From: Dielma fastidiosa
Lineage (GTDB): Bacteria > Bacillota_I > Bacilli_A > Erysipelotrichales > Erysipelotrichaceae
DNA: 64,000 nt
Assembly: GCF_000313565.1 (NCBI RefSeq)
Contig: NZ_HE578927.1
Coordinates: 168,334-232,333, forward strand
Reading direction: 5' to 3'
In this document: one piece after another, positions 1 through 64,000 of the stretch
Numbering within the stretch: position 1 is the first letter of the stretch
How the letters are laid out: the number at the start of each line of letters is the position of its first letter
Notes under the pieces: generated by a model
Seen by the model: the letters and a program-made list of their open reading frames with translations, nothing else
What the model was told of the DNA's origin: nothing
Database searches by the model: none
Translations under genes and position numbers: made by a program

Positions 1-215
1 TTGATAAAATCAAAGCAAGCGGACTGAGTGTCAATTATACTGAGGCAGCGCCTTACTTCGAAGAAGCCAAGCTTGTGCTGATTTGCCGTAAGATTGCCGT
101 TTCAGATATTGATTCTTCCCAATTTCTTGATGCTGACATTGATAAGAATTATCCAAACAAGGATTATCATCGCAGCTATACTGGGGAAATTCTCAAGGTT
201 TTAGAAAAAGCTTAA
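1..215 (+). CDS. Flavin reductase family protein, C-terminal fragment
   Basis: The window opens inside this gene; the reading frame starts at base 3 and ends in TAA at 213-215, leaving 70 codons. The visible tail has the pattern LVLICRK...FLD...IDKNYP.KDYHR.Y.GEI, which I recognise as the C-terminus of the small FMN-binding flavin reductase/flavoredoxin family of anaerobic Firmicutes. Such proteins bind FMN in the cytoplasm and pass electrons from NAD(P)H or ferredoxin. The start, the flavin site and any upstream partner lie outside the window. A strong terminator follows. Confidence 0.7.
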   Translation, partial: DKIKASGLSVNYTEAAPYFEEAKLVLICRKIAVSDIDSSQFLDADIDKNYPNKDYHRSYTGEILKVLEKA

Positions 216-231
216 ATTTAATCAATTTAAT

Positions 232-287
232 AAAAGGAAGTTTTAAGTCATTGAATCAATCAGTGAAATTAAAGCTTCCTTTTTTAT
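232..287 (+). terminator. Intrinsic terminator after the flavin reductase gene
   Basis: A long inverted repeat has outer arms AAAAGGAAG and CTTCCTTTTTT and further pairing inside (TTTAA with TTAAA, TCA with TGA). It is followed by a T-run and lies 17 bases after the stop codon. Confidence 0.8.
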
Positions 288-348
288 TCTTCTGCCTCTA
301 CTTAAAAAGTTGCATAACTATTAATATTACCCTTATAAAAATAAAAAA

Positions 349-378
349 AGACAAAGCCTTATTCGATTTTGTCTTTCT
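349..378 (-). terminator. Intrinsic terminator after deoD
   Basis: On the minus strand AAAGACAAAA pairs with TTTGTCTTT around a short loop and is followed by a T-run. It lies just beyond the deoD stop. Confidence 0.8.
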
Positions 379-389
379 CATCTAAACGT

Positions 390-1100
390 TTAGTCAGCCA
401 TTTCCAACGCAATCTTCATCATATTAGTAAATGAAGTTTCACGTTCTTCAGCGGTTGTTACCTGGTGCGTAATTAATGAATCAGAAATAGTCAGCAGACA
501 AGCGGCATTCTTGCCTAAAACCTTCGCATTGTGGAACAGCGCGAAGCTTTCCATTTCTACACAAACACAGCCATGTTCATTGTAGAACTCTGCCGGACCC
601 GCAACATTATCTTCATGATAGAAAACATCACTTGAATGAATTCTGGCTTTGATTACTGGAATATTTAATTCTTCTGCTGCTTTTTCAAGACGCGCGTTCA
701 GTTCTTCACTTGGATATGCGATATCTGAATCATAACCATTCTGTGCCTTCGCAAAATTTGATTCACTCCAGCTGCTTTCAACCAAAATTGTATCAAACAG
801 ATTCAGCTTATCTGTATAAGCACCTGCTGATCCAATACGGATAATATTTTCTACGCCATAGAATTTATACAGCTCATAGCTGTAAATACCGATTGAAGGC
901 ATACCCATACCGCTGCCCATAACGGATATCTTTCTGCCCTTATAAGTACCGGTATAACCAAACATGTTGCGCACGGTATTAAACTGCACAGCGTCCTCTA
1001 AAAATGTTTCCGCGATATATTTTGCACGGAGCGGATCTCCTGGCATTAACACGGTTTTCGCAATACTTCCTACTTCTGCTCTATTATGTGGTGTTGACAT
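390..1100 (-). CDS. deoD: Purine-nucleoside phosphorylase, DeoD type
   Basis: A 236-residue protein, the usual length for hexameric DeoD phosphorylases, which split purine (deoxy)nucleosides with phosphate into base and (deoxy)ribose-1-phosphate in nucleoside salvage. Visible family hallmarks are the phosphate-binding MPGDPLRAKYIAE, the GSGMGMPS segment, RIGSAG, the substrate-gripping VEMESFALF and the late ISDSL containing the catalytic Asp. A longer frame begins upstream, but the ATG at 1100 is preceded by an AGGAGG site and matches the family N-terminus (MSTPHN), so I use it. It is monocistronic, divergent from pepF and ends at its own terminator. An extended -10 (TG.TATAAT) lies just upstream. 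Confidence 0.95.
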   Translation of the reverse strand: MSTPHNRAEVGSIAKTVLMPGDPLRAKYIAETFLEDAVQFNTVRNMFGYTGTYKGRKISVMGSGMGMPSIGIYSYELYKFYGVENIIRIGSAGAYTDKLNLFDTILVESSWSESNFAKAQNGYDSDIAYPSEELNARLEKAAEELNIPVIKARIHSSDVFYHEDNVAGPAEFYNEHGCVCVEMESFALFHNAKVLGKNAACLLTISDSLITHQVTTAEERETSFTNMMKIALEMAD

Positions 1101-1172
1101 AACAAATCCTCCTTCTATGCTATTTATTATAACATACAGCCGCTCCTTCTTTGCAATAATTTTTATTAAAGC

Positions 1173-1201
1173 TTGCCTATCGAACACTTAAAAGCTACAA
1201 T
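1173..1201 (+). promoter_or_regulatory. Sigma-A type promoter of pepF
   Basis: TTGCCT at 1173-1178 and TACAAT at 1196-1201 are spaced by 17 bases. A GAGGTG ribosome binding site follows at 1211 and the pepF ATG is at 1222. Confidence 0.6.
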
Positions 1202-1221
1202 GAATAGGACGAGGTGAAACT

Positions 1222-2988
1222 ATGAAAAGAGAAGAGGTACTTTCACAGTACAAATGGGACCTTTCATCACTTTTTCCTAATCAGGATGCCTTTGATGAAA
1301 ATATCCGTCGATGCGAGGAATTACTGACAGCCTTAAAACAGATGGAAGGGTCAATCTGTAAGGATTGTGAAAGCTTTATCGCTTATATGGAAACCAGTGA
1401 AGCATTCGGCTCCTGTTTGGACAATGCATATGTCTATGCGAAAATGTGCTGTGATGTGGAACCGGAAAAGGCTTTGAATCAGCAGAATCTTGCGAAAGCC
1501 GAGCTATTGCTAAATACTCAGCAAAGCGAGCTGGCTTTTGTTGATCTGGAACTGATCCGCCATAAAGAGATTGTAGACGAATATTTGAAGCAGCCGGCCT
1601 GCAAGGATTTCCGTTATCCGATTTCCTGTGTGTGGAAAACGATTCCGCATCGATTGGATGAAGCCGGTGAGAAAATGCTTGCCGATATGCAGGACATCTG
1701 TGACAATGCCCAGCGTACCTATCAGTCATGGCGGGTAACGTTTAAGGATGTCATGGTTGACGGCAAACCGCAGTTTCTTAATGGTGCGACACTGCGCGAA
1801 TTTCTGCGTAACCCTGACGCACAGGTACGAAAAGATGCCTATACCAATTATTTCAGTGAATATAAGCGGTTAAGCGCGCCGATGTCGAATCTATTGATTG
1901 GCCATGCCAAGGGTCAGGTCTTTAACGCACATACCAGACATTTTAATTCTGCGTTAGAAGCCAGTCTGTTTGAGGATGATGCTGATAAGAAGCTGTTTGA
2001 TAAGGTATGCATTATGGCGAATGAAAAGTATATCAGCGGCTTCCATGCCTATAATGCCTTAAAAAAAGAATTGCTGGAACTTGATGAGCTGCACTATTAT
2101 GACTTAAATGTACCGCTGGTTAAGAATGCGGAGATTCACTATACCATTGAGGAATGCTTTGCTATATTGGATGAAGCATTAAAACCATTGGGCGATGATT
2201 ATCTGAGCAAACTGCATCAGGCCAGAGACAATCAATGGATTGATTTCATGACTCATGAGGGAAAACGGCCGGGCGCTTATTCATGGGGAACGTATACATC
2301 AAACGCCTATGTGATGATGAATTTTACCGGCGGTTATGATTCACTCAGTACACTGGCTCATGAGCTAGGTCATTCAATGCATTCTACCTATTCCAATGAG
2401 AACAACCGCAGTATGCTGGCCGGATATCGGATCTTTGTCGCTGAGGTTGCGTCCACCGTGAATGAGATTCTGCTGAACCGTTATCTGTTAAGCACCAGTG
2501 ACAATGATGAATATAAAGCTTATATTCTATACAATCTCCTAGAACAGCTGGTTGGCACCTTATACCGTCAGCCGATGTTTGCTCAGTTTGAAGCGCAGCT
2601 GCATGAGAAGATTGAAAAAGGTGAAGCTGTTTCAAATCAGACATGTATGGATCTGTTCCTCAGACTCAGCAAGGAAAACTATGGCCCTGAGGTGCTTCTT
2701 GATGAAACGATTCATGGTGCCGGCTGTTACTATGTACCGCATTTCTATTACAATTTCTATGTTTATAAATATACGCTTGGAATGTCGGTGGCATTGTCAT
2801 TCGCACAAAAGATATTATCCGGCAATACATCTGACTATCTGTCCTTCTTAAAGATGGGCGGCAGTGAGAGTCCAATTGATGAACTGATTCATTCTGGCGT
2901 TGACCCTAATAATGATGAGGTATACAATGATGCATTTACCTTCTTTGCACAGACATTGGAGGAATTTAAGGAGCTGATGAAAAAATGA
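1222..2988 (+). CDS. pepF: Oligoendopeptidase F (M3 family zinc metallopeptidase)
   Basis: A 588-residue cytosolic peptidase of the M3B/PepF family, which cleaves oligopeptides of roughly 7-17 residues after uptake. The zinc motif HELGH is at residues 380-384 inside LAHELGHSMHSTYS, with the third ligand expected from the downstream E in the FVAEVAS segment. The long N-terminal helical half is typical of the fold, and total length matches the family (about 600). The start is supported by GAGGTG six bases upstream of the ATG. Its stop overlaps the start of the HD-domain gene (ATGA), so the two are co-transcribed and probably translationally coupled. Confidence 0.95.
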   Translation: MKREEVLSQYKWDLSSLFPNQDAFDENIRRCEELLTALKQMEGSICKDCESFIAYMETSEAFGSCLDNAYVYAKMCCDVEPEKALNQQNLAKAELLLNTQQSELAFVDLELIRHKEIVDEYLKQPACKDFRYPISCVWKTIPHRLDEAGEKMLADMQDICDNAQRTYQSWRVTFKDVMVDGKPQFLNGATLREFLRNPDAQVRKDAYTNYFSEYKRLSAPMSNLLIGHAKGQVFNAHTRHFNSALEASLFEDDADKKLFDKVCIMANEKYISGFHAYNALKKELLELDELHYYDLNVPLVKNAEIHYTIEECFAILDEALKPLGDDYLSKLHQARDNQWIDFMTHEGKRPGAYSWGTYTSNAYVMMNFTGGYDSLSTLAHELGHSMHSTYSNENNRSMLAGYRIFVAEVASTVNEILLNRYLLSTSDNDEYKAYILYNLLEQLVGTLYRQPMFAQFEAQLHEKIEKGEAVSNQTCMDLFLRLSKENYGPEVLLDETIHGAGCYYVPHFYYNFYVYKYTLGMSVALSFAQKILSGNTSDYLSFLKMGGSESPIDELIHSGVDPNNDEVYNDAFTFFAQTLEEFKELMKK

Positions 2989-3422
2989 ATCGTTATGAAG
3001 AAATAAAGAAAATCGCTGACCGTTACTATAACGGAATCGAAAATGATGAAAATAGAGCGCTCTGTTTTGAACACAGTCAGGCAGTTGCCGATTGTGCAAA
3101 AGAGATTGCTGAAAAAGAGAATTATAATCCGGAATTAGTTCAGATTGCCGGTTATCTGCATGATTGTGCTCAATATCTTGAACATGGTCATCATCATGCT
3201 TTCCGCTCAAGTGTCATGGCAAGAGATATGCTGGTATCTTCAGCTTTATTCTCAACGGAAGAGATTCATCGCATCATGAATTCAATTGCCCGCCATTCTG
3301 ATAAAGACCGTGTTGACGGCATCTGTGATGAAATCTTAAAGAATGCCGATTTGTTGGCCAAAAAGCGATGCGGTGATGAGCTGAGTGACGCGGCGATGGA
3401 GAGAATTAAGAATTATTTATAA
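2985..3422 (+). CDS. HD-domain phosphohydrolase
   Basis: A 145-residue HD-superfamily protein. The metal-binding pattern is visible as H30 (FEHSQ), H59-D60 (YLHDCAQYLE) and a histidine-rich segment HGHHHAF followed by IARHSDKD. Such compact proteins include YqeK-type Ap4A hydrolases and other nucleotide phosphohydrolases; YqeK has the closest layout, but I cannot assign a substrate. It overlaps the pepF stop by four bases, giving a two-gene operon. Confidence 0.8.
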   Translation: MNRYEEIKKIADRYYNGIENDENRALCFEHSQAVADCAKEIAEKENYNPELVQIAGYLHDCAQYLEHGHHHAFRSSVMARDMLVSSALFSTEEIHRIMNSIARHSDKDRVDGICDEILKNADLLAKKRCGDELSDAAMERIKNYL

Positions 3423-3556
3423 GAATAAGAAAATGATCTTTCATTAAATTATTTTAGAAAATTATGTTATCATCAAAGATAACAAAATATTTTAAATGAA
3501 TCAGATCGTTTTAAAGATATTATTTTAATTATTGATGATAATAAGACATGTATAAA

Positions 3557-3603
3557 AAATGACCATGCTTGAGATTATTGAAACTCTGACATGGTCATTT
3601 TCT
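3557..3603. terminator. Bidirectional terminator between convergent genes
   Basis: AATGACCATG pairs with CATGGTCATT around a 26-base loop. T-runs lie on both sides, serving the HD gene on the plus strand and the redox operon on the minus strand. The rest of 3423-3678 is AT-rich with nothing recognisable. Confidence 0.75.
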
Positions 3604-3678
3604 GTATATGCCTGCTTAAAATTTTCTTTCTGACTTTACTTGTTTCTGTGAATGCCTCACTTGCATGGATGTCTTATT

Positions 3679-4440
3679 CTATTGATCCATTAATTTTTTT
3701 GGGCATGTATAACGGTTTAAGCCTTCAGTATGCTTGCCATATTCAATAGCTTCAACTGGACAGCGGCAGATACAGGCCATACAGTGTGTGCAGTCCTTCC
3801 CCCATTGCGGTTTGCCGTTCACTAGCCGAATATTATTCAGCAGGCAAACATTTACACATTGACCGCAGCTCACACAATCAGCCTTTGCATAAAACTTATC
3901 CGCCTTTACCATCAAAGAGTAAAATAATGGATTTATTATCTGACTGCACACTTTACCCTTGAAGCTGATTGGCTGTGCCGGGATGCTGCTGCCATTTTTA
4001 ATCCACTCCGCAATCCTAGCCAGCAACGCGTCAGCCGCTTCAATAATTTTCAATGCTTCCTGTTGATTCGGTGCTGAATAAAGCGCAATATAATTCTCCG
4101 GCATAATAACCTCCGCGCAGCCTTGAAATTGATAACCCTGATCAGCGCATAAACGTTTCAGATTCGCTTCAGCATTGCCAATCGCGCCGCCGCAGGTCAG
4201 CACAAAATATACTTTTTTACTGCCATTTAATTTAGTTTTGTGCAAGTATTCCTCAACAATGCGCGGAATCCGCCAGGCATAGGTCGGTGCCACGATAACC
4301 CATGGTTTTTGAGAGGTCAGCTCCCGCGTATCCTGAGAACGTATTTTGGTAAAGAGATTCAAGCATTCATCATCTGTCTTGGCTGCGATTTGCTGAGCCG
4401 CATACTCGCTGTTGCCAGTTCCTGAGAAATATAAAATCAT
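3679..4440 (-). CDS. EFR1-type flavodoxin/ferredoxin fusion protein
   Basis: A 253-residue two-domain redox protein. Residues 1 to about 160 are flavodoxin-like, beginning MILYFSGTGNSEY, the phosphate-binding loop for FMN. The C-terminus carries two 4Fe-4S cluster motifs, CVSCGQCVNVC and CTHCMACICRCP. This architecture is the EFR1 family of anaerobes; its electron partners are not established. Its start overlaps the stop of the ArsR regulator gene by one base, placing it last in a three-gene operon with a ferredoxin-nitroreductase. The set probably moves electrons for reduction of an unknown electrophile. Confidence 0.85.
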   Translation of the reverse strand: MILYFSGTGNSEYAAQQIAAKTDDECLNLFTKIRSQDTRELTSQKPWVIVAPTYAWRIPRIVEEYLHKTKLNGSKKVYFVLTCGGAIGNAEANLKRLCADQGYQFQGCAEVIMPENYIALYSAPNQQEALKIIEAADALLARIAEWIKNGSSIPAQPISFKGKVCSQIINPLFYSLMVKADKFYAKADCVSCGQCVNVCLLNNIRLVNGKPQWGKDCTHCMACICRCPVEAIEYGKHTEGLNRYTCPKKLMDQ

Positions 4441-4811
4441 TATTCATCATCCTTTCCTTGATTATCACTAATATGCAGAACACCCTCAACAATCAGCTTC
4501 ATCAGCTCTGAAAGGCTCTGCCACTGAGTTTCATTTGCCTTAATGTAATAAAAATTCATTGTTCCCTCTTTCCGCATATTAACAATGCCGGCCTCTTTTA
4601 ATATCTGCAGATGATGTGAAACCGAGGGACGTGTTAAATGTGTCTTTTTCGCAATCTCACCGACGCGGATACCATTCAAATCACTTTCCAAAAGGACAAG
4701 CAGAATCAGCTGTCTTGTTTCATCACCGATTGCAGTCAATGCTTTCCGATTGTTTTTAAACCCTTCTGTAATCATCATCAGCCGCGCCGCACAATCCATT
4801 TTTTCTGCCAT
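4440..4811 (-). CDS. ArsR-family winged-helix regulator
   Basis: A 123-residue regulator. Residues 25-100 form the ArsR winged helix: RQLILLVLLESDLNGIRVGEIAKKTHLTRPSVSHHLQILKEAGIV contains the recognition helix (RPSVSHHLQIL). No ELCVCDL-type metal site is visible, so it is probably a redox or small-molecule sensor rather than a classical metal sensor. It sits between the nitroreductase and EFR1 genes, which it probably autoregulates. AGGAGG precedes the ATG. A candidate operator is the inverted repeat at 5605-5620. Confidence 0.85.
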   Translation of the reverse strand: MAEKMDCAARLMMITEGFKNNRKALTAIGDETRQLILLVLLESDLNGIRVGEIAKKTHLTRPSVSHHLQILKEAGIVNMRKEGTMNFYYIKANETQWQSLSELMKLIVEGVLHISDNQGKDDE

Positions 4812-4821
4812 TATAGCCCTC

Positions 4822-5589
4822 CTAGTAAATGTTTACTTTAAGCGATTCACGCCGTGGTGAACGCAGATATTTAACCTTTGGATAACCCAATACTAAAGTT
4901 ACTACTGCTTGGCTGTGTTTTAAGCCCAGCCTTTTTCTTATCTTATGGGACATTTTTAAAACCATCGTGAAATAACCGCTGAATAAAACACCCAACCCAT
5001 TTGCTTCCGCCACAAATTCCATATTCTGTGCCGCGAGGTGCGCGTTGATCGCATCATCAGCAGTGATAAGGATAACCTTCGGTGCCTTGAAAAAGAAAAA
5101 GTCATCACCGATTTCATTTTGTCTTGCCAGAGCGTTAAAGCAATTAATCAGCGGTTTTATTCTGCGCAGCAGCCGGACAGCGATCGCTTCTATTTCTTGC
5201 TTTTTCTGATCTAATACAATAAATGAAACATCCTGTGCATTCTTGCTGGTATGTGTCAGTCTGCCCGCTTCAAAAATCTGATCCATGACAGGCTCAGGAA
5301 TATCTTGATCTTTAAACTGACGGATCGTTCTCCGGAAGCGGATAGCCGCCAATACTTGATCAGGATTCAAGCGCTTTGACGCAGTTTGATTGATAGGTTC
5401 ATACTCATAGCCGCTGATTGTGATGGCCGCCTTTGGACAGACTGCCTCACAGTGTCCGCAGAAGATGCACTCAGCCGCGATGATCTGCGCTTTGCCGTCT
5501 ACTAGTTTTATATTGTGTGCCGGACAGTCATTGATACAAAGTGAACAGCCAACACAGTTTTGATTAATCGTTATCTTATGCTGATTCAT
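4822..5589 (-). CDS. Nitroreductase with N-terminal 4Fe-4S ferredoxin domain
   Basis: A 255-residue protein. Residues 1-65 hold two 4Fe-4S motifs, CVGCSLCINDCP and CIFCGHCEAVCP. The rest is an FMN-dependent nitroreductase domain (AIRFRRTIRQFKDQDIPEP...ILEAGRLTHTSKNAQ type start, VLGYPKVKYLRSPRR end). In this family ferredoxin-fed electrons reduce flavin and then an acceptor; the natural substrate is unknown. It is first in an operon with ArsR and EFR1 genes, 10 bases before the regulator. The start has GAGGG eight to nine bases upstream. Confidence 0.85.
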   Translation of the reverse strand: MNQHKITINQNCVGCSLCINDCPAHNIKLVDGKAQIIAAECIFCGHCEAVCPKAAITISGYEYEPINQTASKRLNPDQVLAAIRFRRTIRQFKDQDIPEPVMDQIFEAGRLTHTSKNAQDVSFIVLDQKKQEIEAIAVRLLRRIKPLINCFNALARQNEIGDDFFFFKAPKVILITADDAINAHLAAQNMEFVAEANGLGVLFSGYFTMVLKMSHKIRKRLGLKHSQAVVTLVLGYPKVKYLRSPRRESLKVNIY

Positions 5590-5604
5590 CCTAAACCCTC
5601 TTTC

Positions 5605-5620
5605 GTTAACTTACATTAAC
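5605..5620. promoter_or_regulatory. Candidate ArsR operator downstream of the -10 of the redox operon
   Basis: The inverted repeat GTTAA-6-TTAAC lies between a minus-strand TATAAT (about 5624-5629) and the nitroreductase start. Its position just downstream of the -10 would allow repression by the ArsR protein encoded in the operon. The link to ArsR is inference. Confidence 0.4.
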
Positions 5621-5683
5621 CATTATATCATTTACAACTGATTCTGCAGCATTCGTAAAGCAAGTCATTACCATCAATTAAAC

Positions 5684-5715
5684 AAAAGAAAAGCCTATCT
5701 TTATCAAATAGGCTT
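5684..5715 (-). terminator. Terminator after ddl
   Basis: On the minus strand AAGCCTAT pairs with ATAGGCTT and is followed by TTCTTTTG, just after the ddl stop. It ends the hydrolase-murF-ddl unit. Confidence 0.75.
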
Positions 5716-5725
5716 GCTTTGCATT

Positions 5726-6868
5726 TTATTTCTTGATGCCGTCAAAGGCTGAATTTTTAAGCAGTGATGATTCAATAGTTGAAACAATTTTCTTAGCATT
5801 CCGCTCTTTGCGAAAAGCCAGATTGATACAGCGGTCAAGCAGCTCCTGACGGCTCATATCCTTAAACAGATAGGCGGCTAATGAACCGGGAATCGTGTTG
5901 ATTTCATTAAGATACAAAGCTTTGGTTTCATTATCATACAGGAAATCGATGCGCACTACGCCGCTGCATTCACAAACCTTAAAAGCATTTCTGGCTGCTT
6001 CTTTGATCGCCTCACAGATTTCATCCTCAATACCAGCCGGCAGCCGGCGGCTGATGGATTCCATACCCTTGCTTGAACTGCCGCCATATTTATCCACATA
6101 GCTTAAGATCGTATCACTTTTGAATACTTCCTCAATCAATGACAGCTTTATATCATCATGATCGCCAAGCAGTCCAATATTAAATTCCCTGAAATCTGTA
6201 AACCGATGTTCAACAACCAGCTTGCTGTCAAAGGCAAAACATTCCAATGCGGTTGGCAGGAGCTGATCCTTATCATCACAGCAGAGAATGCCGATTGAAC
6301 TGCCGCCGCTGACGGGTTTTATGATCCATGGGCCGCCGACTTGTTCAGCTTTTTCTATGAGTGTTTCAGGATGCAGAATACATTCACTGCGGGTAATCTC
6401 AAAGCCATCAACTAACGGTACCTGTACACTGTTTAGAACTCTTCGCATCATCGCTTTATCCTGAACGATGGCACAGGACAGCACACTGGATTCACAATAT
6501 GGAACGCCTAATGTTTCTAAGAAGCCTTGAAACTTGCCATCTTCACCGCTTGCGCCATGCATGATTGGGAATACGACATCAAGGCGCTGTTTCACCCTGA
6601 ATAAACGCCGGTATTTAAGAAATACCTCCTGTCCCTCCCGCACCCAGTCAACAACCTCAAGCAGCTTAGGAATATCCTCAAGCTTTTGATATGTGGCAGC
6701 TTCCATTGCTTTTCTGCCGGTGTAAAACTGCTGATCCTTTCCATAATAGATCGGTATAATCTCATATTTATTATGATCAAATGATTTCATGGCCTGCAAA
6801 GCGGAAATCACCGATACCTCATGCTCCACAGACTTTCCGCCGTATACGACACCAACCTGTATTTTCAT
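5726..6868 (-). CDS. ddl: D-alanine--D-alanine ligase
   Basis: A 380-residue ATP-grasp ligase that joins two D-Ala for the peptidoglycan stem peptide. Hallmarks are GGKSVEHEVSVISA at the N-terminus, MHGASGEDGKFQGFLE, the ATP-binding KPVSGGSSIG and the metal-binding C-terminal RIDFLY...LNEINTIPGS. Length is slightly above the usual 350-370. A longer frame adds five residues, but the ATG at 6868 has an ideal AGGAGG eight bases upstream. It follows murF by 45 bases, so the enzyme making D-Ala-D-Ala and the ligase attaching it to the UDP-MurNAc peptide are co-expressed. Confidence 0.95.
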   Translation of the reverse strand: MKIQVGVVYGGKSVEHEVSVISALQAMKSFDHNKYEIIPIYYGKDQQFYTGRKAMEAATYQKLEDIPKLLEVVDWVREGQEVFLKYRRLFRVKQRLDVVFPIMHGASGEDGKFQGFLETLGVPYCESSVLSCAIVQDKAMMRRVLNSVQVPLVDGFEITRSECILHPETLIEKAEQVGGPWIIKPVSGGSSIGILCCDDKDQLLPTALECFAFDSKLVVEHRFTDFREFNIGLLGDHDDIKLSLIEEVFKSDTILSYVDKYGGSSSKGMESISRRLPAGIEDEICEAIKEAARNAFKVCECSGVVRIDFLYDNETKALYLNEINTIPGSLAAYLFKDMSRQELLDRCINLAFRKERNAKKIVSTIESSLLKNSAFDGIKK

Positions 6869-6913
6869 CTTGCGCCTCCTCACACACTAGATTATGCAAA
6901 ACACCCAGATTGG

Positions 6914-8449
6914 TTAATGAAGAAATGCATCAGGGATATCATTTTCAATCAGAATGGTATCATTTTCATGCATCATTGCCTTCACAACCTCAAGGGCACG
7001 GCGCATACTGTCCACATGCAGAATCTTTTCTTCTTCAATCCCAACGCTGATACAGCCTCTTTCCATATCCGGGGCATTGCGTCCAATCAGCACAATTAGG
7101 TCAATCCCCTTCATCTGTGTGCCGAACTGTTCACAGTAGAACGCCGTCTGTGCCCCCAGATCAATGAAACCCGGCGTAATGAGAATATGTCTGCCCGGCA
7201 TCATCGCAAGCACCTCAAGGGCTTCCTTGGCACTGTCAGGATTAGAATTATATGCATTATCAATTAAACGGCCGCAGCCAAAGCTTTTCAGCTCTAAACG
7301 ATGAGGAATCGGCGGCATTGTTTTAAGTGCCAGTTTCATTAATTCAAGATCAACACCAAGCTCATCGGCCATTGCCAGCGCCCCAACACAGTTTAAAATA
7401 TTATGCATTCCTAACAGCTTAGTTTCAAAAGCTGTCCGCTTGTTCTCATGAAGCAGTTCAAAACGGCTGCCCGACGCGTCACAAAAAATATTTACTCCCT
7501 GATAATCTGCCGGCCGATTCACCCCATAGCTTATTATCTTAATTGGATTGTTGATCTGTGCGTTACGCAAATATTCATTATCAGTATTGATGAACACCGC
7601 CTTTTTCGCATGCTCAGCCAGCTGGAGCTTTTCATGAAGGATATTCTCCAATGACTTAAAGGTTGCCAGATGCTGCAAACCAACCGCGGTCACAATCCCA
7701 TAATCAGGCTGTACAAAACGACACAGATCCTCAATCTCATGCACATGATCCGCTCCCATTTCACAGAGAAAAACCTCATCGGACAGCGTCAGCTTTTCCC
7801 GAATTGTACGGGTGATGCCCATTTCATTATTATAAGAAAGCGGTGTTGCGCAGCATGCGTATTTCATAGACAGCAGCTGATTTAAAATATTCTTCACACT
7901 GGTTTTACCATAACTGCCGGTAATGCCAATTTTGATACAGCTGCAGCCCGCCAGCTTCTCACTTGCCGCCTGCCGATACTGACGCCGAATCCTTTTCTCT
8001 AACGGTACCGACAGCAGGGCAGTCACAATAAAAAACAGTGAATGAAGACCAAACAAAGGAATCATCAGCACATAGATCGTGATCTTGCTCAGCTGAGTAC
8101 AAAGCAAGACAAACAATGCGATCAATACCGCATATAAAGTAATCAGCCGTTTGATCCGCTGAGTATAAACTAAGGTTAATGGCTGTTTTTCTTCATTTTT
8201 ACTAAACAGATATACATAGACACAAAGAAACAGCACAATCAATCCATCCGCTTCACTGACACTCATGATACTGAATATAAAAAACAGAAATAGAAATCCG
8301 TTCTGCAGCAAGTCATGCCAAAGCTTCTCACGCTTTAACGTATCGATATATCGGCCAAAATTATACCGATTCTGCTGATAGCTCTGGGCATCCCGCAAAA
8401 AATAACTGAAAGACAGATCAATCAGCAAGGCGGCAATCAGCAGCCTCAT
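6914..8449 (-). CDS. murF: MurF-type Mur ligase with N-terminal membrane domain
   Basis: A 511-residue protein whose C-terminal two thirds are a Mur ligase: P-loop GITGSYGKTSVKN, the NNEMGITRTI substrate segment, central-domain TAVGLQHLATF, and NAYNSNPDS in the third domain. Together with ddl next door this fits MurF, which adds D-Ala-D-Ala to UDP-MurNAc-tripeptide. The unusual part is residues 1 to about 150, with several hydrophobic segments (about 1-20, 53-85, 105-125, 128-152) that should anchor the enzyme in the membrane; canonical MurF is soluble and about 450 residues. The ATG at 8449 overlaps the hydrolase TGA (ATGA), and is preferred over the GTG at 8461. A Mur ligase for another substrate cannot be excluded. 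Confidence 0.85.
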   Translation of the reverse strand: MRLLIAALLIDLSFSYFLRDAQSYQQNRYNFGRYIDTLKREKLWHDLLQNGFLFLFFIFSIMSVSEADGLIVLFLCVYVYLFSKNEEKQPLTLVYTQRIKRLITLYAVLIALFVLLCTQLSKITIYVLMIPLFGLHSLFFIVTALLSVPLEKRIRRQYRQAASEKLAGCSCIKIGITGSYGKTSVKNILNQLLSMKYACCATPLSYNNEMGITRTIREKLTLSDEVFLCEMGADHVHEIEDLCRFVQPDYGIVTAVGLQHLATFKSLENILHEKLQLAEHAKKAVFINTDNEYLRNAQINNPIKIISYGVNRPADYQGVNIFCDASGSRFELLHENKRTAFETKLLGMHNILNCVGALAMADELGVDLELMKLALKTMPPIPHRLELKSFGCGRLIDNAYNSNPDSAKEALEVLAMMPGRHILITPGFIDLGAQTAFYCEQFGTQMKGIDLIVLIGRNAPDMERGCISVGIEEEKILHVDSMRRALEVVKAMMHENDTILIENDIPDAFLH

Positions 8450-9147
8450 GAAAGGCACCACCCTTCAAGAAAAGCACTCACAATTGCGCAGAAACGGCCG
8501 CTTTGATGGTAATAAGCAAAATGATCCTCCTGTTCTAAAACAATCAAACACGCTTCAGGCATTAAAGCTTCCATCTTTTTTCCCATCCATAATGGTGTCT
8601 GATCATCACACTCACCCCAAATCAGCAAAACCGGTACCTTAATCTTTTCAAGAACCGGTGTCAGATCCTCATTGACAACCTGTACCAGCACCTTGCGCTG
8701 AAACACATCCGCATGCTGATAATCATAGCTTCCTTTAGGCTTAGGCAGCGGCAGCCAGCGGCTCAGCTTATGACAAGTCTGACGCCAGCGCTTCTGCCAT
8801 GTCAGCGGCGGTTTAATACCGGCAGCTCCCGTTAAAATCATCGCGCTGACTGAATATTTCAACGCATAGCGGATCGCCAGACGGGCGCCAAAAGAATGCG
8901 CGATCAGAATTGGATCTGTTAATTCATGATCAAGAACAAACTGATGAAATGCTTCTACATAATCATCAAAGGTATCATAATTTTCAATAGCTTCACTCTC
9001 ACCAAAGCCAAAAAGATCCAGTGAGGCTACTCGATAATGCTCTTTAAGCTTCTGCTGAAGCGGATTCATCATGGTACAATTCTGACCCCAGCCATGCAGC
9101 AGAATTACATTTCTTCCAGATCCAGCGATCTGATAATGGATATTCAT
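8446..9147 (-). CDS. Alpha/beta hydrolase
   Basis: A 233-residue alpha/beta-hydrolase-fold protein, probably cytosolic. The oxyanion-hole HGWGQN is near residue 19, the nucleophile elbow AHSFGA near residue 85, the late acid in WGECDDQTP, and the catalytic His in QEDHFAYYH. The family includes BioH-like carboxylesterases; the substrate is unknown. It overlaps murF by four bases, so it belongs to the wall-synthesis unit. Its ribosome binding site lies in a small hairpin shared with the end of the upstream two-component operon. Confidence 0.8.
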   Translation of the reverse strand: MNIHYQIAGSGRNVILLHGWGQNCTMMNPLQQKLKEHYRVASLDLFGFGESEAIENYDTFDDYVEAFHQFVLDHELTDPILIAHSFGARLAIRYALKYSVSAMILTGAAGIKPPLTWQKRWRQTCHKLSRWLPLPKPKGSYDYQHADVFQRKVLVQVVNEDLTPVLEKIKVPVLLIWGECDDQTPLWMGKKMEALMPEACLIVLEQEDHFAYYHQSGRFCAIVSAFLEGWCLS

Positions 9148-9154
9148 AAAAAAA

Positions 9155-9185
9155 CCCCTCCTGATTCAGTCTATGAATCAGTGAG
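9155..9185 (-). terminator. Hairpin plus T-run overlapping the hydrolase ribosome binding site
   Basis: On the minus strand CTGATTC-atagact-GAATCAG is followed by GAGGGG and seven T. This could terminate the histidine kinase transcript and also mask the AGGAGGGG ribosome site of the hydrolase. Most of the block recurs at 61545-61566 ahead of the YunC-like gene. Confidence 0.5.
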
Positions 9186-9199
9186 AGGTATTAAAACTA

Positions 9200-10546
9200 T
9201 CAGGCTTTAAATTTATTGATTCTAAAAATTACACCTTTGGTCATATTTTCACCAGAAACATTATAACCATTCGCTGTCGTTACCTTATAAACGATGGATA
9301 AACCAATACCAAACTGGCCGCCCTGTCCCTTTTCAAAAGGTTTAAATAAAGAAGCGATGCGGCTCTCTGACATACAAGGGCCATCATTGGAAATACTCAG
9401 CTCATCTTCATTCAGTTTAATTTTTACCTGCGTCTGCGCGTAACGCAAAGAATTCTCCAATAGATTCTCCACTGTAATACGCCATGGCTCCTTGGAACCA
9501 TTAAAATAAACCTCTTTCAGATCAGCCTTGATTTCAATATCCGGTTTTACTGCCTTCATAGCCAGCAGAACCTCCTCAATAACTTCCTTCATATTGGTAC
9601 GCTTTTCACCGGTATTCTGTGACACAAGATATTCAACACGATTCAGATAAAGCAAGGAATGCACCTTACGCTCTAAACGATTCGCATTATCAATAATAAC
9701 ATCGACACTCTTTTCAAGCGTATCATATGGATAAATACCATCCTTAATTGATTCACCATAAGATTTAATCGTAGCTATCGGCGTCTTAAGATCATGAGAA
9801 ATATTATGAATCATTTCCTCCTTGGTCTTCTCTTGACGCTTCAGCTCCTGACGCATGCTGACTAACGCATCCGCCAGTTCACCAATTTCATCATTACGAT
9901 TTACCTTCAGCTCAGCATCCTCACCCAGCTTAATCTTTTCAATGTAATTACGAATCTGATTCAATGGATGAATCAGATAACCCATCCAAATCATCAGCAC
10001 AATAAAGAACACGCCAACCGCGATTACCGTAATATTGATTACACTGCTTAACAGCGTATCCCGATACATTGTTCGGTATTCCTTGGTAACCAAAGATACC
10101 ACCGCAAAATTAGGACTGGCAATATTAATCGCATAATAACCGCCGTCATAAGTATAATGGCCGACCTCAACACCGTCCTCCATCTGCTTCAGCAGCTGCT
10201 TGCCGATGGTCAGCGTCAGCGAGCGGTTGTTGTTTAACGTTTCCGAGGCAGAAGAATAATTGCCTTTATCGGTATAGAAGATATGAATCATCATCGTATC
10301 TTTCTGCGTGTCTTCTAATTGAAGGGTGATGATCTTATCCTCATCAACCCCCATCTTATATAGATTGACGATAATCGATTGATTGCGGTCAATGATATTA
10401 AACATTTGATCTCGGATAAAATCATCAACATTTCCGGTCAGAAAGATAAAGAAAAAGGAAGAGAAAAAAGCGATGAAAAAGAATATCAGAACAAACAGCT
10501 GCTGGGATAATGATAAATTCTTGACCCACGCATTCAGCTTTTTCAT
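9200..10546 (-). CDS. Sensor histidine kinase
   Basis: A 448-residue membrane kinase: TM1 about residues 15-37, an extracellular sensor of about 130 residues, TM2 about 168-192, HAMP about 192-240, HisKA with phospho-acceptor H251 in ISHDLKTP, and a HATPase domain with N-box ENLLENSLRYA and FEKGQGGQFGIGLSIV. It phosphorylates the response regulator encoded immediately upstream, whose stop overlaps this start (TAATG). The extracellular domain is not one I recognise, so the signal is unknown. Adjacent wall-synthesis genes hint at an envelope signal, which is inference only. Confidence 0.9.
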   Translation of the reverse strand: MKKLNAWVKNLSLSQQLFVLIFFFIAFFSSFFFIFLTGNVDDFIRDQMFNIIDRNQSIIVNLYKMGVDEDKIITLQLEDTQKDTMMIHIFYTDKGNYSSASETLNNNRSLTLTIGKQLLKQMEDGVEVGHYTYDGGYYAINIASPNFAVVSLVTKEYRTMYRDTLLSSVINITVIAVGVFFIVLMIWMGYLIHPLNQIRNYIEKIKLGEDAELKVNRNDEIGELADALVSMRQELKRQEKTKEEMIHNISHDLKTPIATIKSYGESIKDGIYPYDTLEKSVDVIIDNANRLERKVHSLLYLNRVEYLVSQNTGEKRTNMKEVIEEVLLAMKAVKPDIEIKADLKEVYFNGSKEPWRITVENLLENSLRYAQTQVKIKLNEDELSISNDGPCMSESRIASLFKPFEKGQGGQFGIGLSIVYKVTTANGYNVSGENMTKGVIFRINKFKA

Positions 10547-11205
10547 TATCCTAAACGATAGCCATAGCCATAAATCGTATGAATATTCAGCTTAGGCAGC
10601 TTCTTTCTAAGTCTACGCAGCGTATCATCAACAACACGGTCTGAGCCAAAATAATTATCCTCCCAAACCAGTTCCAAAATTTTCTCTCGGGAGAACGCTG
10701 TTCCTTTGTTGCGGATAAACATCATCAGCAAATCAAATTCTTTTGTTGTCAGATCGATTTCTTCATTATTATCAAATACCTTGCGCTGTTCCTCATCCAG
10801 TTCATAGCTGTCAATCTGAATACGCGTATTCTCACTCTTATACGTCCGCTTAATAATGTTGTTTACCCGCAGCACAAGCTCCTTAGGTGAAAATGGTTTC
10901 GTGATGTAATCATCACTGCCCTTTTCTAAACCAATGATGCGGTCAAACTCTTTATCGCGTGCGGACATGAAAATAACCGGAACATCACGGCCCTGCAGGC
11001 GAATCTCTTCAATCAGATCAAAACCGGATTTATCATCCAGCATAATATCCAGAATCCATAGATGAACATCATCATCCACCGTATGAATGCTGGCCTGTTC
11101 ATAAGTATAATAGGAACGCACTTCATAGCCTTCTTTTTCAAGATAGCGTTTTACCAGTTCATTTAAGTCTTTTTCATCTTCAACTACACAGATTACTTTT
11201 TTCAT
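10546..11205 (-). CDS. OmpR/PhoB-family response regulator
   Basis: A 219-residue two-domain regulator. The receiver domain has E10-D11 acidic residues, phospho-acceptor D53 (LDIMLDD), MSARD and KPFSPKEL; the C-terminal winged helix (about 125-218) has the TTKEFDLL and VVDDTLRRLRKKL segments. The start at 11205 is chosen because GGTGG lies eight bases upstream and the receiver fold begins there; a longer frame adds seven residues. It is first in a two-gene operon with the sensor kinase. Confidence 0.92.
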   Translation of the reverse strand: MKKVICVVEDEKDLNELVKRYLEKEGYEVRSYYTYEQASIHTVDDDVHLWILDIMLDDKSGFDLIEEIRLQGRDVPVIFMSARDKEFDRIIGLEKGSDDYITKPFSPKELVLRVNNIIKRTYKSENTRIQIDSYELDEEQRKVFDNNEEIDLTTKEFDLLMMFIRNKGTAFSREKILELVWEDNYFGSDRVVDDTLRRLRKKLPKLNIHTIYGYGYRLG

Positions 11206-11356
11206 AAATACCACCTCTTCTACCACTTATTGTATCAAAATTTGAGAAAATTAAAAGGACTTGTTTAAAGTCCCTTCGATTTAACAAAATTTACGATTTT
11301 ATTCACACATTTGGATAGTCAGCATTCAAACAGCAGTATTTATATCAGCATATTTA

Positions 11357-11385
11357 TTGATTTTTATGCTGTCATTGCGTATAAT
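11357..11385 (+). promoter_or_regulatory. Promoter of the toxin-antitoxin pair
   Basis: TTGATT at 11357-11362 and TATAAT at 11380-11385 are spaced by 17 bases. GAGGTG and the antitoxin start follow within 25 bases. Confidence 0.7.
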
Positions 11386-11406
11386 ATAAGTAATGAGGTG
11401 ATGATT

Positions 11407-11727
11407 ATGAATATTCGAAGTGCAATTGAAAACACAATTTCTATTTCTCAGTTTAACCGTGGACTGGCTGGGAAAATCTTTGATGAAGTAAAACGCCATG
11501 GCGCTAAGGTTGTTATGAAAAACAACTCTCCTGAATGTGTCCTTATTTCACCTGAAGAATATATCCATCTTCTGGATGAAGTAAGTGATGCAAGGCTCTT
11601 AACCGTTGCTACACAGCGTATGTCCACATTCAATCCCTCCGCCGTTATCTCCCAGGAACAGGTAGATCAGGAATTTGGATTCAGCCCTTCTGACTTTGAA
11701 GAAACGGATGACATTGAATTTGAATGA
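11407..11727 (+). CDS. Phd/YefM-family antitoxin
   Basis: A 106-residue antitoxin. The N-terminal half has the Phd/YefM DNA-binding layout (NTISISQFNRG...IFDEVKRHGAKVVMKNNSPECVLISPEEYIHLLDE); the acidic C-terminus (EFGFSPSDFEETDDIEFE) is the likely toxin-neutralising tail. The ATG at 11407 lies six bases after GAGGTG and is preferred over one at 11401. It overlaps the toxin gene by four bases, the usual arrangement for type II pairs, and probably represses its own promoter. Confidence 0.85.
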   Translation: MNIRSAIENTISISQFNRGLAGKIFDEVKRHGAKVVMKNNSPECVLISPEEYIHLLDEVSDARLLTVATQRMSTFNPSAVISQEQVDQEFGFSPSDFEETDDIEFE

Positions 11728-12053
11728 GCTGGAATGTCAAATACCTTCCTGAAGCCCTTGAAGACCTCCGCAAACTGGATGGCAGCCAGAAAATTCTGAT
11801 TCGAAAAGCAATTCAGAAAGTCTGCAAAAATCCTTTGCCGGAAAACGAAGGCGGCTATGGAAAACCCCTGGGAAACAAAAATAGAACTAATCTTTCCGGC
11901 TTCCTAAAAATCAAACTCCGAGGTGCTGGTCTGCGTATGGTCTACCAGCTCATCCGGCATAACGATGATCTGTTGATTGTTGTAATTGGCGCGCGGGAAG
12001 ATGATGAAGTCTATGAAGTCGCACAAAATCGCATAACGAAACATGATTTGTAA
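11724..12053 (+). CDS. RelE/ParE-family toxin
   Basis: A 109-residue basic protein of the RelE/ParE fold: W.VKYLPEALEDLRKLDGSQKILIRKAIQKV, then GYGKPLGN, KIKLRGAGLRMVYQL and VIGAREDDEVYEVA. The R-G-A-G-L-R-M-V-Y and final basic residues match ribosome-dependent mRNA interferases of the RelE type, so translation arrest is the likely action. It is coupled to the antitoxin by an ATGA overlap and is intact. Confidence 0.85.
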   Translation: MSWNVKYLPEALEDLRKLDGSQKILIRKAIQKVCKNPLPENEGGYGKPLGNKNRTNLSGFLKIKLRGAGLRMVYQLIRHNDDLLIVVIGAREDDEVYEVAQNRITKHDL

Positions 12054-12057
12054 AAGA

Positions 12058-12086
12058 AACGGCAAAACTCCTGCCGTTTCTTTTCT
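12058..12086 (+). terminator. Terminator of the toxin-antitoxin operon
   Basis: AAACGGCA pairs with TGCCGTTT and is followed by CTTTTCTTTG, five bases after the toxin stop. Confidence 0.8.
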
Positions 12087-12288
12087 TTGTTTAAGCTAAT
12101 ATTCTGTCGAATGATATCATCCCTATCTCCTCCACTCATATACTTCTCTATTTATCACCCCAGGTGTTAATCCATTTATTATAGCTAAGCAATTAAGGTA
12201 TAGGGTAGACATTGCCAACAGCCAATATAGACATATTGAAGACTCAACCTAAAATGGCTGCAAAATGAATGTAATAATTTACGGACAA
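12087..12288. other. Non-coding stretch between the toxin gene and glmM
   Basis: AT-rich sequence between two convergent terminators. I see no open frame with a ribosome site, no RNA motif and no repeat. Confidence 0.5.
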
Positions 12289-12324
12289 GAAAAGTACGAT
12301 TTTAAACAAACCGTACTTTATTCG
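12289..12324 (-). terminator. Terminator after glmM
   Basis: On the minus strand AAAGTACG pairs with CGTACTTT around a 16-base loop and is followed by TCTTG. It lies about 45 bases past the glmM stop. Confidence 0.7.
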
Positions 12325-12370
12325 TTTCAATTAATAATATATGATAACAAAAATATTCCTATAAATTGTA

Positions 12371-13708
12371 TTATAAGGTATTGTTAGAACTTCTTATCGT
12401 GTCTACGATTTGATAAACGTACTCTTCACACAATTCATGAGTCTTGGCTTCAACCATGACACGGACTAACGGTTCAGTACCGCTTGGCCGAACCAAAATC
12501 CGTCCTTCATCGCCAAGCTTTGCTTCCACAGCCGCAATTTCCGCAAGAATTTTGGGATCATGCAGAGCCTTTTCCTTATCCTTTACCGGCACATTAACTA
12601 AAAGCTGCGGATAAATAAACAGCTCTTCACCTAAAGTCTTTAAGCTTAGCCCGGTTTCCTTCATGATTTTCAGCAGCTGCAAGGCGGTAAATAAACCATC
12701 TCCAGTTGTTTCATATTCATTAAAGATGATATGGCCGCTTTGTTCACCGCCAATCGTATAACCATTAGCTTCCATACTTTCATAAACATATTTATCACCA
12801 ACAGCCGTTTGAACGCTGTGAATGCCGCACTTCTCAAAAGCTTTATATAAACCGAGATTCGCCATGACTGTCGTCACCACAACATCGTCCTTCAACAGTC
12901 CTTTAGCCTTTAATGCCTTACCAACAATATAAAGCGTATAATCACCATTAATCAGATTGCCATCTTCATCAACGGCAATTAAACGATCCGCATCACCGTC
13001 AAAAGCAAAGCCAGCATCATAATGTCCCTTGCGCATCAGTTCCTGAAGTTCCTCGGGATGCGTTGATCCGCAATGTGTATTAATATTAACACCGTTAGGT
13101 TCACTGTGAATCACTTCAAGCTTCGCGCCTAACTCACGCAGTGTTTCCACCGCTGTTGCTACCGCGCTGCCATTTGCCAGATCCAATGCGATATTCATGC
13201 CTGATAAATCGCAGGCCGTTTCCCTTAACCATGAAATATACAGCTGCAGCGCGTCATGATAATCGATGATGCGGCCGATTGCTTCATTAATCGCATAAGG
13301 CAGTTCATCTTCACCCGTAAAGGTTGCCTCAATGGCTTCCTCAACGGCCGGGTCCATTTTTTTACCAGCCGGTGAAAACAGCTTAATGCCATTATCATAA
13401 TAAGGGTTATGAGAAGCTGAAACCATGATACCGCAGCTGAAATGCTCCTTCTGAATCAGATAAGATACGCTGGGTGTCGGGCATACACCCAACAGATACA
13501 CATCAGCGCCGCTCGCCGCAGCTCCAGCCGCTAAGCCCGATTCAAACATTGAACTGGACAAACGGGTATCTTTGCCAATCAGTATGCGCGCATGACCGCT
13601 TTGCCCATAATAGGCACCCAGATAACGGCCAATCTTAATTGCCTTATCCAGTGTCAGCGTATCATTAGCGCGTCCGCGTATGCCATCTGTACCAAAATAT
13701 TTTCCCAT
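12371..13708 (-). CDS. glmM: Phosphoglucosamine mutase
   Basis: A 445-residue enzyme converting glucosamine-6-phosphate to glucosamine-1-phosphate for UDP-GlcNAc and wall synthesis. Visible motifs are GTDGIRG at the N-terminus, catalytic S99 in VSASHNPYYDNG, the metal loop DGDADR, the sugar-binding GGEQSGH and the phosphate-binding RPSGTEPLVRVMVEA. Length is standard. It lies 23 bases after cdaR and completes the conserved cdaA-cdaR-glmM cluster, in which GlmM is known in several Firmicutes to bind and inhibit CdaA. Confidence 0.97.
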   Translation of the reverse strand: MGKYFGTDGIRGRANDTLTLDKAIKIGRYLGAYYGQSGHARILIGKDTRLSSSMFESGLAAGAAASGADVYLLGVCPTPSVSYLIQKEHFSCGIMVSASHNPYYDNGIKLFSPAGKKMDPAVEEAIEATFTGEDELPYAINEAIGRIIDYHDALQLYISWLRETACDLSGMNIALDLANGSAVATAVETLRELGAKLEVIHSEPNGVNINTHCGSTHPEELQELMRKGHYDAGFAFDGDADRLIAVDEDGNLINGDYTLYIVGKALKAKGLLKDDVVVTTVMANLGLYKAFEKCGIHSVQTAVGDKYVYESMEANGYTIGGEQSGHIIFNEYETTGDGLFTALQLLKIMKETGLSLKTLGEELFIYPQLLVNVPVKDKEKALHDPKILAEIAAVEAKLGDEGRILVRPSGTEPLVRVMVEAKTHELCEEYVYQIVDTIRSSNNTL

Positions 13709-13731
13709 AGTAGCTCCTGTCTTTTTAATTT

Positions 13732-15114
13732 TTATTTTGTGACATTGATCTTGATCGTCTGCTTATCTAAGGTATAAGTTGCCAGCTTATTACCGCCGCT
13801 GACATGCAGAGGCAATTCAATCGTACCGGTCTGCGTTACATCCGCTAAATCGATATAAACTGAAATCGCGCTGCCATCCTCAGTATCAAGAACTTCCTGA
13901 GCACCGCTGACGGTCACATTCACTGTCTGCGGTTCATTTTCATCAAGTGTCAATTTGTAATTCTGAGTATTATTCTTCCATTGAATTGGAATATCCTCAA
14001 TCACTTTCTCAACCTTATCCGCTAATTCAATAGTAATGCTGACAACCGAAACGCTCTTCTTACGCACACCGCTTGGCAGATTAATTGGCATTGAAAGAAC
14101 CTGCGGTGATGAAGTAAAGCTGCTTACCGGTACTTGAATATCAATACCGTTGATCTGATCAAGCACCTCCTGCGGTCCATAAATCGTCACAGCCTGATGA
14201 TCCAAGCTATACCGTGAGATTGCCTTGTTGTTTGGAACCTCACCAATCGGCACAATGCTGATTGGCACATCCTTTTCAGGACGGGTAACCTTAACCGTAG
14301 TTTTGATCTTATCCGGAACAATATCAACATCCATACGATTTCCCTGCTGATCATAAGCTACTAACGGTGCCTCAACAGTGAAATCACCAGTTACATTCGA
14401 TACATCAATTAAAGCTTTTACGATTGATATCGAGCGAATCGTCGCGTCACTGGCACGTACCAGCACAGAATCCTTTTCAAATTCAGGCTCAGAGAGAGCA
14501 TACACTGAATCCATATCCTTCGTATTAATAAAATCATAACCAATTTGGAATTCCTGAGACTGCTTCTTGCTGATTGTAATTACCGCGCTTGATGGATTTA
14601 CCACAGCGGTAATACGGCTGGAAATATTCGCAACCTTTAAATCAACCTGATGCGTCCCTTCACCTAAACCATTCAAATCAGCCACAACCTTCTGCGTTGC
14701 CTGACTGTCTGCCATTTGAATATCTGACAGATCACCCATCAGATAAACCGTTACTGATTCAGGTAAACCGGTTACCTCATAAACCGCTGAATTGACCTCG
14801 GCGGTTACCGGCTGATCCGTATAGGTGTTCGTATAAGCCGGCTGTCTGCTGATTGACAAAGAATCCGTGGAATTGGTAGCCACATAGAGGATGATTGCTA
14901 AAATCAAAGCAACCTCCTTGGCATAACGCTGATTAAACAAAATCTTATCAAACCAAGCGCTTACCCAACGGAAAGCCTTTGCGAAAGTATTTTCGATACT
15001 TGCATAGGAACGGGCAATTTTCTGACTTTGCTGAGCAATCGTTTTAGCCAGCTCAACTTTATTTTCATTAATCTTCTTTTCTTCCTGCTCTTTTTTCTTC
15101 TTAGGTCTAGCCAT
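13732..15114 (-). CDS. cdaR: CdaR/YbbR-domain regulator of diadenylate cyclase
   Basis: A 460-residue membrane-attached protein. One TM segment (about residues 64-82, VALILAIILYVATN) is followed by several YbbR repeats outside the membrane. In other Firmicutes CdaR modulates CdaA. Here the N-terminus before the TM is a long, lysine/glutamate-rich cytosolic stretch (about 63 residues, starting MARPKKKKEQEEKK), longer than I expect for the family. It follows cdaA with only two bases between stop and start, so the pair is translationally linked. Confidence 0.9.
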   Translation of the reverse strand: MARPKKKKEQEEKKINENKVELAKTIAQQSQKIARSYASIENTFAKAFRWVSAWFDKILFNQRYAKEVALILAIILYVATNSTDSLSISRQPAYTNTYTDQPVTAEVNSAVYEVTGLPESVTVYLMGDLSDIQMADSQATQKVVADLNGLGEGTHQVDLKVANISSRITAVVNPSSAVITISKKQSQEFQIGYDFINTKDMDSVYALSEPEFEKDSVLVRASDATIRSISIVKALIDVSNVTGDFTVEAPLVAYDQQGNRMDVDIVPDKIKTTVKVTRPEKDVPISIVPIGEVPNNKAISRYSLDHQAVTIYGPQEVLDQINGIDIQVPVSSFTSSPQVLSMPINLPSGVRKKSVSVVSITIELADKVEKVIEDIPIQWKNNTQNYKLTLDENEPQTVNVTVSGAQEVLDTEDGSAISVYIDLADVTQTGTIELPLHVSGGNKLATYTLDKQTIKINVTK

Positions 15115-15116
15115 GA

Positions 15117-16169
15117 CTACTCACCTCCTTCAGTTTCTGAATCTGATTGATCATATACGATCTCTTCAGCAACTTCCTGAGTTTCTTCTAATTCTTCAGC
15201 CGCTTCCACTGGCTTTTCAGCCTCTTCAGCCTTGACTTCTTCCTCAGCCTTACGCTTACCAAACTTCTTCACTGATTTCTTCATCAAATGTGCTGTGATT
15301 TTTGGGCCCTTATGCTCTTCAGCCTCTACACCGTCACTGAATTCAATTTCATCATCATAATCCTTTTTGATTTGATTATCCTTCTGAATCTCATTTTCTG
15401 TGTGACAGATTACCATCATCAGATATTCACGCAATGAATCAACGCTCATCACATGCAGCTTGCCGCCCTCCGCAATCGAAATCGTACCGGTTTCCTCTGA
15501 AACCACGATTGATATAGAATCAGTAATTTCACTGATACCGATTGCCGCGCGGTGACGGGCACCGTATGAAGATGGAAAATCAAAGGTTGTAGGCGGAAAA
15601 TAAGCACTGGCACAGGCAATCTTATCGCCCTGAATGATAACCGCACCATCGTGCAGCGGTGTACCCGGAACAAAGATCGAACATAATAATTCACTGGTCA
15701 CGATGGAATTCATCTTCGTACCTGTTTTGATATAATCAGATAATGAATGACTTTGCTCCAGCGAAATTAAAGCACCTGTCTGGGTAGCACTCAATTCACC
15801 GGCTGCCTTCACTAACTCATCAACCAGATTTTCACGTTCGTTAACCGTTAAGGTTGAAATACGAGAAAAAACATTCGTCTTTCCTAGCTTTTCAAGCACA
15901 TTGCGGATCTCTGGCTGGAACAGAATAATCAAAGCCAGCGGCCCCCATGCAATAAACATCGCTGCCAAACTTTCAATGGTCGGCAGTTTGAAAACCTTGG
16001 CAAAAGCCTGTACGATAATAACAAAAATAATGCCCTTAAAAATCTGAATCGTTCTTGAATTATTACGAACGATCTTCAGTCCATAGTATATGACAACCCA
16101 TACGCACATGATATCAATAATGGCACGTATTATCTGAGTAATATTCGTTGTGGTGATATAGTTGAACAT
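15117..16169 (-). CDS. cdaA: Diadenylate cyclase CdaA
   Basis: A 350-residue membrane enzyme making c-di-AMP from two ATP. Three N-terminal hydrophobic segments (about residues 11-30, 42-58, 65-84) precede the DAC domain; catalytic motifs DGA (174-176, PLHDGAVII) and RHR (205-207, GARHRAAIG) are intact. The usual family length is about 270; here an extra tail of roughly 85 residues (from about 265) is rich in Glu and Lys and looks disordered. First gene of the cdaA-cdaR-glmM operon. Confidence 0.95.
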   Translation of the reverse strand: MFNYITTTNITQIIRAIIDIMCVWVVIYYGLKIVRNNSRTIQIFKGIIFVIIVQAFAKVFKLPTIESLAAMFIAWGPLALIILFQPEIRNVLEKLGKTNVFSRISTLTVNERENLVDELVKAAGELSATQTGALISLEQSHSLSDYIKTGTKMNSIVTSELLCSIFVPGTPLHDGAVIIQGDKIACASAYFPPTTFDFPSSYGARHRAAIGISEITDSISIVVSEETGTISIAEGGKLHVMSVDSLREYLMMVICHTENEIQKDNQIKKDYDDEIEFSDGVEAEEHKGPKITAHLMKKSVKKFGKRKAEEEVKAEEAEKPVEAAEELEETQEVAEEIVYDQSDSETEGGE

Positions 16170-16227
16170 GACAAAACTCCTTTCACTTTTTTAATTATAG
16201 CATAAATTTATTGTATCTGACTATTTT

Positions 16228-16989
16228 TTAAAGCTCATCATCAACAACATCAGCAACTTCATCAATCACCTTAAAAGCCATTGACTGAAGTTCCTGCGGT
16301 GAGTCATGAAAGGTATAGCCTTTATAAGCCTGAAGCATGGAACAGTCATTAAACTGATCACCGACACAGATAACAGATACCGGCTCTAATTTGCTATCAA
16401 TAAGCATTTTATTTATACCCTCAGCTTTGGAAATCCCCTTAGGCACAATATCCACACAATACAGATTAGGAAATGCTTCCACATAACCACTAAAGCGCTC
16501 ATTGATGGCTTTCGCATACTCATGATTGATTTCATTATCTTCAACGGAGATTACAATCTGCGCGATTTGTCCCTCCGCTATTAAATCAGCTTCACTGCGC
16601 ATCACATCCTGATTGCCATATTTCAGATCCTCTGCTGATGCTTTTAATACGGTGCGGCTGCGGCTGATGCCATTATTGAGGACATAGGATATACAATTCA
16701 GTGAACGAATGTAGTCAATAATTTCAAGAGCCGCGTTGAAATCGATCTTTGTAACTGATAGTACATTCCCATTGCCATCCGCTTGAACACCGCCGTTATT
16801 GGTTATCAGAAAATCAATAGCCAGCTCATTTTTAATGATTTCCTTTTGGATACTCTCTAATGAGCGGCCGGTAACGATACCAAACAGATTTCCCTGCTTG
16901 CGCCAGTTTATTAATGCTTCCTTATTTCTTTGTGAAACGGTATCACCTCTGCGTAACGTACCGTCATAATCTGCTGCCAGTAATTTCAT
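16228..16989 (-). CDS. Cof-type HAD phosphatase
   Basis: A 253-residue haloacid-dehalogenase-family hydrolase, type IIB (Cof) by its layout. Motif I is DYDGTLRRGD (nucleophile Asp), motif II NNGG, motif III K (GISKAEGI) and motif IV VICVGDQFNDCSML. Such enzymes dephosphorylate sugar phosphates or nucleotides; the substrate cannot be read from sequence. The ATG at 16989 is used because AAAGGAG lies eight bases upstream; a longer frame adds ten residues. Confidence 0.85.
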   Translation of the reverse strand: MKLLAADYDGTLRRGDTVSQRNKEALINWRKQGNLFGIVTGRSLESIQKEIIKNELAIDFLITNNGGVQADGNGNVLSVTKIDFNAALEIIDYIRSLNCISYVLNNGISRSRTVLKASAEDLKYGNQDVMRSEADLIAEGQIAQIVISVEDNEINHEYAKAINERFSGYVEAFPNLYCVDIVPKGISKAEGINKMLIDSKLEPVSVICVGDQFNDCSMLQAYKGYTFHDSPQELQSMAFKVIDEVADVVDDEL

Positions 16990-17071
16990 TCTTAACTCCT
17001 TTGTTAGTTTATGAACCATCTATAAAATCATACACATGAACATTATATCGGCTCCATTAAAAATTGCAACC

Positions 17072-17098
17072 AAAATAAAAGCCACGGCTGTGGCTTAG
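17072..17098 (-). terminator. Terminator after the 97-residue unknown gene
   Basis: On the minus strand AGCCAC-agcc-GTGGCT is followed by TTTATTTTGG, overlapping the stop codon. Confidence 0.75.
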
Positions 17099-17388
17099 TT
17101 AACTTCTGAATATTTTCTGCGTTCTGGGCTTAAGTTATCTACATAATAACGAAGTGTTAAAGCTGAACCACACATGTTCTTTGTCTTAGGAGCAGCCAGA
17201 ATAATATCCCCTTCTAAGAGAGCTTCAAGCATTGCCTTGCAGCATGTAGTCATATTTTTAACACCTGGTTCCAATTCTTCCATTAAATCTTTGGCATTGC
17301 ATTCTATATACAGCCATTGTTTGTTATGAGCTTCTTCTTTTTTAGCCTGTAGTTTTTCAATATAATCAGCAATCGTGAATTTATCCAT
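17095..17388 (-). CDS. Conserved-looking small cytosolic protein, unknown function
   Basis: A 97-residue protein that I do not recognise with certainty. It has no signal peptide or membrane segment. Four Cys residues (WLYIECNAKDL, TTCCKAMLE, NMCGSALT) and the ordered helix-rich N-terminus (IADYIEKLQAKKEEAHNKQW) suggest a folded domain, possibly metal or DNA binding. The start at 17388 has GGAGGAG seven bases upstream. It stands alone with its own terminator. Confidence 0.6.
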   Translation of the reverse strand: MDKFTIADYIEKLQAKKEEAHNKQWLYIECNAKDLMEELEPGVKNMTTCCKAMLEALLEGDIILAAPKTKNMCGSALTLRYYVDNLSPERRKYSEVN

Positions 17389-17967
17389 GATTTCTCCTCC
17401 AATCCATAAATAAATAGGATATACATATTGTAGCATATTTTCATTTCTTTACAATAAATGAAACTGCTTTCATTGAATAAATCGCTAATTTTTTCACTTT
17501 TTATGCTTCAATTAAGCGATATAGCCTATGTTTTGTCGAATTTTGGCTGAAATCATCGGCTTTTTATAAACTTTTTTGAAATCCAAATTTTGCCAAAAAA
17601 AAGAAATGAAGCTGATCATTTCTTTTTAATCTTGGAGGATAAAACCATTTTTCTCTTCTCCTTAATCTCTCGGCCTTCCCAAACCTTAAGACAGTTACCA
17701 TTTTTCTCTCTCTTTTTAGATATAACGTGATTCCAGTAAGCTCCTCCATAAGACTTTTCTCAACCACTACTATAGAATACGATGTGCCTAATTCTTTTTC
17801 GGGGGCAGATGCAAATTTTTTTTATTTTTTTCTGATTTAAATGATAAGTCCTGTTATATCGCTTCATATTTATTAATGATACTGCTTGAAATTATACGTA
17901 GATTATAAAAGCAAGATCTTTGTGCGACCTTGCTTTCAAAATTTACACTATTATTCTTTAAATACTA
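17389..17967. other. Long intergenic region with a possible minus-strand non-coding transcript
   Basis: No convincing gene in 579 bases. On the minus strand a possible -10 (TATAGT, near 17770) precedes about 150 bases that end in a clean terminator: AAAGAAATGA-tcagc-TCATTTCTTT followed by a T-run at 17580-17630. A 67-codon open frame runs through this terminator, so it is probably not a gene; the transcript may be a small RNA or the remains of a gene. The stem-like GCAAGATCTTTGTGCGACCTTGC at 17910-17935 may be a terminator for the surface-protein gene. Confidence 0.35.
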
Positions 17968-20526
17968 CTAATCAATTATATGTCCTTGATAATCAATATC
18001 TAAATATTTATTATCAATTGCACTATGAAAAAATAAATTATTTTTATCATAGGTTAATCCTTCAACAGAAGTAAGAACAGTATTGGGTTTCTCATACAAA
18101 ATGCCAACATTTACTCTTGTAATTTCAGAATTTGTTATTTCTAATTCACCCTGATATATAATAGTAGGTGCAGAGTAACCTTCATCCGCTCTCTTAGTTG
18201 TATAAAATTTACTATTGCTAATTATTGTTTTTCCATATGCATAATTAAATTTACCACAAGCGCTATAATTACCATTAACTACAACATTATCTAAAACAGT
18301 ATTAGTAGCATGTGAATATATGCCAGTAGCACCTATTACAGTTGATGTTTCAACATTTACAATAGCATTTTTAACTGTCAATGAATTATTTTCATCAACC
18401 ATCTGAATTACACCTGCATTACCTATTGCAGAACTACTATATATACCGCCATCAATTTCAATAACACAACCTTTTGTTCCATAAATTGCCCACCCATTAT
18501 CATTTTTGGCATTCACTTTAAATTCATTAGTAGCATCAACTGATATTTTTAATGTACTGCCACTACGAAAATTTTTCTCAGCATAGAAACAACCAATGAC
18601 TGTTCCTGATCCTAATACTTCTAATTTTTTAGCTGGTGAAATTCTTAATGAACCTTTACCTTCATTTATTGTTATGGTTGTACCATTTATATCTAGAATA
18701 ACATCCTCGTTAAATGTTGCATTTTCAGACAATGTAATATCATCAGTTAAAACGACCGTATCTCCCTGAATATAATCATTCAGCATTTTTTGAAATGAAT
18801 CTTCTGTATCAACTTCATACTTAATATTATTCAAATAATATTCAACTTGACCAGTTACATTTTTACTATGAAGGCCGTTACTAGCATCTGAGATCACTTC
18901 TATCTGATCTGTACCTTTAGCCAATATAGTTGGAAGATTATTCTGACCATTAGGCTCTCTGAATTCAGATGTATTCACAACCTTAGCTTTAGTAACATCA
19001 AGGCTGCTCTTACCGCTTTCGCCAGTTAGTCTTGCTAGCTCAATACCGCTTGCTGTATTCCCTGATACATCAACTTTACCTTCCAACTGAACACTTGAAC
19101 CATTAACTAATAAAGAAGTATCAGCGCCAGTCAATTTAATATTTTTCAAAATAACTTGGGCACTAAGATTATTGAAAGCAATAACATACGAATTCTCCTC
19201 ATTTTGAGAAAGATAAGTAATCGCGTTGCCTTGACCGTCAATGGTAAATGACTTAACATCCTCTGGAATCATATCTTGATTAATGTTAATCTGTCTACCA
19301 GTGGTGAAATTTTTTCCAATTAATATTTCTCCGCCATCTGTTAATTCTTTTAAAGCAGCGATTAACTCAGCCTCATTCTTAACTCCCTTTTCAACAACTG
19401 GCGGCACATATCCTCCGCCGCCTGATGAACCACCAGTCGAAGGTTTATTTACTTCCGGTGCTTTTTCAACTTCATCAGCCTTATCTACATCTTTGATAAT
19501 TGTATCTTTACCAGCTTCTACACCATCAGCATTGACTTCTACCTTATTGACAGTACCGTTGCCATCAATCTTTACTGGTGCATCTGCCGTTAATGTGCCT
19601 ATGGTACTTCCTTTGGTTACTTCCACTTTAGTATCCTTTGCTGTCTCGGTAACGACTACATTCTTCACATCGGCATTTACCTTGATTTGAGTATCAGTTA
19701 TTACTTCAAGGTTTTCAACCGGTGCCTGAATGTCTATACTTGCATAGGTGCGTGTCATTACTTCCTGTGTTGGTACTTCAATCTTAATTTCATCTTTGGT
19801 TGTTGATTGAACTTCAATTGTTTCTACTTCACCATTGAAATTCTTATCCGGTGTTACCAATGCTGTCTCTTCCAATACAATAGCCTTAACTTTCGTTTCA
19901 CCGCTTAAAACAACTTCTGTATTTCTAGTCTGATTGCTGATAGTATCAACTGTCGAATCCTTTAGAACGACTTTTCCAGCTGTTTCATTATCACCTAATA
20001 CAACTAGCTTCCCTTTGATGATTACTTTGCTTAACTCAATTTCTTTTGCGGCAGTCACATCCACATACAGATTCCCTTCAATAACTTCACCCGAAATTGC
20101 ATTGGGGTCTGTCACAACTATCGAGTTGGATTCAGCTAACGGAATAGCTTTTCCATCGCTAGTTAATTCATAACCATCTTTAACATAGTCCTTTGCCATA
20201 ACGCCGGTACCTTTAAGATAATAAAGAGAGCCATTATCTTCTACCCATGCATCCACCTGCATGACACCGGATTCACCCATGAAATACCAATGCTCATGAG
20301 ATGCTATCCAGCCAGTCCGCATAATTCCATTTTCATCAAACGCATACCAACAATCACCATCTTCAAGCCAGCCAGTTGCTAATGAATTATCATTTTTAAC
20401 ATAAGACCATAAGCCATCATTATTAACCCATTGTGACTCAACTGCCTTAATTGGCAATGTCACTGAACAAAGCATTGCAGCTACAACTAAAGCAGTCACT
20501 GCTGACTTTGTTTTATTTGATTTCAT
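17968..20526 (-). CDS. Secreted surface protein with N-terminal cell-wall-binding repeats and a right-handed beta-helix-like region
   Basis: An 852-residue exported protein. Signal peptide residues 1-30 end near IKAVES. Residues about 31-130 hold four choline-binding-like repeats (WVNNDGLWSYV, GWLEDGDCWYAFDENGIM, GWIASHEHWYFMGESGVM, AWVEDNGSLYYLKGTGVM) that would tether it to wall glycopolymers. Residues about 140-360 are Val/Lys/Glu-rich beta repeats. A Gly/Pro linker (STGGSSGGGGYVPP) follows, then about 450 residues resembling pectate-lyase-type beta-helix repeats (IDGQGNAITYL, LTVKNAIVNVETS). No catalytic site is evident; adhesion is the best guess. The ribosome site is GGGGAGG. Its promoter region carries three palindromic sites. 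Confidence 0.8.
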   Translation of the reverse strand: MKSNKTKSAVTALVVAAMLCSVTLPIKAVESQWVNNDGLWSYVKNDNSLATGWLEDGDCWYAFDENGIMRTGWIASHEHWYFMGESGVMQVDAWVEDNGSLYYLKGTGVMAKDYVKDGYELTSDGKAIPLAESNSIVVTDPNAISGEVIEGNLYVDVTAAKEIELSKVIIKGKLVVLGDNETAGKVVLKDSTVDTISNQTRNTEVVLSGETKVKAIVLEETALVTPDKNFNGEVETIEVQSTTKDEIKIEVPTQEVMTRTYASIDIQAPVENLEVITDTQIKVNADVKNVVVTETAKDTKVEVTKGSTIGTLTADAPVKIDGNGTVNKVEVNADGVEAGKDTIIKDVDKADEVEKAPEVNKPSTGGSSGGGGYVPPVVEKGVKNEAELIAALKELTDGGEILIGKNFTTGRQININQDMIPEDVKSFTIDGQGNAITYLSQNEENSYVIAFNNLSAQVILKNIKLTGADTSLLVNGSSVQLEGKVDVSGNTASGIELARLTGESGKSSLDVTKAKVVNTSEFREPNGQNNLPTILAKGTDQIEVISDASNGLHSKNVTGQVEYYLNNIKYEVDTEDSFQKMLNDYIQGDTVVLTDDITLSENATFNEDVILDINGTTITINEGKGSLRISPAKKLEVLGSGTVIGCFYAEKNFRSGSTLKISVDATNEFKVNAKNDNGWAIYGTKGCVIEIDGGIYSSSAIGNAGVIQMVDENNSLTVKNAIVNVETSTVIGATGIYSHATNTVLDNVVVNGNYSACGKFNYAYGKTIISNSKFYTTKRADEGYSAPTIIYQGELEITNSEITRVNVGILYEKPNTVLTSVEGLTYDKNNLFFHSAIDNKYLDIDYQGHIID

Positions 20527-20555
20527 TCCATTACCTCCCCAGGTTTTTTTGAATA

Positions 20556-20583
20556 TGTCTTAAAAGGTATACCTTTTGAGACA
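20556..20583. promoter_or_regulatory. Palindromic operator O1 in the leader of the surface-protein gene
   Basis: A 28-base palindrome has left arm TGTCTTAAAAGGTA and a near-perfect reverse-complement right arm TACCTTTTGAGACA (one mismatch). The centre at 20569.5 is 29.5 bases downstream of the minus-strand -10, so it falls at about +10 to +38 of the transcript. Confidence 0.75.
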
Positions 20584-20598
20584 CTATATTTCTCTTCC

Positions 20599-20627
20599 AT
20601 TATAGGCATTTTTATTGCATTCGTAAA
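20599..20627 (-). promoter_or_regulatory. Promoter of the surface-protein gene
   Basis: On the minus strand TTTACG (20622-20627) and TATAAT (20599-20604) are spaced by 17 bases. The same -35/-10 arrangement recurs at 44089-44117. Confidence 0.65.
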
Positions 20628-20636
20628 GGTATAACG
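20625..20636. promoter_or_regulatory. Degenerate operator O2 abutting the -35
   Basis: AAAGGTATAACG matches the GGTATACC core with one change. Its centre (20631.5) lies 62 bases from O1 and 63 bases from O3, so the three sites are evenly phased by about six helical turns. Confidence 0.5.
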
Positions 20637-20680
20637 TCCGTTTTATGTAATTTCAAGGTTGTTTTTTACAACGATGTGAG

Positions 20681-20708
20681 TGTATTATAAGGTATACCTT
20701 TTAAGACG
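20681..20708. promoter_or_regulatory. Palindromic operator O3 upstream of the surface-protein promoter
   Basis: Left arm TGTATTATAAGGTA and right arm TACCTTTTAAGACG, centred at 20694.5. The right arm is nearly identical to the consensus half site; the left arm has diverged. Confidence 0.65.
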
Positions 20709-20719
20709 CTTTCCCTGTT

Positions 20720-20747
20720 AACGGTTTAGAAACGCTTCTAAACCGTT
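20720..20747. repeat. Perfect 12-bp inverted repeat in the divergent promoter region
   Basis: AACGGTTTAGAA and TTCTAAACCGTT are separated by ACGC. It is followed by TTT but has no transcript to terminate on either strand, so it is more likely an operator. The centre AGAAACGCTTCT resembles a cre site lacking its outer bases. Confidence 0.55.
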
Positions 20748-20843
20748 TTTAACAGATTAAACAGCATAAAAAAACAAAACAATCAAGAATTCTATGCAGC
20801 ATTGAAACAGCCATGTATTTTCTTTATTGTTAACACACATTGC

Positions 20844-20872
20844 TTGTGGCAACGGTAAGTTTTGCCTACAAT
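20844..20872 (+). promoter_or_regulatory. Promoter of the XRE regulator gene
   Basis: TTGTGG at 20844-20849 and TACAAT at 20867-20872 are spaced by 17 bases, with AAAGGTGG and the ATG following. Confidence 0.5.
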
Positions 20873-20905
20873 AGAAGTAACAACAAAAGAAAGGTGGTAC
20901 CCTTG

Positions 20906-21415
20906 ATGTTAAATAAAAACATTAAAACAATCAGAAAATCAAAAGGACTTTCACAGCAAGAGCTTGCAATTAAACTCAATGTTGTCCGTCAAACCATTTC
21001 TAAATGGGAGCAAGGTTTGTCAGTTCCCGATTCGGATATGCTGATTAATATATCAGAAGCACTTGAAACACCGGTTCACATATTGCTTGGAGAAACTGTG
21101 ATAGAACCGGAGGCTGATGACATAAAAGCTATTTCTGAAAAGCTTACGATCATTAATTGCCAGCTTGCGCAAAGGAAAGAAACAAACCGGAAGATATTTC
21201 ATTGGTTATTTATCCTGCTATGCGCTGGCATTATTCTCGTTTTTGCCCTTTTGATAAAAATGGACAGTCCATATTTACTTTGGAACTATAACAATCCTGA
21301 AACTGCCATATTAGGAGTTGCATTCCATGCTTTTGAATGGCTGTTTGTCAGATTAGCCCCTTTAATCCTCATAGGCGGAATCATCGGTGCACTTTCAACC
21401 AGAAAGAAGGCATAA
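20906..21415 (+). CDS. XRE-family regulator with C-terminal membrane segments
   Basis: A 169-residue protein. Residues 1-60 are a Cro/CI helix-turn-helix (NIKTIRKSKGLSQQELAIKLNVVRQTISKWEQGLSVPD). The C-terminal half has two hydrophobic segments (about 98-120 WLFILLCAGIILVFALLI and about 143-163 LAPLILIGGIIGAL), so the DNA-binding domain is membrane-tethered. The start at 20906 is chosen from AAAGGTGG ten bases upstream and the HTH start. It is divergent from the surface-protein gene, which makes it a candidate for the factor binding the nearby palindromes; that link is inference. Confidence 0.8.
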   Translation: MLNKNIKTIRKSKGLSQQELAIKLNVVRQTISKWEQGLSVPDSDMLINISEALETPVHILLGETVIEPEADDIKAISEKLTIINCQLAQRKETNRKIFHWLFILLCAGIILVFALLIKMDSPYLLWNYNNPETAILGVAFHAFEWLFVRLAPLILIGGIIGALSTRKKA

Positions 21416-21429
21416 AACTTTTTTACACA

Positions 21430-21474
21430 AAAAAAGACAGATATTGAACATTTATTTCAGCATCTGTCTTTTAT
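21430..21474. terminator. Bidirectional terminator between the XRE gene and rsgI
   Basis: AAAAGACAGAT pairs with ATCTGTCTTTT around an 18-base loop, with T-rich tracts on both strands. Confidence 0.8.
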
Positions 21475-21475
21475 A

Positions 21476-22588
21476 TTATTTTTTTACTGCATCTGTATCT
21501 GATCCTGTCGCGCTGTCCGTGAGCGTCGACTCAGCCTTCAGCTTACTGTTGTCAGCCGGGCTTGCATCATTAACGCTCGCATCTGATTTGGTTGTATCAC
21601 TCTTAGAGGCGTCACTTGGTGTTGCATCACTCGCTGAAGCATCTGATGATGTGGCATCCGATGGTGTCGCATCAAGATCTTTATTAATCTCATCCCAGGC
21701 ATTTGTTGCCTCGTCTTTTTTCTGATTCTGGTAATCGTTTAGCTGATCATTAAAATTAACATCATCCGAAGTCGCCGTCGGTGTTGAACGGCGATACATC
21801 ATGACAGTCATAATCGTCGAATCCTTCTCCTCCAGCAATTCCTCTTCACTCTTCACAGGTGCCGGCACTTCCTTGGCCTCGATCACTTTATTCAGATCCT
21901 TAACCGCCATATTCGCAGCCGCCTCCTGAGTCAGCGACGGATCAGCTTTCACTGCCTGCTTAATCAGTCTCAGCTTACCGGCCGATACACCTTTGCTCTG
22001 CGCTTCCAACCGCAGCATTTCATTTGTCTCTTCCCCAAGCACGACACCTAAAATGTGATTCTCTACAAAAAACTCATTAACCTTTAGATACAATCTTTCC
22101 TGCAGATTCAATGCCTTCAGCTCATTATCATTCACAACGGTAATCATGACGGCATTATCATCCTTATTCTTATCAATATATCCCATCTTTGTTACTTCAT
22201 CAATAAAATTCTTCGTGGCCTCTTCAATCTTCTGACCTTTGTAATCAAGCCCCGCCAGTACCAGCTCACCATCCTTATTCGTCGCTGATACAGAAATCAC
22301 TTCATCATACATATTGACAGTAAACTCAACGCCCGGATTCACATCCACAGCGACATATGAAACCGGAGTACGCTGGTTCGCTAAGAAATTAAATCCAAAA
22401 ACACTGCCAAACATGATAAACAGCATACATAACGTAGCTGCAATCTTTAACTTTGAATCATCACCATACTGTATTTCATTGCCGACTTCCATGGATGGAG
22501 TGGCATTAATTTCATCGAATTGACCTTTTGTACTCATCACAATCGCCTTTTGATCATGAATTTCCATAATAATCCCTTTTTTGATCAT
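21476..22588 (-). CDS. rsgI: RsgI-type anti-sigma factor
   Basis: A 370-residue single-pass protein. Residues 1 to about 50 form the cytosolic RsgI N-domain (GIIMEIHDQKAIVMSTKGQF) that binds SigI; TM about 50-70 (IAATLCMLFIMFGSVFGFNFL); then the periplasmic RsgI-like middle domain (SYVAVDVNPGVEFTVN). The C-terminus carries about eight pentapeptide repeats D-A-[T/S]-x-S, a low-complexity extracellular stalk rather than a carbohydrate-binding module. It lies 14 bases after sigI. AAAGGAG precedes the ATG. In Bacillus and Clostridium, RsgI proteolysis or ligand binding frees SigI for envelope or polysaccharide responses. Confidence 0.85.
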   Translation of the reverse strand: MIKKGIIMEIHDQKAIVMSTKGQFDEINATPSMEVGNEIQYGDDSKLKIAATLCMLFIMFGSVFGFNFLANQRTPVSYVAVDVNPGVEFTVNMYDEVISVSATNKDGELVLAGLDYKGQKIEEATKNFIDEVTKMGYIDKNKDDNAVMITVVNDNELKALNLQERLYLKVNEFFVENHILGVVLGEETNEMLRLEAQSKGVSAGKLRLIKQAVKADPSLTQEAAANMAVKDLNKVIEAKEVPAPVKSEEELLEEKDSTIMTVMMYRRSTPTATSDDVNFNDQLNDYQNQKKDEATNAWDEINKDLDATPSDATSSDASASDATPSDASKSDTTKSDASVNDASPADNSKLKAESTLTDSATGSDTDAVKK

Positions 22589-22602
22589 TTTTCCACTCCT
22601 TT

Positions 22603-23307
22603 CTATTTTTTAAACGGCAAATATTCTTTTAATGTCTCTAAATCCGAATCCGCAAGAATGATCCCCGCTATTATATATTTACGATAGCTCTCGATCTTTT
22701 TTCGTGGTATTAAAAAATTTTTTTCAATTTCTTTTAAAGGCAGTGAATGATCATTCATTATTTTTTCTACTAATTCAGGACGTTCTAAAATCTTCTGAAT
22801 CGCATTATTTACATAATGCCGAGTAATTAAATGCTTAGGTGAGCTTTTAACTAAATCCTGAAAGGTAATACTAAAAGCCTGAAGCTTTTCATTCAGTTCA
22901 TTGATTTCCGCGATGCGGATTGACTGTTCATAGCTGTCAGCATAACGCTGAATCGCGTCTTCCTTTAATTCGTCGATTTCATCTTCCTCTTCATTATATA
23001 AACCAAACGACTTCTTATTTTCGCGGTAAAGCGATGATTTAAAATAATCAAGCAGTCTGGCTTTAATTACCATTTTCGCATACAGTAAAAAATTCCCTTT
23101 ACCATTAAAACGGTCAATTGCCTCATTAAACGCCATTAAAGCGATAGAAAGTTCTTCGTCAACGCCATAAGTGACATAGCGATGTGCACATTCGGAAGTA
23201 AATGAAGCAATAAATGGCTTGTATTGAGAAATAAAGTCATTGCGCATAGTTTCATTCTGTTTGATTTCTTCAATGTCAAAGTTCACTTCAACGGCGGCAT
23301 TTTGCAA
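22603..23307 (-). CDS. sigI: SigI-family RNA polymerase sigma factor
   Basis: A 234-residue sigma-70-family factor of the SigI group. The region-2-like segment YKPFIASFTSECAHRYVTYGVDEELSIALMAFNEAIDRFNGKGNFLLYAKMVIKARLLDYFK and the C-terminal SigI-type helix-turn-helix (LPLKEIEKNFLIPRKKIESYRKYIIAGIIL) are clear. I place the start at TTG 23307, nine bases after AGGAG; another TTG at 23316 directly abuts the ribosome site and is less likely. It pairs with the adjacent anti-sigma gene. Confidence 0.87.
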   Translation of the reverse strand: MQNAAVEVNFDIEEIKQNETMRNDFISQYKPFIASFTSECAHRYVTYGVDEELSIALMAFNEAIDRFNGKGNFLLYAKMVIKARLLDYFKSSLYRENKKSFGLYNEEEDEIDELKEDAIQRYADSYEQSIRIAEINELNEKLQAFSITFQDLVKSSPKHLITRHYVNNAIQKILERPELVEKIMNDHSLPLKEIEKNFLIPRKKIESYRKYIIAGIILADSDLETLKEYLPFKK

Positions 23308-23359
23308 ACGAATCAACTCCTAACATATTTACATTACACTTTTTTATTTTTTTGTAAAG

Positions 23360-23878
23360 TCAGCCCCTGTACCACTGGCTGATCTTATCCACAGCCATGT
23401 CACGATCCGCTTCACTGATTTCAATGATTTCGCAATCATCACGCTCATTCAGCAGAGCTGACATTTTGCTTTCTTTTTTCTGTAAGACACCTAATACTCG
23501 ATGATTGCTGTCTAACAGCTGTTTAATCGCAGCCTGAAAGTCAGGCGCGTTATCTTCCAGCTTACCTAATTCATCAATGATCACCAATTCAGCATCAGCG
23601 GCAACCGCGGCTTGTATTATTTTAACGCCAATTGTATCAAAAATACCCTCAACGCAGATATTACGGCGAACACCGGCACGAACGCTGATAATCACATCAT
23701 TTTCTTCTTCATCCAAAGCCTCAAAGCTATGCAGCGCATAGCCGCGGATTCGTTCATTGATTATTACCGGCTGGGTCTGATAGCCGCTGAAATCTTGCTG
23801 CGCGATGCTTAGAAATTTTTTTATTGCACTGGACTTACCAACTTTTTTCTCCCCAGTCAAGAATAAATGTTTACTCAT
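23360..23878 (-). CDS. THEP1-like P-loop NTPase
   Basis: A 172-residue nucleoside-triphosphatase of the THEP1/DUF265 type. The Walker A loop GEKKVGKSS lies near the N-terminus and the Walker B with adjacent acid is VIIDELGKLE. The family hydrolyses various NTPs in vitro and its cellular role is unclear. The start at 23878 is six bases after GGGG and overlaps the MobB-like gene by eight bases. Last gene of an overlapping four-gene set. Confidence 0.8.
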   Translation of the reverse strand: MSKHLFLTGEKKVGKSSAIKKFLSIAQQDFSGYQTQPVIINERIRGYALHSFEALDEEENDVIISVRAGVRRNICVEGIFDTIGVKIIQAAVAADAELVIIDELGKLEDNAPDFQAAIKQLLDSNHRVLGVLQKKESKMSALLNERDDCEIIEISEADRDMAVDKISQWYRG

Positions 23879-24758
23879 ACTCATCCCCGGCATTCAGTTT
23901 GATTGAATGCACATTTTCCTTCACAAAAGAAGCCAGCAGCTGCTTGAGTTCAGCTTCTTGGCTATGACTCAGCTCAACCTTTTTACCATTTATTACAAGC
24001 TGCATCGGCAGATTGACTGCCGCCAGTGCGCGTTTCTTCAGCTCTGTTTCTTTAACCAGCTTATGACAGCCGCACTGACAGGGGCCGGTAGAAGCTGTAA
24101 CGGCTCCCTGTACAAGTTTGACCTGAGCCGCTTGCTCACAAAGCTGGCAAACTGCCGCCTGACTCAGCGTACACAATTCCCGTTTTGCTTCCCCCTGAAT
24201 AATGGCTCTGCCTAAAGCAACACAATCAGCTCCGCACGCACTGCAGATTTCTGAATCGACATTGGGCAGCCGGTCATAAACTTTTTCTTCAATCAAATCG
24301 ACCAATTCTGTCAGCTGACTTAACGCGCTGTAAGCGGGCAGATTGCACACTTGATCATATTGATCGGCAATGCGGCCGCTGATTGCGAAGGTAAAGTCAT
24401 TCATCCGCTCTTCAACCTCTTTCGGCTGATGCGCGCAGACAATTCTTGGCACCGGTGCTTCATAGTCACCTTCCAAAATCACATAATCACTATGACTGAG
24501 ATTCAGCAGTTTATTATTATCAACCGCTTCCGGAATGATCAATGCCGTCTCCGTCTTACCCTTGGCAATTACTGAGCTTGCGCCGGCAGCTTTATGACGG
24601 GCGGTATTGCTTTTGGGATCATCAATGGAAAAGGTCGGACAAAAAATAGTTTTAATCGTTGATACCGTTTTACCGCGGCGGTTTAATTCACGGATAATTT
24701 GTTCAATAGTTGTCGTTTTACCGCTGGCGCGGATGCCTACAATACTAAATACTTTCAT
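23871..24758 (-). CDS. MobB-like P-loop GTPase with Cys-rich C-terminal domain
   Basis: A 295-residue protein. The N-terminal half resembles MobB, the GTPase adapter of molybdopterin-guanine dinucleotide synthesis: GIRASGKTTTIEQIIRELNRRG P-loop, GASSVI and the VILEGDYE Walker B. Unlike the short MobB it continues with a Cys-rich region (CSACGADC at about 193, C at about 215, CQLCEQ, CQCGC), which could bind an iron-sulfur cluster or zinc. No molybdenum enzyme or other mo-cofactor gene lies in the window, so the real function may be different. AAGGAGG is eight bases before the ATG. Confidence 0.7.
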   Translation of the reverse strand: MKVFSIVGIRASGKTTTIEQIIRELNRRGKTVSTIKTIFCPTFSIDDPKSNTARHKAAGASSVIAKGKTETALIIPEAVDNNKLLNLSHSDYVILEGDYEAPVPRIVCAHQPKEVEERMNDFTFAISGRIADQYDQVCNLPAYSALSQLTELVDLIEEKVYDRLPNVDSEICSACGADCVALGRAIIQGEAKRELCTLSQAAVCQLCEQAAQVKLVQGAVTASTGPCQCGCHKLVKETELKKRALAAVNLPMQLVINGKKVELSHSQEAELKQLLASFVKENVHSIKLNAGDEYE

Positions 24759-25072
24759 AACCCTTTCCTCCTTACTTCAATCGATACAAGATGCTTCAGC
24801 CAGCGGCTGCTTACATGATCTTTTGATGGAATGATTTGATAATCACCCTCGGTTTCACAAATTAAAATATGATGGGGCAGCAAGACCTCTTTGCCGCTTA
24901 GAAGCAGCTGCATGCCATCCTCACCCACACATAAGACCTGATCCCCTTCATCCAGATCACCAATATATTTGTATAATTCACAGCCATAGACCTCAATCTG
25001 ACGCTCCGCCTTTCCCTGCGCGCGCTTTGATAGGCTATATAGCTGTTTTTCCGGCAGTTTAAACTTATTCAT
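24755..25072 (-). CDS. Small protein of unknown function in the MobB-like cluster
   Basis: A 105-residue soluble protein with no recognised domain. It reads as a small beta-rich fold (YIGDLDEGDQVLCVGEDGMQLLLSGKEVLLPHHILI). The start at 25072 is seven bases after AAGGGTG. It overlaps both neighbours (eight bases with the phosphodiesterase, four with the MobB-like gene), so it must be made with them; a partner role is likely. Confidence 0.6.
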   Translation of the reverse strand: MNKFKLPEKQLYSLSKRAQGKAERQIEVYGCELYKYIGDLDEGDQVLCVGEDGMQLLLSGKEVLLPHHILICETEGDYQIIPSKDHVSSRWLKHLVSIEVRRKGL

Positions 25073-25817
25073 TTTCATTCACCCTTAGACCTATTGGTAC
25101 AAGCATATCCGCTTCACAGAAGCTGCCATGCTCTCCCTTATCCCCATTAGCATGCTGACCATGATCGCTAATCAGCCAAATCATACCCTTTACATCACTC
25201 AACAGCTGTGAAAGCTGGCCATCAAGCCAAATCAGCTTATCAATAGCCTGTCTGCTCTGTGGGGAATAGTGATGACAGACATCGTCATAACCATGGATAT
25301 GTACAAAAATAAAATCATAATCAAGATTTTCCCGCATGCATGATAAGACTGCCTGATCACTGTCTTTTTCATCTCTTGGATTCAGAAGTGCTGACTGCTG
25401 GGTATAAAGAATCGTTCTTTCACCCTCAATATAGACACAGCGCCCCGGATATTCATCAAAGATGGTGGAGAGCTTCAAGCTGCGGTCGGCATGACTTTTA
25501 ATTTGATGCACAGAAGCATCGGCGCCGCTTAGCATGCTCGCTAAAGCCGTATTGGTAATCGGCGGCCAGCTGCTTAAAGCACAGGCTGTATTAAATGTAG
25601 AGAAATAAGGACATTGCGGCAGTGATGCTTTAAGCTGATGCCAGCCCAGACCATCAATATATAATACCAGCTGTTTCTTTTCAGAATATGACAGCCACAT
25701 ACTTTTCAATTCATCTAATCGCAGCAGTTTTTGGTCAATTTCACCAATTATCTCTTTTTCCTTGATCTGATCACTGATCTCACCGTCATGATAAATGATC
25801 CACCCTGACTTTTCCAT
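25065..25817 (-). CDS. Alkaline phosphatase superfamily / type I phosphodiesterase-like hydrolase
   Basis: A 250-residue cytosolic member of the nucleotide pyrophosphatase/phosphodiesterase clan. Metal and nucleophile motifs are visible: YIDGLGWHQL (metal Asp), PPITNTALASMLSG (Thr nucleophile), HIHGYDDVCHHYSP (Asp/His) and ISDHGQH (Asp-His). It is shorter than secreted family members and lacks a signal peptide. The start at 25817 has AAAGGGTGAT upstream; a longer frame adds 15 residues. It leads the four-gene overlapping set. The substrate may be a nucleotide or phosphonate; unknown. Confidence 0.75.
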   Translation of the reverse strand: MEKSGWIIYHDGEISDQIKEKEIIGEIDQKLLRLDELKSMWLSYSEKKQLVLYIDGLGWHQLKASLPQCPYFSTFNTACALSSWPPITNTALASMLSGADASVHQIKSHADRSLKLSTIFDEYPGRCVYIEGERTILYTQQSALLNPRDEKDSDQAVLSCMRENLDYDFIFVHIHGYDDVCHHYSPQSRQAIDKLIWLDGQLSQLLSDVKGMIWLISDHGQHANGDKGEHGSFCEADMLVPIGLRVNENE

Positions 25818-25865
25818 GCCATCACCCTTTGCTGACATATTATAACACAGACCAGCACGCAATCA

Positions 25866-25897
25866 AATAAAAAAGCCGATCTGTATAACCCAGATCA
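25866..25897 (-). terminator. Terminator after the iron-type alcohol dehydrogenase gene
   Basis: On the minus strand GCTGATCTG pairs with CAGATCGGC and is followed by TTTTTTATT. It separates the T-box operon from the phosphodiesterase operon. Confidence 0.85.
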
Positions 25898-25904
25898 GCA
25901 CTGA

Positions 25905-26972
25905 TTATGCGGTAAAGTCCTCTAGCTTTTCAATTGCCTGACGAAGATTTTCTTCCGTGACTTTAATTGCCGATACATTCACATCCGGCACCTGTGAAGC
26001 TCTTTTTAATACGCCGTCAAGATCTGCCATCGTGCAGTCAAGATCTGCAAGCCGCGTCGGCAGTTTAACACTTTGATAGAATGGCAGCAGCTTTTGCAGC
26101 TCATCAAGCTTATCATCCAGCATCAATTGAACTAATAATCCATAAGAAACAATTTCACCATGCAGATGCTTTTCTTCAACCTTTTTCAAGGTCGTAAAGC
26201 CATAGCACATCGCATGAGCTACCACACTGTTATAATCATTAATTACATAATTAGAAACAAGGCCGGTTGATACGATGATGGCCAGTACCGTTTCCTCTAA
26301 GGCCTTAGAATTTCGATTTGCCTGACAGTCAGCAAGCGCCGCCGCACCATAACGGACCAATGGATCACCGCACAATACAGATAATGTTACCCCCACATTA
26401 TTCGCATGATCCAATTCACGGCCGCGGGAGCTGAATTCCGGTTCATAGCCCTTAGCTAACGTATCTCCAATGCCTGCCCAAAGATATACATCCGGTGCTT
26501 CCGCTATCACTTGTGTATTAATAAATGTATGATGCGCGGGCCGATCACGGTGATAGAGGTTTTTAAATACCCCGTTAGGTTCATACATCGCACAGACAGA
26601 AGTTACCGCCGCACACGTTCCCGCGATGGTTGGGAAATTAAACAGCTTTTTATTCATTTGATCACTTAAGACCTTGCATGTATCCAATGCCTTGCCGCCG
26701 CCAAAAGCAAAAATCATATCCGCTGCCTGTACCGCTGCGTTCTGTTTCAGCATTTCCACATTTTCATAAGCGGCTTCACCGCCATACCATAAAGTATCCA
26801 AAATCTCTATCGTACTGTCCTTTAAAGCTTCTTTCAACAGATGGCAGGCTTTAGCCAATGCCCGATGACCGCCGATACAGACTGCCTTATTGCCATAATC
26901 CTTGCAGATTTCTGCTGCTTCTTGATAAACATCCGTACCGACACTATAACTTGGTAAAAATACATTCGACAT
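25905..26972 (-). CDS. Iron-containing alcohol dehydrogenase, glycerol-dehydrogenase-like
   Basis: A 355-residue NAD(P)-dependent dehydrogenase of the group III/GldA type. The coenzyme-binding FAFGGGKALDTCK is near residue 90; likely metal ligands lie in ELDHANN, SVVAHAMCYGF and EKHLHGEIV. The substrate could be a polyol or a hydroxy/keto compound. It is second in a two-gene operon 17 bases after a BASS-family transporter and under an Ile-type T-box, which suggests it acts on an organic acid or alcohol linked to isoleucine supply rather than glycerol. That last step is inference. Confidence 0.8.
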   Translation of the reverse strand: MSNVFLPSYSVGTDVYQEAAEICKDYGNKAVCIGGHRALAKACHLLKEALKDSTIEILDTLWYGGEAAYENVEMLKQNAAVQAADMIFAFGGGKALDTCKVLSDQMNKKLFNFPTIAGTCAAVTSVCAMYEPNGVFKNLYHRDRPAHHTFINTQVIAEAPDVYLWAGIGDTLAKGYEPEFSSRGRELDHANNVGVTLSVLCGDPLVRYGAAALADCQANRNSKALEETVLAIIVSTGLVSNYVINDYNSVVAHAMCYGFTTLKKVEEKHLHGEIVSYGLLVQLMLDDKLDELQKLLPFYQSVKLPTRLADLDCTMADLDGVLKRASQVPDVNVSAIKVTEENLRQAIEKLEDFTA

Positions 26973-26989
26973 AATAGTTCCTCACTTTC

Positions 26990-27994
26990 TTAAGCCTTTG
27001 CCGCTTCGGCTTCTAATTCAGGCATCGCCTTTCTTGATTCCTGCTTCTCAAGCGGCATAGATGCGTATACATTAGCCAATACGGAGCCAGAAATCTGATG
27101 AGCTACAGTGGCTACCGCTGCCGGCAGCGCACATAAAGGATTGGCAAACTGTCCGGCCAAACCTACCGCAAGGCCTGAATTCTGTAAACCTACCTCAATC
27201 GAGATGGCTCTTTTCTTAGTCGTCTCTAAGCCAAGCAGCCGGGCAAACAGCCAGCCGACGCCAAAGCCCAGCCAGTTATGCAGACAAACCGCCGCAATCA
27301 CCATTAAACCAGAAGTTATTAAACGCTGAGCATTCGGAGCCACACACATACCGACAATTGTCACAATGCTTAAGACGCTGACCATAACTAAGACTTTATC
27401 AAACTGCTTAACGGCATCCCCGGCTAACCGATGCACTAATACACCCGCCGCAATCGGTACTAATACGACCTGAACAATACTCAGCAGCATTGTCAGCATA
27501 TTTACCTCAACCCATTGGCCCGCTAAAACATAAGTAAGCAAAGGGGTAAGCAGCGGCGCAAGCAAGGTCGATACCATTGTCATGCCAACTGATAACGGCA
27601 CATCTCCCTTGGCTAAGTAGGTCATTACATTACTTGCCGTACCGCCGGGACAAGTTCCCAAAAGCACTAAGCCAACCGCTAACCCGCTGTCAAGATTTAA
27701 TCCCTTGGCCAGCAGGAAGGCTCCCAGCGGCATAATCGTAAATTGAGCCAGACAGCCAATCAGCACATCCTTCGGTCTTGAAAAAACAATTTTGAAATCA
27801 TTCAGCTCCAATGTCATGCCCATACCAAACATAATTACCCCTAATAAAACATTAGTCAGTGACTGCCCCGCTACCTTGATTTGAGCGACAGCCGTGAAGA
27901 AGGAAGGCTGAATCAGTGAAAAAGCCGCAACAGCCAATACGATCCATGCCATGTACTTCCCTAAAAAATCACTTAAACGGTTTACGAATTTCAT
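26990..27994 (-). CDS. Bile acid:sodium symporter family (BASS) transporter
   Basis: A 334-residue integral membrane protein with about ten hydrophobic helices. The family signatures MFGMGMTLELNDF, GTCPGGTASNVMTYLAKGDVPLSVGMT and the EVGLQNSGLAVGLA crossing motif are present. Bacterial BASS proteins carry organic anions with sodium; PanS transports ketopantoate and plant BASS2 pyruvate, so a keto acid is as likely as a bile acid. GGAGGAAATGTAA precedes the ATG. First gene behind the T-box leader. Confidence 0.85.
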   Translation of the reverse strand: MKFVNRLSDFLGKYMAWIVLAVAAFSLIQPSFFTAVAQIKVAGQSLTNVLLGVIMFGMGMTLELNDFKIVFSRPKDVLIGCLAQFTIMPLGAFLLAKGLNLDSGLAVGLVLLGTCPGGTASNVMTYLAKGDVPLSVGMTMVSTLLAPLLTPLLTYVLAGQWVEVNMLTMLLSIVQVVLVPIAAGVLVHRLAGDAVKQFDKVLVMVSVLSIVTIVGMCVAPNAQRLITSGLMVIAAVCLHNWLGFGVGWLFARLLGLETTKKRAISIEVGLQNSGLAVGLAGQFANPLCALPAAVATVAHQISGSVLANVYASMPLEKQESRKAMPELEAEAAKA

Positions 27995-28016
27995 TTACAT
28001 TTCCTCCTGTAATAAC

Positions 28017-28290
28017 AAAAAAAGGCTTTATCTCTAAGAGACAAAACCTTTGGTTCTGCGGTACCACTCCAATTACTGTCAAAGACAGTCACTCTTCTGA
28101 CATCTCCGGAAAAATCCTTTTAATGCAGAACACCGTAACGAGTGTTAATCGTTCTAACTTACTTGAACCCTTTCAGCAGACTGTTCATGGGTGATTTTCC
28201 TAAACCTGACGCTCTCTGTTTTTCACCGGTCAACAGCTCTCTGTGCAGCGTCCTTGCTTAGTACTCTTCCCAATCATCACATTTGTTATG
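28017..28290 (-). ncRNA. T-box riboswitch, isoleucine-type specifier
   Basis: A minus-strand leader of about 270 nt ahead of the BASS transporter. It has AGAGAG-CTGT...GGTG-AAA-ACAG in the apical part of stem I, an AGTA/GAAA specifier-loop (loop E) pair, the T-box AATTGGAGTGGTACCGC at 28058-28074 and a following terminator (AAGGTTTTGTCTC...GAGATAAAGCCTT then T-run). Aligning the specifier loop to the known glyQS layout (GAAA-specifier-A) places the specifier at 28193-28195 as ATC, isoleucine. UGGU in the T-box bulge fits a tRNA with discriminator A. Uncharged tRNA-Ile would allow read-through. Confidence 0.88.
28058..28074 (-). promoter_or_regulatory. T-box antiterminator core
   Basis: Reads AATTGGAGTGGTACCGC on the minus strand, matching the conserved T-box sequence that pairs with the tRNA 3' end. 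Confidence 0.9.
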
Positions 28291-28296
28291 GTCTCT

Positions 28297-28324
28297 ATTA
28301 TACAGGAATGAAAACGATTGTCAA
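28297..28324 (-). promoter_or_regulatory. Promoter of the T-box operon
   Basis: On the minus strand TTGACA (28319-28324) and TATAAT (28297-28302) are spaced by 16 bases, both at consensus. Confidence 0.85.
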
Positions 28325-28399
28325 CAACTTTATTGAATATTTTCAGAAAACAATTTATATTATTTTCTTATATTTTCATAAACTTTACATGAATAACTC

Positions 28400-28427
28400 T
28401 TGCAGTTTAGCCAATATTCACTATAAT
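28400..28427 (+). promoter_or_regulatory. Promoter of tRNA-Thr
   Basis: TTGCAG at 28400-28405 and TATAAT at 28422-28427 are spaced by 16 bases and end 11 bases before the tRNA. Confidence 0.65.
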
Positions 28428-28438
28428 AATATTTAGCT

Positions 28439-28513
28439 GCCGTCTTAGCTCAGGGGTAGAGCAACTCCATGGTAAGGAGTAGGTCGGAGGTTCAATTCCT
28501 CTAGACGGCACCA
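28439..28513 (+). tRNA. tRNA-Thr (GGT)
   Basis: A cloverleaf with acceptor arms GCCGTCT/AGACGGC, D-arm AGCTC...GAGC, anticodon stem ACTCC/GGAGT with loop ATGGTAA (anticodon GGT), T-arm with GGTTCAATTCC, discriminator A and encoded CCA. It stands alone with its own promoter and terminator. Confidence 0.96.
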
Positions 28514-28525
28514 TTTAATTATATC

Positions 28526-28551
28526 ATCAGCCAAAACGGCTGATTTTTTTT
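28526..28551 (+). terminator. Terminator of tRNA-Thr
   Basis: ATCAGCC pairs with GGCTGAT around AAAAC and is followed by a T-run. Confidence 0.9.
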
Positions 28552-28560
28552 GCTTATTAT

Positions 28561-28587
28561 TTAAAAAAACGGGGATATCCCCGTTTA
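28561..28587 (-). terminator. Terminator of the secreted serine hydrolase gene
   Basis: On the minus strand AAACGGGGAT pairs with ATCCCCGTTT and is followed by TTTTAAATA, overlapping the stop codon. Confidence 0.9.
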
Positions 28588-30615
28588 ATCTTTGATTTCT
28601 ACTTTGAAACGCGCACCGGCATCACCCATAAACAAGATGTAACAGCCTGCTCCTAATGGGAAAGATTCCGGCTTGCTGTTCACTGAATTAAGCACAGCCA
28701 TGCCTGTACTGTCATAAACTACATAGCCTGCATTCTCAGGTACTGTAATAGAAATGTTTTTGCCTTCATATTCAGGTCCGGCATAGTAATATTGATTATA
28801 ACCCTTATCATTGATACGAACGCTGAAGCTGTCACGGTGAACTTCCTTGATTGCATCTTCACTGACAAACAGGTTATCATTTAACTTCATATATTCAATA
28901 CCATCCTCTTTATAGAAAGAGATGATACCGACATCACGGCTGCCGCTCATTGGAATTTCAATTTCAGGAACCGCTGTATTCGCATCGATTACCCGATAAC
29001 AAGATAAGTAATTGCCCTTTAATGCAACACTGGTTACCGGCAGAACGGTTGCGACTACCTGTGATGTATATTTATTTAGGATGCTCAGATAGCCTTTATC
29101 TTCACGAGCCGCCCATGCCTTTGCGACAGAGTCGCTCAATTCGGACAATTCAACTTTCTGAGCAAAATAGGAATGCTCATGAACACGTCCGATGCCCGGC
29201 AATTCAGAAGCACCGTTGACATTCAGATAGGTATTTCCGTTTTGTTCCATGAAATACATAGCCAAATTACCAGTAGGATCCACAAACTGTCCGTCACCGA
29301 CATAAATCATTGTAGCTGCCTGCTCGTTGCCTTCAAGATAAGCATTTTTATAAGTAAGCAAACCATCATCACTTAAATCAACCCGATAAATACCACCGAA
29401 GTTAGCGTAATAACCTTCATATTTCTTCAAATCGCCATCCAGTGCTTTCTGAACCGGCTGACTTGGCACCGGCAATGTTTCCGCGCCTTTAATGATGCCT
29501 TTTTCATATAGACGATCCATTAACAGCTGAGTCGCTAATATCTGATCATACAAGCTGCTGCCGCCGGAAGAAGTTACTGCCGCTGCCATATTGTATTCAG
29601 GCAGAACAATCAATGAGCTATGCATTAAAAGTGTATCGCCGCCTTTAACACCCGCCTGGATGCCATAGCTGGCAAATGGATCAAGATTTACTGAATCCCA
29701 GCCCAGACCAAAATTAATAATATTCGGCTCATCCGCCAGCCACTGACCGCGCAGATATTCTTTCTGGAAGGTTGCCTTCTTGCTTTCCGCTGACAGCAAT
29801 GAATTATTCTTCATATAAATCTGCGCAAATTTACAAAGCTCTTCAGCCGTAGAATAAATACCGCCGGTACCGATGATATTCGCGTTATCAACACCGTTGG
29901 CCAGCATTGGCGTATTTGGATAGTAAGTCTTCGCTACTAAAGAACGGTCAAAATCATCTAACGGTGTCTTAGTATGCGTTAAGCCTAAAGGCTCCGTAAT
30001 ATTTTTGCGGATATACTCAGTAAATGATTCACCGCTGACCTTTTCAATGACGATCTCCGCCAAGGTAAAGGAATCATTGCTGTAAACCGAATAAGCACCC
30101 GGATCAGCCTTTAATTCCTGTTCGCGCAGATCCTTTAAAAAGCTGTCATGCGCCTGGGTATCATTATCATTAAACAAAAAGCCATTCAGATATGTGCTGC
30201 CCATCAAACCTGATGAATGATTCAGCAGCATTCTGACCGTAATCTTACGGTAACGGCTGTCCTTCATTCTAAATTCAGGCACATAATCTTTGACAGGTTT
30301 ATCCAGATCAATCTTGCCTTCATCCACTAATTTCATAATTGAAGCGGTCACAAACATTTTGCTTGTTGAGCCAATCGTATACATGTTATCCTTTGTCAAT
30401 AATCGATTCTCGGATTTACTGTATACACCTGATGTACCGCTGGTGATGATTTCACCATTATCTATCAGCGCATACTGTAAACTCGTTACACCGTAATTTT
30501 GAATCAGCGTATCGGCCATTGTCTGAACGCTGTCTGAAGCAGCCTGAACATTCATACTGAACAATGAACTGAACGCTAAAACTCCGGCTAATAAAAAAGA
30601 GAGCGTTTTTTTCAT
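28585..30615 (-). CDS. Secreted beta-lactamase-fold serine hydrolase
   Basis: A 676-residue exported protein. Signal peptide 1-25 (MKKTLSFLLAGVLAFSSLF.. cut near VQA). Residues about 30-370 form a class C beta-lactamase/DD-peptidase-like domain: the SxxK nucleophile motif in IGSTSKMFVTASIMKLVDEG, YSN in VYSNDSFTLAEIV, and a late triad-like segment before ITSSGG. The C-terminal about 300 residues are beta-rich (DGLLTYKNAYLEGNEQ) with no anchor motif. Such proteins act on D-amino-acid peptides, esters or wall fragments; the substrate is unknown. Single gene with its own terminator. Confidence 0.85.
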   Translation of the reverse strand: MKKTLSFLLAGVLAFSSLFSMNVQAASDSVQTMADTLIQNYGVTSLQYALIDNGEIITSGTSGVYSKSENRLLTKDNMYTIGSTSKMFVTASIMKLVDEGKIDLDKPVKDYVPEFRMKDSRYRKITVRMLLNHSSGLMGSTYLNGFLFNDNDTQAHDSFLKDLREQELKADPGAYSVYSNDSFTLAEIVIEKVSGESFTEYIRKNITEPLGLTHTKTPLDDFDRSLVAKTYYPNTPMLANGVDNANIIGTGGIYSTAEELCKFAQIYMKNNSLLSAESKKATFQKEYLRGQWLADEPNIINFGLGWDSVNLDPFASYGIQAGVKGGDTLLMHSSLIVLPEYNMAAAVTSSGGSSLYDQILATQLLMDRLYEKGIIKGAETLPVPSQPVQKALDGDLKKYEGYYANFGGIYRVDLSDDGLLTYKNAYLEGNEQAATMIYVGDGQFVDPTGNLAMYFMEQNGNTYLNVNGASELPGIGRVHEHSYFAQKVELSELSDSVAKAWAAREDKGYLSILNKYTSQVVATVLPVTSVALKGNYLSCYRVIDANTAVPEIEIPMSGSRDVGIISFYKEDGIEYMKLNDNLFVSEDAIKEVHRDSFSVRINDKGYNQYYYAGPEYEGKNISITVPENAGYVVYDSTGMAVLNSVNSKPESFPLGAGCYILFMGDAGARFKVEIKD

Positions 30616-30723
30616 ATTTCCCTAATTCCTTTCTTTGTGACTATCATAGCACTATCCTCATTTTCTCACAATCTTTATGTCCAATTTGTCACATTTACAG
30701 AGTGATAACATCTTCAAAACATA

Positions 30724-30763
30724 GAAAAGGTTTGACCTACGCTTGTAAATCAAACCTTCTAAC
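30724..30763 (-). terminator. Terminator of the beta-glucoside operon
   Basis: On the minus strand AAGGTTTGA pairs with TCAAACCTT around a 14-base loop and is followed by TTCTAT, about 25 bases after the NagB-like gene. Confidence 0.7.
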
Positions 30764-30786
30764 TGCTGATCGATGCATTCTTGTTT

Positions 30787-32981
<2,195 letters not shown>

Positions 32982-32985
32982 CTAA

Positions 32986-34383
32986 TTAAAATAGATTCTT
33001 TTTTTCAGCTTCAATCGCCCGTTCGTCTTTTTTAATATCTTCATCAAAGCCTAAAACATAAGTCAATACTGCTGTTAATACAAAGCCGATCGCACTGCCG
33101 GCAAGAACGATCGGAATCGTGCCTGTATATACCGGTAATGAAATTAACGCGGGCATCGCAAAGCTTAATGCCTTTGCACCCATCGCCGCTACAAACGCGC
33201 CGGAAACACCGCCGCCGATGCATAAAGCAGCCAACGGACGTTTAAAGCGGAAAGCTACACCATATAAAGCTGGTTCAGTAATACCGATTGCTGCGGAAAT
33301 AAAGGATGAGAAATTAGCTGCCTTGTTTGATTCCTTCTTTGCCTTTAAGAAAGCGCCGAAGCACATACCCGCTGCTGATACAGTCGCGACACAATGTACG
33401 GGACCCAGCATGTCATAACCCAATGTTTCAATGTTGTTAATCATGATTGGTGACATCGTCATATGCGTACCGGTAAATACCATCAGCGGACGGGTGAAGC
33501 CGTCAACGAAGCCGCCGACCATTGGTGCAATATCAAACAGCCATTTAAAGAAATTGCCAATATAAATACCAATGTTATAACCCAGCGGGCCAAACAGCAT
33601 TAAGCTCAGCGGCGTCATGACTAATAAAACAACAACCGGAACTAACACAACTCTTAAAAAGCTTGGCGATACTTTAGAAATCCAGCGGTGAACATAACTC
33701 ATCACCCATACAGACAGCATAATAGGAATTACACTGGATGAATATTTTACTAAATAAAAGCTGATGCCAAACGCGCTCACCTGCGTACCGGCATTATTAA
33801 TAATCGTTGGATACATATAAATACCCGCTAAAATTAAGGCCATAATCTCATTCGTTTTAAAACGTTTTGCACTCGTATAAGCTAACAGGAACGGCAGGAA
33901 GTAGAAAGTCGCATCACTGGCCGCGTTCAGCATCAAATACAGACCGGTTGATGTATCCAGCAAGCTGTATGTAGTCAGTAAGGTTAAAATACCCTTTAAA
34001 ATACCAGCCCCGGCAAAAGCGGTAACAACGGGTGCAAAACAGCCGCTGACTACTTCAAAAATCGCACCGGGACGGAATTTCTTCTTCCCTTGATTGTCAG
34101 CATCCAGGTTTTCATTTAACGCTTCCATCTTTTCAATTCCCGCCAAACTACATAATTCAGCATAAACATCAGGAACGGTTTGACCGATAATAATCTGGAA
34201 CTGTCCGTTTTGCGCCATCGTTCCTAATACACCTTCTGTATTTTCAATTTGCTGCTTCTGAATCAGACTTTCATCCTTTAAAGTAAAACGAAGTCTTGTC
34301 ATACAATGAACTAAGCTTGTGATGTTGGCTTTACCGCCAATCCCCTGCAGAATATCCTCTGCCATTTTTTTACTGTTTTTCAT
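32986..34383 (-). CDS. PTS beta-glucoside-type transporter, EIIBC
   Basis: A 465-residue permease. Residues 1 to about 85 are the EIIB domain with the phosphorylated Cys in LVHCMTRLRFTLKD; the rest is EIIC with about ten membrane helices (ATAGITEPALYG-like segment ISAAIGITEPALYGVAFRFKRPL). No EIIA domain is fused; a separate gene supplies it. It takes up and phosphorylates beta-glucosides. The ATG at 34383 has AAGGAT upstream and is preferred over one seven codons earlier. Behind a second RAT/terminator switch. Confidence 0.93.
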   Translation of the reverse strand: MKNSKKMAEDILQGIGGKANITSLVHCMTRLRFTLKDESLIQKQQIENTEGVLGTMAQNGQFQIIIGQTVPDVYAELCSLAGIEKMEALNENLDADNQGKKKFRPGAIFEVVSGCFAPVVTAFAGAGILKGILTLLTTYSLLDTSTGLYLMLNAASDATFYFLPFLLAYTSAKRFKTNEIMALILAGIYMYPTIINNAGTQVSAFGISFYLVKYSSSVIPIMLSVWVMSYVHRWISKVSPSFLRVVLVPVVVLLVMTPLSLMLFGPLGYNIGIYIGNFFKWLFDIAPMVGGFVDGFTRPLMVFTGTHMTMSPIMINNIETLGYDMLGPVHCVATVSAAGMCFGAFLKAKKESNKAANFSSFISAAIGITEPALYGVAFRFKRPLAALCIGGGVSGAFVAAMGAKALSFAMPALISLPVYTGTIPIVLAGSAIGFVLTAVLTYVLGFDEDIKKDERAIEAEKKNLF

Positions 34384-34444
34384 GGTTTCATCCTTTCTTA
34401 CCATCTATGCAATCGGACTATGGACGTCACACAGTCCTGTTTTT

Positions 34445-34530
34445 GCCAAAATAAAACCCCAGCAGAGCAGAGCGCAGATTCTACCTGTTCAGGCTAATCA
34501 TACGCTTTACGGATCTGCTGAGGTAATGCC
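34445..34530 (-). terminator. Conditional terminator before the EIIBC gene
   Basis: On the minus strand CCTCAGCAGA pairs with TCTGCTGGGG and is followed by TTTTATTTT. The 5' arm overlaps the RAT sequence, so antitermination would block it. Confidence 0.7.
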
Positions 34531-34546
34531 CTATTGGTTACAATCC
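34522..34546 (-). promoter_or_regulatory. RAT antiterminator site 2
   Basis: Begins GGATTGTAACC and ends GGCATTACC on the minus strand, the ribonucleic antiterminator pattern bound by BglG/LicT proteins. It overlaps the stop codon (TAG at 34531-34533) of the antiterminator gene itself. Confidence 0.75.
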
Positions 34547-35367
34547 TCACGCGCACACAATCGATTGATGTGCAGCATTAAATATAAAACTTCTTCATCG
34601 CTGGGATGCCAGCTTAAGGTATCTTCAAAATATTTCTGAATATCCAGCGCACAGGCATAACTCATCGGATATTCCTCTTTCATACTCTGAAACAGGCGGC
34701 TGTTCTCACTGGTTATGCTTGAATTGCTTTCCTTCCTTTTAAATAAATACTGCATATGCGATACAAAGCGGGAGTAATTAAAACTATCACGCCGGATCGG
34801 CATATCGTAACATGCTTCAATGATTTTTGTCACCTTATCGATGACCTTATCACTGTCATAGTCTAAAACGGTATTCACTGGCTGTTCCTCCGCATTTATT
34901 AAATGCAGGGCAATGCTGTATGCCTCTGTTTCAGCCAGATAAACATGAAGCCGCCGGCGAATTTCTTTAAGTGCAAATTTCCCGACTGCTACCTCTTTTT
35001 CATAGAGATGGGATAATTCATAATAAAGCGGCAGCTTAATTTCAATTCCCTTGCGAATTCTCTCAATCGCAAAATTAATATGATCAGCCAAGGTGAATAC
35101 CACATTCGGATTCAAATTGCTTTCAATGCAATTACGGGCATAATCAATAATAACTGCGCAAACCTCAAAGATTGATTCATCGATTTCCTGAACAAGTCCG
35201 AAATAATTGGGGTCAACACCATAATAAGTTCGGGTAATCAGTGATAAATCAAGTAATTCATATGGCATGGCTGGAAATCCGATACCTTTGCCAAATGCGA
35301 TCAGCTCATGTTCATTGTTATCCAAACATACGGCAACATTGTTATTGATTTTTTTAATAACCTTCAT
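34531..35367 (-). CDS. BglG/LicT-family transcription antiterminator
   Basis: A 278-residue antiterminator: N-terminal RNA-binding CAT domain (residues 1-55, MKVIKKINNNVAVCLDNNEHELIAFGKGIGF) and two PRD domains with regulatory His residues (ADHINFAIER near 100, AYSIALHLINAEE near 155, LMLHINRL near 268). It binds the two RAT sites in this operon when dephosphorylated by the beta-glucoside PTS. The start at 35367 has AAAGGAG upstream. Co-transcribed after the EIIA gene. Confidence 0.93.
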   Translation of the reverse strand: MKVIKKINNNVAVCLDNNEHELIAFGKGIGFPAMPYELLDLSLITRTYYGVDPNYFGLVQEIDESIFEVCAVIIDYARNCIESNLNPNVVFTLADHINFAIERIRKGIEIKLPLYYELSHLYEKEVAVGKFALKEIRRRLHVYLAETEAYSIALHLINAEEQPVNTVLDYDSDKVIDKVTKIIEACYDMPIRRDSFNYSRFVSHMQYLFKRKESNSSITSENSRLFQSMKEEYPMSYACALDIQKYFEDTLSWHPSDEEVLYLMLHINRLCAREDCNQ

Positions 35368-35389
35368 GAGTCTGACTCCTTTCACAGCA

Positions 35390-35875
35390 CTATTTCTGAC
35401 AGGTGATAACTACTGTTTCGCCTATCCTTACTTTATCGTTAATATGCTGAGTTGTCAACGTAAAATCATTACCATTTGTAATAATCATCGGGGTTGTCAG
35501 ATCGACGTTTTCAGCTTCTAAATACGGCCGGTCAAGCTGGATAACAGGCGTGCCTTTTTTCACCCGCTGATTCTGTGTTACCAAAGCTTTCAGACCTTTG
35601 CCATTCAAATTCACGGTATCTAAACCAATATGTACCAGAATTTCAGCGCCGTTCTCCGCCTTCAGACCAAACGCGTGATTGGTATTCGCAATCATGATGA
35701 TTTCACCGTCACATGGCGCGCAGACCACATCCTCATTGAATCTAAATGCGACACCGTCGCCCATCATCCTTGATGAGAATACTTGATCTGCCACATCATC
35801 CAGGCTGATACATTCACCATTTACCGGTGCATAGCATTGGTTATCAATCACTTTTTTCTTAAACAGATTAAACAT
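35390..35875 (-). CDS. PTS glucose-type EIIA component
   Basis: A 161-residue EIIA of the Crr family. Active-site regions NHAFGLKAENGAEILVHIGLDTVNLNGKG contain the two expected histidines. It feeds phosphate to the separate EIIBC encoded downstream; splitting IIA from IIBC is common in this class. First gene of the operon, just behind RAT site 1 and its terminator. AGGAGG lies eight bases before the ATG. Confidence 0.93.
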   Translation of the reverse strand: MFNLFKKKVIDNQCYAPVNGECISLDDVADQVFSSRMMGDGVAFRFNEDVVCAPCDGEIIMIANTNHAFGLKAENGAEILVHIGLDTVNLNGKGLKALVTQNQRVKKGTPVIQLDRPYLEAENVDLTTPMIITNGNDFTLTTQHINDKVRIGETVVITCQK

Positions 35876-35897
35876 TTATTCACCTCCTGATAAACAA

Positions 35898-35972
35898 TAA
35901 AAAACTCTTCAATGCAGACACATAAAACAAACAGATTCCTGTTTGTCCTAAGGTAATGCCTCGAAGAGTAAC
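35898..35972 (-). terminator. Conditional terminator before the EIIA gene
   Basis: On the minus strand CTCTTCGAGGCA pairs with TGCATTGAAGAG and is followed by TTTTTTATT. The 5' arm lies inside RAT site 1. A second small hairpin (CAAACAG/CTGTTTG) sits in the loop. Confidence 0.75.
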
Positions 35973-35977
35973 AATCC
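35952..35977 (-). promoter_or_regulatory. RAT antiterminator site 1
   Basis: Begins GGATTGTTACTC and ends GGCATTACC on the minus strand, close to the canonical ribonucleic antiterminator. It lies about 10-35 bases into the transcript. Confidence 0.85.
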
Positions 35978-35991
35978 TTTTTACATCATCT

Positions 35992-36020
35992 ATAATAGTA
36001 TGCGCTTTCAAAAATGTCAA
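35992..36020 (-). promoter_or_regulatory. Promoter of the beta-glucoside PTS operon with internal cre site
   Basis: On the minus strand TTGACA (36015-36020) and TATTAT (35992-35997) are spaced by 17 bases. The spacer holds TGAAAGCGCATACT (35997-36010), one mismatch from the CcpA cre consensus, so catabolite repression is expected in addition to antitermination. Confidence 0.75.
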
Positions 36021-36078
36021 CCCTAAATTTAATTTTTTGTAATTTCTCTGAAGTGAAAAGTTAACTATCACTTCATCC

Positions 36079-36106
36079 TAAAGAAAAACCGCTATCGCGG
36101 CTTTTC
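36079..36106 (-). terminator. Terminator of the ABC exporter operon
   Basis: On the minus strand AAAGCCGC-gat-AGCGGTTTTTC overlaps the TetR stop codon. Confidence 0.7.
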
Positions 36107-36709
36107 ACATCCTGTTTTGATCATCATCAGCGTTCGATTCAAATCATTACGTATCCGCTCCCGATCCTTTGGCTGGAGAATCAGCTTGATAACGGAAGAC
36201 TTAGTAAGATTAAAGAGCAGTGACTGCAGCAGCAGTACATCTTCATCTTCTGTGTAAACTAAAGTATCACGATTAAAATGTTCCTTAAAGAAGATCGGGT
36301 CAAAATCAGGAACGTTCATATCACAAGGCACTTGTTTCAACTCTTCATTATTAGCCCGCATACTGGTAAATAAATTACGGAAAAATTGATAATGATCATC
36401 CTGCAGGCATTCCACCGACAGACAGTCATATAAATCCGCAAACATTGTGAAGATATCACCATTGCTGTTTTCTAAAGATGTCAATGCGCATTCATGCAGA
36501 GATACTAAGAAATCCTGAAGAATAAAAACTAGTAAATCACTCTTATCCTTAAAATACTGGTAAAAGCTGCCTCTTGATATACCCGCGTCCTTTACGATTT
36601 GATTAATTGAAACCTCATTGTATGATACTCTTGTAAATTCCTTAATTGCTGAGCGAAGCAATTTATCCTTCTTATCCTCAGGCAGATTATAAAACGTTGA
36701 TGTTGGCAA
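36092..36709 (-). CDS. TetR-family regulator
   Basis: A 205-residue regulator with an N-terminal TetR HTH (EFTRVSYNEVSINQIVKDAGISRGSFYQYFKDKSDLL, about residues 18-55) and a helical ligand-binding C-domain. It is the last gene of the exporter operon, 11 bases after the permease, and is likely to repress the operon through the palindrome at 40382-40398. The inducer is unknown. Confidence 0.85.
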   Translation of the reverse strand: MPTSTFYNLPEDKKDKLLRSAIKEFTRVSYNEVSINQIVKDAGISRGSFYQYFKDKSDLLVFILQDFLVSLHECALTSLENSNGDIFTMFADLYDCLSVECLQDDHYQFFRNLFTSMRANNEELKQVPCDMNVPDFDPIFFKEHFNRDTLVYTEDEDVLLLQSLLFNLTKSSVIKLILQPKDRERIRNDLNRTLMMIKTGCEKPR

Positions 36710-36720
36710 ACCATTTCCCC

Positions 36721-37983
36721 CTATTCGTAACGCAATGCTTCAATTGGATTAAGCTTAGCGGCTTTATTGGCTGGATAATATCCAAAGAAAACACCAATTG
36801 CCATTGAGAAGCTTACAGCGATTAGGATAATGCTTACCGAAGGCCGAGCCGGGAAGCCTAATGCGCTGGCACCAACACTACCCAATACTACACCTAATAT
36901 AACACCCAAAAAGCCGCCGACCAGACAGGTAATCACGGATTCAGTAATAAATTGAATGCGGATTGCGCTGTTAGGTGCCCCTAAGGCTTTACGGGTACCA
37001 ATTTCTCTTGTACGTTCAGTAACTGATACAAGCATGATGTTCATTACGCCAATACCGCCGACCAACAATGAAATACCGGCAATGATTGCAATCGCAATGG
37101 ACATTGTGGACATCATAGAATCAATTTGACCGAGCATACTTTCCATACTGAATGTTTGAATTGTTATATACGGATTCTTATCATAATATCGATTAAAGAA
37201 TTCTTGTGTTTCGATCTGGAAAGCCGTTGAATCTACATTCGCTTTAGGTGTAGCTGTAATCTGATAGAAACCATTAGAATTATTAATACGCTGCGCGGTA
37301 GAAACCGGAATATAAGCATCGGTGCTCATGTCTTTTTCCGATGCCATAGAATACATCATCGCATTCTGTTTATATTCGTAGACACCGACAATCGTATAAG
37401 TATTAATTTCATTACTGCGGTGAATCTGAACCTCTTTACCGATTGGATCAACACCTGGCGCAAACATATTATTCACAAACTTATTTGATACAACGATTAA
37501 ATTCTTCATTGAATTAATATCACGCTGATTCAAGAAGCGGCCTTTAATCATTTCGATAGAATTCGCTTCCGCATAGTCAGCGCTGACTCCGCTCAAGCTG
37601 ACATTGGCATAAAGCCGGCCATCCTGCGCTTTACCGCTGCCTAATGATTCAGTCATTGAAACACCTAGTAAATCGTTGTCAAAACGTTCTTTATAAGCAT
37701 TAATCATCTCATAGCTGATAACATCGCTGTCAGTTATTTCATAGTTATTGGGCGCCACTGTATTTCCTGATTCATCGTAACGATAAGATAAGCCGATCAT
37801 CAGATTTTTAGCTCCCAAATCAGCCATTGAAGAAGTCATAGCCGAACGCATTGAATCGCCGACCGTAACAATAGCAATAACTGAAGATATACCGATAATA
37901 ATACCCAGCATTGTCAGCAGGGCACGCATTTTATTTGCTTTTAAGCCACTGAATGCCAGTGTTATGCTTTCCATTAAATCCAT
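36721..37983 (-). CDS. MacB/FtsX-type ABC transporter permease
   Basis: A 420-residue permease. One N-terminal TM (about 20-45, ALLTMLGIIIGISSVIAIVTVG), a large extracellular MacB-PCD domain, and three C-terminal TMs (about 290-410) in the FtsX layout with the VSVTERTREIGTRKALGA coupling segment. With the ATPase and the membrane-fusion protein it forms a MacAB-like export system for peptides, lipids or drugs. Overlaps the ATPase gene by ten bases. Confidence 0.92.
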   Translation of the reverse strand: MDLMESITLAFSGLKANKMRALLTMLGIIIGISSVIAIVTVGDSMRSAMTSSMADLGAKNLMIGLSYRYDESGNTVAPNNYEITDSDVISYEMINAYKERFDNDLLGVSMTESLGSGKAQDGRLYANVSLSGVSADYAEANSIEMIKGRFLNQRDINSMKNLIVVSNKFVNNMFAPGVDPIGKEVQIHRSNEINTYTIVGVYEYKQNAMMYSMASEKDMSTDAYIPVSTAQRINNSNGFYQITATPKANVDSTAFQIETQEFFNRYYDKNPYITIQTFSMESMLGQIDSMMSTMSIAIAIIAGISLLVGGIGVMNIMLVSVTERTREIGTRKALGAPNSAIRIQFITESVITCLVGGFLGVILGVVLGSVGASALGFPARPSVSIILIAVSFSMAIGVFFGYYPANKAAKLNPIEALRYE

Positions 37984-38687
37984 ACGTCACCCTCTTTTCT
38001 CTGATCGCTGACAATAAGACCATCGCGAATCGTTAAGATCCGTTCCGTCTCGGCTGCCAGCTCAGGATTATGGGTTATCAGAACAATGGTTTTGCCTTGT
38101 TCCTTATGCAGCTGATGAAATAAATTCATAACTAAATGCCCGGTATACGTATCCAGAGCACCTGTCGGCTCATCGGCTAAGATAATAGCAGGATCGTTTG
38201 CCATAGAACGGGCAATCGCAACACGCTGCTTCTGACCGCCTGATAACTCATTAGGCATATGCCCCATGCGGTCTTCCATTTCAACAAGCTTCAGCAGATC
38301 CTTCGCTTTCTGTGTTCTTTCCCTGTGCGGTACGCCCGCGTACATCATAGGCATTTCAACATTTTTCAAAGCGCTGGTTCTTGGAATCAGATTAAAGGTT
38401 TGGAAAACGAAACCAATTTTCTGATTTCTGAAATGCGAAAGCTTGTTGTCATCAACATCATCCATAGAAACTCCATCAAGTATATATTGTCCGCTTGTCT
38501 GACGATCCAGTGCACCAATGATATTCATCAAGGTACTTTTACCTGACCCGGAAGGTCCGACAATTGATACAAACTCCCCTTCGTGGACGGTAAGCGAAAT
38601 TCCATGGAGCACTTCAAGTTCATTTTCCGTCCCCTGATAGAAGGTTTTGACAATATCCTTCATCTCAAATATTACTTTTTTCTCCAT
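37974..38687 (-). CDS. ABC transporter ATP-binding protein (MacB/LolD type)
   Basis: A 237-residue ATPase: Walker A GPSGSGKST, Q-loop FQTFNL, signature LSGGQKQRVAIAR, Walker B IILADEPTGALD and switch His in LITHNPELA. The family energises MacB-type permeases. Lies three bases after the fusion-protein gene and overlaps the permease gene. Confidence 0.95.
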   Translation of the reverse strand: MEKKVIFEMKDIVKTFYQGTENELEVLHGISLTVHEGEFVSIVGPSGSGKSTLMNIIGALDRQTSGQYILDGVSMDDVDDNKLSHFRNQKIGFVFQTFNLIPRTSALKNVEMPMMYAGVPHRERTQKAKDLLKLVEMEDRMGHMPNELSGGQKQRVAIARSMANDPAIILADEPTGALDTYTGHLVMNLFHQLHKEQGKTIVLITHNPELAAETERILTIRDGLIVSDQRKEGDVWI

Positions 38688-38690
38688 GGT

Positions 38691-40358
38691 TTACCCCAGC
38701 AGAACGGTTGCCCCTTCACTTACTCCCTGCGGTGAAGTGATGACAATATCTCCTTCTTGTAATTCGTCACTGATAACTTCAAGCAGGAAGTCAGTTTCCA
38801 TGCCAATCGTAACGATTACTTTTTTAGCTGTGTATTTATTACCATCCTGTTGTGCAACATAGATATAAGATGTACCGTCTACATCTGTAATTACTGCATC
38901 ATAAGGAACTGCCAAAGCACCTTTTTTCTCTTCAACAATGATATTTACTTTAGCATTCATACCGATACGCAAATCTGTTTTAGTATCAGTAACATCGATT
39001 TCACTTTCAAATTCAACGGATGAAGAACCAGATTTAGTTGAACCATCGGCAGCCTTTTTAGCCGCTGGCGCAATGAAGCTGACTTTACCATTGTATTTTT
39101 CATTCGGAATTGCATCGGCAGAAATAATTGCTTTCATACCATTTTGAACACTCATTAAATCATATTCCTTGATGGCGGTGTTGATTTTTAACGCATCAGC
39201 ATTTTCAATAACAAACAGTACACCGCTTGCCTTATCGCCTACTTCTACATTTACAGCTGTCACGGTACCAGAGATTGGCGCAGTGATTTCAGCTTCGTTT
39301 AATTGTTTCTTTAACTTCTGCAGTTCGATCTGTCTTGATGGATCACTGGCTGATAACTGTGTCTTTGTCAGTGAATCCTCATAAGTCTTTAACTGCTGCT
39401 GAGCATTGCGTTTCGCAATCGTCAGATTCTTTTCAGCATTATCATAAGCTGTCTGTGCCTTGTCAACTGCGTCAAGGTAAGATTCCAGCTGTTTGTCTGC
39501 GGCTTTGACGGCATCAGCTAAGGCGTCCTTGGCCTCTTTGTAAGCGTCATAGGCAGAATCGCTTGCTGATTTAAGTGATGATTCACTTGAACCAGATGAA
39601 GCACCCTGAGCTAATATTTTTGCTTTTTCACTATCATATGTTGGACATAATTTAACACGATCAATTTCACCGTCTGCATTCGTACACTGTCTTGTTAAAT
39701 CTGCAAGCAGAGAATTGATGAGACTTTCAGACGCATCAGGATCATAGCTGTCATAAGCATCAGAAGCATTTCGATACGCTTTTCTCGCATTATCCACAGC
39801 CTTCTGAGCCTTTTTGATTGTCTCGTTTTCGCCCTGATCCATATCCTCTAATGCTTCATTATAGGCTTTCTTCGCATCATTCAGCGTTGTCAGCGCGTTA
39901 TCCACATTTGTCTGCGCATTATTAATTGAGCTGTTCATGTTATTCTCAAGATCAGCCTTAAAATCTTCATATTCCTGTTGAGTTGAATTTAAAGTCAGAC
40001 CTGTTGTCTGATCATTAATATTCAATGAAGCCTCAGCCTTCTGCACATCAAGCAAAAGATCTTCAACATCAACGGTTCCCAATACCTGACCCGCTTCAAC
40101 CTTATCACCGGCTTTGACATTAATTGTCTGCATTTCATAAGCAGCTAATGAAGAAGTAACCTTCATTGAATCAGCACTCTCTACAAGTCCCGTAACCTCT
40201 ACAGTCTTAGAAAGATCCTGCTTAGCCAGTACCGTTGTCTGTACCATCAGATCGCTATTGCCTGATCCTTTAAAGGGATTAAAAAAGAAAGCAACAACCA
40301 CTACTGCCACAACAGCAATTACTATCAATTTCTTATGTTTTTTCCATATTTCTTTCAT
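38691..40358 (-). CDS. HlyD/MacA-type membrane fusion protein
   Basis: A 555-residue adaptor: one N-terminal TM (about 9-27, LIVIAVVAVVVVAFFF), a biotinyl-lipoyl half (VKAGDKVEAGQVLGTVDV), a very long coiled coil of about 260 residues rich in A/D/K/Q (NAQTNVDNALTTLNDAKKAY), a second lipoyl half (ITAPISGTVTAVNVEVGDKA) and a beta-barrel. It links the ABC permease to the outside of the envelope. The start at 40358 has AAGGAG nine bases upstream; a longer frame would start in the operator. Confidence 0.9.
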   Translation of the reverse strand: MKEIWKKHKKLIVIAVVAVVVVAFFFNPFKGSGNSDLMVQTTVLAKQDLSKTVEVTGLVESADSMKVTSSLAAYEMQTINVKAGDKVEAGQVLGTVDVEDLLLDVQKAEASLNINDQTTGLTLNSTQQEYEDFKADLENNMNSSINNAQTNVDNALTTLNDAKKAYNEALEDMDQGENETIKKAQKAVDNARKAYRNASDAYDSYDPDASESLINSLLADLTRQCTNADGEIDRVKLCPTYDSEKAKILAQGASSGSSESSLKSASDSAYDAYKEAKDALADAVKAADKQLESYLDAVDKAQTAYDNAEKNLTIAKRNAQQQLKTYEDSLTKTQLSASDPSRQIELQKLKKQLNEAEITAPISGTVTAVNVEVGDKASGVLFVIENADALKINTAIKEYDLMSVQNGMKAIISADAIPNEKYNGKVSFIAPAAKKAADGSTKSGSSSVEFESEIDVTDTKTDLRIGMNAKVNIIVEEKKGALAVPYDAVITDVDGTSYIYVAQQDGNKYTAKKVIVTIGMETDFLLEVISDELQEGDIVITSPQGVSEGATVLLG

Positions 40359-40381
40359 TTCAGATTCTCCTTGGCGTCGTA

Positions 40382-40398
40382 TATGACACCCTGTCATA
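40382..40398. promoter_or_regulatory. Palindromic operator at the start of the exporter transcript
   Basis: TATGACA-ccc-TGTCATA is a perfect 7-3-7 inverted repeat directly after the -10. It is the obvious binding site for the TetR protein encoded at the end of the operon. Confidence 0.65.
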
Positions 40399-40399
40399 C

Positions 40400-40428
40400 A
40401 TTATAGATAGCTTCTGTGATTAAGTCAA
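40400..40428 (-). promoter_or_regulatory. Promoter of the ABC exporter operon
   Basis: On the minus strand TTGACT (40423-40428) and TATAAT (40400-40405) are spaced by 17 bases. Confidence 0.85.
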
Positions 40429-40564
40429 TGTGAAAAGCTCATTATAACAAAACTGTTAGAAAATATTAGGTTAATTTAATGTTTTCTTAAGAAAATATTT
40501 AGAAATGCAGAACATTCAAATTGACTGCCAAGCTATCATATGCCAGCACATGAAATAATATTAA

Positions 40565-40606
40565 AAAGTCAGCGCTTCTTTCAAGAAAAGATAACCCTGA
40601 CTTTAT
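40565..40606 (-). terminator. Terminator of the isomerase/membrane-protein pair
   Basis: On the minus strand AAAGTCAG pairs with CTGACTTT around a 22-base loop with TAATATT after it. Confidence 0.65.
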
Positions 40607-40630
40607 CATCATAACCTATTAATCTATAAA

Positions 40631-40867
40631 TTAAGGATTCATCCGTGTCCTATGACGCAGATAAAAATAAACACCGCCTTCAATCAGCAGCAAAATTATT
40701 ACAAATAACGTCGAAACAAGAATACTCGTATACCATGGACTTGAACTTAATTCATAAAGCATTGGATGACTCTGATAATCATACCAGACAAACAATGCCC
40801 TGCCGATATAGACCCCAATTGTAGATCCCATAAGGATTTTCATAAAATTCAGCAGCTTATTAGTCAT
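40631..40867 (-). CDS. Small two-pass membrane protein, unknown function
   Basis: A 78-residue protein with two hydrophobic segments (about 8-28 and 46-68) and a basic end (YLRHRTRMNP). No recognised family. It starts one base after the NagB-like gene stop, so the two are co-translated; the link may be only positional. Confidence 0.6.
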   Translation of the reverse strand: MTNKLLNFMKILMGSTIGVYIGRALFVWYDYQSHPMLYELSSSPWYTSILVSTLFVIILLLIEGGVYFYLRHRTRMNP

Positions 40868-40868
40868 G

Positions 40869-41570
40869 CTATTTCATCTCTTTATTGATCAGACACGCGA
40901 CATCATTATGCAGCCATAAAAATGATGCCGGCAGTGCTGTCGATACTTTCTTACTCATCAGCCTTTGAAGGATTTCAGCCTTGCCGCTGCCGCTGATCAG
41001 CATTAATATCTTCTTTGCATTTAATAATTCACTTAGACCAAGCGTAATTCCCTGCTCCACCTTTTTGCCCTTCAGCATACCATGATGCTTAGACAGTTCA
41101 TCAAGCTGAATCACATGGGCATCAGGAATTAATTCATCAGCTGGTTCATTTAAACCAAGATGCCCATTCTTGCCAAGACCTAAAATACAGCAGTCAATCG
41201 GATGCATATCAATTAAATCATGAATCCGTTTTGCCTCACATTCAGTATCAGCCGCTTCATTATTAAATGAAATCAACTGTTCTTCTTTAATATTTAAAGG
41301 TTCAAGCACATAATGCCGAATAAACCATTCACAGGTAGAATCATCCTTAGCGTTTAAGCCGCACCATTCATCAAGCTTGGTAAACGTCAAATGGCTGACA
41401 TCAAGCTGATTCACATGAATCATTTCAACTAATAATTCATACATTCTGCGCGGTGATTCACCTGTAGCCAGGCAGATATTTGCATAAGGGTTATTGCTGA
41501 TTTCATTAAAGAGAATTTCGGCTCCTCGTCTGCTCATTGCTTCATAATTATCTAATTGTTCAATCTTCAT
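40869..41570 (-). CDS. NagB-family sugar-phosphate isomerase/deaminase, AgaI-like
   Basis: A 233-residue NagB-fold enzyme: phosphate loop LATGESPRRMYELL, the KLDEWCG segment (in place of the NMDEY of NagB), GLGKNGHLGLNEPADEL with the catalytic His, and LISGSGKAEIL. The DEW and SPRRMYE variants resemble galactosamine-6-phosphate isomerases (AgaI/AgaS-linked) more than classical NagB. The start at 41570 has AGAGG seven bases before it. Divergent from the GGDEF gene. Confidence 0.8.
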   Translation of the reverse strand: MKIEQLDNYEAMSRRGAEILFNEISNNPYANICLATGESPRRMYELLVEMIHVNQLDVSHLTFTKLDEWCGLNAKDDSTCEWFIRHYVLEPLNIKEEQLISFNNEAADTECEAKRIHDLIDMHPIDCCILGLGKNGHLGLNEPADELIPDAHVIQLDELSKHHGMLKGKKVEQGITLGLSELLNAKKILMLISGSGKAEILQRLMSKKVSTALPASFLWLHNDVACLINKEMK

Positions 41571-41713
41571 AAACTGCCTCTCTTTCTTCATTCATTATAC
41601 TACATGCGTTAGAGAAATCAACAGAACACGCCCTTATCTAAAACATCCTTTCCTAGAATAAAAGACTATTTTCTGAACATGACATATGTTATTATTAAAT
41701 AAAGAGGGATATC

Positions 41714-43801
41714 ATGACAGCAAATTATAAGAGTAAAAAATGTGAAGAGTTAGTCAACAAAATTAAAGAATGCAGAGCGAATAATAATATCGAAGGAATG
41801 AGTGTTCATGCTAATGAATTAAAAATGTTAGCTGAAGATATACAGGATACTTATTCTATTGCTGCTGCATTATTTTATATGTCAATGGTTTATTTTATGA
41901 AAGGACAGCATGACAAAACACTTAGCTTAAATATGGAGATTTTAAGTATCTGTGATTTACATGATGTCCCTGAATATCATGTGCAGACTTTAAATATGAT
42001 GGGAATCGTATATGCCAGTATCTCTGATTTTATCGCGGCAATCAGTTATCTGCTTAAAGCCTATTATTTTTCTTTGGAACATGAAGAATTACAGTACAGC
42101 TATTTTCCATTAAATAATATAGGGGCTTTATTTCAGAATCTTGATATCCCCGATATGGCATTAAAATACTTCCTAAGCAGTCATGAATATAAACAGAAAC
42201 TGCAGATCGCTATTACCGGCAATGATGCAATTCCGGTTATTAACATTATAGCCGCATATATTAAGCTCAACGATTTTGATGAAGCTAAAAAATGGCTTCA
42301 GCTCTATGACAAGGATTATCGGCAATTTGAAAGTTCAGCGGCAGCTATTGAAGTAGCTATTCAGCGCATCCATCTCTATAAGCATGACAAGAATTTAAAA
42401 TGCATGACACCGCTGCTTGATGAATTAATCAATCTTTCAGAGGGGATTGTAAACCGTAATCGTTATTTTAAGTTGCTTTTAGAAGCTTTAGAAGACTGTA
42501 TTGAGCTTGAGCTTAAAGACTATGCGACTCGCCTATTAGAAGAATTGGAATTAATGAGCGAAGAAGTACATGATATCCTGCTGCGTCAGCATCTCTCTGG
42601 TTTAAAGGTTAAAATGACACTTAAAGATTATCCGGATGATGACAGTTATGAAACGCTCTTTCAATATTATCAAAAGAATGAAAATTATCGGGAGCTTGAA
42701 AAAAGCAATACTCGGCAAAGCCTGATTATAAAAATTGAACAAGAGGAAATGATGAATGAACATCGTTTGATTCTTTTAAATAATGCCCGGCTTTTAAAAA
42801 ATAATGAATTAGATCCATTTACCGGCATTTTTAATAAAGCAGCTTTTAAGCAGCATGTTTCAGAAGCGGTTTGTGATCGTTCTAAAGATGAATATGCGGC
42901 ATTATTAATGATTGATATCGATGATTTTAAAAATGTTAATGATACTTTTGGACATTATGCGGGAGATCAGGTAATTCTTGATGTTGTTGGCTTATTGACT
43001 AAAGGCAACCAAAGCAATGTCATCGCCGGGCGTGTAGGCGGTGATGAATTTGCGGTTTTCTTCCCTTCATTCTATTCTTTAGATTATCTCTATGAAAAGG
43101 TTGAGAATTATTTAAAAGCAGCCAGAAAAATCATTGCTAATGATACTGCCGGAATCATTACAATCAGTATCGGTATTTATTTAACAAAGCAATCTGAAAT
43201 CTATGATGAAATGTTTAAGAAAGCAGACAATGCTCTTTATATGGCAAAGCGTAAAGGTAAAAATCAATATGCTGTTTATGCCAAACCAAGTGATGAAGAT
43301 ACGCATTATGCCAGTGAAGCACCCTTGTATTCTAAATCTGCTGAGCAATTCCTGCCGGCAATTTATAAAATATTGAATGTAGACCGTTATGCAGAGAATG
43401 ATTTATTTGCGGTTTTGCGATTGTGCCTGAAAGCATTGGAATTGAAGCAGGCGGCGATTCAAATTTTTGACCAGAATTTGACTCATAATCGATGTCTTTT
43501 CATTGATATGAACAATCAGCCTGAGCAATCAGTTACTATAATTGAAAACAATCTCAAGGTATTGAACAATTATCAGAATAGGCAATGTGTTGTCAATGAC
43601 AGTCAGAATGAAGCAATTGAAACAACGGAAACAGCATATAGAGCATGGATGCAGTCATTGATTGTATTTGATCAGCAGCCTTTAGGCATGGTGACATTTT
43701 ATGATGAACAGCTTCATGCATGGAATGAAAGAGAATTAACGATTTTAACGATTATTGCCGATGTATTGGCACCTTATATTTATTATGGTTCACATGAATA
43801 G
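41714..43801 (+). CDS. TPR-GGDEF-GAF cytosolic diguanylate cyclase
   Basis: A 695-residue soluble protein with no TM or signal peptide. Residues 1 to about 330 are TPR-like helical pairs (HVQTLNMMGIVYASISDFIAAISYLLKAY); GGDEF domain about 365-525 with the intact GGDEF motif at 442-446 (GRVGGDEFAVF) and DIDDFKNVNDTFGH; the C-terminal about 155 residues resemble a GAF sensor (LIVFDQQPLGMVTFYDEQLHAWNERELTILTIIADVL). The inhibitory RxxD site upstream of GGDEF is absent (NQSN), so product feedback is not expected. It probably makes c-di-GMP in response to a cytosolic protein or ligand. The ribosome site is AGAGGG. Confidence 0.88.
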   Translation: MTANYKSKKCEELVNKIKECRANNNIEGMSVHANELKMLAEDIQDTYSIAAALFYMSMVYFMKGQHDKTLSLNMEILSICDLHDVPEYHVQTLNMMGIVYASISDFIAAISYLLKAYYFSLEHEELQYSYFPLNNIGALFQNLDIPDMALKYFLSSHEYKQKLQIAITGNDAIPVINIIAAYIKLNDFDEAKKWLQLYDKDYRQFESSAAAIEVAIQRIHLYKHDKNLKCMTPLLDELINLSEGIVNRNRYFKLLLEALEDCIELELKDYATRLLEELELMSEEVHDILLRQHLSGLKVKMTLKDYPDDDSYETLFQYYQKNENYRELEKSNTRQSLIIKIEQEEMMNEHRLILLNNARLLKNNELDPFTGIFNKAAFKQHVSEAVCDRSKDEYAALLMIDIDDFKNVNDTFGHYAGDQVILDVVGLLTKGNQSNVIAGRVGGDEFAVFFPSFYSLDYLYEKVENYLKAARKIIANDTAGIITISIGIYLTKQSEIYDEMFKKADNALYMAKRKGKNQYAVYAKPSDEDTHYASEAPLYSKSAEQFLPAIYKILNVDRYAENDLFAVLRLCLKALELKQAAIQIFDQNLTHNRCLFIDMNNQPEQSVTIIENNLKVLNNYQNRQCVVNDSQNEAIETTETAYRAWMQSLIVFDQQPLGMVTFYDEQLHAWNERELTILTIIADVLAPYIYYGSHE

Positions 43802-44008
43802 AGAATAAAAGCATAATTAAACAAAAAGGGAAGTGATAAAAACTTGGGCGAAAATATCACTTCCCAGCGGCGGAGATGTTATCATTAACGACAGCATCTC
43901 CATATTCTGATTTAGAATCCAAATGTTACTTAATATACTGATCCGTCTTCTGTTTATGAAGAAACTATCAGTATTTTTTTATCACTCCAACATAATCAAT
44001 TTGTGAAG
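43802..44008 (+). ncRNA. Structured 3' region after the GGDEF gene, candidate small RNA
   Basis: Three consecutive stems follow the stop codon. Stem 1 at 43828-43865 is GGGAAGTGATA/TATCACTTCCC (11 bp), stem 2 at 43872-43901 is GGAGATG/CATCTCC, and stem 3 is an intrinsic terminator at 43935-43980. One terminator would be enough, so the first two stems may be part of a processed RNA. No known RNA family was recognised. Confidence 0.4.
43935..43980 (+). terminator. Terminator of the GGDEF gene
   Basis: TACTGAT pairs with ATCAGTA, with an inner TCTTC/GAAGA pairing, followed by a seven-T run. Confidence 0.8.
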
Positions 44009-44036
44009 TGTATCATTAAGTATACTTTTTGTCACA
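44009..44036. promoter_or_regulatory. Upstream palindrome of the second operator module
   Basis: TGTATCATTAAGTA and TACTTTTTGTCACA, centred at 44022.5, resemble operator O3 at 20681-20708. It is 124 bases from the second palindrome (125 bases in the first locus). Confidence 0.55.
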
Positions 44037-44088
44037 CTCTGATTTATGCAAAAAAGGGTTCAAAACAGCATAAAAAGGTCTGATTTTC

Positions 44089-44117
44089 TTTACAAAACAG
44101 ACAAAAACACCTATAAT
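44089..44117 (+). promoter_or_regulatory. Orphan promoter in the second operator module
   Basis: TTTACA (44089-44094) and TATAAT (44112-44117) are spaced by 17 bases. The flanks (TAAAA.GG.C upstream, CCTATAAT) match the promoter of the 852-residue surface protein. Confidence 0.65.
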
Positions 44118-44132
44118 TATAAAGAATCCAGG

Positions 44133-44160
44133 TGTCTTATAAAGTATACATTACAAGACA
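44133..44160. promoter_or_regulatory. Leader palindrome of the second operator module
   Basis: TGTCTTATAAAGTA and TACATTACAAGACA, centred at 44146.5, are flanked by matching G and C. The centre is 29.5 bases downstream of the -10, exactly as in the first locus. Confidence 0.65.
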
Positions 44161-44201
44161 CTTACAGATATGTGACTGAATATTCGGCAAACATTAATTA
44201 T

Positions 44202-44262
44202 AAAAGTCTGAAAAGTAAGACAATCTTTAATCCGTGATGTCTTTACAATTTCAGACTTTTTT
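44202..44262. terminator. Long terminator hairpin between convergent transcripts
   Basis: AAAAGTCTGAAA pairs with TTTCAGACTTTT and TAAGACA pairs with TGTCTTTA inside it; T-runs lie on both strands. It serves the 1510-residue surface protein on the minus strand and the candidate small RNA on the plus strand. Confidence 0.75.
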
Positions 44263-44267
44263 AGTTT

Positions 44268-47200
44268 TTAATTATAGAGCGGACTCCAATAAATGCCGTC
44301 TTCATTAATCCAACAGTCATCAACCCATTGATTTCTAACCATTCTGCCTTCGCTGTCAAGATAATACCAGCGTCCCTCAGAAGTAGGATGCCAGCGATTC
44401 GTGACATAAGTATAATTTTCAAATAAATACCAATCATTCCAATGTGCCTGCCAATATTGATAACGGGCTGTGTAATCCTCTTTAAAATAATACCAGATGC
44501 CATTAACTTCCAGCCATGACTGTACTAAACGACCATCTTCTCTTGCAGCATATACCTTATATTTATCGCCATAATCGGTAATTAACTGATCAAATGGTCG
44601 GGTATTCACCAAATTATTAAATTCATCAAGAATTACCCATTCTTGTTTTGCAACTGTTTTATCATCTTTGATGAAATAGACAGCTTCAGCAATCTCAGAA
44701 ATAACTGATAATTGTTCAGGCTTCACAGCGGCAACCAACTTTTCATCTTTATCCAAGAGGATAAACCCACTTTCAACTTGCTTGCCATTGTTATAATAAT
44801 AAGTTTTATTCTTTTCCTCTACGAATCCATCTGCTTTGCTTGAAGGTGCAGAACTGCCGCCCCCACCACCGCCGGATGGTAAATCGCTGCTGGTTTTCTC
44901 TTTAATCTTAAAGGTGATGGTTAGCGTATCTTCCCCAGTTACATCATTCCACACACTGCCATCATATTTCTGTTTTTGGAAGACTACGTTCAAAGTATTG
45001 CTGCCAACAGACAATGTGGAAGTATCAATTTCACCAGTATAAGGTCCTGCCTCATTAAAGCTATTTTCAGTTAATACCTGCCACTTTACAGGCAGCCAGC
45101 GCACAGCATTAGTTTGCGGTGAAGTAACATTCATACCATCACCAATTGCAGTAAAACTAATCTTATCACCTTTAGTATATTCACTATCATTAACAATCCC
45201 TGTGACTGAATTATGAGGTGCAACAATTTCACTCTTCACATATTTCCATTTGTGAGGTGCGCTAGCTTCATCATTCCTTAACTCATATTCATCACTATCA
45301 TAAGTGAATGATTCAGTACCACCGCCAGTAACTGTGATATATGTTTGATCTACAACAGGTGTACCATCAATTTCAACCGTTGTTGTACCAGATGCGGTAC
45401 CGCCAATTGTGAATGTTTTTCCATCTTCAAGACGAAGTGTGCCACCGCCGATATAGTTTCCTAAAATACTATCATTTTGTGCCGTGCTAGAATTTGTTAA
45501 ATCTAATTTACCACCTGGCTGAATCGTTAACTCTTCCACGTCGAAAAACAGATTATATTGATTGTTTGATCCGTCACTCCCCTTCTCTGATAGTTTCAAA
45601 ACTGCGTTATCTGTGACGATAACTTCATTAACATTTAAAATATACTCGCTGTTTAATATTGTCTCAGTTGTGCCATCACCAATAAACAATTTGATATCAT
45701 TATTGACTACACTTGTCGCATACGCCCCAGAGCCTGTAAAAGTAATAGGTGAATTTTGGATACCTGTAACATGAAATTCCATGTTATCTAAGCTACTGTA
45801 ATAATAACCGCCAGCATATAATTGCTGCTTGACAGTATTCCCCTCTTTTAACTCAATAATTGATGTTCCGTTGATTATTGCATTATTTCCGTCAGCGCCC
45901 ATACTTCCCCCATATGCAGAAGATAATACTGTATTAGTGAATATCATTTTCATATTACCAGTAATATCTGCATTTGTGCCAGCTTTTGCATCAGCATTAC
46001 GGCCACCGCCATATATGGCACCATTGATAGTTGAATTATTATATTTTGTTGTGACATTGCCAGTAATGTTTGCAGTTCCACCAGTTGCGGCATAACCTCC
46101 GCCATATATAGAATATGACATTGGATTATCTAGATTTTGCATTGTAAATTCAATATTGCCGATTATATCTGCATTCGTAGTCTGCTTTCCATAACCGCCA
46201 ATAATTAATGTCTCTTGGGGAATTGTACCATCAAACGTTAATGATAAATTGCCATATATATTAACTGTTCCACCACCAAATTGAGCATAACCGCCATTAT
46301 ATAACCATATGCCAGAACTGGATGTACGCATTGTATTTGTTCCGTTCCCTTTAAAAGTAGTCTTAACTGACACAGGATTATCTTTTGTTCCAATATCTGC
46401 TGAGCTGGCTGAATTATACAAATAACCAGCCCCATAATAGTTAGCACACGAAAAATCACCATTAATTGTATAATCAAGGCCACCTGCTACATTTGCTGTT
46501 GTATTAGGATTTTTAGCATAACCAGCAGCTGCATAATTTGCTCCTACACTGACACCACCAGTAAATGAAGTAGTTATCTTTCCACCCACACTAGCAGAGG
46601 AATTCGCGCCCTCAGTAAATCCGCCACCATAATATGACTGCTTAAATTCAATATTTTTTCCAAATGTAGATGTAATATTACCTTCAACATTACTTAGAGC
46701 CTTAGCATTTAATGATGAAGTCACTCTTACTACTTTACCAGCTCCGACATAATCCTTATTAAAAATGCAGTTATCTTTAATTGTGATATTGATTGAACCA
46801 TCAACACTCGCGTCTCCGGCTCTGACAACTATACCACCCCCTACCATTCCTTCATTAAACTCAATATCATCAGCAATATTAATACTTATATCACCAAGCA
46901 CTTTAGCAATTGCAGGACACATATCAAAAGTATCCCCATAACTATCATTAGTTGCATTTCCACTAGCTAAACCGCCACCAACTATACTAGCTCCTCTGTC
47001 AGTATCATATGTAGAGATTGTACTACCAGCCTTAATTTCTATTTTGCTTCCGCCTACGTTCGCTTGGCTAATTCTTAAGTCAAGAGTTTGATTGGCAAGG
47101 TCATAATTTCCATCTGCCTTTCCTCCACCATAAATTGCAGGTGTATTCTCATAACCTTCAAACTGATTATCAATAGGAACAATTGTAATATTCGTTGTTT

Positions 47201-48800
47201 TTTTCACATCGGCTGTACCTCCAAAAGCGGCATGACCACCAGCTGCTAAAAACGATGAACTTAAAGCAGGGCCCCTGCCACATTGAACATATGTACTACC
47301 CAACACATTCGCATTAGCCCCTCTGCCATCTGCATTACCACCAGCATACAAATAATAAATCGTTCGTTCATTCAACTGACTTTCTCCTGCTGCTGAATCC
47401 TTGTCCACCTTAATTTTTACATCACCAGAAACTACTGCATTCGTAACAATGTTCCAATCACCAGTACCGTCATTATAATTACTGTTCCCAGATGCTAAAC
47501 CGCCACCAATGATATGTAGCCCAGCACCCATATATTTACCATTGCCACTTTGCGCATCTTCACCAAAGTTTAAAGTTATATCTCCGCCAACATTTGCATT
47601 GAGTGTCATTGTCTTGCACGTTTCTGCTTTTGCCGCACCTCCACCGACAATTGCATCGTTGAGACAATACACATCGCCATTTATATCCAATTTAATATTT
47701 CCGCTAACATTCGCACTATATGTTCCTGATTGTTCACTCGTTGCATAACCGCCGCCGTAAAGCACATTATGAACATGCCCATCTTTGAGTAATTGAATCT
47801 CTATATTTCCAGTCACATCTGCATTAATAGTTGATAACGATTGATTTTTATCAGGTTCGGCATGCCCGCCACCAATTAAAGACCAGCCTACATAACCTCC
47901 CACAATCAGCTTAATATCACCGGTAACCTTATGATTATATCCGCCGCCATAAATTGAGCCAGATGATTCCAACCTGCCATAAAATTCTATTTCAGGTGAA
48001 CCGATAATATCTTCCTCATAACCGCCGCCGTATATATCACTATTATATATTCCATCATTAGATATTTTAATATCCTTTCCAACATACAGTTTCTTACCGT
48101 TCACATATATATTCAATAAAGCACCATTACCTGAAATGGATAATGTTCTGGGTGTTCCATCTGTATCAGAATCTATCGTTAATGAAGTAATTCGATCAGG
48201 TATTTCAAAAGCACCTGTACTTGCGTTACGAGTTTCAGTGACATCGCTATTCAGCTTCACAATCACATCACCGCTCAATAAAGAGTCATTAAACAGCTCA
48301 ATAAAATTAGCGTAATCAGCATTAACCTCTGATCCCACCGTTTTTTCAATAGCTTTATTATCATAGACTATTAATTCATTGTTCTGCATTTGATTTTCAA
48401 CATTTACCACAATGTAAGGAAGTGCATCCTGCCCTTGAAGCAATTCATCAGACAGCTGATAAAGTGTCTCATCCCATTTTGGCACATAAACAATCTGATC
48501 ATAAGTTTCTGTTTTTATATCCCAGTTTACCATTAATTTTTCCGGTTCTGAACTGTTTTCAATCCATACATCTAAACTTTCAGGAAGCATCAGATTCTCT
48601 TTCTCTTCAGCATTTACCATAAAATTCATATATGGCTTATTTTCATTAGGTTCATAACCAACAAACTCAGTAATCCGTTGAATGTCTTCTATGACATTCT
48701 CTTCCTTTTTTGAATCTTCTGCACTTACCGTTGGGCATTCGGAAAGAACAAGAAGCACACTCAAAAAAGAGGAACAAAAAATTCTTCCAATCCTTTTCAT
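44268..48800 (-). CDS. Very large repetitive secreted surface protein with C-terminal cell-wall-binding repeats
   Basis: A 1510-residue exported protein. Signal peptide 1-27 (MKRIGRIFCSSFLSVLLVLS.. ending VSAEDS). After about 200 residues come some twenty irregular repeats of 40-60 residues built around a Gly-rich turn and a beta strand (IYGGGY...ANVSGNIKLDING pattern), a likely beta-solenoid adhesin or polysaccharide-interacting stalk. Around 1290-1310 is a Gly/Ser linker (DLPSGGGGGGSSAPSS), then choline-binding-like repeats (WLEVNGIWYYFKED, WYLFENYTY, RWYYLDSEGRMVRNQW) for wall attachment. No enzyme motif was found. Single gene; the ribosome site is AAGGAG. Confidence 0.82.
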   Translation of the reverse strand: MKRIGRIFCSSFLSVLLVLSECPTVSAEDSKKEENVIEDIQRITEFVGYEPNENKPYMNFMVNAEEKENLMLPESLDVWIENSSEPEKLMVNWDIKTETYDQIVYVPKWDETLYQLSDELLQGQDALPYIVVNVENQMQNNELIVYDNKAIEKTVGSEVNADYANFIELFNDSLLSGDVIVKLNSDVTETRNASTGAFEIPDRITSLTIDSDTDGTPRTLSISGNGALLNIYVNGKKLYVGKDIKISNDGIYNSDIYGGGYEEDIIGSPEIEFYGRLESSGSIYGGGYNHKVTGDIKLIVGGYVGWSLIGGGHAEPDKNQSLSTINADVTGNIEIQLLKDGHVHNVLYGGGYATSEQSGTYSANVSGNIKLDINGDVYCLNDAIVGGGAAKAETCKTMTLNANVGGDITLNFGEDAQSGNGKYMGAGLHIIGGGLASGNSNYNDGTGDWNIVTNAVVSGDVKIKVDKDSAAGESQLNERTIYYLYAGGNADGRGANANVLGSTYVQCGRGPALSSSFLAAGGHAAFGGTADVKKTTNITIVPIDNQFEGYENTPAIYGGGKADGNYDLANQTLDLRISQANVGGSKIEIKAGSTISTYDTDRGASIVGGGLASGNATNDSYGDTFDMCPAIAKVLGDISINIADDIEFNEGMVGGGIVVRAGDASVDGSINITIKDNCIFNKDYVGAGKVVRVTSSLNAKALSNVEGNITSTFGKNIEFKQSYYGGGFTEGANSSASVGGKITTSFTGGVSVGANYAAAGYAKNPNTTANVAGGLDYTINGDFSCANYYGAGYLYNSASSADIGTKDNPVSVKTTFKGNGTNTMRTSSSGIWLYNGGYAQFGGGTVNIYGNLSLTFDGTIPQETLIIGGYGKQTTNADIIGNIEFTMQNLDNPMSYSIYGGGYAATGGTANITGNVTTKYNNSTINGAIYGGGRNADAKAGTNADITGNMKMIFTNTVLSSAYGGSMGADGNNAIINGTSIIELKEGNTVKQQLYAGGYYYSSLDNMEFHVTGIQNSPITFTGSGAYATSVVNNDIKLFIGDGTTETILNSEYILNVNEVIVTDNAVLKLSEKGSDGSNNQYNLFFDVEELTIQPGGKLDLTNSSTAQNDSILGNYIGGGTLRLEDGKTFTIGGTASGTTTVEIDGTPVVDQTYITVTGGGTESFTYDSDEYELRNDEASAPHKWKYVKSEIVAPHNSVTGIVNDSEYTKGDKISFTAIGDGMNVTSPQTNAVRWLPVKWQVLTENSFNEAGPYTGEIDTSTLSVGSNTLNVVFQKQKYDGSVWNDVTGEDTLTITFKIKEKTSSDLPSGGGGGGSSAPSSKADGFVEEKNKTYYYNNGKQVESGFILLDKDEKLVAAVKPEQLSVISEIAEAVYFIKDDKTVAKQEWVILDEFNNLVNTRPFDQLITDYGDKYKVYAAREDGRLVQSWLEVNGIWYYFKEDYTARYQYWQAHWNDWYLFENYTYVTNRWHPTSEGRWYYLDSEGRMVRNQWVDDCWINEDGIYWSPLYN

Positions 48801-48826
48801 CTTTTATGATTCTCCTTGTGTTTTCT

Positions 48827-48843
48827 ATTCTGATAGTCAGAAT
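48827..48843. promoter_or_regulatory. Palindrome in the leader of the 1510-residue surface protein gene
   Basis: ATTCTGA-tag-TCAGAAT, a perfect 7-3-7 inverted repeat, lies downstream of a minus-strand TATAAT (about 48867-48872). A regulator site is possible; it does not resemble the 28-base palindromes. Confidence 0.45.
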
Positions 48844-48904
48844 AATGCCCAGTTTATGTAAATATTATAGCATATTAATTCAATGATAGACAAATTTAAA
48901 ATAT

Positions 48905-48948
48905 TCATAAAAAAATACGGAACTGATCACATTGTCAGCATCCGCATT
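48905..48948 (-). terminator. Terminator of maf
   Basis: On the minus strand AAATGCGGA pairs with TCCGTATTT and is followed by a T-run. Confidence 0.6.
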
Positions 48949-48949
48949 T

Positions 48950-49519
48950 TTAATAATCCAATTCTAAATATTTCTTTAAACGTTTATACAGACTAGCCAT
49001 CGGCAGTCCTACTACGTTATAAAAATCACCATTGATTTTCTTTACAAACGTCAATCCCTTACCCTGTATCGCATAAGCGCCAGCCTTATCGTGAGGTTCC
49101 TTAGACTTGGCATAGCGTTTGATTTCCTCGTCTTCAAGATCATAGAATGTAACATCCGTTACTTCATGAAAGCATTCCTTGACATCCTTGGCCACTAAAG
49201 CCACCCCGGTAATTACTTGATGCGTTTTACCAGACAGCTTTCTCAGCATCCGTTCAGCATCTTCATTATCCTTAGGCTTACCAAAAACTTCCCCATCACA
49301 AACAACGATCGTATCCGCTCCGATAATGAATTCTTCAGGATATCTATGAAAAACGGCATCCGCTTTTTCAAAAGCCAGCTTTTCAACCGCCTTCTCTATA
49401 CTAAGTTCAGGATCCAAGGTTTCTTTTAATAAACAGCTTGCAGTCGTAAATGGAATTTCACTAAGAACCATCAGTTCTCTTCTTCTTGGTGATTCACTTG
49501 CTAATAAAACTCTTCTCAT
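48950..49519 (-). CDS. maf: Maf-family nucleoside triphosphate pyrophosphatase
   Basis: A 189-residue enzyme of the Maf/YhdE family, a house-cleaning pyrophosphatase acting on non-canonical or dTTP/UTP nucleotides. Motifs: LLASESPRRRELM at the N-terminus, GADTIV, GKPKDNEDAERML.KLSGKTHQVITGVAL and the late DKAGAYAIQGKG. The start at 49519 is used because a GAGG lies five bases upstream and family members begin at this point. Downstream of the TIGR01906 gene. Confidence 0.93.
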   Translation of the reverse strand: MRRVLLASESPRRRELMVLSEIPFTTASCLLKETLDPELSIEKAVEKLAFEKADAVFHRYPEEFIIGADTIVVCDGEVFGKPKDNEDAERMLRKLSGKTHQVITGVALVAKDVKECFHEVTDVTFYDLEDEEIKRYAKSKEPHDKAGAYAIQGKGLTFVKKINGDFYNVVGLPMASLYKRLKKYLELDY

Positions 49520-49581
49520 ATATCCTCGCTCCTTCATTAGAAAATTTTAACACTACTTTATCAACATTGCAATGAAGCTGA

Positions 49582-50301
49582 TTATATTTTTTTGTCAACA
49601 TCTTCCTTTGCTTTTTTCCGCAGGAAGATAAAACCAATAAGTAAAAGAAAATAAACAACCAGAAAGGTTAAAGTGATGCGGAAAACCATGCCGGCAAAGA
49701 ATGTTTCAGGAAACATATTAATCATAATTGAATTAGCCGGATTCAGCTGCCATAAATCATTCGTAAAGAATAATTCGTGGAAACCGATCCAAAAGCCTGT
49801 AAAATCCATCAGTGCATAACCGGCCAGCATTCCGACAACAATCAGCAGACAAATTGAAATTTGAATAAAACTGCCTGCCAGCTGGCGCTTCAGCATATTT
49901 ATACCATTTTCATCCTTACGGCTGCGGTAAATCAGATAAGCAAAAGCTAATACACCTATCATTGTTGCCAAATTTCTGGCGGTTAATACATTCTGATAAA
50001 GATTTTTCACATCCACCATATGCAGCGTTTCACGCTCAGTAAATATTTCACGCTGCATGCCAAATACTTCACCGCTCACTAAGATATCATCTCTTTGATC
50101 ATGCAGATAATCCAGCAGTGTTTCGGTTGCCGCGAATAAGTCTTCATCACTCATTCCCAAACTATCCGCTGTATTCAGCTTTATGTACTGTTCACGATAG
50201 TAGTTTTTATTAAATGCGTGGAAATCGATACTGGTTACTAATAATACAAAGATCAAAGCCAGCGAGAAAATCCCAGCGGCTGTCTTAACACTTTTTTTCA
50301 T
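49582..50301 (-). CDS. TIGR01906-type integral membrane protein
   Basis: A 239-residue membrane protein: TM about 8-25, an extracellular loop of about 80 residues with the conserved SLGMSDEDLFAATETLLDYLH.QRDDI segment, then TMs about 105-125, 138-160 and 205-228. It matches the TIGR01906 family of Firmicutes, whose function is unknown. Upstream of maf with 60 bases between. Confidence 0.8.
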   Translation of the reverse strand: MKKSVKTAAGIFSLALIFVLLVTSIDFHAFNKNYYREQYIKLNTADSLGMSDEDLFAATETLLDYLHDQRDDILVSGEVFGMQREIFTERETLHMVDVKNLYQNVLTARNLATMIGVLAFAYLIYRSRKDENGINMLKRQLAGSFIQISICLLIVVGMLAGYALMDFTGFWIGFHELFFTNDLWQLNPANSIMINMFPETFFAGMVFRITLTFLVVYFLLLIGFIFLRKKAKEDVDKKI

Positions 50302-50488
50302 ATACTGCCTCCTGCTTTGAGATCAATCTTTTCATGATTAATCATCATTGCCTATTATTATACAATGAAATGCCATGCTTCAATGTCGAAATTTATTTCT
50401 TTTTTGATTATTTTCTTATCATATGGTGAGGAATGTTTAAATTTATGACAAAAGGCTGACACATTTTGTCTGTTTTTATCATTAGTTG

Positions 50489-50518
50489 TTGACAACAGCG
50501 GGTACTATATCCTATAAT
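50489..50518 (+). promoter_or_regulatory. Promoter of tRNA-Lys
   Basis: TTGACA at 50489-50494 and TATAAT at 50513-50518 are spaced by 18 bases. Confidence 0.85.
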
Positions 50519-50534
50519 AACTAGGCACATCAAT

Positions 50535-50610
50535 GACTCGTTAGCTCAGATGGTAGAGCATTTGACTTTTAATCAAAGGGTCTGGAGTTCGAATCTCCAA
50601 CGAGTCACCA
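50535..50610 (+). tRNA. tRNA-Lys (TTT)
   Basis: A cloverleaf with acceptor GACTCGT/ACGAGTC, D-arm AGCTCAGATGGTAGAGC, anticodon loop CTTTTAA between TTTGA/TCAAA (anticodon TTT), T-arm GGAGTTCGAATCTCC, discriminator A and encoded CCA. Confidence 0.97.
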
Positions 50611-50620
50611 TTATAAATTA

Positions 50621-50645
50621 TAAACAGCCCAGCGCTGTTTTTTTA
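50621..50645 (+). terminator. Terminator of tRNA-Lys
   Basis: AACAGC-ccagc-GCTGTT is followed by a T-run. Confidence 0.85.
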
Positions 50646-50702
50646 TTATATTAAAAAGCACACCTTCAGCTTATGAATCGGGTGTACTTTTCAGCTTTTA
50701 AT

Positions 50703-51854
50703 CTATTTAGCCAACGATTTTTCAATATCGGCGATTTCAGCTTCTAACTGCTGAATAAATTCTTCCTTGTCGGCAATATCTTCATTCATCTCATCAATGG
50801 CTCTTTGACCTAGCAGACCAACCATTTCCTCCTGCATTCGTTTCAGCTGCCATTTCTGCTTCTGCAGCAGATCCTGCTTACGATTACGGGCATCCTGCAT
50901 CCGCTGACGCCATTCCTGATGCTTCTGCTCATTCAGCTGTTTCAAGCCGTTGAAGTAATCATCCATTACTGAGCGGAATTCATCCCAGATCTGATCTTCC
51001 CGCTCCTTACCGCATGAACCAATTGCTTTCCATTCATTGCTTAAGCCCTTCATTTGTTCAGTCAGCTCTTTAGTATATGTCTTCTCAGCGGCAATGGCAG
51101 CTGCCTTTTCAACCAGCGCCTTTTTATCAAGATACTTTTGATCCTGCTCCTTATGCAGCTGATCATAATAAACACTGCGGCGATCATAGAATTTCTGACG
51201 CTGCTCATTAAATGCATCCCATAAACGATCTTCATGTTCACGGCCGGCACTGCCTGCGGCTTTCCATTGATCCATTAAGCTCTTAAACTTCTCGCTGGTC
51301 TGCTGCCATTGAGTTGAATCAGCAATTTCCTTAGCCTGTTCAATCAGTGACTGTTTAGCCTGCAATGCATTCGCAAAGTTTGACTGAAGATTTTCCCAAT
51401 AGGCATGTTTGCGGTCAAAGAAAGTCTGACGAGCCGCATTAAATGCTTCCCACAAAGCGTCATCTTCTTTGCCGGCTGTACCAATCGCCTTCCATTGACG
51501 CATTAAATCAGCCATAGCATCAGTCGCCTGATTCCACTCATTAGACACAGAAACCTTTTTAGCCTGTTCAATCAATGCTTTTTTTAGCTCCTGATTGTTT
51601 TGGAACCCTTCACGGCGCTTGCTGTAAAGCTTATCAACAACACCATCAAATTTCTCAACTAACTGATCTTCATAAACTGAATCCCAATATGAAATTTGTT
51701 TCCATTTTCTTCTTAGATCAGCAATCGCACGGGCAATCACATCCCATTCAGCATCGCCGTCAATCTGTTCAGCTTCTGCAATCAAAGCCTCTCTTTGCTG
51801 AATATCCTCATCATAATCACTTACTTCATACATTTCATCATTATTGTTATTCAT
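50703..51854 (-). CDS. DUF349-repeat coiled-coil protein
   Basis: A 383-residue soluble helical protein with four tandem DUF349-like repeats of about 75 residues, each with the core W..A...M..L...WK..G..GK..D..LW..F...R..F (for example QWKAIGTAGKEDDALWEAFNAARQTFFDRKHAYWE). The last 70 residues form a Q/E/K-rich coiled coil. The function of these repeats in bacteria is poorly known. The start at 51854 has GGAGG eight bases upstream; a longer frame adds ten residues. Single gene. Confidence 0.75.
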   Translation of the reverse strand: MNNNNDEMYEVSDYDEDIQQREALIAEAEQIDGDAEWDVIARAIADLRRKWKQISYWDSVYEDQLVEKFDGVVDKLYSKRREGFQNNQELKKALIEQAKKVSVSNEWNQATDAMADLMRQWKAIGTAGKEDDALWEAFNAARQTFFDRKHAYWENLQSNFANALQAKQSLIEQAKEIADSTQWQQTSEKFKSLMDQWKAAGSAGREHEDRLWDAFNEQRQKFYDRRSVYYDQLHKEQDQKYLDKKALVEKAAAIAAEKTYTKELTEQMKGLSNEWKAIGSCGKEREDQIWDEFRSVMDDYFNGLKQLNEQKHQEWRQRMQDARNRKQDLLQKQKWQLKRMQEEMVGLLGQRAIDEMNEDIADKEEFIQQLEAEIADIEKSLAK

Positions 51855-52008
51855 CGTATTCCTCCAATAGTTCTTTAGAATCATCCAGTCCTATTAATCA
51901 TTGTAACGCAAGTCATAGAAAATTTCATTCATTAAATGAAAAAAAACACTTTTTAAAACAATTCTGCCTTCTGTACGCTCCCCTGAATCTTCATCAACTT
52001 TATATAAG

Positions 52009-52055
52009 AGAAGCGACAAAGGTCACAATCGAAGACCTCTGCCGCTCTTTTAACA
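52009..52055 (-). terminator. Putative terminator of the lipoprotein pair
   Basis: On the minus strand AAGAGCGGCAGAGGTC pairs, with bulges, with GACCTTTGTCGCTTCTCTT, followed by a weak T tract. Confidence 0.5.
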
Positions 52056-52087
52056 TCATATTTGCTTTTAAGCTAAGAATTCTATGC

Positions 52088-52804
52088 CTATTTACGAGTT
52101 AAACCTTCAAATGCATAAGTAGCAGTTACTGCTAATTCAGCATTATCTGTTGTATAAGGACGGAATTCAGAACCTTCAAATTGTCCCATACCGCCTACAT
52201 TGTAGATTTTGCTCATATCATAACCTTTAGCTGCCAGCAGGTTCATCAATTGTGTAACACGGCCGCCGCTCTGGCACATTAAGAAGACTGTCTTATCAGT
52301 TGGGATCATTGCATGCAGCAGATCATCTGATTCTTCATAAACGTCGATTGGTTCAGTTACTGAGCCGCCGTATAATTGTGGCAGTGTAGCATCAGTATTT
52401 GCATCAGCATTGAAGATAACTGCGAAATAAGGAATTACTTCAAAGTTCTTTAAATGCTTTTTAGCATAGTCGTTATAATCACGAAGATCGATATAGACAA
52501 CATCATCTCTGCCTAAATAATCAATCAGGTTATCAACGTTGATTGAAGAACAAGCAGCTGCATATGAATCAGCAGTACAAGCTACTTCTGCTTCATCCTT
52601 ACTTGGCTTATACATCTTTGTAGTATCACGAGGATCAGGCAGAGCTGTTGGTGTTGGTGCATCTGTAGCCATTACATAACCGTTTTCTAATGGATTTTTA
52701 ACCCATCCTTCAGCTTCTAATTCAGCATCTGTTTTTTGTGCAGGTGCAGTTGAACATCCCATTAATAATAAAGCAGATAATGCTAATACACTAAATTTTT
52801 TCAT
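52088..52804 (-). CDS. Rhodanese-domain lipoprotein
   Basis: A 238-residue exported lipoprotein: lipobox LLMGC with lipidated Cys17. The rhodanese domain spans about 85-220 with VVYIDLRD (106-109) and the active-site loop MCQSGGRVTQLMNLL, catalytic C177. This carries persulfide sulfur or acts on thiols outside the membrane. A paralogue lies at 54.9 kb. It is second in an operon with an FMN-acceptor-like lipoprotein 22 bases upstream. Confidence 0.85.
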   Translation of the reverse strand: MKKFSVLALSALLLMGCSTAPAQKTDAELEAEGWVKNPLENGYVMATDAPTPTALPDPRDTTKMYKPSKDEAEVACTADSYAAACSSINVDNLIDYLGRDDVVYIDLRDYNDYAKKHLKNFEVIPYFAVIFNADANTDATLPQLYGGSVTEPIDVYEESDDLLHAMIPTDKTVFLMCQSGGRVTQLMNLLAAKGYDMSKIYNVGGMGQFEGSEFRPYTTDNAELAVTATYAFEGLTRK

Positions 52805-52826
52805 AATCGTTTAGATCTCCCTCTAT

Positions 52827-53576
52827 TTAGTTAAAATATTCGTCAGTTGCATGATATTGGAATAATGCATTCAGCATACGGATAATGTTGTTTGTTGAAA
52901 CAGAAGAACCAGTGAATGTATCCAATGTCAGACCTTCACGTCCTTCACCGGCTGAATAATCAGCTGGATCAATATCATCCTGTACGCTTAATGTGCTGAT
53001 ATAATCATAAGTCTTGCCCTTGAAGAAAGGAATGTATTCTTCCTTAAAGGTTTCATAAGTTACACCGGCAGGTGTTGGATTGCTGTCTCCCCAGAAGCCG
53101 CCCAGATAATGTCCGGCAGAATCCTGATCAAATGACAGGAAGCGTACTTCAGAATCCTTAATATCCTTGCTGTCAGGCAGTGTCAGTTCTACATAGGCAG
53201 TCTGCCAGTAGTTTACATCAGCAGAACGGCATGTGCATGACAGATATGTGATCTGATACTTAATGTAATTACGAGCCACATATTTGAAGTTTACAAACGC
53301 GTAGAAATTCGTTTCATTACGCGGACCATCGACATGGTTAATGGGTACTACCGCTACCACATTACCGACAGATCCTTCGCCTAAATCGGCGCTTTCATTC
53401 AAAAATTTGTTTACTTCTTCAAGTGTCATATTTTCAAATGAACAGGTTCCGCCCTCAGTCACCGGATCATCTGTGCCAGTATTACCGTCGTTGGCCGGTG
53501 GTGTTGTACTTGTACAGCCTGTAACTGTACCGGCAAGAAGAAGTAACGCAATCAAGCTTTTTGCTAACTTTTTCAT
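52827..53576 (-). CDS. Lipoprotein with a C-terminal FMN-attachment-like motif
   Basis: A 249-residue lipoprotein: signal with lipidated Cys21 (TVTGC). The body is not a domain I recognise, but residues 219-235 (DTFTGSSVSTNNIIRML) resemble the D..[ST]GA[ST].[ST] box of FMN_bind proteins, where ApbE attaches FMN through a phosphoester to Ser/Thr (here most likely S225); the Ala of the box is Ser. Two Cys in SCTC (113-116) are unusual. Divergently next to an ApbE gene, so it is a plausible extracellular flavoprotein. The motif assignment is tentative. Confidence 0.6.
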   Translation of the reverse strand: MKKLAKSLIALLLLAGTVTGCTSTTPPANDGNTGTDDPVTEGGTCSFENMTLEEVNKFLNESADLGEGSVGNVVAVVPINHVDGPRNETNFYAFVNFKYVARNYIKYQITYLSCTCRSADVNYWQTAYVELTLPDSKDIKDSEVRFLSFDQDSAGHYLGGFWGDSNPTPAGVTYETFKEEYIPFFKGKTYDYISTLSVQDDIDPADYSAGEGREGLTLDTFTGSSVSTNNIIRMLNALFQYHATDEYFN

Positions 53577-53706
53577 ATTTCCTCCTTTATGTTATTTTTA
53601 TTATAGCCGATTCGCAAAATGAACTCAAGCGGTTACAGAATTTTCGTGAAATTGTTAACTTTTACATTTTACTTCCTTTTTTTACTTAAATTTTCATATT
53701 TCCTAA

Positions 53707-53727
53707 CATGCTTACATGTTGTACAAT
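53707..53727 (+). promoter_or_regulatory. ApbE promoter region with inverted repeat
   Basis: ACATG-ctta-CATGT at 53707-53720 is followed by TACAAT at 53722-53727. The ApbE ATG is only seven bases further, so the message may have almost no leader. Confidence 0.45.
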
Positions 53728-53733
53728 TATATC

Positions 53734-54888
53734 ATGAAAAAAATAATACTTATTCTGTTCCTTATACTCGCTGGCTGCGGCAGAGAAAAAAGCCCGGTTC
53801 AGCCAGAGCCAGTCAGTGCTTCTGTATCGGTGCTTTATGATCAGGAAAAAACAATGCTGCTGCCGATGAATACAAGCGTACTCTTAACAATGTATGATCC
53901 ACAGCAGCTTGATCAAGCAATGCCTGACTTTGAAGCCTTAATTCACCAGCTGCATCAATTGTTTGATCCTGACCATGGCTTTACATCAATCAATAACCTT
54001 TATGTTATTAATCAGCATTACGGCAGTGAGGATAAGCTGCTGCTTGATCCGCTGCTCTTTGATGCCCTTAAGGATGCCATCGCGCTCTCTGTATTAAGTG
54101 AAGGCAGCTTTAACCCAACCATCGGCGCCCTTTCTGATTTATATCAGAATAAATATTCATCGCTGCCAATTCACGCTGAAGATCCAGCGGATGAAGATAT
54201 TAATGCCGCCCTTGCCTGTGTTGTGCCTTATGATCAATTAGATGCAATCATTCAGCTTGATGAAACCGATCACAGCGTGATATTTAATACATATTCACCC
54301 TGTGAACAAAAGGTTAAGCTCAACCTAGGCGCTTTCGCGAAAGGCATCGCCGCGCAAAAAGCCTATGAAGCCTTAAAGCATTTGGATGTTCCTTTTATGG
54401 CCGCCTGCTCAGAAAGCTCACAGTTTCTCTATGCACCAACAAAGATAAACAAAACATGGACATGGGGAATCCGTGAACCAAATGCCAAGACCTTGCTGGC
54501 TGCCTATGAACAATCTGATATTGCCGCCTTGTCTACCTCTGGCGATGATCAGCAGTATTATTATTGTGAGAAGCATCAGATCAACCATCACCATATTCTT
54601 GATCCAACACTGGGCAGATCAAGAAATATGATTCGCTCAGTATCTGTATTCAGTGATAATCGGGCTGACATCCTTGATGCCCTGACAACGATTCTATTTA
54701 ATATTGAGGATGCGAAACAGCGCATAACACTAATTAACCAAATAGAAACCATTTATGAAATTAAGATCGGCTATACCGTTGTGACTGGCAGTCAGGAAGA
54801 CGGTTATCAGCTGACGATGAATCAGACAGCCAAAGATGCCCTTGCTTATCAAGGCGATGCTGTCAATGCAATTATAGTGGAGGACTAA
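53734..54888 (+). CDS. apbE: FAD:protein FMN transferase, lipoprotein type (ApbE/FmnB-like)
   Basis: A 384-residue lipoprotein (lipobox LAGC, Cys15) of the ApbE family, which transfers FMN from FAD to Ser/Thr of target proteins outside the membrane. Visible marks: GSFNPTIGALSDLYQ (usually N-P-x-x-G), LNLGAFAKGIAAQKA, the STSGDDQQYYY segment and HHHILDPTLG (H-I-L-D-P, metal/FAD binding). The start at 53734 is chosen for the lipoprotein signal; no clear ribosome site precedes it. It leads a plus-strand pair with a rhodanese-like lipoprotein. Confidence 0.9.
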   Translation: MKKIILILFLILAGCGREKSPVQPEPVSASVSVLYDQEKTMLLPMNTSVLLTMYDPQQLDQAMPDFEALIHQLHQLFDPDHGFTSINNLYVINQHYGSEDKLLLDPLLFDALKDAIALSVLSEGSFNPTIGALSDLYQNKYSSLPIHAEDPADEDINAALACVVPYDQLDAIIQLDETDHSVIFNTYSPCEQKVKLNLGAFAKGIAAQKAYEALKHLDVPFMAACSESSQFLYAPTKINKTWTWGIREPNAKTLLAAYEQSDIAALSTSGDDQQYYYCEKHQINHHHILDPTLGRSRNMIRSVSVFSDNRADILDALTTILFNIEDAKQRITLINQIETIYEIKIGYTVVTGSQEDGYQLTMNQTAKDALAYQGDAVNAIIVED

Positions 54889-54889
54889 T

Positions 54890-55585
54890 ATGAAAAAATT
54901 ACTTTGTATCTTAAGCTTATCCCTGCTTTGCGGCTGCAGTGCGGCCCCACAGCCAACAAATTCCCCTGATGCCGGCAATTCACAGCTTGCGGAGGCTGGC
55001 AATGCGGAAATCACCCAGCTGCCAAAGAAAGCAAAACCGGAGAGTACACTGATCAGCGATTCTGAATTAAACGCATTAAACATTGACGATTATCTTTTTA
55101 TTAAAGATGTGATGTATGTCGATCTGCGTGATCCTCAGCAGCTGCTGAGTGAGGGTACGATTGCCGGTTTCACAAATATTCCGTTTTATGGATTAATCGT
55201 CGATCTGACAGACAATGAAAATGTCTTATTTACGATGACTAAGCCCCGTGATGAAAATGGCAAAGTGCTTGCTCAGCTTGGTGATGTAAACAGCTTTGTC
55301 GCTAATTATAAAGAATCCGAATCAAATCTGAATTATCTTTTTCCTAAAGATAAACAGATCGTCTTCATGTCAACAGCAGGTGTCGAAGCTACCTATATGA
55401 TGAATCTTTTGATTCAGCTTGGTTATGATCCTGCCAATCTATACAATGCCGGCTGTTTCTCTAACGGCATCGGTGATCAAGTCGCCTACCGCAATGTCGA
55501 ACAGGCGCGCTATTACACACCGGGACATGAAGCCTATACGGTCAGTGTCAGCTATGATTGGGGAGAATTAACACCAATTGATTAA
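54890..55585 (+). CDS. Rhodanese-like lipoprotein lacking the catalytic Cys
   Basis: A 231-residue lipoprotein (lipobox LLCGC, Cys16), paralogous to the protein at 52088-52804: YVDLRD (76-81) and MMNLL aligned with QLMNLL. The active-site loop reads MSTAGVEATYMMNLL, so the sulfur-carrying Cys is Ser161 and the GGR of the loop is GVE. It is therefore unlikely to transfer sulfur and may be a scaffold or decoy. It starts two bases after the apbE stop with GGAGG just upstream. Confidence 0.8.
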   Translation: MKKLLCILSLSLLCGCSAAPQPTNSPDAGNSQLAEAGNAEITQLPKKAKPESTLISDSELNALNIDDYLFIKDVMYVDLRDPQQLLSEGTIAGFTNIPFYGLIVDLTDNENVLFTMTKPRDENGKVLAQLGDVNSFVANYKESESNLNYLFPKDKQIVFMSTAGVEATYMMNLLIQLGYDPANLYNAGCFSNGIGDQVAYRNVEQARYYTPGHEAYTVSVSYDWGELTPID

Positions 55586-55602
55586 ATAATATTTAGAAAT
55601 AA

Positions 55603-55662
55603 CTAAAAAGGGATTGCCTGTTATACTGCCATTTCGCGTATATCAAACGATCCCTTTTTATG
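55603..55662. terminator. Terminator between convergent genes
   Basis: AAAAAGGGAT pairs with ATCCCTTTTT around a 36-base loop, with A/T runs on both sides. Confidence 0.65.
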
Positions 55663-55677
55663 TTTAAATGCTGACAC

Positions 55678-55866
55678 CTAATTCATCGATTTGTGTTTTA
55701 AACATTCTTTTGCAATATAAGTTTTAACTGCTTCAAGATTTTCTTGATTCAGTTCACGTAAACTCAGAATGAATTCGATTTCTCGATCTGTCAGATCTAA
55801 TTCTTTATTGTGCTCACGCACTAATTCCATTAATATTTCCTGATTTTTATTCTTTTGATCTGCCAT
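55678..55866 (-). CDS. Small helical protein, unknown function
   Basis: A 62-residue soluble protein, mainly charged helix (ILMELVREHNKELDLTDREIEFILSLRELNQENLEAVKTYIAKE). Not recognised. The start at 55866 has GGAGG eight bases upstream, so translation is likely. Single gene. Confidence 0.6.
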   Translation of the reverse strand: MADQKNKNQEILMELVREHNKELDLTDREIEFILSLRELNQENLEAVKTYIAKECLKHKSMN

Positions 55867-55936
55867 ACTCAGTCCTCCCAATTATTGGCTGAGTATATTA
55901 TATCACAAATATTTGATTATTTTAATAAATATCTCA

Positions 55937-57061
55937 TTATTTGATATTTATTTTTTCAATCAGTTCACCAACCGCTGTTTTCACATCAAAAATCTTCATT
56001 GAGAGATTCATCGCTTTGGTATGTAGCTCTTTTTTAAAACGGTCGATCAGCTCATCAAATTCGATAACCTTGAAGCGCTCATAGGATAGGTCATTGAAAA
56101 TCTGAGTATATTTATCGATGCGCCGGATAAAGAGCGGGTAAATCTGCGGCATCGTATGATTTGTGCGCAGATAGCTCAGACAATCATTAATAAATGCCGC
56201 GCGTTTTTCCTTTGACTGCTTCATAAATACATTGTTGATGGCAGCCTCCATCAGTTTCGGCATCCGGCTTTTTTGTTTCGCGGAAACAAAACCATGCTGA
56301 TCCAGCTTATAAGCATAAACCTGATGAGCATGACAAAGCTGCTGAAGATTGCGGTCATCATAGCATGAAGCGATGATTTCCGGTTCCTTCAGATGCATAA
56401 AAAAGGCGGATACGACATCATTTTCATTTTCGATCAGATGCAGCTTAGCCAGATAATCCAAATCATCTGCCCGTTGTTTATACGCCGCCAGCATATCGGG
56501 ATTGATACCCGGCGCGTTAAATGCATATACACCTTCAATTTGATCAAGCTGCTGCTTTGAACAGAGCAGTGACAGGCTTAAGGCAAGATTGCCGCCCTTG
56601 GAGTGACCGAGCAAATAAATACGTTTGCCATGAAAATCCTCCATCTGGAAACGTTTTAATGCCAATAGCTGCTGAGCTGTGACTGAAAGAAAGATATCCA
56701 GATTATCCTCCCAATCCTCCCAGCCGCAGCGCTGATATTCCTCATCAAGCATTTCACTGCCGCGGAAGCAGAGGTACACATGATCGTCATCCTCAATTTT
56801 CTGCATCACTAAACCGCTTTGCTTATTGTCATTAAAAACATCAGTAATCATCAGTGACTGATAGCGTTCAAAAGCAAACTGCTGAAGAAATTCAAGCGTC
56901 TTCAATGTATACAGATCGGTTCGCTGCTGATCCATGTATTTAGGACTGACTAATAATTCATGCGCAAAGTCCGTCACTGACAAGGGTTCCTTAAAATCCA
57001 GTACATCAAAATAACTCAATGAAGAAAGTATCAGAGCGTCTATATCATTAAATTCGAACAT
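55937..57061 (-). CDS. DUF2974-type lipase-like alpha/beta hydrolase
   Basis: A 374-residue protein of the Mbeg1/DUF2974 lipase-like family. The nucleophile elbow GHSKGGNLALSLSLL is near residue 155 and a CFRGSEMLDEEY strand/loop precedes it; a late His is likely in the LDQHGFVSAK area. No signal peptide. It is the second gene of a pair, overlapping the upstream unknown gene by 14 bases. Substrate unknown. Confidence 0.8.
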   Translation of the reverse strand: MFEFNDIDALILSSLSYFDVLDFKEPLSVTDFAHELLVSPKYMDQQRTDLYTLKTLEFLQQFAFERYQSLMITDVFNDNKQSGLVMQKIEDDDHVYLCFRGSEMLDEEYQRCGWEDWEDNLDIFLSVTAQQLLALKRFQMEDFHGKRIYLLGHSKGGNLALSLSLLCSKQQLDQIEGVYAFNAPGINPDMLAAYKQRADDLDYLAKLHLIENENDVVSAFFMHLKEPEIIASCYDDRNLQQLCHAHQVYAYKLDQHGFVSAKQKSRMPKLMEAAINNVFMKQSKEKRAAFINDCLSYLRTNHTMPQIYPLFIRRIDKYTQIFNDLSYERFKVIEFDELIDRFKKELHTKAMNLSMKIFDVKTAVGELIEKINIK

Positions 57062-58280
57062 CGTACTCCTCCCTTTCTGTTTCCTTGTTGTACAGTATCA
57101 TATGCAGATGTTCCATTGTGCGTTCACAGGTACTTAAATCCGCAAGCTCAATCGTAATCATCAAGGTTTCCTTTTCACAGATCAGCTGGGCCTGAATCAA
57201 AATGGTATGCTGTTCATCATTTAACTGAACACGCATGCCGCGGCAGCGGATTGTCTCATCTTCCCATTCAAACACATCATCGGCATCACTGCGGCTGACA
57301 AAGCCTTCCGCGAATTCCTTTAGCTTATGATCGGCGGTATAGCCGGTAATCCGCATCGTTGAAAGCCATTCCTGATTTTGATCACAGCGGGTTAAGATCA
57401 TCGTATTATGATCAAAGCTGCACGTACAGCGGCCATCCTCAAGAATCAGCCAGCTGCCATAAGGGTAAAGCACTTCCTCTAAACGATAGCCTACCTCATC
57501 AAGTCCCATATCCGCTGCTGTTTTGATTTTCTCAGGGCGGTTAAGCAGGCCGCAGAGGTGACGGTACTGCTTCATCGGAAGCGGCAGCTTTTGATCCAAC
57601 GCGTGGGCCTTTTCAATAGCCTCTAAGATATGCTCAGCAACCGATGCCTTAGCTTCACTGCCAATCTCAAAGGTACAGTCATTCCACATACTGTTTAACG
57701 CGGAGTTGCGGTAAAAGAACGCATTTTTCTCTAAATCATTCCAGATAAAGAAAGCCTTGGCGGCATCATCCAATGTCTGGTGAGTAAATTCACGGACATT
57801 GAGATAGCCCATCGGTGTTATGACGCAGCCGCTTTTGGCTAACGGCAGATAACTCTTATTATCCCACGCATAGGTTGCTTCCTCTTGTTCATCCATCTGC
57901 TTCATATTCGTCAATAAAAGATGCAGATAGCTATAAAAATAATGATCACGCAGACGTTCAAAATCATGATCCTCAAGGTATTCACATTCATCATCAATCA
58001 ACAGGGCCGTGGCACAGCTATTGACTAATTGATCAAAGAATTCACAGACATAAGCGTGATATCCGGCACCGGCCACACTTGTTGTTGTTTTTAATATGAC
58101 ATAATCCATACGGTATTCAATCTCAATGATTCCCTCAGGACAGACGATGATTTCACCATGCTCCTGATCCTGTTCCAAAAAGAGATGTTCACGCTCACAC
58201 AAGGTCTTGATGCTTTCCATCACCCTTAATTTATCTTCAGGACTTCTTAAAATCCCTTCACAGCTTACAGTAATTGCCAT
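57048..58280 (-). CDS. 410-residue cytosolic protein, unknown function
   Basis: No domain recognised. There is no signal or membrane segment; it is acidic and Cys/Met/His-rich, with a globular N-terminal domain (ILRSPEDKLRVMESIKTLCEREHLFLEQDQ) and a C-terminal beta-rich part. It is coupled by overlap to the DUF2974 hydrolase, so it may be a partner, chaperone or sensor for it. Divergent from the YlbJ-like gene. Confidence 0.65.
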   Translation of the reverse strand: MAITVSCEGILRSPEDKLRVMESIKTLCEREHLFLEQDQEHGEIIVCPEGIIEIEYRMDYVILKTTTSVAGAGYHAYVCEFFDQLVNSCATALLIDDECEYLEDHDFERLRDHYFYSYLHLLLTNMKQMDEQEEATYAWDNKSYLPLAKSGCVITPMGYLNVREFTHQTLDDAAKAFFIWNDLEKNAFFYRNSALNSMWNDCTFEIGSEAKASVAEHILEAIEKAHALDQKLPLPMKQYRHLCGLLNRPEKIKTAADMGLDEVGYRLEEVLYPYGSWLILEDGRCTCSFDHNTMILTRCDQNQEWLSTMRITGYTADHKLKEFAEGFVSRSDADDVFEWEDETIRCRGMRVQLNDEQHTILIQAQLICEKETLMITIELADLSTCERTMEHLHMILYNKETEREEYDVRI

Positions 58281-58348
58281 TTTATCAGCTCCTTTAAACT
58301 TCTCTACTATTTTATATTAACAATGAATAAAATACTAGTGGTGATCCC

Positions 58349-59236
58349 ATGAACAAATTTTTTCACATATTCCTGCTGCTGATCTGCGCCTTAATTCTAG
58401 CTAACGGGGCGGCGATTATTGATGCCAGCGCGCTGGCTGTCACCCTCTGGTTTGAAAAGCTGCTGCCCAGTATGTTTGTCGGCATGGTTTTTGTGCGTTT
58501 TATCGTAGCAATCGGTATACTGCCTTGGCTGATGAAACCCATAAGCGTTGGCACCCGCTGGCTTTTAGGACTTGACGGCGGTGCTTTTTCTTTAGTCTTA
58601 GTCTCTGTATTGCTGGGCTTTCCTGCCTCATCAATGATGATTGATGAAGCCGTCGGCAAGGGTGAACTGACCATTGATCAGGGCCAGCGGCTGATTAATT
58701 GCTGCTGCTGTGCCTCATGTTCCTTTATCATTGTTACTGTCGGCACTCTTCTCTACCAATCTTTAGCTATTGGGATAAGGCTATGGCTGATTCAGATTCT
58801 AACCATCCTTACCCTGTTATTTTTCACCCGTAAAACACCCTGTGAATTCATGGCATCAAATGTTCAGCCTAAATGCTTCAGCTATTTTGCGCAGGCCGTT
58901 TCCGCTTCCATCAATACGATGCTGATCATCGCCGGTTATCTGATGATTACCCTCTCGCTTTGCGCGATTCTTTCACCCTTTTTGCCATCTTCACTCTCCC
59001 AGCTGCTTTCCATCATCGCTGAATTTTCCAGCGGCTGTGTAAGGCTTGCGCAAAGCGGCATCCCATCCTTTCAAAAGCTGCTGTTCACCAACATGCTGTT
59101 AAGCTTTGGCGGTCTATGCGTCCATCTTCAGATTCTTGGCAGCTGTGAGCATTCTAAACTAAGTATTTATCGTTTTATAAGGATGCGTCTGCTGCAAAGT
59201 CTGCTGGCTGTTTTTTTCAGCTTATTCCTTCTCTAA
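58349..59236 (+). CDS. YlbJ-like membrane protein (Gate-domain family)
   Basis: A 295-residue polytopic membrane protein with about eight helices. The segments WFEKLLPSMFVGMVFVRF, LLGFPASSMMIDEAVGKGELTIDQGQRLINCCCCASCSFII and a later repeat resemble YlbJ, a sporulation integral membrane protein of the nucleoside-recognition (Gate) family. Four consecutive Cys in the motif are unusual. GGTGATCCC precedes the ATG. The PAP2-like gene follows by about 60 bases. Confidence 0.7.
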   Translation: MNKFFHIFLLLICALILANGAAIIDASALAVTLWFEKLLPSMFVGMVFVRFIVAIGILPWLMKPISVGTRWLLGLDGGAFSLVLVSVLLGFPASSMMIDEAVGKGELTIDQGQRLINCCCCASCSFIIVTVGTLLYQSLAIGIRLWLIQILTILTLLFFTRKTPCEFMASNVQPKCFSYFAQAVSASINTMLIIAGYLMITLSLCAILSPFLPSSLSQLLSIIAEFSSGCVRLAQSGIPSFQKLLFTNMLLSFGGLCVHLQILGSCEHSKLSIYRFIRMRLLQSLLAVFFSLFLL

Positions 59237-59239
59237 AAG

Positions 59240-59270
59240 ATTAAATTAGCATTCGCTTCAGCTAATTTGT
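59240..59270 (+). terminator. Hairpin between the YlbJ-like and PAP2-like genes
   Basis: AAATTAGC-attcgcttca-GCTAATTT is a clean 8-bp stem; only a short T tract follows, and the -10 TATAAT (59273-59278) of the next gene lies right after it. Confidence 0.5.
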
Positions 59271-59293
59271 GGTATAATAATACCACTGAGGTG

Positions 59294-59764
59294 ATGAATC
59301 TGCTTAAAACGATGTTCCCATTCTGGGCTGCAATCCTAGCTAATGTATTAGCCCAAATATTGAAACCTTTTTTTCATTATTTACGAACTCGGGATTTTAA
59401 TCCCCATTATACGATTGCCTGCGGCGGCTTCCCGAGCAGTCACACATCAACGGTAACCGCCTTAGTCTGTGCCGTTGGAATTGTTGAGGGCATTCATTCC
59501 ACCTTGTTTGCTGTCACCATGATTTTCGCCCTGATTGTTATTTATGATGCAGTCAATGTCCGATATTATGCCGGTAAAAATATTCAGCTGACAAAGCAGC
59601 TGATTGCGGATCTTGAAGAAACATTTAAACTGAAGCTTGATGATCCGATCTATTTTGAAAAAATGAAACAGGTGCTGGGCCATCGTTATGTCGAAGCACT
59701 TGGCGGTCTGCTTTTAGGGATCGCGGTTGCCCTTGTTATGGCAATGCTGAATGGCTTTTTGTAG
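59294..59764 (+). CDS. Divergent PAP2 / DUF212 family membrane protein
   Basis: A 156-residue membrane protein of the DUF212 divergent PAP2 family: FNPHYTIACGGFPSSHTSTVTALVCAVG carries the phosphatase-like FPSSHTS motif and IYDAVNVRYYAGKN the second, with helices about 8-25, 55-95 and 140-156. It may act on a lipid pyrophosphate. The start is uncertain: GAGGTG directly abuts the ATG at 59294, leaving ATG 59312 or a CTG at 59300 as alternatives. Confidence 0.8.
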   Translation: MNLLKTMFPFWAAILANVLAQILKPFFHYLRTRDFNPHYTIACGGFPSSHTSTVTALVCAVGIVEGIHSTLFAVTMIFALIVIYDAVNVRYYAGKNIQLTKQLIADLEETFKLKLDDPIYFEKMKQVLGHRYVEALGGLLLGIAVALVMAMLNGFL

Positions 59765-59778
59765 GAGATGAGAGAAGC

Positions 59779-60018
59779 ATGAAAACTAAAGAAGAAGAAA
59801 TCATTGACGTTTTAGAAAAAATCCGTCCGTATATCCAGCGTGACGGCGGCGACCTCGAATTTGTAGAGTTTAAAGAGGGTATTGTTTATGTAAGAATGCT
59901 AGGTGCCTGCAGTGACTGTCTCGCTTTGGATGACACGATCAAGATGGGTGTAGAAGCCTTGCTGCTTGAAGAAGTAAGCGGTGTAACAGAAGTAAGAATT
60001 GTAGAAAATCAGCTTTAA
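59779..60018 (+). CDS. NifU C-terminal domain-type iron-sulfur protein
   Basis: A 79-residue protein consisting of the NifU-C domain with GACSDCLALDDTIKMGVE, the CxxC that holds a transferable 4Fe-4S cluster. It starts 15 bases after the PAP2-like gene with GGAGATGAGAGAAGC upstream. A likely iron-sulfur carrier, complementing the SufU/SufB genes at the end of the window. Confidence 0.85.
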   Translation: MKTKEEEIIDVLEKIRPYIQRDGGDLEFVEFKEGIVYVRMLGACSDCLALDDTIKMGVEALLLEEVSGVTEVRIVENQL

Positions 60019-60132
60019 CAGCGCAATGCGCTGTTTTTATTTGCAATAAAACGACGCTGCAAGTCAAAAAACATGCTGTTTCAAATTAACGGGTATGCTA
60101 AAATATCCTTATAAAAATGAAAGGGGCTATTT

Positions 60133-60534
60133 ATGGATACAGTATTTTCAATACTCGCGGTTTTATTAGGAATATTTTGTTTTTATACAGGGATCAAGGG
60201 GCTTATAAAACTGGCTAATGCCAAGAACTATGTCAGCTGTGAAGCGACCGTTACCGACATTGATGTAACAACCAGTGTCAGTAAGGGACGCCGATATACG
60301 CATTATTCACCCATTGTTGCTTATCAAGTTCAAAACGAACATTATGAAGAAAAATATGATCAAAGCAGCTCAACCTGCAAATATCAGGTGGGTGATACAA
60401 TTGATATCGCCTATAATCCTGCAAAACCTGCTGATTTCATAATCGATGGTGACCGCTCAATTATCTGGAATTCGTTATTAATGTTAGCTATGGGCTGTTT
60501 GATGTTCTTTGTGGTAATCAAAATCTGGATGTAG
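60133..60534 (+). CDS. DUF3592-domain membrane protein
   Basis: A 133-residue protein with an N-terminal TM (about 4-22), the DUF3592 beta domain (CEATVTDIDVTTSVSKGRRYTHYSPIVAYQVQ...YQVGDTIDIAYNPAKPADF) and a C-terminal TM (about 112-130). The function of this family is unknown. AAAGGGG precedes the ATG. Confidence 0.8.
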   Translation: MDTVFSILAVLLGIFCFYTGIKGLIKLANAKNYVSCEATVTDIDVTTSVSKGRRYTHYSPIVAYQVQNEHYEEKYDQSSSTCKYQVGDTIDIAYNPAKPADFIIDGDRSIIWNSLLMLAMGCLMFFVVIKIWM

Positions 60535-60537
60535 TAT

Positions 60538-60572
60538 GATGAACCTTTTAGTAAGGTTCTTTTTTTTATTAT
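60538..60572 (+). terminator. Terminator of the DUF3592 gene
   Basis: GAACCtttTAGTAAGGTTC is followed by an eight-T run. Confidence 0.8.
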
Positions 60573-60577
60573 ACTAA

Positions 60578-60602
60578 AAAACAGTCATGAAGACTGTTCA
60601 TT
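60578..60602 (-). terminator. Terminator of the yunC-yunB pair
   Basis: On the minus strand AACAGTC pairs with GACTGTT and is followed by TTTTAG. Confidence 0.7.
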
Positions 60603-61275
60603 ATTGTGTGAGCGCTGGCAGAAACTGCGGTACATTGCCGTTGATCAGCTGGATAATTACCGGTATTTCTTCCTGCATGATAATTTCATCCTGACTGATG
60701 CCGGCAAAGACATCGGCCTTCACATTCACGCGGATCATAATCTTAAGCAGTGTATTATTGATGCCATAAGCTTCATTGGTGATTTCATAAACACCGTTTA
60801 CCCGATTGATCACCTTAACCCGAATCTTTATTTTGGGCCCCATATCTGACAGTCCGACCATTTCGGTAAAATAACCCAGCGGCACCTCATCGACGACGCC
60901 ATTATCAAAATAAACCTGATTGGTGATTGGATCAACTTCCCCCTTTTGTGCCAGCAGCAGGCTTTCATTGATACTCTCTACCGCCTTATAAAGCAGCTGA
61001 TTCAGCTTCATGCTGTCATAATTGACACTGATGATTTCTCCCTCATCATTGGTTTTAACCCGAATCAAATCATCAGGATTAAAATCAAGCACCGAGATGC
61101 AGTTATGAATCAGTTTATTTAAAGAGGATTGAACCTCCTGCTTCGCCACCGCAATCATCACTGGTTCCAACAAACGGTTGCATTCGTAAAACGTATAAGA
61201 CAGCAGCAATATCGCAGCAAGTGAAACCGCTAAGAGCTTATATTTCCATTTGATGCATTTTTTTGATTGCTTCAC
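60601..61275 (-). CDS. yunB: Sporulation protein YunB
   Basis: A 224-residue membrane protein: TM about 11-29 (YKLLAVSLAAILLLSYTFY), then an extracytoplasmic domain with IAKQEVQSSLNKLIHNCI-type helix and the VPLGYFTEMVGLSDMGPKIKIRVKVI segment characteristic of YunB. In Bacillus it is made in the mother cell and needed for proper spores. It starts at GTG 61275 with a 38-base overlap with the YunC-like gene. Confidence 0.85.
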   Translation of the reverse strand: MKQSKKCIKWKYKLLAVSLAAILLLSYTFYECNRLLEPVMIAVAKQEVQSSLNKLIHNCISVLDFNPDDLIRVKTNDEGEIISVNYDSMKLNQLLYKAVESINESLLLAQKGEVDPITNQVYFDNGVVDEVPLGYFTEMVGLSDMGPKIKIRVKVINRVNGVYEITNEAYGINNTLLKIMIRVNVKADVFAGISQDEIIMQEEIPVIIQLINGNVPQFLPALTQ

Positions 61276-61540
61276 GGCCGCTCATCCCTGTCTTGATGCC
61301 CAGACTCTCCGCTTTTTTATTCACTGACAGCACACAGCTGTCTAAAAGATGATTAAAGCTTCTGTCTTCCTTCATGATGCAGACACAGGCCCGGCTGCCC
61401 TCCAAATAGCTGCGGCTGAAGATCTGACCGCATAAAAAACCATGTGTATTGCTGATAATATAGACCGGATTGGCCGGCAGATCGATTTCAATGCCAATCA
61501 CATGAAGATCATCGATCTGATAACGTTTGAGATTAACCAT
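61238..61540 (-). CDS. yunC: DUF1805 (YunC) family protein
   Basis: A 100-residue protein of the YunC/DUF1805 family: IEIDLPANPVYIISNTHGFLCGQI, SRACVCI and the KAESLGIKTGMSGREAI end. Function unknown, but the yunB-yunC pair is conserved as in Bacillus. AGGAGGGG is five bases before the ATG. Its promoter must lie within the short gap after the suf-operon terminator. Confidence 0.8.
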   Translation of the reverse strand: MVNLKRYQIDDLHVIGIEIDLPANPVYIISNTHGFLCGQIFSRSYLEGSRACVCIMKEDRSFNHLLDSCVLSVNKKAESLGIKTGMSGREAIKKMHQMEI

Positions 61541-61544
61541 ACAT

Positions 61545-61566
61545 CCCCTCCTGGTTCAGTCTATGA
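61545..61566 (-). promoter_or_regulatory. Shared leader block before yunC
   Basis: Contains TCATAGACTGAA followed by CCAGGAGGGG on the minus strand. All but one base match the leader of the alpha/beta hydrolase at 9155-9176. CATAGACT resembles a sporulation sigma -10; the assignment is uncertain. Confidence 0.35.
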
Positions 61567-61574
61567 GATAGAGT

Positions 61575-61602
61575 AAAAAAAAGAACCGATAAACGGTTCT
61601 AA
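61575..61602 (-). terminator. Terminator after the 5-formyl-THF cyclo-ligase gene
   Basis: On the minus strand AGAACCG-tttat-CGGTTCT is followed by an eight-T run. It ends the suf operon. Confidence 0.85.
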
Positions 61603-61608
61603 ATGCAA

Positions 61609-62154
61609 TTATTTCACACGCGGATAAATATGCTGCTCTGTAATAATCATGTCTACATCAATGTCATGAGCTTCATTGGTAAACTCAGCTTTTTGACATT
61701 CATAGGCCAAGCCCAATTTCATACAGCTGCACTGTTTCAGATATTTATCATAATACCCCTTGCCCTGACCGATCCGCTGACAGGCTTCATTAAAACCGAC
61801 AAGCGGCATCACCATGCAGGCCATCACGCTAGGCTGACATGGCTGATTGCCGATGGGTTCAAGCAAGCCATAAGTTCCTCGCTTTAAATCATTTAAACAA
61901 CTGATCGGATAGAAGTCCATCGTATTGCCATGAACACGCGGACAGTAAACTGCCTTACCCTCACTTAAACACCAAGTAATCAAATCTATTGTTGCGACCT
62001 CATTGCCAACTCCGACATAAATTCCCAGTGCGTTCACCTCTGCCAGCAGCGGTTTCGTTTTCTCAACAATCCATGCGGAGGCGGATGAAACAAAAGCTGA
62101 AGACAGCGAATTCCGCATTGCCTTCAGCTCTTTTCTTGCTTCCTGTTTATCCAA
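61609..62154 (-). CDS. 5-formyltetrahydrofolate cyclo-ligase
   Basis: A 181-residue enzyme that turns 5-formyl-THF into methenyl-THF using ATP. Family marks: [12 protein letters not shown] at the N-terminus, IGVGNEVAT-like ([13 protein letters not shown]), and the C-terminal [23 protein letters not shown] with the G-x-G-K-G-Y-Y-D signature. It overlaps the sufB gene by eight bases, so it is expressed with iron-sulfur assembly genes, an uncommon pairing. Confidence 0.92.
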
Positions 62155-63547
62155 CGGAATTACTCATATCCAGCTTCAGCAGCTGATTTAATTCGACCGC
62201 ATATTCCATCGGCAGTTCACGGGTAAATGGTTCTAAGAAGCCCATGACGATCATTTCAGTCGCCTGTGACTCAGTTAAACCGCGGCTCATCAAATAAAAC
62301 AGCTGATCTTCACTGATCTTTGACACGGTCGCTTCATGTTCGATCTGTGAAGTCGCATTCTTACTCACATTGGTTGGTACTGTATCACTGGTTGACAGCT
62401 TATCAAGAATTAAGGTATCACATTCTACCTTGCTCTTAGCATTCAGCGCTTTCTCACCATGACTTACAATACCGCGGTAATTCACCTTACCACCGTTTCT
62501 TGATACTGATTTAGAAATAATATTGCTTGAAGTATTCGGCGCCAGATGAATCATTTTCGCGCCGGCATCCTGCAGCTGATTCGCACCGGCTACCGCAATC
62601 GACACTGTCATGCCGCGGGCCCCTTCCTCAGCTAATACGCAGGCTGGGTATTTCATATTCAGGCATGAACCGATATTGCCGTCAATCCATTCCATTGACG
62701 CATTTTCATAACAGATTGCCCGCTTAGTTACCAAATTGATAATATTATCCGACCAGTTTTGAACCGTCGAATAACGGCATCGCGCATTTTTATGTACGAA
62801 GATTTCAACAACTGCCGCATGCAGGGAATCCTTAGAATAATTCGGTGCCGTACAGCCCTCTACATAATGCACATCTGCTCCTTCATCAACAATAATCAGC
62901 GTTCGTTCAAACTGTCCCATCCGCTCAGAATTGATACGGAAATAAGACTGAAGCGGTTTTTCAAGCTTTACGCCCTTAGGAACATAGATAAAGCTGCCGC
63001 CGGACCATACACAGCTGTTTAAGGCTGCGAATTTATTATCCGCATAGCTGATCAGCTTGCCGAAATATTTCTTTAATAATTCAGGCTGTTCACGCAAAGC
63101 GGTATCCGTGTCATAAAACAGAACGCCTTTTTCTTCAACTTCGGCCAGCATGTTATGATAAACGACCTCAGATTCATACTGCGTGGATACACCTGCCAAA
63201 AACTTCTGTTCAGCCTCTGGGATACCGAGACGATCAAAGGTATTTTTAATCGTTTCCGGTACTTCATCCCAAGAGCTTTCTTGTTTTTCACTAGCTTTAA
63301 TGTAATAAGTATAATCATCAAAATCAATCCCGCTAAGATCTGGTCCCCATGACGGCAGCGGCATTTTCACAAACTGATCATATGCCTTTAAACGATAATC
63401 AAGCATCCATTCAGGTTCATTCTTTTTCCTTGAAATGGCTTCAACAACCTCACGGGAAAGTCCCTTACCAGTATTGTAGACACTTACATCCTCATCATGA
63501 AAGCCATACTTGTAATCCTCAACCTGAGGAATATTTTCTTCACTCAT
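62147..63547 (-). CDS. sufB: Iron-sulfur cluster scaffold protein SufB
   Basis: A 466-residue SufB, the scaffold of the SUF pathway that receives sulfur from SufS/SufU. Family segments are [52 protein letters not shown] and the C-terminal [28 protein letters not shown]. The TGATG overlap with the sufU stop supports the ATG at 63547. Operon order sufU, sufB, then the folate enzyme. Confidence 0.97.
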
Positions 63548-63990
63548 CACTTAGCCTCGCTTTCATGGATCATTTCTTCAATCGCCTTCCAGCCGATCGT
63601 CGCGCATTTAATGCGGTTCGCCTGTTTGCCGACTGTATGCAAAGCCACTGCTTCCTGAAGCAGCTCTTCATCATACGCTTTTTGATCAATCATATTGTGA
63701 TAATTTTCAATAATAACCTTTGCTTCTTCAATTGTCTTGCCGCTTAAAAGCTCACTCATCATTGATGTAGAAGCTGTGGCAATCGTACACGCGACACCGT
63801 CAAAACGGATATCTTCAATGATTCCGTTATTAATTTTAGATTCCACAACAATGTCATCGATGCATGAATCAGAAGCCATGTGGCGCTTCATATAAGCCGG
63901 ATCATTACTCAGCTTATGATTGCGCGGATATTCATAATGGTCCATCAGAATCTGTCTGAGCACCATTGGATCATTCATATAGTCAGACAT
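63547..63990 (-). CDS. sufU: SufU-type zinc-dependent sulfurtransferase/scaffold
   Basis: A 147-residue Suf[18 protein letters not shown], the three Cys of the zinc site in [21 protein letters not shown] and [16 protein letters not shown], as in SufU (which also acts as the SufS sulfur acceptor). The start at 63990 has AAGGGTG upstream; a GTG two codons earlier is less likely. It overlaps sufB; sufS is expected just upstream beyond the window. Confidence 0.95.
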
Positions 63991-64000
63991 AAACACCCTT

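Follow-up and report, generated by a model that had tools for sequence, protein, structure and literature searches.

Why should a transporter of the BASS/SBF family and a dehydrogenase of the Fe-ADH family be placed together under the control of isoleucine, and what would they do for the cell? This question is raised by a 64,000-nucleotide stretch of DNA from Dielma fastidiosa (the window), which belongs to a genome of 3.6 Mb that is 98.5% complete (G000). The transporter (P0002) and the dehydrogenase (P0001) are encoded 17 nt apart, from the stop codon of the former to the start codon of the latter. An initial annotation of the bare sequence had described a promoter, a T-box, a terminator, the BASS gene, the dehydrogenase gene and a closing terminator in this order, and all of them were recovered on the minus strand between positions 28324 and 25875 of the window, by promoter match, RF00230, Pfam and stem plus T-tract (Table 1). 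The same annotation called the dehydrogenase "iron-type"; its membership of the Fe-ADH family stood (PF00465), and "iron-type" is to be read as a family name only.

Table 1. Features of the isoleucine-controlled operon, with positions in the window.
Feature	Position	Strand	Evidence
Promoter, sigma-70-type	28297..28324	-	TTGACA-16-TATAAT, consensus match 12/12
T-box leader RF00230, Ile type (predicted)	28034..28286	-	125.9 bits vs gathering 93, full-length match 1-219
Specifier codon AUC (Ile), stem I specifier loop	28193..28195	-	Rfam columns correct in 9/10 calibrating leaders
T-box intrinsic terminator	28021..28051	-	14-pair stem + T-tract; exclusive with antiterminator
BASS/SBF-family transporter, 334 aa	26990..27994	-	PF01758 161.8 bits (cut-off 24.3)
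Fe-ADH-family dehydrogenase, 355 aa	25905..26972	-	PF00465 60.9 bits; HcxA-like TCAA; metal ligands D170, H253, H271
Operon-closing terminator	25875..25899	-	9-pair stem + T-tract

The leader matched RF00230 with an E-value of 1.6e-27 in the search of the window and of 2.2e-29 in that of the whole genome, where it ranked 6th of 22 T-boxes with E <= 0.001; 17 of the 22 exceed the gathering score. Stem I carries an AGUA/GAA loop E and a specifier loop that reads GAA-A-AUC-A, and the T-box bulge reads UGGUACC. One common 3' strand serves both the antiterminator (-9.0 kcal/mol, with a 7-nt bulge) and the 14-pair terminator with its T-tract (-16.1 kcal/mol), and the two are mutually exclusive. The codon position was taken as the columns "uuc" of the Rfam string "uGAAauucaCC" and was calibrated on ten leaders of G000. 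Nine of these precede genes for aminoacyl-tRNA synthetases and the tenth precedes hisZ; the genes were identified by eye from their translations. These columns were correct in nine leaders (Val GUA, Ser UCA, Met AUG, His CAC, Tyr UAC, Ile AUC, Leu CUC, Ala GCU, Cys UGC), and in the trpS leader an inserted base shifts the reading by one position. In the window leader they give AUC, identical to the ileS leader, and by-eye reading assigned an isoleucine codon to these two alone among the 22 T-boxes of the genome. The calibration thus bears out the isoleucine specifier (ATC) proposed earlier, and the T-box modelling suggested as a check, here the alignment to the RF00230 covariance model, puts AUC at the specifier position. 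The window leader is an isoleucine-type T-box (RF00230), predicted to sense tRNA-Ile. It shares RNA family and specifier with Ile T-boxes such as the ileS leader of G000, but differs from them in governing a BASS transporter and an Fe-ADH-family dehydrogenase. The available text of a survey of T-boxes gives seven families of T-box-controlled transporters, BASS not among them, and also lists a "sodium symporter (4x)" of unspecified family (PMC2494555). A literature search over main texts, mostly outside subscription papers, returned no report of a T-box-governed BASS gene and none of an Ile leader peptide in Fusobacteria, and the accessible portions of PMC3766115 and PMC4833913 held nothing further on the BASS-dehydrogenase pair.

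The isoleucine metabolism of the host gives such control a plausible setting. IlvD (PF00920) had no match in G000, and a single weak match to KARI (PF07991, 21.4 bits) was rejected as IlvC, the protein being GpsA. The genome contains a leuA-leuC-leuD-leuB-BCAT operon behind a T-box with the specifier Leu CUC; specifier and gene names were read by eye, except for the branched-chain aminotransferase (BCAT), which scored 491 bits against a cut-off of 307. Given leuACDB and this BCAT, 2-oxoisovalerate could be turned into leucine and 3-methyl-2-oxovalerate into isoleucine, and since ilvC and ilvD were not found, neither oxo acid would be made by the usual route from pyruvate and threonine. Judged from its gene content, Dielma fastidiosa appears unable to synthesise isoleucine de novo.

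The same gene pair occurs in Fusobacteriaceae. A search of genome contigs with P0002 returned eight loci, among them one from Fusobacterium mortiferum (L133) with a BASS gene (59% identity) and a dehydrogenase gene (61%) side by side. In a sample of 61 Fusobacteriaceae genomes, P0001 had matches in 40, and 21 genes in 17 genomes had 55-65% identity. The surroundings of all 21 fall into three groups, with nine genes after a BASS gene, nine with a membrane protein of a 395-aa type and three others (L183, L188, L189). The one copy of this membrane protein that was tested, which we take to be YkvI, had no Pfam or NCBIfam match; in L182 a peptidase-like gene lies between it and the dehydrogenase relative. 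Across the nine genomes with the pair, identity to the window proteins is 56-63% for the BASS protein and 61-65% for the dehydrogenase. In three of the nine, ilvE follows directly after gaps of 12, 18 and 42 nt (IlvE 428-429 bits vs cut-off 279). Dehydrogenase relatives adjoin transaminases, and elsewhere one adjoins the lactate racemase LarA (602 bits vs cut-off 460). In the trees, a clade of 22 rows (support 100/99) unites P0001 with every close Fusobacterial relative and excludes the relatives of about 43% identity in its own family, and the nine Fusobacterial pair proteins form the sister group of P0002 (support 100/99). Among 392 genomes of the phylum, a close P0001 was found in the window genome alone, and neither this sample nor that of the window's order (315 genomes) contained close relatives of the pair; the sampling holds no second genome of the genus. 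The gene pair has likely been transferred between the phyla, in either direction, as far as trees and distribution tell.

No T-box was found in the nine pair genomes, and T-boxes over the cut-off were seen in 2 of the 61 genomes, under strict filters and with scoring limited to 31 candidates per genome; the available text of the survey gives none for two Fusobacteria/Thermotogae genomes (PMC2494555). Each of the nine pairs has, upstream of its BASS gene, a short ORF (36-47 codons) that is preceded by a Shine-Dalgarno sequence, contains a stretch of Ile codons giving 8-11 Ile in 15 residues, and is followed by a terminator. As a control, 27 Fusobacterial loci (406 kb, scanned on both strands) yielded 140 Shine-Dalgarno-preceded ORFs of 25-60 aa, of which exactly these nine reached at least 7 Ile in 15 residues, the other 131 having a maximum of 6; of 5000 sequences of 480 nt drawn from a first-order Markov model, a single one reached 7 Ile and none 8. 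In eight of the nine leaders, and partly in L180, a segment ahead of the Ile run is complementary to one behind it, and the latter also pairs with the 5' arm of the terminator. Compensatory changes were seen in L171 (CUAACGUAA with UUACGUUAG), in L175 (CUAACAUAAU with AUUAUGUUAG) and in L133 (CUAAUAAA with UUUAUUAG and the arm CCUAAU); they are examples from a per-sequence search, and the pairing was taken from this search because the MAFFT DNA alignment misplaces segment 2 of L133 and L184. Since L133 and L184 are near-identical and L171-L173 and L175 are close, the leaders amount to fewer than nine independent events. The Fusobacterial pairs are predicted to be under an Ile-rich leader-peptide attenuator. 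Attenuators with leader peptides reportedly control ilv genes in E. coli and ilvBNC in C. glutamicum. The Fusobacterial leaders have in common with them an Ile-rich leader ORF, mutually exclusive pairing segments and a terminator, but belong to another phylum and precede a transporter-dehydrogenase pair.

Because the pair of distant relatives is under a different isoleucine sensor, it probably serves to turn scavenged keto or hydroxy acids into isoleucine, and one orthologous pair behind two unrelated RNA sensors of one amino acid is stronger functional evidence than either sensor alone. We consider it likely that the operon serves isoleucine supply, with a branched-chain 2-hydroxy or 2-oxo acid as putative substrate that would be taken up and converted via a transaminase to isoleucine. 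The initial annotation had suggested the handling of branched-chain keto or hydroxy acids at uncharged tRNA-Ile, and this is supported by a genome without ilvC and ilvD but with a BCAT, by the BASS-dehydrogenase-ilvE operons, by the Ile-rich attenuators and by the conservation of pocket and motif residues described below. Bile-acid transport by P0002 receives no support from the context. In the proposed sequence of events, uncharged tRNA-Ile would be read by the AUC specifier and the UGGU bulge, the antiterminator would form and transcription would proceed into the BASS and dehydrogenase genes. The BASS protein may then act as an importer, presumably Na+-coupled, whose likeliest cargo would be 2-hydroxy-3-methylvalerate and/or 3-methyl-2-oxovalerate; the dehydrogenase might oxidise the hydroxy acid to the oxo acid, probably with NAD(P)+, and a branched-chain aminotransferase, encoded elsewhere in G000 and directly downstream in three Fusobacteria, would yield isoleucine. 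Since both sensors open at isoleucine shortage, an oxidative, anabolic reaction makes more sense than the reverse. The BASS protein could also serve isoleucine supply by itself, through import of 3-methyl-2-oxovalerate, while the dehydrogenase runs in reverse as a redox valve that makes hydroxy acid for export. Standalone BASS genes behind seven Ile T-boxes, which adjoin no such dehydrogenase, would fit this, and reductive 2-hydroxy-acid steps are frequent in amino-acid fermenters; it is rather unlikely, given that both sensors turn the dehydrogenase on at isoleucine starvation, when draining an isoleucine precursor would be harmful, and that three operons run on into ilvE.

Neither operon protein reaches any equivalog cut-off of NCBIfam. 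P0001 scored 182.9 bits against the GldA subfamily model NF006941 (cut-off 336) and 160.3 bits against the HcxA equivalog NF007880 (cut-off 429), and among PDB sequences it matches glycerol dehydrogenases best. It carries TCAA in place of the TDAP of most glycerol-dehydrogenase-like proteins compared, and so does E. coli HcxA. We take the Asp of TDAP to be a substrate-site residue in glycerol dehydrogenases, and the GldA change D121N is reportedly linked to lactate dehydrogenase activity. HcxA (YbdH), named hydroxycarboxylate dehydrogenase A in RefSeq and presumably active on 2-oxo and 2-hydroxy acids including 2-oxobutyrate, shares with P0001 the TCAA and the metal-ligand motif AGIGDTLAK, and transaminase genes neighbour both HcxA, whose gene adjoins that of methionine transaminase, and P0001 relatives; it differs by its identity of 32% and by the missed equivalog cut-off. 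The relatives of about 43% identity in the window's own family (L056-L080) were set aside as a different subfamily: an RpiB/LacAB-type gene was the neighbour in all four loci viewed (L056, L060, L061, L064; Pfam-tested for L061 only), and tblastn detected no BASS gene in any of the 28 loci L056-L083. An Rfam scan of seven relative loci gave no match. That P0001 is a glycerol or other polyol dehydrogenase, paired with the transporter by accident, would be in line with the PDB matches and with these RpiB/LacAB-type neighbours, but is scarcely credible in view of the missed GldA cut-off, the TCAA motif and the maintenance of the pair across distant genomes under isoleucine control.

The transporter can be compared with a second set of BASS genes. 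In the 315 genomes of the window's order, P0002 had matches in 32, and seven of the 16 BASS loci viewed have a T-box just upstream, with the specifier AUC in 7/7. These seven genes are standalone, with no Fe-ADH-family dehydrogenase of the P0001 kind beside them, and in the tree they form a clade separate from the window and Fusobacterial BASS proteins; three other loci belong to panD-panC operons that the pan RNA motif precedes. Against TIGR00841, P0002 scored 264.2 bits, under the subfamily cut-off of 326.3, and against the PanS equivalog NF047939 it scored 248 bits (cut-off 400). Its best PDB sequence matches are 3zuy, 8oyf and 3zux, which we take to be ASBT_NM, and of the residues that we assume to form the BASS sodium sites it keeps the equivalents of Q77, S114, N115, E260, V261 and Q264, M263 being replaced by L. 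According to the available text on ASBT_NM with pantoate, T112 and A113 contact the carboxylate through their main-chain N, G267 and N265 contact the 2-hydroxyl, and H294 and N295 contact the terminal hydroxyl (PMC10645422). P0002 keeps the equivalents of T112, A113, N265, G267 and H294 and has Q (its residue Q300) for N295. In the comparison with 28 relatives, position 295 is Q in 10/10 pair-clade sequences, and the pan-operon protein and most others have N there (the residue of L123, which runs into N near this position, is unreliable); the standalone Ile-T-box clade has S at 295, together with V112 and S113. P0002 thus shares with PanS and ASBT_NM the fold family, the sodium-site residues and, by the pocket described in the accessible part of PMC10645422, those for the carboxylate and the 2-hydroxyl, but differs at the residue for the terminal pantoate hydroxyl, misses the PanS cut-off and stands under isoleucine control, not in a pan operon. 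Uptake of pantoate, ketopantoate or another organic acid under incidental isoleucine control would agree with the BASS relatives of the same order in panD-panC operons and with the NF047939 score, but this score stays under the cut-off, position 295 separates the pair clade from the pan-operon protein and the pair BASS forms its own clade. We know of no link from pantoate to tRNA-Ile, and we regard such uptake as very improbable. A further BASS protein for comparison is plant BASS5, which moves amino-acid-derived 2-oxo acids and is described in the available text as a carrier of chain-elongated 2-keto acids (PMC10645422); it is a plant protein, set beside P0002 here by its description.

The distribution of IlvD bears on the step at which salvage would enter the pathway. 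In the nine Fusobacterial pair genomes, IlvD is absent from four (G315, G332, G335, G341), present in four (G330, G339, G340, G342; 445-458 bits) and represented in G336 only by a lower-scoring IlvD/Edd-type protein (380 bits); it is absent in F. mortiferum, and present in all 16 genomes viewed in the window's order, including all seven with a standalone Ile-T-box BASS. Since IlvD occurs in 7/7 standalone-BASS genomes and 4/9 Fusobacterial pair genomes, the pair is not tied to auxotrophy, and the absence of IlvD as its general companion was rejected, co-occurrence being mixed outside G000. The pair could act one step earlier, with import of 2-hydroxybutyrate and its oxidation to 2-oxobutyrate for the IlvBN-C-D pathway, as might be suggested by the presumed activity of HcxA on 2-oxobutyrate, by a threonine ammonia-lyase gene (507 bits vs cut-off 379) near the dehydrogenase relative L187 and by IlvD in several BASS-bearing genomes. 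We find this unlikely, since G000 lacks IlvD and IlvC and four Fusobacterial pair genomes lack IlvD.

Salvage of a branched-chain 2-hydroxy or 2-oxo acid would offer a testable substrate class for a BASS subgroup and an Fe-ADH subgroup to which no equivalog model gives a name, and suggests how an organism without ilvC and ilvD may still cover part of its isoleucine need. More tentatively, with somewhat less than even confidence, some anaerobes might possess a dedicated, Ile-sensed salvage route made of a BASS importer, an HcxA-like oxidase and BCAT for branched-chain 2-hydroxy acids, the waste of other fermenters; the pair would have come under two unrelated sensors after inter-phylum transfer, and branched-chain hydroxy acids could then be a cross-feeding currency for isoleucine auxotrophs. 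Several other operons with the dehydrogenase have Leu-rich leaders (L185, with 15 Leu of 51, L186, L188 and L190) or mixed Leu/Ile leaders (L174, L176 and L177), the ORF control above covering Ile runs only. Given the Leu-rich leaders on close relatives, the enzyme itself need not be specific for isoleucine.

Upstream of the dehydrogenase relatives that are paired with a 395-aa-type membrane protein in Fusobacteria (upstream regions of loci L174-L190), leader ORFs that are Leu-rich or mixed Leu/Ile occur together with terminators, which suggests that these bacteria have a Leu counterpart of the proposed isoleucine salvage system, that is, of the uptake of a branched-chain 2-hydroxy or 2-oxo acid and its conversion to the amino acid. 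The membrane protein accompanies the dehydrogenase at 9 of the 21 Fusobacterial loci with close relatives of the enzyme, and the one copy compared with Pfam and NCBIfam had no match there.

In genomes of the window's order, a pan RNA motif precedes a panD-panC operon that includes a BASS gene at three loci (L118, L119 and L132). Two of these three BASS copies are broken, by a stop at L118 and by a split into two pieces at L132. For BASS transporters of keto acids, these pan-operon genes serve as a naturally occurring control. A further dehydrogenase subfamily, about 43% like the window enzyme, occurs within the window's own family of genomes (L056-L080); at the four loci whose surroundings were read (L056, L060, L061 and L064), an RpiB/LacAB-type gene adjoins it.

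The window genome holds 22 T-boxes (L001-L022). Genes that by appearance are amino-acid ABC transporter-like lie downstream of five leaders (L005, L010, L012, L013 and L020), and L018 precedes a gene for an apparent PHP-type protein. In the window itself, the sigma-70-region-2 gene is SigI-like by context.

Coordinates of additional features
Feature	Location	Remark
395-aa-type membrane protein	L185 2734-3921, and relatives	HAGGGFATGNQ motif
RsgI-like anti-sigma factor gene and sigma-70-region-2 gene	window 21476-23316	tandem
tRNA-Thr (GGT) gene	window 28439-28513	divergent from the T-box operon

Follow-up and report, generated by a model that had tools for sequence, protein, structure and literature searches.

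The window, a 64,000-nt stretch of the Dielma fastidiosa genome, carries at 44008-44161 a module of two palindromes on either side of a sigma-A promoter that reads rightward (Table 1). A conserved structured RNA lies to its left on the minus strand, and the gene for a 1510-aa choline-binding-repeat surface protein converges on it from the right. No protein-coding start was found rightward of the module before the terminator common to that gene. The earlier note had placed the palindromes, their start-to-start distance of 124 bp (125 bp at the first locus, 20555-20709) and the TTTACA-17-TATAAT promoter correctly to within one base, and its description of the module as a second copy of the one at 20555-20709 was borne out by an alignment of 157 bp with the minus strand of that locus at 64% identity (E = 5e-11).

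Table 1. Features of the two modules in the window, of their neighbors and of the candidate invertase.
Feature	Position	Strand	Remarks
852-aa choline-binding-repeat surface protein	17968..20526	-	driven by the ON module (predicted)
Gene-proximal site of ON module	20555..20584		outer half ATGTCTTAAAAGGTA, also found unchanged in two OFF modules
Invertible promoter segment, ON orientation	20585..20679	-	TTTACG-17-TATAAT
Distal site of ON module	20680..20709		genome palindrome scan, half-site comparison
Conserved structured RNA	43818..43905	-	hairpin TATGGAGA..TCTCC, linker, terminator hairpin with loop TTTTCGCCCAAGTTTTT, T-run
Predicted leader and small RNA, leftward after inversion (inferred)	43818..44007	-	MFE z = -5.0 over 43818-44030
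Left inverted-repeat recombination site, predicted	44008..44037		30 bp, GTATAC center; RNA-proximal side
Invertible segment, predicted	44038..44131	+	alike in all 14 further complete modules: 13 of this genome, 1 of G006
Sigma-A promoter TTTACA-17-TATAAT	44089..44117	+	inside the segment; now rightward, away from the conserved RNA
Right inverted-repeat recombination site, predicted	44132..44161		30 bp
Inverted repeat / bidirectional terminator of the 44268-48800 gene	44200..44266		ends any present rightward transcript
1510-aa choline-binding-repeat surface protein	44268..48800	-	convergent neighbor; no site pair at its own start
217-aa serine recombinase	G000:C6:331203-331856		outside the window; Resolvase catalytic domain PF00239

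A whole-genome palindrome scan revealed about 17 modules, comprising 14 complete site pairs and 3 cut by N runs, which in the one assembly also hide some surface genes. The palindrome pattern, with up to two mismatches, matched 26 times genome-wide compared with once for the reversed-pattern control, and thus the likeness of the modules is not due to chance. Each of the 14 complete site pairs flanks a strong TTTACR-17-TATAAT-like promoter sequence, and the start-to-start spacings cluster at 114, 124-125 and 135 bp, that is, in helical-turn steps. Twelve complete modules adjoin a gene; in 11 of these, and likewise in two partial modules, the promoter faces away from the gene starting on that side, and a gene may start as little as 28 bp from a module whose promoter faces away. 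These roughly 15 further copies, and the opposite orientations of their promoters relative to genes, go beyond the earlier note. Two near-identical modules beside the same 151-aa gene on different contigs (L035, G000:C9 ~13.7 kb, and L037, C12 ~7.6 kb) are a recent duplication.

The module at 20555-20709 is the sole copy facing its gene among the 12 complete gene-associated modules, with a spacing of 29 bp. The genes next to the module at 8622 in L028 and to that at 20555 in the window are of one family and start 28-29 bp from the palindrome, and the two promoters are oppositely oriented. When the sequences between the site centers were aligned, 20555-20709 matched each of the 14 remaining complete modules, 13 from this genome and one from G006, only if inverted, with example scores of 63 inverted versus 1 uninverted and 57 versus -15; it is therefore a flipped copy of the other modules. 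With C5:33k as the reference, all the OFF modules aligned uninverted (gene-oriented, between site centers). The inner half-sites travel with the promoter, and the outer half on the gene-proximal side remains at the gene, a pattern that marks strand exchange at the GTATAC center. In G006, from a related genus, one orthologous module is located before the same surface-protein family and is OFF as in this genome. Flipping was judged from one assembly per species, the same species being left out of the other collections, and both orientations of the segment relative to its flank were seen between paralogous modules of one genome, not at a single locus. From the orientation survey, the flipped copy and the half-sites, we conclude that the GTATAC-site modules of this genome are, judged by their sequences, invertible promoters and not operators.

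With the conserved RNA taken as the "gene", the orientation of 44008-44161 is that of the OFF copies (33 versus -8 against C5:33k). The module is very probably an inverton, one of about 17, which is OFF toward the conserved small RNA at its left and whose promoter would probably be flipped by a serine recombinase. Its half-sites are more diverged (palindrome symmetry at 22 of 30 positions in 44008-44037 and 26 of 30 in 44132-44161), and of mixed type, so inversion at this locus may be rare. The -10 element reads almost as a palindrome (TATAATTATA), which creates a promoter-like match on the minus strand, TTTATA-16-TATAAT (44143-44116, leftward, 10/12), weaker than the rightward promoter. Because of this match, the 43818-43905 RNA could be transcribed without inversion, and hence weakly in both orientations.

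The conserved RNA belongs to a family of five copies in the genome, characterized by a conserved structure, covariation, an intrinsic terminator of its own and no ORF. The copy at 43818-43905 scored 80.5 bits against the covariance model of the family; the model found exactly the five copies in the genome, and its E-values are rough because it was derived from the same five. Compensatory changes at 8 of the 18 pairs support both stems, and 97.8% of the alignment cells were paired compared with 86.8% in shuffles, none of 500 shuffles being as good. The linker between the two hairpins, GCCG at 43818-43905, is CCGCC-like, and the terminator loop UUUU(C)GCCCAAGUUU is nearly invariant, with CCCAAG in all five copies. 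Four of the five copies lie directly beside invertons, on the gene side, for which a simple post hoc model (four or more of the five at no more than 400 bp from an inverton) gave a chance of about 1e-9. Besides 43818, these are the copy adjoining inverton C9:128k (L036), with no ORF downstream, and those adjoining C7:118k (L033) and C5:102k (L031), both of which precede a DivIVA-like gene; the fifth, at C6:335k, adjoins an N run and is 4 kb away from the serine recombinase. The covariance model detected nothing above 26 bits in 77 relatives and just sub-threshold matches (18-26 bits) at other site-bearing loci. No Rfam match exceeded its gathering score, the best bacterial one being RsaA (19 bits, E 1.2, opposite strand). 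RsaA and RsaE are Gram-positive small RNAs whose conserved C-rich, UCCC-like loop can base-pair with Shine-Dalgarno regions; the present RNA resembles them in its C-rich loop but has no Rfam match above chance. Elsewhere in the window, a T-box leader was detected at 28034-28286 (minus strand, 126 bits).

We infer the following mechanism for flipping at 44008-44161, for the recombinase as its agent, and for an RNA that is made and acts in trans. The 217-aa serine recombinase would probably exchange strands at the palindrome centers and flip the 94-bp promoter segment. In most modules, the ON state would direct the promoter toward a surface-protein or envelope gene and the OFF state would direct it outward, while at 44008-44161 the partner would be the small RNA at 43818-43905. 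As sequenced, the promoter is OFF for the RNA and faces the terminator of the convergent gene. Once inverted, it would give a transcript of about 190 nt that stops at the RNA's own terminator. The earlier claim that the module drives no gene holds for the present orientation; after inversion, the conserved RNA at the left would be transcribed. The small RNA proposed rightward at 44124-44262 showed no conservation except in the terminator of the convergent gene, whereas a conserved structured RNA was found on the opposite side and strand. The idea of a small RNA was probably right, but on the other side of the module and with DNA inversion as its control.

A tentative extension is that the family comprises trans-acting, phase-variable small RNAs, each under an inverton from the set that also controls the surface proteins, whose CCCAAG loop would pair with ACCUGGGGAGG in the Shine-Dalgarno regions of surface-protein genes and/or with CUUGGGAA, a hairpin loop just 3' of the recombinase gene; we consider it rather doubtful. 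If it were true, one flip of an RNA switch would reset many surface genes, or the recombinase itself. The predicted pairing of the 43818 RNA with surface-protein leaders reached -12.1 kcal/mol (mean -7.7, sd 2.2 over 205 starts), and these energies do not discriminate, since other genes also rank high among the 205 starts; the C-rich invariant loop can pair with the Shine-Dalgarno regions, not specifically within this set. The genome contains the loop complement AAACTTGGG 10 times, compared with 27 times for the reversed control, and four of the 10 are the RNA copies. One of the six remaining occurrences is the loop of a hairpin, GTAAAAAA-CTTGGGAA-TTTTTTAC, at G000:C6:331970-331978 (L138 ~9971-9979), 114 nt after the serine recombinase gene; this loop is complementary to the one that is invariant among the five RNAs. 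This hairpin is a lead only as a possible RNA target.

Among the alternatives, it is quite possible, though short of an even chance, that the RNA is a cis-acting leader or attenuator and that the copy at 43818 is a leader without its gene. At C7:118k and C5:102k the RNA indeed sits, terminator-ended, between the inverton and the DivIVA-like gene, but three of the five copies have no same-strand gene downstream and the most conserved part is the terminator loop, not an aptamer. It is unlikely that 44008-44161 is a relic from which a lost surface gene was once driven, with both transcripts being junk ended by the terminators of the neighbors. The lack of an ORF on either side and the degenerate sites with half-site types swapped relative to the other modules would fit such a relic; however, the structured RNA has been kept at 80 bits with compensatory changes, and it recurs as a stand-alone element beside inverton C9:128k and, next to an N run, at C6:335k. 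A functional small RNA in the present rightward transcript of about 140 nt (44124-44262) is very improbable: its predicted folding is good (z = -4.2), but the fold consists of the site palindrome and the terminator of the convergent gene, and the 106-bp right flank has no significant relative among the loci compared. This candidate was dropped, as nothing beyond that terminator is conserved. Finally, the "operator-promoter module" of the earlier note, taken here as operators of a common regulator, a dimeric repressor or activator that would bind both palindromes and loop the DNA, with the 44008 copy as an orphan member, accords with the palindromic sites, the helical-turn spacing and a divergent XRE-family gene beside 20555-20709, but was abandoned on the genome-wide orientation survey and is scarcely credible, since promoters face away from genes in nearly all copies, one copy is the flip of the others, and no other module has an adjacent XRE gene. 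The palindromes behave instead as recombination sites flanking a flippable promoter.

For the inverton reading, an invertase was sought among the recombinase matches of the genome, five serine and ten tyrosine. The probable invertase for the GTATAC sites is the 217-aa serine recombinase. At E 1e-10 its only NCBIfam match was the Mpi family, and only distantly so (57.7 bits against a curated cut-off of 272); it would be Mpi-like in action and is not a member of the Mpi equivalog. Its closest solved relative by sequence (PDB) is Sin/Tn552 bin3, among Sin/gamma-delta relatives. When a degenerate site pattern was scanned over genome contigs, 33 stretches were retrieved, of which many belong to Clostridia MAGs; the site pairs in them are spaced 95-148 bp and often lie near promoters and secreted-protein or flagellin genes. 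In all 17 tested genomes that had been retrieved by the site alone, a serine recombinase homologue was present, in 16 of them at 43-58% identity; G001, G007 and G018 have no such homologue, and G002 and G020 have one without strict sites. In two genomes (Oscillibacter-like L207 and Selenomonas L210), about 70-85 bp separate the recombinase gene from an intact site pair, and six site matches were found in 99 kb around recombinase genes compared with 0.15 expected by a simple post hoc estimate. Tyrosine recombinases were rejected as the invertase: two are Xer-type by best NCBIfam matches, another is surrounded by phage-like genes, and the distribution of L041 (309 aa) does not match that of the sites, with homologues of at least 45% in only 6 of the 17 site-bearing genomes. 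No named genome with the surface-protein family was found, and phages, plasmids and viral contigs gave no match.

The best-known case of many promoters inverted by one recombinase is that of Bacteroides. In Mycoplasma penetrans, many independent short invertible promoters precede the mpl lipoprotein genes, one surface-protein family, and are switched by a tyrosine recombinase at short repeats. The present system is similar in having many invertible promoters before a surface-protein family, and differs in its long GTATAC palindromes and, probably, its serine recombinase. According to two inverton studies, multi-promoter inversion under one recombinase is already known from Mpi, RecV and inverton surveys (PMC11892184, PMC5903667), and Mpi of Bacteroides fragilis is described there as one small serine recombinase that flips many promoters and controls surface structures (PMC5903667, PMC11892184). 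As far as those texts describe Mpi, both systems have many short promoters with shared inverted repeats and a small serine recombinase (here a putative one), and they differ in phylum, site sequence and promoter type, as well as in their targets: in the present system, choline-binding-repeat surface proteins together with a family of small RNAs. The RecV switches of Clostridioides difficile (cwpV and flagellar; seven in all) likewise provide surface phase variation by short inversions in a gut firmicute, but with a tyrosine recombinase and mostly unrelated repeats (PMC5903667). The hCom2 study sorts invertons by the repeats that they share, among them novel motifs from Firmicutes_A (groups 139 and 125), and links group 139 to tyrosine recombinases (PMC11892184); sharing of repeats is common to those invertons and the present ones, a comparison made by description and not by motif sequence. 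The literature search, which covered openly readable paper texts, found no description of the GTATAC site motif or family and no small-RNA family under invertible promoters.

The modules present a similar multi-promoter inversion anatomy in a Gram-positive lineage, and the TCTCAAAAAGTATACTTTTTGAGA-like site motif and the candidate invertase can be traced across Clostridia. The arrangement at 44008-44161 suggests that bacteria flip regulatory RNA, not protein genes alone, and the cell may turn such an RNA on and off at random; if this is true, a random switch would have effects in trans.

TCTCAAAAAGTATACTTTTTGAGA-like sites, paired or single, also occur close to a flagellin gene, to a serine recombinase belonging to this family, or to both, in L207, L210, L172, L176, L174 and L217, from other Clostridia, Selenomonas and an Erysipelotrichales MAG, which suggests that flagellin is phase-variable there through a similar enzyme. 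In the MAG Lapin-002 bin128 (L152, L157, L160 and L180), several site pairs are exactly 105 bp apart with TTGACA-17-TATACT between them, and those of L160 and L180, both in the OFF orientation, precede secreted proteins of about 1400 aa that are paralogues.
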